A stretch of 10,808 nucleotides of DNA, from positions 12,163 to 22,970 of the forward strand of contig PMOM01000153.1 of NCBI GenBank assembly GCA_003161535.1, written 5' to 3'. This document shows positions 1 through 10,808 of this stretch, piece by piece (within the stretch, counting starts at the first letter, position 1; each line of letters opens with the position of its first letter). Under the pieces are notes generated by a model, which was not told where the DNA came from, made no database searches, and worked only from the letters and a program-made list of their open reading frames with translations. Source of the DNA: Caulobacteraceae bacterium. GTDB taxonomy: Bacteria > Pseudomonadota > Alphaproteobacteria > Caulobacterales > Caulobacteraceae. Made by a program: the position numbers and the translations under genes.

Positions 1-680
1 GTCAGGACCTGGACGTACTTGGCTCCCGCTCCATCGTCGATCGTGGTCTTCCCGGGCAGCACGACGCCTTTCACCGACCGATAATCCGAATAGCTGGTGG
101 AGATCGTCTGCGATCCCGGCCTCTCGACCACCCGCGCCAGCCGGTGAGTGGCGGCGTCGAACCAAGCTTCGAAGGTCTTGCCGCCCCGAGGCGTGACCTC
201 GAGAACCTCATAAGCATCACCGCCATTGTCCTTGCGGATGCCTCGCGCGACGATGCCTGCGCCGCCGCGATCGGTTCGCCACCACAGGTTGGCGCGGCGA
301 TAGGCGTCATTCACCGCCATGGCGTATTGTTCGCCGCCATCCTGCTGCGTCACCGCTCCCGAGAGGTCCTTGAGCCACGCGCGAGCGCCATCGAACCCGC
401 GCGCTTGGGTCGCCGGACCGCCGGTGAGGGTGTCGACGAAGCGGCCGGCATCAAGGTCGGTAAGGGACGTGGCGCGGCCGGCCAGACCAACACCGGTGAA
501 GACATATTGGCTCTCGACCGCCCCCCCGACGGAGACGGCGCCCAAGGCCGCCTGGTCAGCGGCGAGCACTTGCGCCACGGATTGCTGGGAAGTCACCGCC
601 GCGGGTTGCGCAACCGCGCCGCCGACCACGACGCTGGCGATCGCCAGCGTCACCGCCAGGGCGGGTATTGGATACGCCAC
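1..680 (-). CDS. Secreted retropepsin-like aspartyl protease family protein (N-terminal part)
   Basis: Reading the minus strand from a GTG at 680 gives about 226 codons open to the window edge, so the C-terminus is missing. An in-frame TAA lies two codons upstream of this GTG and AAGGGA sits 9 nt before it, which fixes the start. The protein opens with a hydrophobic signal peptide (residues about 6-24) ending in GGAVA|QPAA, a good signal-peptidase I site, so export to the periplasm or beyond is likely. Oddly, the short n-region (MAYPIP) has no basic residue. The rest (for example FDGARAWLKDLSG, AYRRANLWWRTDRGG and YEVLEVTPRGGKTFEAWFD) resembles the N-terminal half of alphaproteobacterial proteins annotated as aspartyl proteases, some of which carry a C-terminal PDZ domain. 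The catalytic D-T/S-G motif would lie beyond the window, so the protease assignment rests on family memory and is not shown here. It is transcribed divergently from sidA-dnaE. Confidence 0.6.
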   Translation of the reverse strand, partial: MAYPIPALAVTLAIASVVVGGAVAQPAAVTSQQSVAQVLAADQAALGAVSVGGAVESQYVFTGVGLAGRATSLTDLDAGRFVDTLTGGPATQARGFDGARAWLKDLSGAVTQQDGGEQYAMAVNDAYRRANLWWRTDRGGAGIVARGIRKDNGGDAYEVLEVTPRGGKTFEAWFDAATHRLARVVERPGSQTISTSYSDYRSVKGVVLPGKTTIDDGAGAKYVQVL

Positions 681-775
681 GCTTTAAGTTCCCTTCGTTG
701 CCCGCAAGCATGCGACAGCCCAGAATCGGTTACAAGTTAAGCTTGGCCGGGAGCGATGGGCGTCGAGCCGTAAGG

Positions 776-787
776 GTCAGCGCTGAC
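776..787. repeat. 12-bp perfect palindrome GTCAGCGCTGAC
   Basis: GTCAGC/GCTGAC is a perfect inverted repeat with no spacer, in the 272-bp divergent region between the protease-like gene and sidA. It lies about 100 bp upstream of either start and about 100 bp from the SOS promoter. It overlaps a GACTC site (785-789). It could be a regulator's operator, but a 12-bp palindrome can also arise by chance. Function unknown. Confidence 0.35.
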
Positions 788-889
788 TCCATTGGCGCCG
801 AAAGACCACGCCCGCCTCCTGCTGATGTGTGTGGTCATCACCGTCGGATTGCACCGGACAGGACGAGCGCCGGACTGCAATGGTTGAGC

Positions 890-919
890 TTGACATAAGA
901 ACAAAACAGGAACATTCGT
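890..919 (+). promoter_or_regulatory. Promoter of sidA (consensus -35, weak -10)
   Basis: A perfect TTGACA -35 hexamer occupies 890-895. With a 16-18 nt spacer the -10 falls within about 912-919 (ACATTCGT), which is a poor match, so its exact position is uncertain. The start of transcription would be near 925, leaving a leader of about 28 nt before the sidA ATG. The LexA box fills the spacer between -35 and -10, the arrangement expected for a promoter that LexA blocks directly. Confidence 0.65.
899..913. promoter_or_regulatory. SOS box (LexA operator), GAAC-N7-GAAC
   Basis: GAAC at 899-902 and GAAC at 910-913 are separated by exactly seven bases. This equals GTTC-N7-GTTC on the other strand, the direct-repeat LexA operator known from alphaproteobacteria and unlike the palindromic CTG-N10-CAG box of E. 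coli. It starts 3 nt after the -35 hexamer, so bound LexA would exclude RNA polymerase. Further half-sites follow at 918-921 (GTTC) and 925-928 (GAAC), not at the canonical spacing. The position, 39 nt before a SidA-like gene, strongly supports a real site. Confidence 0.88.
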
Positions 920-939
920 TCGCTGAACGCACCATTGGG

Positions 940-944
940 AAGGA
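940..944 (+). promoter_or_regulatory. Strong ribosome binding site of sidA
   Basis: AAGGA (within GGGAAGGA, 937-944) lies 8 nt before the ATG at 953. This is an almost ideal Shine-Dalgarno sequence and spacing, and it supports translation of the 29-codon frame that follows. Confidence 0.75.
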
Positions 945-952
945 TTATCATC

Positions 953-1042
953 ATGATTCGTATCGCGCGTGAGTCGCTGGCGCTTGCGTCAGTGGTCGGG
1001 TTCGTTTGGATGGTATGCCAGGCGGCGCAGTTGGCGGCCTGA
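953..1042 (+). CDS. sidA: SidA-like SOS-induced cell division inhibitor, 29 aa
   Basis: ATG at 953 opens a frame of 29 codons ending in TGA (1040-1042). The peptide starts [12 protein letters not shown], with basic residues at 3 and 6, and continues into a hydrophobic segment (about residues 8-29, including [16 protein letters not shown]). It should be a single-pass inner-membrane peptide with a short basic N-terminus, probably cytoplasmic. Caulobacter crescentus SidA is a 29-residue inner-membrane protein, repressed by LexA, that stops division after DNA damage by acting on the late divisome (FtsW, with FtsN contact reported). The identical length, the membrane character, the LexA box with -35 element upstream, the strong ribosome binding site and the adjacent dnaE all fit. 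As I recall, sidA also neighbours dnaE in Caulobacter. I could not align the residues, so orthology is inferred from features and context. Gene finders will usually miss a frame this short. Part of it is covered by upstream extensions of the dnaE frame, which are unlikely to be used. Confidence 0.85.
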
Positions 1043-1062
1043 TTCGGATGGAGACCGCGGAG

Positions 1063-4000
1063 ATGACGAAGCAGGCGGAGGGATTCGTCCATCTGCGGGT
1101 GCGGTCCGCATACACTCTGCTTGAGGGGGCCATCAAGGCCGAGGCGATCGGCGGCCTGGCGGCGGCCGATGGGATGCCGGCCGTGGCGCTCACCGACCGG
1201 GCGAACCTCTTTGGGGCGCTGGAGTTCTCGGTCCTCACGCGAGATGCGGGCGTACAGCCGATTGTTGGTTGCGCCTTGCCGGTGACGGGCCTGGGATGCG
1301 GGCCGCCGGAGCGCTGGGCGCGCATACCAACCCTGGTGCTTCTGGCTCAGAACGAGGCGGGCTACCGCAACCTTTGCGAGCTTTCCACCGCGGCCTTTCT
1401 GGAGGTTGAGGCGCACGAGGCGCCGCACGTTCCGTGGGGGCGAATCGCCGCGCACGCCGAAGGGCTGATCGCGCTTTCGGGTGGCTCTGACGGTCCCATC
1501 GACCCGCTGTTCGCCGCAGGACGAACCCATGAGGGACGCGCGGCGCTGGAGGATCTGCGCCGGGTGTTCGGGGACCGGCTGTATGTGGAGCTGCAGCGCC
1601 ATGGGCTGGCCAGCCAGGCGGTTGCCGAACCAGGGCTGGTCGCCTGGGCTTACGAGAGCGACGCGCCGCTCGTGGCCACCAACGATGTCTACTTCGCGAA
1701 ATGCGAGACCTGGCAGGCGCACGACGCCCTTTTGTGCATCGCCGACGGCGCCTTCGTCGATCAGGAGGACCGTCGCCGCGTGACGCCGGAGCACTGGTTT
1801 AAGCCGGCCGGTGACATGCGCCGTCTGTTCGCCGATCTGCCGGAAGCTTGCGACAACACTCTTGAGATCGCGCGGCGTTGCGCCTTCATGGTGGGCAAAC
1901 GAGAGCCGATCCTGCCGCGCTTTCCAACCACCGAGGGCCGATCGGAGGATGAGGAGCTCGCCGGGCAGGCGCGCGAGGGGCTGCGCGCGCGCCTGGACGC
2001 CGCGCCGCCACCCGAGGGTGAAGAGGATTATTGGGAGCGGTTGGAACGCGAAATCGGCGTCATCCAATCGATGGGTTTTTCGGGCTATTTCCTGATTGTT
2101 TCGGACTTCATGAAGTGGGCGGTGGCGCACGACATCCCGGTGGGACCGGGCAGGGGCTCGGGGGCGGGATCGGCGGTGGCCTGGTCCTTGTTGATCACAG
2201 GCATCGATCCCCTGCGTTTCGGACTGCTCTTTGAGCGCTTCCTCAATCCCGAACGCATCTCCATGCCCGACTTTGACATCGATTTTTGCCAGGAGCGGCG
2301 CGAGGAGGTGATCGCCTATGTTCAAGCGCGCTATGGCGCGGACCGAGTGGCGCAGATCATCACCTTCGGCACCTTGCAGGCCCGCGCGGTGCTGCGCGAT
2401 GTCGGCCGGGTGATGCAGCTGCCCCTGGGACAAGTCGATCGTCTGGCCAAGATGATTCCCAACAATCCGGCCGCGCCGGTGACCCTGGCCCGGGCCATTG
2501 AGCTGGAGCCGCGCTTGCAGGCGGCCCGGCGGGATGACGAAGCGGTGGCGCAGGTGATCGACACCGCCCTGCAACTTGAGGGCCTCTATCGCAACGCATC
2601 CACCCATGCCGCCGGCGTGGTTATCGCCGACCGCCCGCTGACCGAGCTTGCGCCCCTCTACCGGGACCCCCGATCCAGCGTACCGGCGACGCAATTCAAC
2701 ATGAAGTGGGTGGAAAGCGCCGGCCTAGTCAAATTCGACTTCCTTGGGCTCAAGACCCTCACCGTCATTCATCGGGCGGTAAAACACCTTGAGCGCCGGG
2801 GAGCGGGCTTGGCCATCGACCTCTTGCCGCTGGATGATCCGGCCACCTACGCGTTGGTATCGTCCGGTCACACGGTGGGGGTGTTCCAGATGGAAGGCCA
2901 GGGCATGCGCGACACCCTGCGCAAGCTGCGACCATCGAGCGTGGAAGAGATCACCGCGCTCATCTCGCTTTATCGGCCGGGCCCGATGGATTCCATTGAC
3001 GAATATGTCGACTGCAAAATGGGTCGCCGGCCGGTGAATATTCTGCCCGGCCTGGAGGCGGCTCTGGCCGAAACCTATGGAGTGATCGTCTATCAGGAGC
3101 AGGTCATGCAGATCGCTCAGATCCTGGCTGGCTACTCCCTGGGCGAGGCGGATCTGCTGCGCCGCGCCATGGGCAAGAAGAAAAAGGAGGAGATGGACCA
3201 GCAGCGGGCTCGTTTCCTCTCCGGGGCCGCGGCGCACGGCCTGGCGGTCCTTGAGGCCGAGTCGATGTTTGAGCGCATGGCCAAGTTCGCCGGTTACGGC
3301 TTCAACAAGAGCCACGCCGCCCCGTACGCCCTGATCGCCTACCAAACCGCCTGGCTGAAGGCCAATGCGCCGGTGGAGTTCTTCGCCGCGTCGATGAGTC
3401 TGGATATCTCCAATACCGACAAGCTGGCGGTGTTCTATCAGGACGCCAAGCGTCAATCGGCGCCCATTTTGCCCCCGGACATCAACCGATCGGGCGCGGA
3501 CTTTGAGGTCGCCGACGGCCAGGTGCTCTACGCGCTGGGCGCCGTGCGCAATGTCGGCCAGCAAGCCATGGCGCACGTCGTGGAAATTCGCGAGGCGGGG
3601 GGCCGCTTCAGCGACCTGTTCGACTTTCTCGAACGCATCGATCCGCGGCAGGTGAACAAGCGCGCCTTGGAGAGTCTGGCCCGTTCAGGCGCATTTGATT
3701 CCATCCACCCAAATCGCGCGCAGATCGTCGCCAGCGCCGATTTCTTGATCGGCTACGCCCAAAGCATGGCCGCCGACCGCGCCTCATCTCAGGAAAGTTT
3801 GTTTGGCGAACGCGCCGAGGCCGTCCGACCGCGTCTGGCCAAGACCGAGCCATGGGATCCGGTGCGCCAGTTGGACGAGGAGTTGGCGGCCGTGGGCTTT
3901 TATCTGAGCGGGCACCCGCTGGATGACATGCTCGAGGTCCTGCGTCGACACCGCACCACCTTCCTGGTGGACGCCGTCGCCGCGGCCGCCGCCGGCGCGG

Positions 4001-4488
4001 AAGCCTTCCGCATGGTCGGCATGGTCCGCCGTCGGCAAGAACGCTCATCAGCCGCCAGCAGCGGAGGCAAATTCGCCTTCGTTTCCCTGTCCGACCCGAG
4101 CGGCGAATACGAAGTCTTGTTCCAGCCCGAAGTGCTGCGCCGCTGTCGCGATCTGCTCGAGCCGGGCCGGGCGATCATCCTTCGGGTGCGGGCCAAGGCC
4201 AGCGACGGCGAAGTGCGCTTCTTCGCCGATGACGCCGAGCCTCTTGAGCGGGCCATCGAGAAAGTCGCCGCCGGCCTGCGCATCCACCTTTCGCCATCGA
4301 TCACCGAGATCGAGGTTCTCAAGGCCCGCCTTAAGCCGCAAGCCTCCGGCGGTCCGGTGATCTTCGTCGCCGCTTTCGCCGGCGGTCGCGAGGTGGAAAT
4401 GCGCCTTCCGGGCCGCTATCAGCTCGACCCGGCCATGCGCGGCGCCCTGAAGATCGCGCCTGGTGTGGCGTTCCTGGAGGATGTCTAG
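1063..4488 (+). CDS. dnaE: DNA polymerase III subunit alpha (replicative, DnaE1 type)
   Basis: This 1141-residue protein is the catalytic subunit of the replicative polymerase. Domains in order: PHP (about 8-280), polymerase palm, thumb and fingers (about 290-800), helix-hairpin-helix (about 850-880), clamp-binding peptide and C-terminal OB fold (about 970-1045). Catalytic acidic residues are D403 and D405 in MPDFDIDFC and D559 in [11 protein letters not shown], matching E. coli D401, D403 and D555. GPGRGSGAG lies near residue 363. The fingers motif [18 protein letters not shown] (about 745) is of DnaE1 type; the mutagenic DnaE2 has a different sequence here. QESLF at 910-914 fits the beta-clamp consensus. 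The PHP metal-site region reads HLRVRSAYT where intact PHP domains have H-x-H-S-D, so no nuclease activity is expected and a separate DnaQ should proofread. Start: the frame is open upstream (TTG 1006, ATG 1015, ATG 1048), but those starts overlap sidA. ATG 1063 has GGAG 9 nt upstream and gives the usual N-terminus just before [10 protein letters not shown]. The gene begins 20 nt after sidA and is probably co-transcribed with it. Confidence 0.97.
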
Positions 4489-4499
4489 ACTCCCTCCGC

Positions 4500-4512
4500 G
4501 ACCAATCTGGTC
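4500..4512. terminator. Small hairpin between convergent genes (possible weak terminator)
   Basis: GACCA-ATC-TGGTC forms a perfect 5-bp stem with a 3-nt loop in the 22-nt gap between the dnaE stop (4488) and the stop of the convergent aminotransferase gene (4511). A further TCC/GGA pairing outside a small internal loop could lengthen it. There is no T tract on either strand, so intrinsic termination is doubtful. Convergent transcription with so little space may instead rely on Rho or polymerase collision. Confidence 0.25.
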
Positions 4513-5779
4513 AGGAGATCAGAAAGCGCATCTTCTCCACCGGGGCGAGGTGCGGGATCTGGGTCCTGAGAGACTGAAAGGCGCCGTCCGCCGCCTCAAG
4601 AGCCTGGTCGATGTCGACGTCCGTCATCGCCGCGCACAGAAACATGTTGTGCCAGGGATGCACATAGACACCCTGCTTGAGCATTTCGGAGGACCAGCAG
4701 AATCCCCGGCGCAAATCGGGGTCGTCTTCAAACAGGAAAAGCGGCATGGTCACCGGTCCGCTCTGGCGCAGGCCAAGCCGGTGAGCGCTGGCCAGTTCCG
4801 CCAAACCGTCGCGCAGACGATGTCCCAGGCGATTGATGTGCTCGAGGTAGTCGGTCTGCCGCACCCGCCGCAGGGTCTCGAGCGCGGCGGCCATGGGCGC
4901 GGCCTGAAACCAGAATGAGCCGGTCGCGTAGATGGCGCTCGCCGCGCGCCGGGCCTTGTCGGCCCCCACCAGGGCGCTGATCGCGTGACCATTGGCGATG
5001 CACTTTCCCCATGTCGACAGATCCGGCGCCACGCCCACCACCGACCAGCTGCAGTCGCGGGCGATGCGGAAACCGGCGCGAACGTCGTCCACCACCAGAA
5101 GGGCGCCGACCGCGTCGCAAAGTTCGCGAGCCCGACGCGCATAGGCCGGGTCGGGCAGGACCTGATCGACGAACGCGTCATGTTTCAGAGGCGCGGCGAA
5201 AATGGCGGCGAGATCTTCGCCAGCGGCGCTGGCCGCCGCTTCGAGGCTGGCCACGTCGTTGTAGTCACAGAGGATCTGGTTGGCCTTGTCCTCCGGAGTC
5301 GTTCCCGCCGGCCGCATGGAACACCAAGGCGCCGCGCCGTGATAGGCGCCTTTGGCCAGTATGACCGTCGTCCTGCGGGTGTGGGCGCGGGCGATCATCA
5401 GCGCCATCAAGGTGGCGTCGGCGCCGTTCTTACAGAACATGGCCCAGTCGGCGTGGCTGATCATGCCGGTCAAGGTTTCAGCCAATTCCACCATCAGGCC
5501 GGTCGGACCGGTCAGGGTGTCGCCCCTGGTCAATTGATCCGCGTACGCCGCGTCGATGACCGCGTCGCCATAGCCGAACAGGTTTGGACCGTAGGCGCAC
5601 ATGAAGTCGAGCAGCTCGTGGCCGTCGGCGTCCCACAGCCGCGCGCCCCTACCCGCGCTGAAGAACTGCGGGTAGTCATCCGGCAAAAGGCGCACCGACT
5701 GGTGTCCGTACATGCCGCCGGGAATCACCGCTTCGGCGCGGGCCCGAAGCTCGCTATCGTGGCTATTCGACTTGGTCAT
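4511..5779 (-). CDS. Class-III PLP-dependent aminotransferase, glutamate-1-semialdehyde aminomutase-like
   Basis: The frame has 422 residues from ATG 5779 to TGA 4513-4511. It has the class-III (fold type I) layout: NGADAT (118-123) at the phosphate cup, AYHG (145-148), VVDDVRAGFR with D231 to hold the pyridine nitrogen, and DLSTWGK with K259 as the PLP lysine. The D231-K259 distance of 28 equals that in glutamate-1-semialdehyde aminomutase (HemL), its closest relative by motif and length (HemL is about 430). The loop after YHG is shorter than I recall for true HemL and lacks the S-G-V-x-T gating motif. Alphaproteobacteria normally make 5-aminolevulinate by ALA synthase, so a HemL role is unlikely. 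A transaminase or mutase acting on another small amino or keto compound is more probable; the substrate is unknown. It is the third gene of a three-gene operon and its ATG overlaps the previous stop by 4 nt (ATGA), which implies translational coupling. It is cytosolic, with no signal peptide. Confidence 0.85.
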   Translation of the reverse strand: MTKSNSHDSELRARAEAVIPGGMYGHQSVRLLPDDYPQFFSAGRGARLWDADGHELLDFMCAYGPNLFGYGDAVIDAAYADQLTRGDTLTGPTGLMVELAETLTGMISHADWAMFCKNGADATLMALMIARAHTRRTTVILAKGAYHGAAPWCSMRPAGTTPEDKANQILCDYNDVASLEAAASAAGEDLAAIFAAPLKHDAFVDQVLPDPAYARRARELCDAVGALLVVDDVRAGFRIARDCSWSVVGVAPDLSTWGKCIANGHAISALVGADKARRAASAIYATGSFWFQAAPMAAALETLRRVRQTDYLEHINRLGHRLRDGLAELASAHRLGLRQSGPVTMPLFLFEDDPDLRRGFCWSSEMLKQGVYVHPWHNMFLCAAMTDVDIDQALEAADGAFQSLRTQIPHLAPVEKMRFLIS

Positions 5780-6567
5780 GGCATCACCGCATAGATCATC
5801 ACCCCGGTCGCGACGGCCAGGTTCAGGCTGTCGGCCCGGCCCCGCATGGGGATTTTGACCGTCGCGTCGCAGATTTCCGCCAGGTCGGCGCTCAGGCCCG
5901 CCCGCTCGGGGCCCATGAGGATCAGGGTCGGAGATCGATAGACGGCGCCGCGAAAATCGGTGGTCGCCGAAAGCAGGGTCCCGACCACGGCGCCCGGCCA
6001 GCCCCGGCGCCAAGCGATGAAGGCTTCAACGCTGGTCTTGACCAGGGTGACGGCGAAGATCGAGCCCATGGTCGCCCGCACCGCCTCGACCGAAAAGGGA
6101 TCGCAGCAGTCGCCCACCAATATTACGCCGCCGCAGCCCGCCGCATCGGCGGTGCGCACGATGGCGCCAAGATTGCCCGGGTCGCGCACCGCCTGCAGGG
6201 CGATCCAACAAGGCGACACATCGGGGACGATGGCGGCGAGGGGGGTGAGCCGCTGCTCGAAGACCGCCAGCGCCGCCTGGGGATTGTCGCGCCGAGATAT
6301 CTTCGCCAGGACCGCATCGCTGACCTGCGCCGTCTCCGCGGCCACGGCGGCGGCGTCTCGCACCAGGGGATGTCCCGCGATCTGGGTCCCATGCAGCAAC
6401 AGGCGTGGCGCAAAACCGAGGCGTACGCCCTCTGTGACGCTCTTGAGCCCCTCGACCAGGAATAGCCCGCTCTCCTCTCGCGCCTTGCGCGAATGGAGGC
6501 CGCGCGCCGCCTTGACCAAAGGGTTGGTAAGCGAGGTGATCGATCGGCCCGTCACGACCCGCTCCAT
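5776..6567 (-). CDS. TrmH/SpoU family RNA 2'-O-methyltransferase
   Basis: This 263-residue SPOUT methyltransferase transfers a methyl group from SAM to a ribose 2'-OH in rRNA or tRNA. The N-terminal part (about 10-100) is a substrate-binding domain (SLTNPLVKAARGL, LFLVEGLKSV). The catalytic part carries the three SpoU motifs: motif 1 NLGAIVRTADAAG (132-144, with N132 and R138), motif 2 LMGPERAGLS (217-226) and motif 3 IPMRGRADSLNLAVA (239-253, with S247 and N249), where the knotted SAM site forms. The layout resembles RlmB-like and TsnR-like enzymes, but the exact nucleotide cannot be assigned. The start is ATG 6567, since the N-terminus then matches the family. The longer frame upstream is the shadow of the preceding gene. 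The first 16 nt overlap the end of the upstream methyltransferase gene, and the stop overlaps the start of the aminotransferase gene. Translation of the three is therefore probably coupled. Confidence 0.9.
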   Translation of the reverse strand: MERVVTGRSITSLTNPLVKAARGLHSRKAREESGLFLVEGLKSVTEGVRLGFAPRLLLHGTQIAGHPLVRDAAAVAAETAQVSDAVLAKISRRDNPQAALAVFEQRLTPLAAIVPDVSPCWIALQAVRDPGNLGAIVRTADAAGCGGVILVGDCCDPFSVEAVRATMGSIFAVTLVKTSVEAFIAWRRGWPGAVVGTLLSATTDFRGAVYRSPTLILMGPERAGLSADLAEICDATVKIPMRGRADSLNLAVATGVMIYAVMP

Positions 6568-7457
6568 CTGGCGAAGAAAGACAGGCCCACGCCGCGGTCG
6601 CCGCCCTGTTCCATCAAGGCCAGCTCGCCCCAATCGATCGAGCCGCCAAGGCTCGCCATCGCCTCGCCGAGCAGTCCGGCCAGGGCCAGTCCAGAAATTC
6701 GCTCCGAATAGGCATTGAGCAGCAGAAAGGACGCTCCTTCGCTCAAGATGTCCACGCAACCCGCCACAAGTCCTGGTAAATCCTCGTACAGGCGCCAGAC
6801 CTCGCCGGCCGGACCGCGACCATACTTCGGCGGATCGAGGATGATGCCATCGTAGCGAGCGCCGCGCCGCGCCTCGCGCGCCACCCATTTGCGGGCATCT
6901 TCGCAGATCCAGCGCATGGGCGCCTCAGCGAGGTCGGCCAATTGAGCGTTCTGCTGAGCCCATGCGACGGCCCTTTTGGAGGCGTCCACGTGCGTCACCG
7001 AGGCGCCGGCGGCGGCGGCCACCAGGCTGGCGACGCCGGTGTAGGCGAACAGATTGAGGACCTTCAGACCGGGCCGCGTCCCCAGCCGATCGGCGAGCCA
7101 CGCCCAATGGGCGGCTTGCTCCGGAAATACGCCCAGGTGCCGAAAGGCGGTCAGGCGGGCCTGAAAGGTGACCTCGCGCCAAGTCATTGGCCAAGCATCC
7201 GCCGTGGCTCTGGCGCGCCGCCAGCGCCCAGCATCCTCTTCGTCGCTCGATTCGAAAACGGCATCCGCTTCGTCCCACGCCCGAGCTGAAAGTCGCGGAG
7301 CCCAAAGGCACTGCGGCTCCGGGCGCACCACCGTCATCGGCCCATAGCGTTCAAGCTTTCGTCCGCCGCCGCTATCGAGGAGCGCGTAGTCCGCCCACTT
7401 GGCGGCGCGCATCACCACGGGGTCCGAAGCGATGATCGGAGGGCAGGCAGGAGTCAT
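6552..7457 (-). CDS. Class I SAM-dependent methyltransferase (COG1092, RlmI/RlmK-like) without PUA domain
   Basis: The protein has 301 residues and is the first gene of the minus-strand operon. Residues 1-110 form an N-terminal region beginning around IIASDPVVM and containing LLDSGGGRKLERYG and VVRPEPQCLW. Then comes a Rossmann methyltransferase fold: motif I LNLFAYTGVAS (134-144), acidic loop HVDASKRAVAWA (156-167) and catalytic LDPPKYGRGP (207-216). The D-P-P-[KR]-[FY] motif is typical of RlmI/RlmK-type 23S rRNA base methyltransferases. E. coli RlmI has an N-terminal PUA domain, which I do not see here, so the RNA target may differ. ATG 7457 was chosen because the N-terminus then fits homologues I recall; the upstream G-run is only a poor ribosome binding site. 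ATG 7412 is an alternative. No clear promoter was found in the 97-bp divergent gap. Confidence 0.85.
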   Translation of the reverse strand: MTPACPPIIASDPVVMRAAKWADYALLDSGGGRKLERYGPMTVVRPEPQCLWAPRLSARAWDEADAVFESSDEEDAGRWRRARATADAWPMTWREVTFQARLTAFRHLGVFPEQAAHWAWLADRLGTRPGLKVLNLFAYTGVASLVAAAAGASVTHVDASKRAVAWAQQNAQLADLAEAPMRWICEDARKWVAREARRGARYDGIILDPPKYGRGPAGEVWRLYEDLPGLVAGCVDILSEGASFLLLNAYSERISGLALAGLLGEAMASLGGSIDWGELALMEQGGDRGVGLSFFARWSGS

Positions 7458-7517
7458 GCCCCCCGCTTACGTGGACCGGGGCCGCCCCGTCCAGTCGCAC
7501 GCGCCGCCGTCCGGCCA

Positions 7518-7545
7518 TTGACGAGATTGGATGTGTCGCTGAAAA
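7518..7545 (+). promoter_or_regulatory. Possible housekeeping promoter of the small membrane protein gene
   Basis: TTGACGA (7518-7524), 13 bases, then GCTGAAAA (7538-7545) resembles the Caulobacter sigma-73 promoter (TTGACGS-N10-14-GCTANAWC), with mismatches in both halves. Transcription would start near 7550-7553, only a few bases before the ATG at 7555, giving a near-leaderless mRNA. That fits the lack of a clear Shine-Dalgarno sequence there. Confidence 0.4.
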
Positions 7546-7554
7546 GTGCGCCCC

Positions 7555-7917
7555 ATGCCCCGCATTCCCCCGCTGCTCGCCCCGATCCTTTTGCTCATTG
7601 GTTCCAACGTTTTCATGACGTTCGCTTGGTATGGTCATCTGAAGTTCCGCGACCGACCGCTTTGGCTGGTGGTGTTGGTTAGTTGGGCGATCGCATTCTT
7701 CGAATATTGCTTGGCCGTTCCAGCCAATCGGATCGGCGACGGCGTGTATTCCGTCGCCCAACTCAAGGCCATGCAGGAGGTCATCACCCTGGGCGTGTTC
7801 GCCGTCTTTTCCATCCTGTACCTGGGCCAGAAGGTGACCATGAACCAATTGGCGGGCTTCGCGCTGATCGCCGCGGGGGCGTTTTTCGTCTTCCGCGGCC
7901 CGCCTCAGGCGGTTTAA
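7555..7917 (+). CDS. Small four-helix membrane protein, DUF486/DMT-like family
   Basis: The protein has 120 residues and four predicted membrane segments (about 5-25, 36-56, 74-92 and 98-114), separated by short polar loops with FRDRP, PANRIGDG and GQKVTMNQ. Segments such as LIGSNVFMTFAWYGHLK and QLKAMQEVITLGVFAVFS are typical of the DUF486 family (COG3169). These are uncharacterised inner-membrane proteins distantly related to the drug/metabolite transporter superfamily. Such four-helix units usually need to dimerise to form a transport path. Substrate and role are unknown. ATG 7555 is preferred; an in-frame GTG at 7546 would add three residues. No good ribosome binding site precedes either. 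It is divergent from the methyltransferase operon, is followed 76 nt later by the TetR gene, and is probably monocistronic. Confidence 0.85.
   Translation: MPRIPPLLAPILLLIGSNVFMTFAWYGHLKFRDRPLWLVVLVSWAIAFFEYCLAVPANRIGDGVYSVAQLKAMQEVITLGVFAVFSILYLGQKVTMNQLAGFALIAAGAFFVFRGPPQAV
7900..7915 (+). terminator. Possible weak terminator hairpin at the stop of the DUF486 gene
   Basis: CCGCC-TCA-GGCGG (7900-7912) is a perfect GC-only 5-bp stem with a 3-nt loop, followed by TTT that runs into the TAA stop codon. The stem is short and the T tract minimal, so it may only attenuate, or may be a by-product of GC-rich coding sequence. Confidence 0.25.
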
Positions 7918-7993
7918 GGCCACACGCTTGCGGCGCGGGACGGTTTCGCCTCTATTGCGCCGTTGACATGTCGCTAAGGAGCCAGAGGCCAAG

Positions 7994-8629
7994 GTGACCG
8001 GAATCCTCAACAGGCCGACCAAGTCGGCGCGCAAAGCCAAGGGCGATGGCCACCTTCGCCGCGCCGAGATTCTGCGCGCCGCCGAGCGCATCTTCGTCGC
8101 CGAAGGCTACGAGGGCGCCACAATCCGCAAGATCGCCGATGAAGTTGGAGTGTCTTCTACCTGTCTTTACATGCACTTTCGCGATAAAGATGAGATCCTT
8201 TTGAGAATTTGCACCACGGCCATGGAACAGCTCCTCGCTCTCAACAGCGAGATCTCCGCCAGGCCCATCGATCCGGTCGAGCGGGTGCGGATGATGATGT
8301 CGGCCTATGTCGCCTTCGCCTTGGGCAATCCCAACGCTTACCGCCTGGTGTTCTGCGCTTCGCCGCTGGCCGCTTCGGTGCAGAAACAGCGAGCCACGCT
8401 GCAGCTGGGCGCCCAGTGTTTCGAGCGATTCAGCGGCGTGGTGCGCGAGATCGCCGCCCAGGGGCGGCTGCGCACGGGCGATCCGCGCACGGTGCATCAA
8501 GCCTTGTGGGCCGCCTGCCACGGCATGGTCGCCCTGATGATCGCCAAGCCCGATTTCGACTGGGCGCCGCCCGAGGAGATCAGCCGGGTGATGATCGAGG
8601 GACTGCTTTTCGGCCTGATCTCCGACTGA
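7994..8629 (+). CDS. TetR family transcriptional regulator with WHG-type C-terminal domain
   Basis: The protein has 211 residues starting at GTG 7994, preceded by AGAGG (5 nt away) and AAGGAG (12 nt away). After a basic tail (MTGILNRPTKSARKAK) comes a TetR DNA-binding domain (about 22-70): ILRAAERIFVAEGYEGA, then helix-turn-helix TIRKIADEVGVSSTCLYMHF (43-62), then RDKDEIL. The C-terminal ligand and dimerisation domain (about 85-210) includes NPNAYRLVF and LWAACHGMVAL (171-181), which fits the WHG subgroup. The regulated genes are probably the transporter genes directly downstream, starting 5 nt after its stop, and it may repress its own transcription. The inducer is unknown. An iron or cobalamin transporter controlled by TetR rather than Fur or a riboswitch would be unusual, so the ligand could reveal the transported substrate. 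No clear TetR operator was identified upstream; an 8-bp palindrome GACATGTC lies at 7965-7972. Confidence 0.9.
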   Translation: MTGILNRPTKSARKAKGDGHLRRAEILRAAERIFVAEGYEGATIRKIADEVGVSSTCLYMHFRDKDEILLRICTTAMEQLLALNSEISARPIDPVERVRMMMSAYVAFALGNPNAYRLVFCASPLAASVQKQRATLQLGAQCFERFSGVVREIAAQGRLRTGDPRTVHQALWAACHGMVALMIAKPDFDWAPPEEISRVMIEGLLFGLISD

Positions 8630-8634
8630 CGGCC

Positions 8635-9456
8635 TTGCGTGCGTGGGCCGGTCTCGCCGGAACCGTCATCGTCCTCCTATTCGCCCGCCCCTCTTGGAGC
8701 GCGCCCCGCGTGCTTTCGCTGGATCAATGCGCTGATCAATACGTCCTGGCCCTCAGCCCCCGCGCGGCCATCGCTGGCCTTTCAAACCGGGCCCTAAACG
8801 CCGACTCCTATCTGCGCGAACAGGCGCGCGGGCTTTCTCGCCGCCGAGCCGACAGCGAGTCGGCCCTGGGGGTTCGCCCGGCCGTGGTGGTGCGTTATTG
8901 GGGCGGCGAGCCGCGCCTGTTGGCCGACTTAGCGCGTCGGGGCGTGCGGGTGGTGCGCATTGAGGACGCCGAGGACTTCGCGGGCGTGCGGCGAAATATC
9001 CGGGCGGTGGCGGCCGCGCTCGGCCAGAGGGCGGCTGGCGAGAGGCTTATCGAGTCTATGGACTGGCGGCTGGCGGGCGCCGCCGGAGCTTGGCGAAGCC
9101 GGGGCGCCCTCTATTTGACCTCTGGGGGGGCGACGGCCGGACGCCGGACGCTCATCGACGCCATGCTGCGCGCCGCCGGCTTGACCAACCTCGCCGGCGG
9201 CGTGGGCTATCACGAGGTCTCCTTGGAGCGGCTGGTCATGAAGCCGCCCAGCGCCATCGTCGAGGGGTTCTTCGACGCGGGGGCGGACGCCGCACAGCAC
9301 TGGGGGTTCGGCCGTCACCAGGTCCTGCGCCGGCTCGCCGCCCGGCGCGCCGTGATTTCCCTGCCGGGGGCCGTGCTTGGCTGCCCCGCCTGGTTCGCGG
9401 CCGACGGCGCCTTGGCGATCGCGCGGGCGGCCACGCCGCCGGGACCGGGGGTCTAG
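8635..9456 (+). CDS. Periplasmic substrate-binding protein of a BtuF/FecB-type ABC transporter
   Basis: The protein has 273 residues if TTG 8635 is the start. This is the only common start codon between the TetR stop and the signal peptide, and no good ribosome binding site precedes it, so translation is likely coupled to the TetR gene ending 5 nt upstream. Residues 1-22 form a signal peptide (MRAWAGLAGTVIVLLFARPS), with cleavage near WS|AP. The mature part opens with RVLSLDQCADQYVLAL, typical of class-III binding proteins (Peripla_BP_2) for cobalamin, haem or ferric siderophores. RPAVVVRYWGGEPRLLADLA and VRVVRIEDAEDF form the first lobe, and GGVGYHEVSLERLVMKPP opens the second. There is no lipobox, so the protein should be soluble in the periplasm. 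It is followed by FecCD permease and ATPase genes with almost no spacing. BtuF is the best guess, but the ligand is not proven. Confidence 0.82.
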   Translation: MRAWAGLAGTVIVLLFARPSWSAPRVLSLDQCADQYVLALSPRAAIAGLSNRALNADSYLREQARGLSRRRADSESALGVRPAVVVRYWGGEPRLLADLARRGVRVVRIEDAEDFAGVRRNIRAVAAALGQRAAGERLIESMDWRLAGAAGAWRSRGALYLTSGGATAGRRTLIDAMLRAAGLTNLAGGVGYHEVSLERLVMKPPSAIVEGFFDAGADAAQHWGFGRHQVLRRLAARRAVISLPGAVLGCPAWFAADGALAIARAATPPGPGV

Positions 9457-9459
9457 CCG

Positions 9460-10437
9460 ATGCGTCCGATCCTCTTGCTGATCTTGCTGCTGGCCGTCGT
9501 CCTCGTCCTGGCCATCGGTTTGGGAGAGACGCCGCTGTCGGCCCGGCAATACCTGCAAGCCTTCGCCAGTCCGGCCTCGCCGCCCGCTGAAATCCTGTGG
9601 ACCCTCCGCGCGCCGCGGGCGGCGGCGGCGGCCCTGGTTGGGGGCGCCCTAGGCCTGGCCGGGGCGGTGATGCAGGGACTACTGCGCAACCCCCTGGCCG
9701 ACCCTGGCGTCCTGGGCGTCTCGGCGGTTTCAGCGCTTGGCGCGGCGATGTGCATCGCCGCCGGCGTCGCCGTGACCCCTGGCGCCATCGAGATCGCCGC
9801 CTTGGCCGGCGCCTTGTTGGCCGGCGCCCTGGTGGTCTTTCTGGCGGCCAGGCTCGCGGAGCCGCAAACCCTGATTCTGTTCGGCGTCGCCCTTTCGGCC
9901 CTGGGCGGCGCGGCGACGGCCCTGGTGTTCAACCTTTCGCCATCGCCCATCACCACCAGTGAAGTGCTTTCGTGGCTGCTGGGATCGGTGGCCAACCGCG
10001 ACTGGAGCGATTGCGCCGCCGCCCTGGTCCCGATGGCCATGGGAGCGGGCTTGTGCGGCTGGGCGGCGCGAGGTCTGCGCATGTTGACCCTCGGCGAAGA
10101 GACCGCGGCCCTCTCGGGCTTGCCCATGGCGCGTCTGCGCGCCGCCGCAGTGGCTGGCGCGGCCCTGCTGACAGGCGCGGCGGTGGCCATGGCCGGCGTC
10201 ATCGGCTTCGTGGGCCTGGCGGCCCCACACCTCACCCGCGGGGCTGTCTCCGACGATCCGGCCCGCACACTGCTCCCGTCCGCGCTCGCCGGCGCGGTGC
10301 TGCTGGTCGCCGCCGACCTCGCCGCCCGCCTGATCCCCACGGCCGAGGAACTGAAACTGGGTGTGGTGACGGCCCTCTTCGGCGCGCCACTGTTCGCCCT
10401 GGTCGCCTGGCACGCGTCACGGAGTTGGCGAGGGTGA
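9460..10437 (+). CDS. FecCD/BtuC family ABC transporter permease
   Basis: The protein has 325 residues, with ATG 9460 three bases after the stop of the binding-protein gene. It is very hydrophobic, with about ten membrane helices as expected for FecCD permeases (usually 320-350 residues). Diagnostic segments are LAGAVMQGLLRNPLADPGVL (67-86), GVIGFVGLAAPHLTR (246-260) and ELKLGVVTALFGAPLF (297-312). The segment around 205-225 (RMLTLGEETAALSGLP) corresponds to the cytoplasmic coupling loop that docks on the ATPase. It forms the homodimeric inner-membrane channel for the cargo delivered by the binding protein, probably cobalamin or a ferric chelate. Its stop overlaps the GTG of the ATPase gene by 4 nt (GTGA), so the two are translationally coupled. 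Confidence 0.92.
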   Translation: MRPILLLILLLAVVLVLAIGLGETPLSARQYLQAFASPASPPAEILWTLRAPRAAAAALVGGALGLAGAVMQGLLRNPLADPGVLGVSAVSALGAAMCIAAGVAVTPGAIEIAALAGALLAGALVVFLAARLAEPQTLILFGVALSALGGAATALVFNLSPSPITTSEVLSWLLGSVANRDWSDCAAALVPMAMGAGLCGWAARGLRMLTLGEETAALSGLPMARLRAAAVAGAALLTGAAVAMAGVIGFVGLAAPHLTRGAVSDDPARTLLPSALAGAVLLVAADLAARLIPTAEELKLGVVTALFGAPLFALVAWHASRSWRG

Positions 10438-10808
10438 CCGCGGCGCTCGAGCTCGCCGACGTCGCCGCGGCGCTGGCCGGCCGCACGGTCATCGAGGCGG
10501 TCAGCCTGACGGTCGCGCCAGGCGAACTGGTCGGTGTGCTGGGCGCCAACGGCTGCGGCAAGACCACTTTGTTGCGCGCCGCCCTGGGCCTCATCGCCCT
10601 GAGCGCCGGCGAGGCCAGGCTCGCCGATCGGGAGGTAGGCGGGCTGAGCGAGGCCGAGCGGGCGAGCCGGGCCGGCTATTTGCCGCAGGAGCGGCGGATC
10701 GGCTGGAATTTGCCAGCCTGGCGCGTGGCCGCTCTGGGTGTCCCGCAGCAGTCCCCGGCGCGCGCCCGCGAAATCGCCATGGGCGCCTTGGCGGAGGTGG
10801 CGATGACG
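10434..10808 (+). CDS. ABC transporter ATP-binding protein, BtuD/FecE type (N-terminal part)
   Basis: GTG 10434 starts a frame of 125 codons that runs off the window. It carries Walker A LGANGCGKTT (36-45, with K43) and the Q-loop YLPQE (Q85). The signature motif, Walker B and the switch histidine would lie beyond the edge. The Walker A is slightly unusual (GANG instead of the common GPNG) but functional in form. It would power the FecCD permease encoded just upstream, with which it shares the GTGA overlap. Because the start is GTG and the gene is cut, it is easy to overlook. Whether a B12-salvage or TonB-dependent receptor gene follows would help settle the substrate. Confidence 0.9.
   Translation, partial: MTAALELADVAAALAGRTVIEAVSLTVAPGELVGVLGANGCGKTTLLRAALGLIALSAGEARLADREVGGLSEAERASRAGYLPQERRIGWNLPAWRVAALGVPQQSPARAREIAMGALAEVAMT

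Follow-up and report, generated by a model that had tools for sequence, protein, structure and literature searches.

A SidA orthologue encoded before dnaE in a Caulobacteraceae bacterium, and SidA-like peptides beyond the family

In a 10,808-nucleotide stretch of DNA from a Caulobacteraceae bacterium (the window), a 29-codon frame at positions 953-1042 is, on sequence evidence, a genuine orthologue of sidA, the gene for a small division inhibitor of Caulobacter crescentus, and thus one more member of an already known family. It directly precedes dnaE, and this arrangement extends past the Caulobacteraceae; a sequence-only reading of the window contained neither point. We put at roughly 93% the probability that positions 890-1042 hold sidA as a LexA-repressed, FtsW-binding division checkpoint whose transcript very probably extends into dnaE. 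The features observed directly are the frame, promoter anatomy, family membership, selection and synteny.

The sidA gene of the window

All features of the locus lie on the forward strand. TTGACA, a -35-like element of the sidA promoter, is found at 890-895, where most relatives have a TTG[AC] context, and is followed at 899-913 by a LexA operator of the form GAAC-N7-GAAC (GAACAAAACAGGAAC), predicted from the sequence and the published consensus. The ribosome-binding site AAGGA (940-944) is separated by 8 nt from the ATG at 953. The frame that begins there, identified by its match to NF033228.1 and its pN/pS as that of a single-membrane-helix SOS division inhibitor, ends 20 nt before dnaE (1063-4488). 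Promoter element, box, ribosome-binding site, start codon and membrane peptide stand exactly where the sequence-only reading had placed them. Hydropathy analysis shows one hydrophobic stretch in the peptide, with a Kyte-Doolittle value of 1.95 over the 17 residues from position 9, and predicts the single inner-membrane helix of SidA.

The NCBIfam equivalog model for SidA (NF033228.1, div_inhib_SidA) matched the window peptide with 68.9 bits, about twice its curated cut-off of 35, over the entire model (positions 1-29 of 29). The only Pfam match, to PSI_PsaJ, was rejected at 14.5 bits, far under the cut-off of 22.4. Among 14 named control genomes, Caulobacter vibrioides alone was matched by NF033228.1. 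When 149 genomes of the window's family were searched, 116 matched at E ≤ 0.01 and 86 exceeded the cut-off, while 33 gave no match at E ≤ 0.01. Part of these non-matches reflects the sensitivity of the search, because one genome (G017) was missed although sidA was found there by genome searches with the window peptide and with profile A1. The window peptide itself matched 21 of 24 genomes of the family at E ≤ 0.0013 and none of 16 genomes from other families of the order, for which the best E-value was 0.3.

Synteny was assessed in 40 named loci (L031-L070) with a DnaE identity of at least 66%, which had been fetched by DnaE alone, without a peptide query, and whose titles read Caulobacter, Phenylobacterium, Brevundimonas, Asticcacaulis or Caulobacteraceae or are unspecific. 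All 40 have a SidA frame of 28-31 residues before dnaE, with 38 distinct peptides; the weak loci L132-L137 and the window's own copy (L111) were left out of this count. The model match, the restriction of control matches to C. vibrioides, this synteny and the selection described below support the proposal that 953-1042 is the SidA orthologue. The accompanying claim that ordinary ORF calling would miss the locus does not hold: the gene is not beyond annotation, and a SidA model, NF033228.1, is already in NCBI.

Across 14 distinct related sidA genes, pN/pS was 0.27 in frame versus 1.63 and 1.71 in the other two frames (earlier values of 0.28, 1.62 and 1.70 had counted one sequence twice, L031 being identical to L120). 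The frame is protein-coding and under purifying selection. Lack of similarity to SidA and a random synonymous/nonsynonymous pattern had been named beforehand as evidence against orthology; the 68.9-bit match and the pN/pS of 0.27 point the other way. Among 46 distinct SidA sequences of 29 residues, S13, F17 and V18 are each present in 45, W19 in 44, M20 and R6 each in 43 and L9 in 42, so that the conserved pattern consists of an R-[ED] pair and then a central S-V-x-x-F-V-W-M core. Which residues of the division-blocking helix are conserved, a question that the sequence-only reading had expected comparison with SidA to settle, is answered in part, as far as residue counts over these 46 sequences go, by the core that follows R-[ED]; the window gene helps to map which helix residues matter. 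Like the window peptide, SidA of C. crescentus has 29 residues, a GAAC-N7-GAAC operator and a single helix, the two being compared through NF033228.1. Relative to other sidA loci, the window has one intact operator, where most have two, and its gap to dnaE (20 nt) is shorter than in any of the 40 named loci (26-258 nt).

Elsewhere in the window, a TetR regulator (7994-8629) is followed by FecCD-type ABC importer genes (binding protein, permease and ATPase) up to 10808, all assigned by Pfam and ordinary. The substrate of the importer encoded within 7994-10808 is, we presume, perhaps a metal chelate or vitamin B12.

The predicted LexA operator

By itself, the bare box is weak evidence. GAAC-N7-GAAC occurs once in the window versus 0.27 expected, at least one match was present in 47 of 200 window shuffles, and the 1.9-Mb draft genome contains 58 matches as compared to 43 for a backwards control pattern. 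The box alone was rejected as proof on these numbers.

Together with A914 and T915, the box at 899-913 fits GAACA-N6-GAACA[A/T], reading GAACA-AAACAG-GAACA-T. The C. crescentus LexA consensus is given as (T/A)TGTTC-N6-TGTTC in the available part of one report (PMC13384398), and GTTCN7GTTC appears as a LexA site in Table 1 of another, likewise available in part (PMC9578287). Read on the other strand, the window box is a full fit to the C. crescentus consensus.

We examined 59 distinct sidA upstream regions, the number left after identical ones were removed from 61 (the window, the 40 named loci fetched by DnaE and 20 unnamed loci matched by peptide). Every one contains the box with at most one mismatch, and in 39 the box is perfect. 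A tandem pair of boxes was found in 55 of the 59 (mononucleotide shuffles: mean 0.055, largest 2), and TTG[AC] lies immediately 5' of the first box in 54; the window retains one operator, the first of the pair usual in relatives. It is this conservation upstream of related genes, not the bare match, that raises the window box above chance level. The second half-site of 899-913 falls about where a -10 element would be expected, and LexA binding should therefore block RNA polymerase. The consensus fit and the 59 of 59 regions place a predicted LexA operator at the sidA promoter, and direct repression of the window gene by LexA is strongly implied by this conserved operator.

LexA was not found in the window genome's own draft, which is 71% complete. 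Of 15 genomes in the genus, 13 have LexA; the other genome without it (G004) is 83% complete. Thirty of the 58 box loci in the window's genome were examined and were mostly uninformative; five have a GAACAAA-type box. The only relevant frame among these five besides sidA is ImuA-like (L015:1083-1866), with a GAACAAA-type LexA box that ends 16 nt before it; this frame scored 47.5 bits against NF033429, under the cut-off of 150.

Linkage to dnaE and the proposed division checkpoint

The gene after sidA scored 1402 bits against NF004226, the model for the replicative DNA polymerase III alpha subunit (cut-off 1002). The error-prone DnaE type was rejected, with 582 bits against NF004225 (cut-off 939). 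We set the start of dnaE at ATG 1063, from whose codon 1 some homologues align, L035 and L038 among them; 1048 is an alternative. A 2012 comparative study cites dnaE as a gene already reported to be SOS-regulated in C. crescentus (PMC3323433, available in part). Given this statement and the short gap between the two genes, co-transcription of sidA and dnaE is likely in this organism. The same study of the alphaproteobacterial LexA regulon identified genes including dnaE, which is the same link of box and dnaE; in the window, by comparison, the LexA box belongs to the promoter of the peptide gene. Sections 7-8 of that article name no small gene lying between the box and dnaE, and the term "division inhibitor" is absent from the available main text (0 occurrences). 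Our results suggest that a LexA site attributed to dnaE can act as the promoter of a gene for a division checkpoint, and such a site would couple a septum block with polymerase supply.

SidA of C. crescentus, an inner-membrane protein of 29 residues, interacts with FtsW and, in two-hybrid assays, with FtsN. Its proposed effect is to favour an inactive FtsW/I/N complex, and it inhibits division when made from a plasmid (PMC4211646, available in part). Deletion of lexA causes filamentation because of sidA (PMC12700426, available in part). Taken with the anatomy, conservation and family membership of the window gene, this work suggests a course in which LexA release leads to SidA synthesis, the septal synthase is held off and dnaE is raised. 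By analogy to C. crescentus, LexA bound at 899-913 would lie across the promoter and hold sidA silent. On DNA damage, activated RecA would lead to the cleavage of LexA, and the promoter would fire. The peptide of 29 residues would then insert into the inner membrane, bind FtsW within the FtsW/FtsI/FtsN septal synthase and keep this synthase inactive, arresting division until LexA returns. The sidA transcript very probably continues into dnaE 20 nt downstream. A single SOS signal would thus block the septum and supply the replicative polymerase, with dnaE raised from the same promoter.

Other small inhibitors bear comparison with SidA. DidA of C. crescentus is also a small transmembrane inhibitor of the FtsW/I/N complex, but it is SOS-independent, is induced by DriD instead of LexA and binds FtsN, and was set apart here by this description (PMC4211646, available in part). 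Like SidA, YneA of B. subtilis and SosA of S. aureus are SOS-induced membrane division inhibitors. We take both to be larger than SidA and unrelated to it as proteins; the relationship is one of analogy, not homology. AlphaFold 3 models published in 2026, which are not of high confidence, put SidA and SosA on TM7 of FtsW, as is the case for YneA, with SidA on the opposite face of TM7 (PMC13396833, available in part).

Could the short frame instead be a leader that tunes dnaE translation, its peptide itself doing little? Its place directly before dnaE, 20 nt away in the window, and the persistence of the dnaE linkage despite strong divergence of the peptide are what a leader would predict. However, division in C. 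crescentus is inhibited by plasmid-expressed SidA (PMC4211646, available in part), selection at the amino-acid level is seen in six lineages, the distance to dnaE varies (26-258 nt in the 40 named loci, 20 nt in the window), and at two loci (L315 and L317) box and peptide are present while the next 4.8-5.3 kb contain no match to DnaE. We regard the leader explanation as very improbable, and these two loci as useful for separating peptide function from leader function. A chance open frame next to a chance GAAC repeat has a practically negligible probability. Although a bare box is not rare, as the 47 of 200 shuffles indicate, chance was rejected in view of the match to the curated model, the recurrence of the frame in 40 of 40 named loci, the pN/pS of 0.27 and the conserved promoter. 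We retain sidA, as a LexA-repressed division checkpoint linked to dnaE, as the preferred reading of the locus.

SidA-like peptides beyond the Caulobacteraceae

A class-wide search with DnaE matched 278 of 289 genomes. From the best 150 places, which carry the most window-like DnaE and are not an even sample, the 700 nt upstream of dnaE were examined in 120, with a limit of two per family in all but seven families; among the 30 class genomes left out of the 150 are three from the window's family (G000, G017 and G270). GAAC-N7-GAAC was present in 23 of the 120 regions (dinucleotide shuffles: mean 1.22, largest 4), as compared to 1 to 6 of 120 for other GAAC spacings from N3 to N12. In 20 of these 23 regions, a hydrophobic-helix frame of 24-50 residues has its start no more than 100 nt from the box, and the same type of frame occurs at matched positions in 4 of 97 box-free regions (Fisher p = 5.7e-16), by frame criteria that were fixed after an earlier look at loci. 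The three misses (L149, L177 and L255) also have a peptide when inspected by eye, under the hydropathy threshold.

Among 40 named loci with a DnaE identity below 66%, 20 have a peptide, preceded by a perfect box in 19, and the other 20 have no SidA-like peptide; 16 of the peptide-bearing loci are members of profile A3. The 20 loci with a peptide come from Oceanicaulis, Maricaulis, Rhodobiaceae, Tepidicaulis, Parvibaculum, Robiginitomaculum, Parvularculaceae, Aquisalinus, Pseudovibrio, Xanthobacteraceae, Stappia, Bradyrhizobiaceae, Phreatobacter and others. The order of LexA box, membrane peptide of 26-47 residues and dnaE was seen in Parvibaculum, Maricaulis, Stappia, Phreatobacter and Bradyrhizobium-like genomes. 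An upstream LolD-like ATPase signature was found at 22 of 37 distinct outside loci, a recount from 40 after removal of L265 (Caulobacteraceae), L284 (spurious) and the second copy of G195 (L282, L298), and at 19 of the 40 named Caulobacteraceae loci; a lolD-sidA-dnaE neighbourhood is therefore common to both groups. Outside genomes were placed by the similarity of their DnaE to named loci, and the order names that we assign to them (Rhizobiales, Parvibaculales, Maricaulales) are presumptive.

When an HMM built from Caulobacteraceae SidA only was run on 8300 frames of the other dnaE loci, outside peptides took the nine top ranks, with E-values of 0.0017 to 1.4, each weak alone; the reversed HMM found none of the nine among the same 8300 frames. 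In profile-profile comparison with SidA by hhalign, the set closest to Parvibaculum and its relatives reached 96.2% and the set closest to Rhizobiales 92.8%, versus 2.9%, 1.7% and 0.3% for reversed-profile controls; the sets were chosen by DnaE similarity and title, and the reversed-profile control was run on fetched loci. By profile similarity above the reversed controls, the outside peptides are predicted homologues of SidA. None of 10 gave a match to NF033228.1 at E ≤ 10 or any match to Pfam, and we class them as probable relatives of SidA that are not members of NF033228.1, since its curated cut-off is not reached. In five further lineages (7, 3, 3, 3 and 2 genes, L318 left out), in-frame pN/pS was 0.14, 0.26, 0.16, 0.40 and 0.11, and it was 0.95 or more in the other frames where computable.

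Genome-wide searches returned the same arrangement. Profile A1 was run on 289 whole genomes; of the 28 new loci examined from this search (one in Caulobacteraceae), 26 have dnaE downstream and 27 the box just upstream. In genomes outside A1 it found 12 places at E ≤ 0.0042, and 10 of these adjoin dnaE; four of the ten had been seen before in the dnaE survey, and some are near training sequences. Earlier matches supplied the sequences for profiles A2 and A3. Within the phylum, A2 reached E ≤ 0.01 in 30 of 249 genomes, of which 28 belong to the class and two do not (both at about 0.008), and weak matches inside long frames occurred within the class as well (G261, G313). The box is present at all 16 A2 places at E ≤ 0.001 that lie outside the window's family and are not in A2, and dnaE is within about 320 nt at 14. 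A3 gave 32 places at E ≤ 0.002, most of them training sequences, from 14 families including the window's; 29 are beside dnaE, the exceptions being G165 and G247, inside long frames away from dnaE, and G054, at a contig end. At E ≤ 0.1, 235 of the 289 class genomes had no A3 match. The arrangement also varies: G599 and G601, the source of L315 and L317, belong to one genus (f147/g250) and have the box and peptide without a following DnaE match, in G490 dnaE is about 2.5 kb away, G641 is without a perfect box, and the weak A3 match of G230 lies on a contig other than that of dnaE.

It is also conceivable that the loci outside Caulobacteraceae are not orthologous to sidA and that unrelated single-helix peptides arose repeatedly in the SOS slot before dnaE. 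Identity with the window peptide frequently falls below 20%, all 10 peptides fail to match NF033228.1 or Pfam, the scores of the Caulobacteraceae-only HMM are weak, and short hydrophobic helices can resemble each other. Set against this are the top nine ranks among 8300 frames, with none for the reversed HMM, the hhalign values of 96.2% and 92.8%, where reversed profiles gave 2.9% and 1.7%, and the features in common, which are the LexA box, dnaE and, in many cases, a LolD-like neighbour. We consider repeated origin unlikely. With modest conviction, we lean towards common descent: a LexA-controlled, single-helix division inhibitor of about 26-47 residues, equivalent to SulA, would have stood in the lolD-dnaE neighbourhood since early alphaproteobacterial history as one SOS unit with the replicative polymerase, and would survive, without a curated model, in Rhizobiales (Bradyrhizobium-like genomes, Stappia, Phreatobacter and further families), Parvibaculales, Maricaulales and others. 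On this bolder reading, SidA-type peptides would be an old alphaproteobacterial SOS division checkpoint and not a Caulobacter invention. The open-licence literature, represented mainly by titles and the starts of abstracts, yielded no account of SOS division arrest in Alphaproteobacteria outside Caulobacter and no report of a wide distribution of SidA. The wider pattern matters more than the window gene, offering a candidate division inhibitor per family at a predictable site before dnaE.

Two further operator arrangements were seen upstream of dnaE. GTTC-N7-GTTC, the repeat in the other orientation, occurs in 12 of the 120 dnaE-upstream regions (shuffle mean 1.03, largest 5). At nine loci from unnamed Alphaproteobacteria (L180, L181, L183, L199, L215, L226, L239, L240 and L244), it lies 58-92 nt upstream of the DnaE match, and no SidA-like peptide was seen in the interval; the SOS gene of these nine lineages may be dnaE itself. 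In seven Bradyrhizobium-like loci (L299, L302, L303, L304, L306, L308 and L309), GAAC-N7-GAAC is followed after 3 nt by GTTC-N7-GTTC and then by the SidA-like peptide, forming a predicted double operator with opposed orientations.
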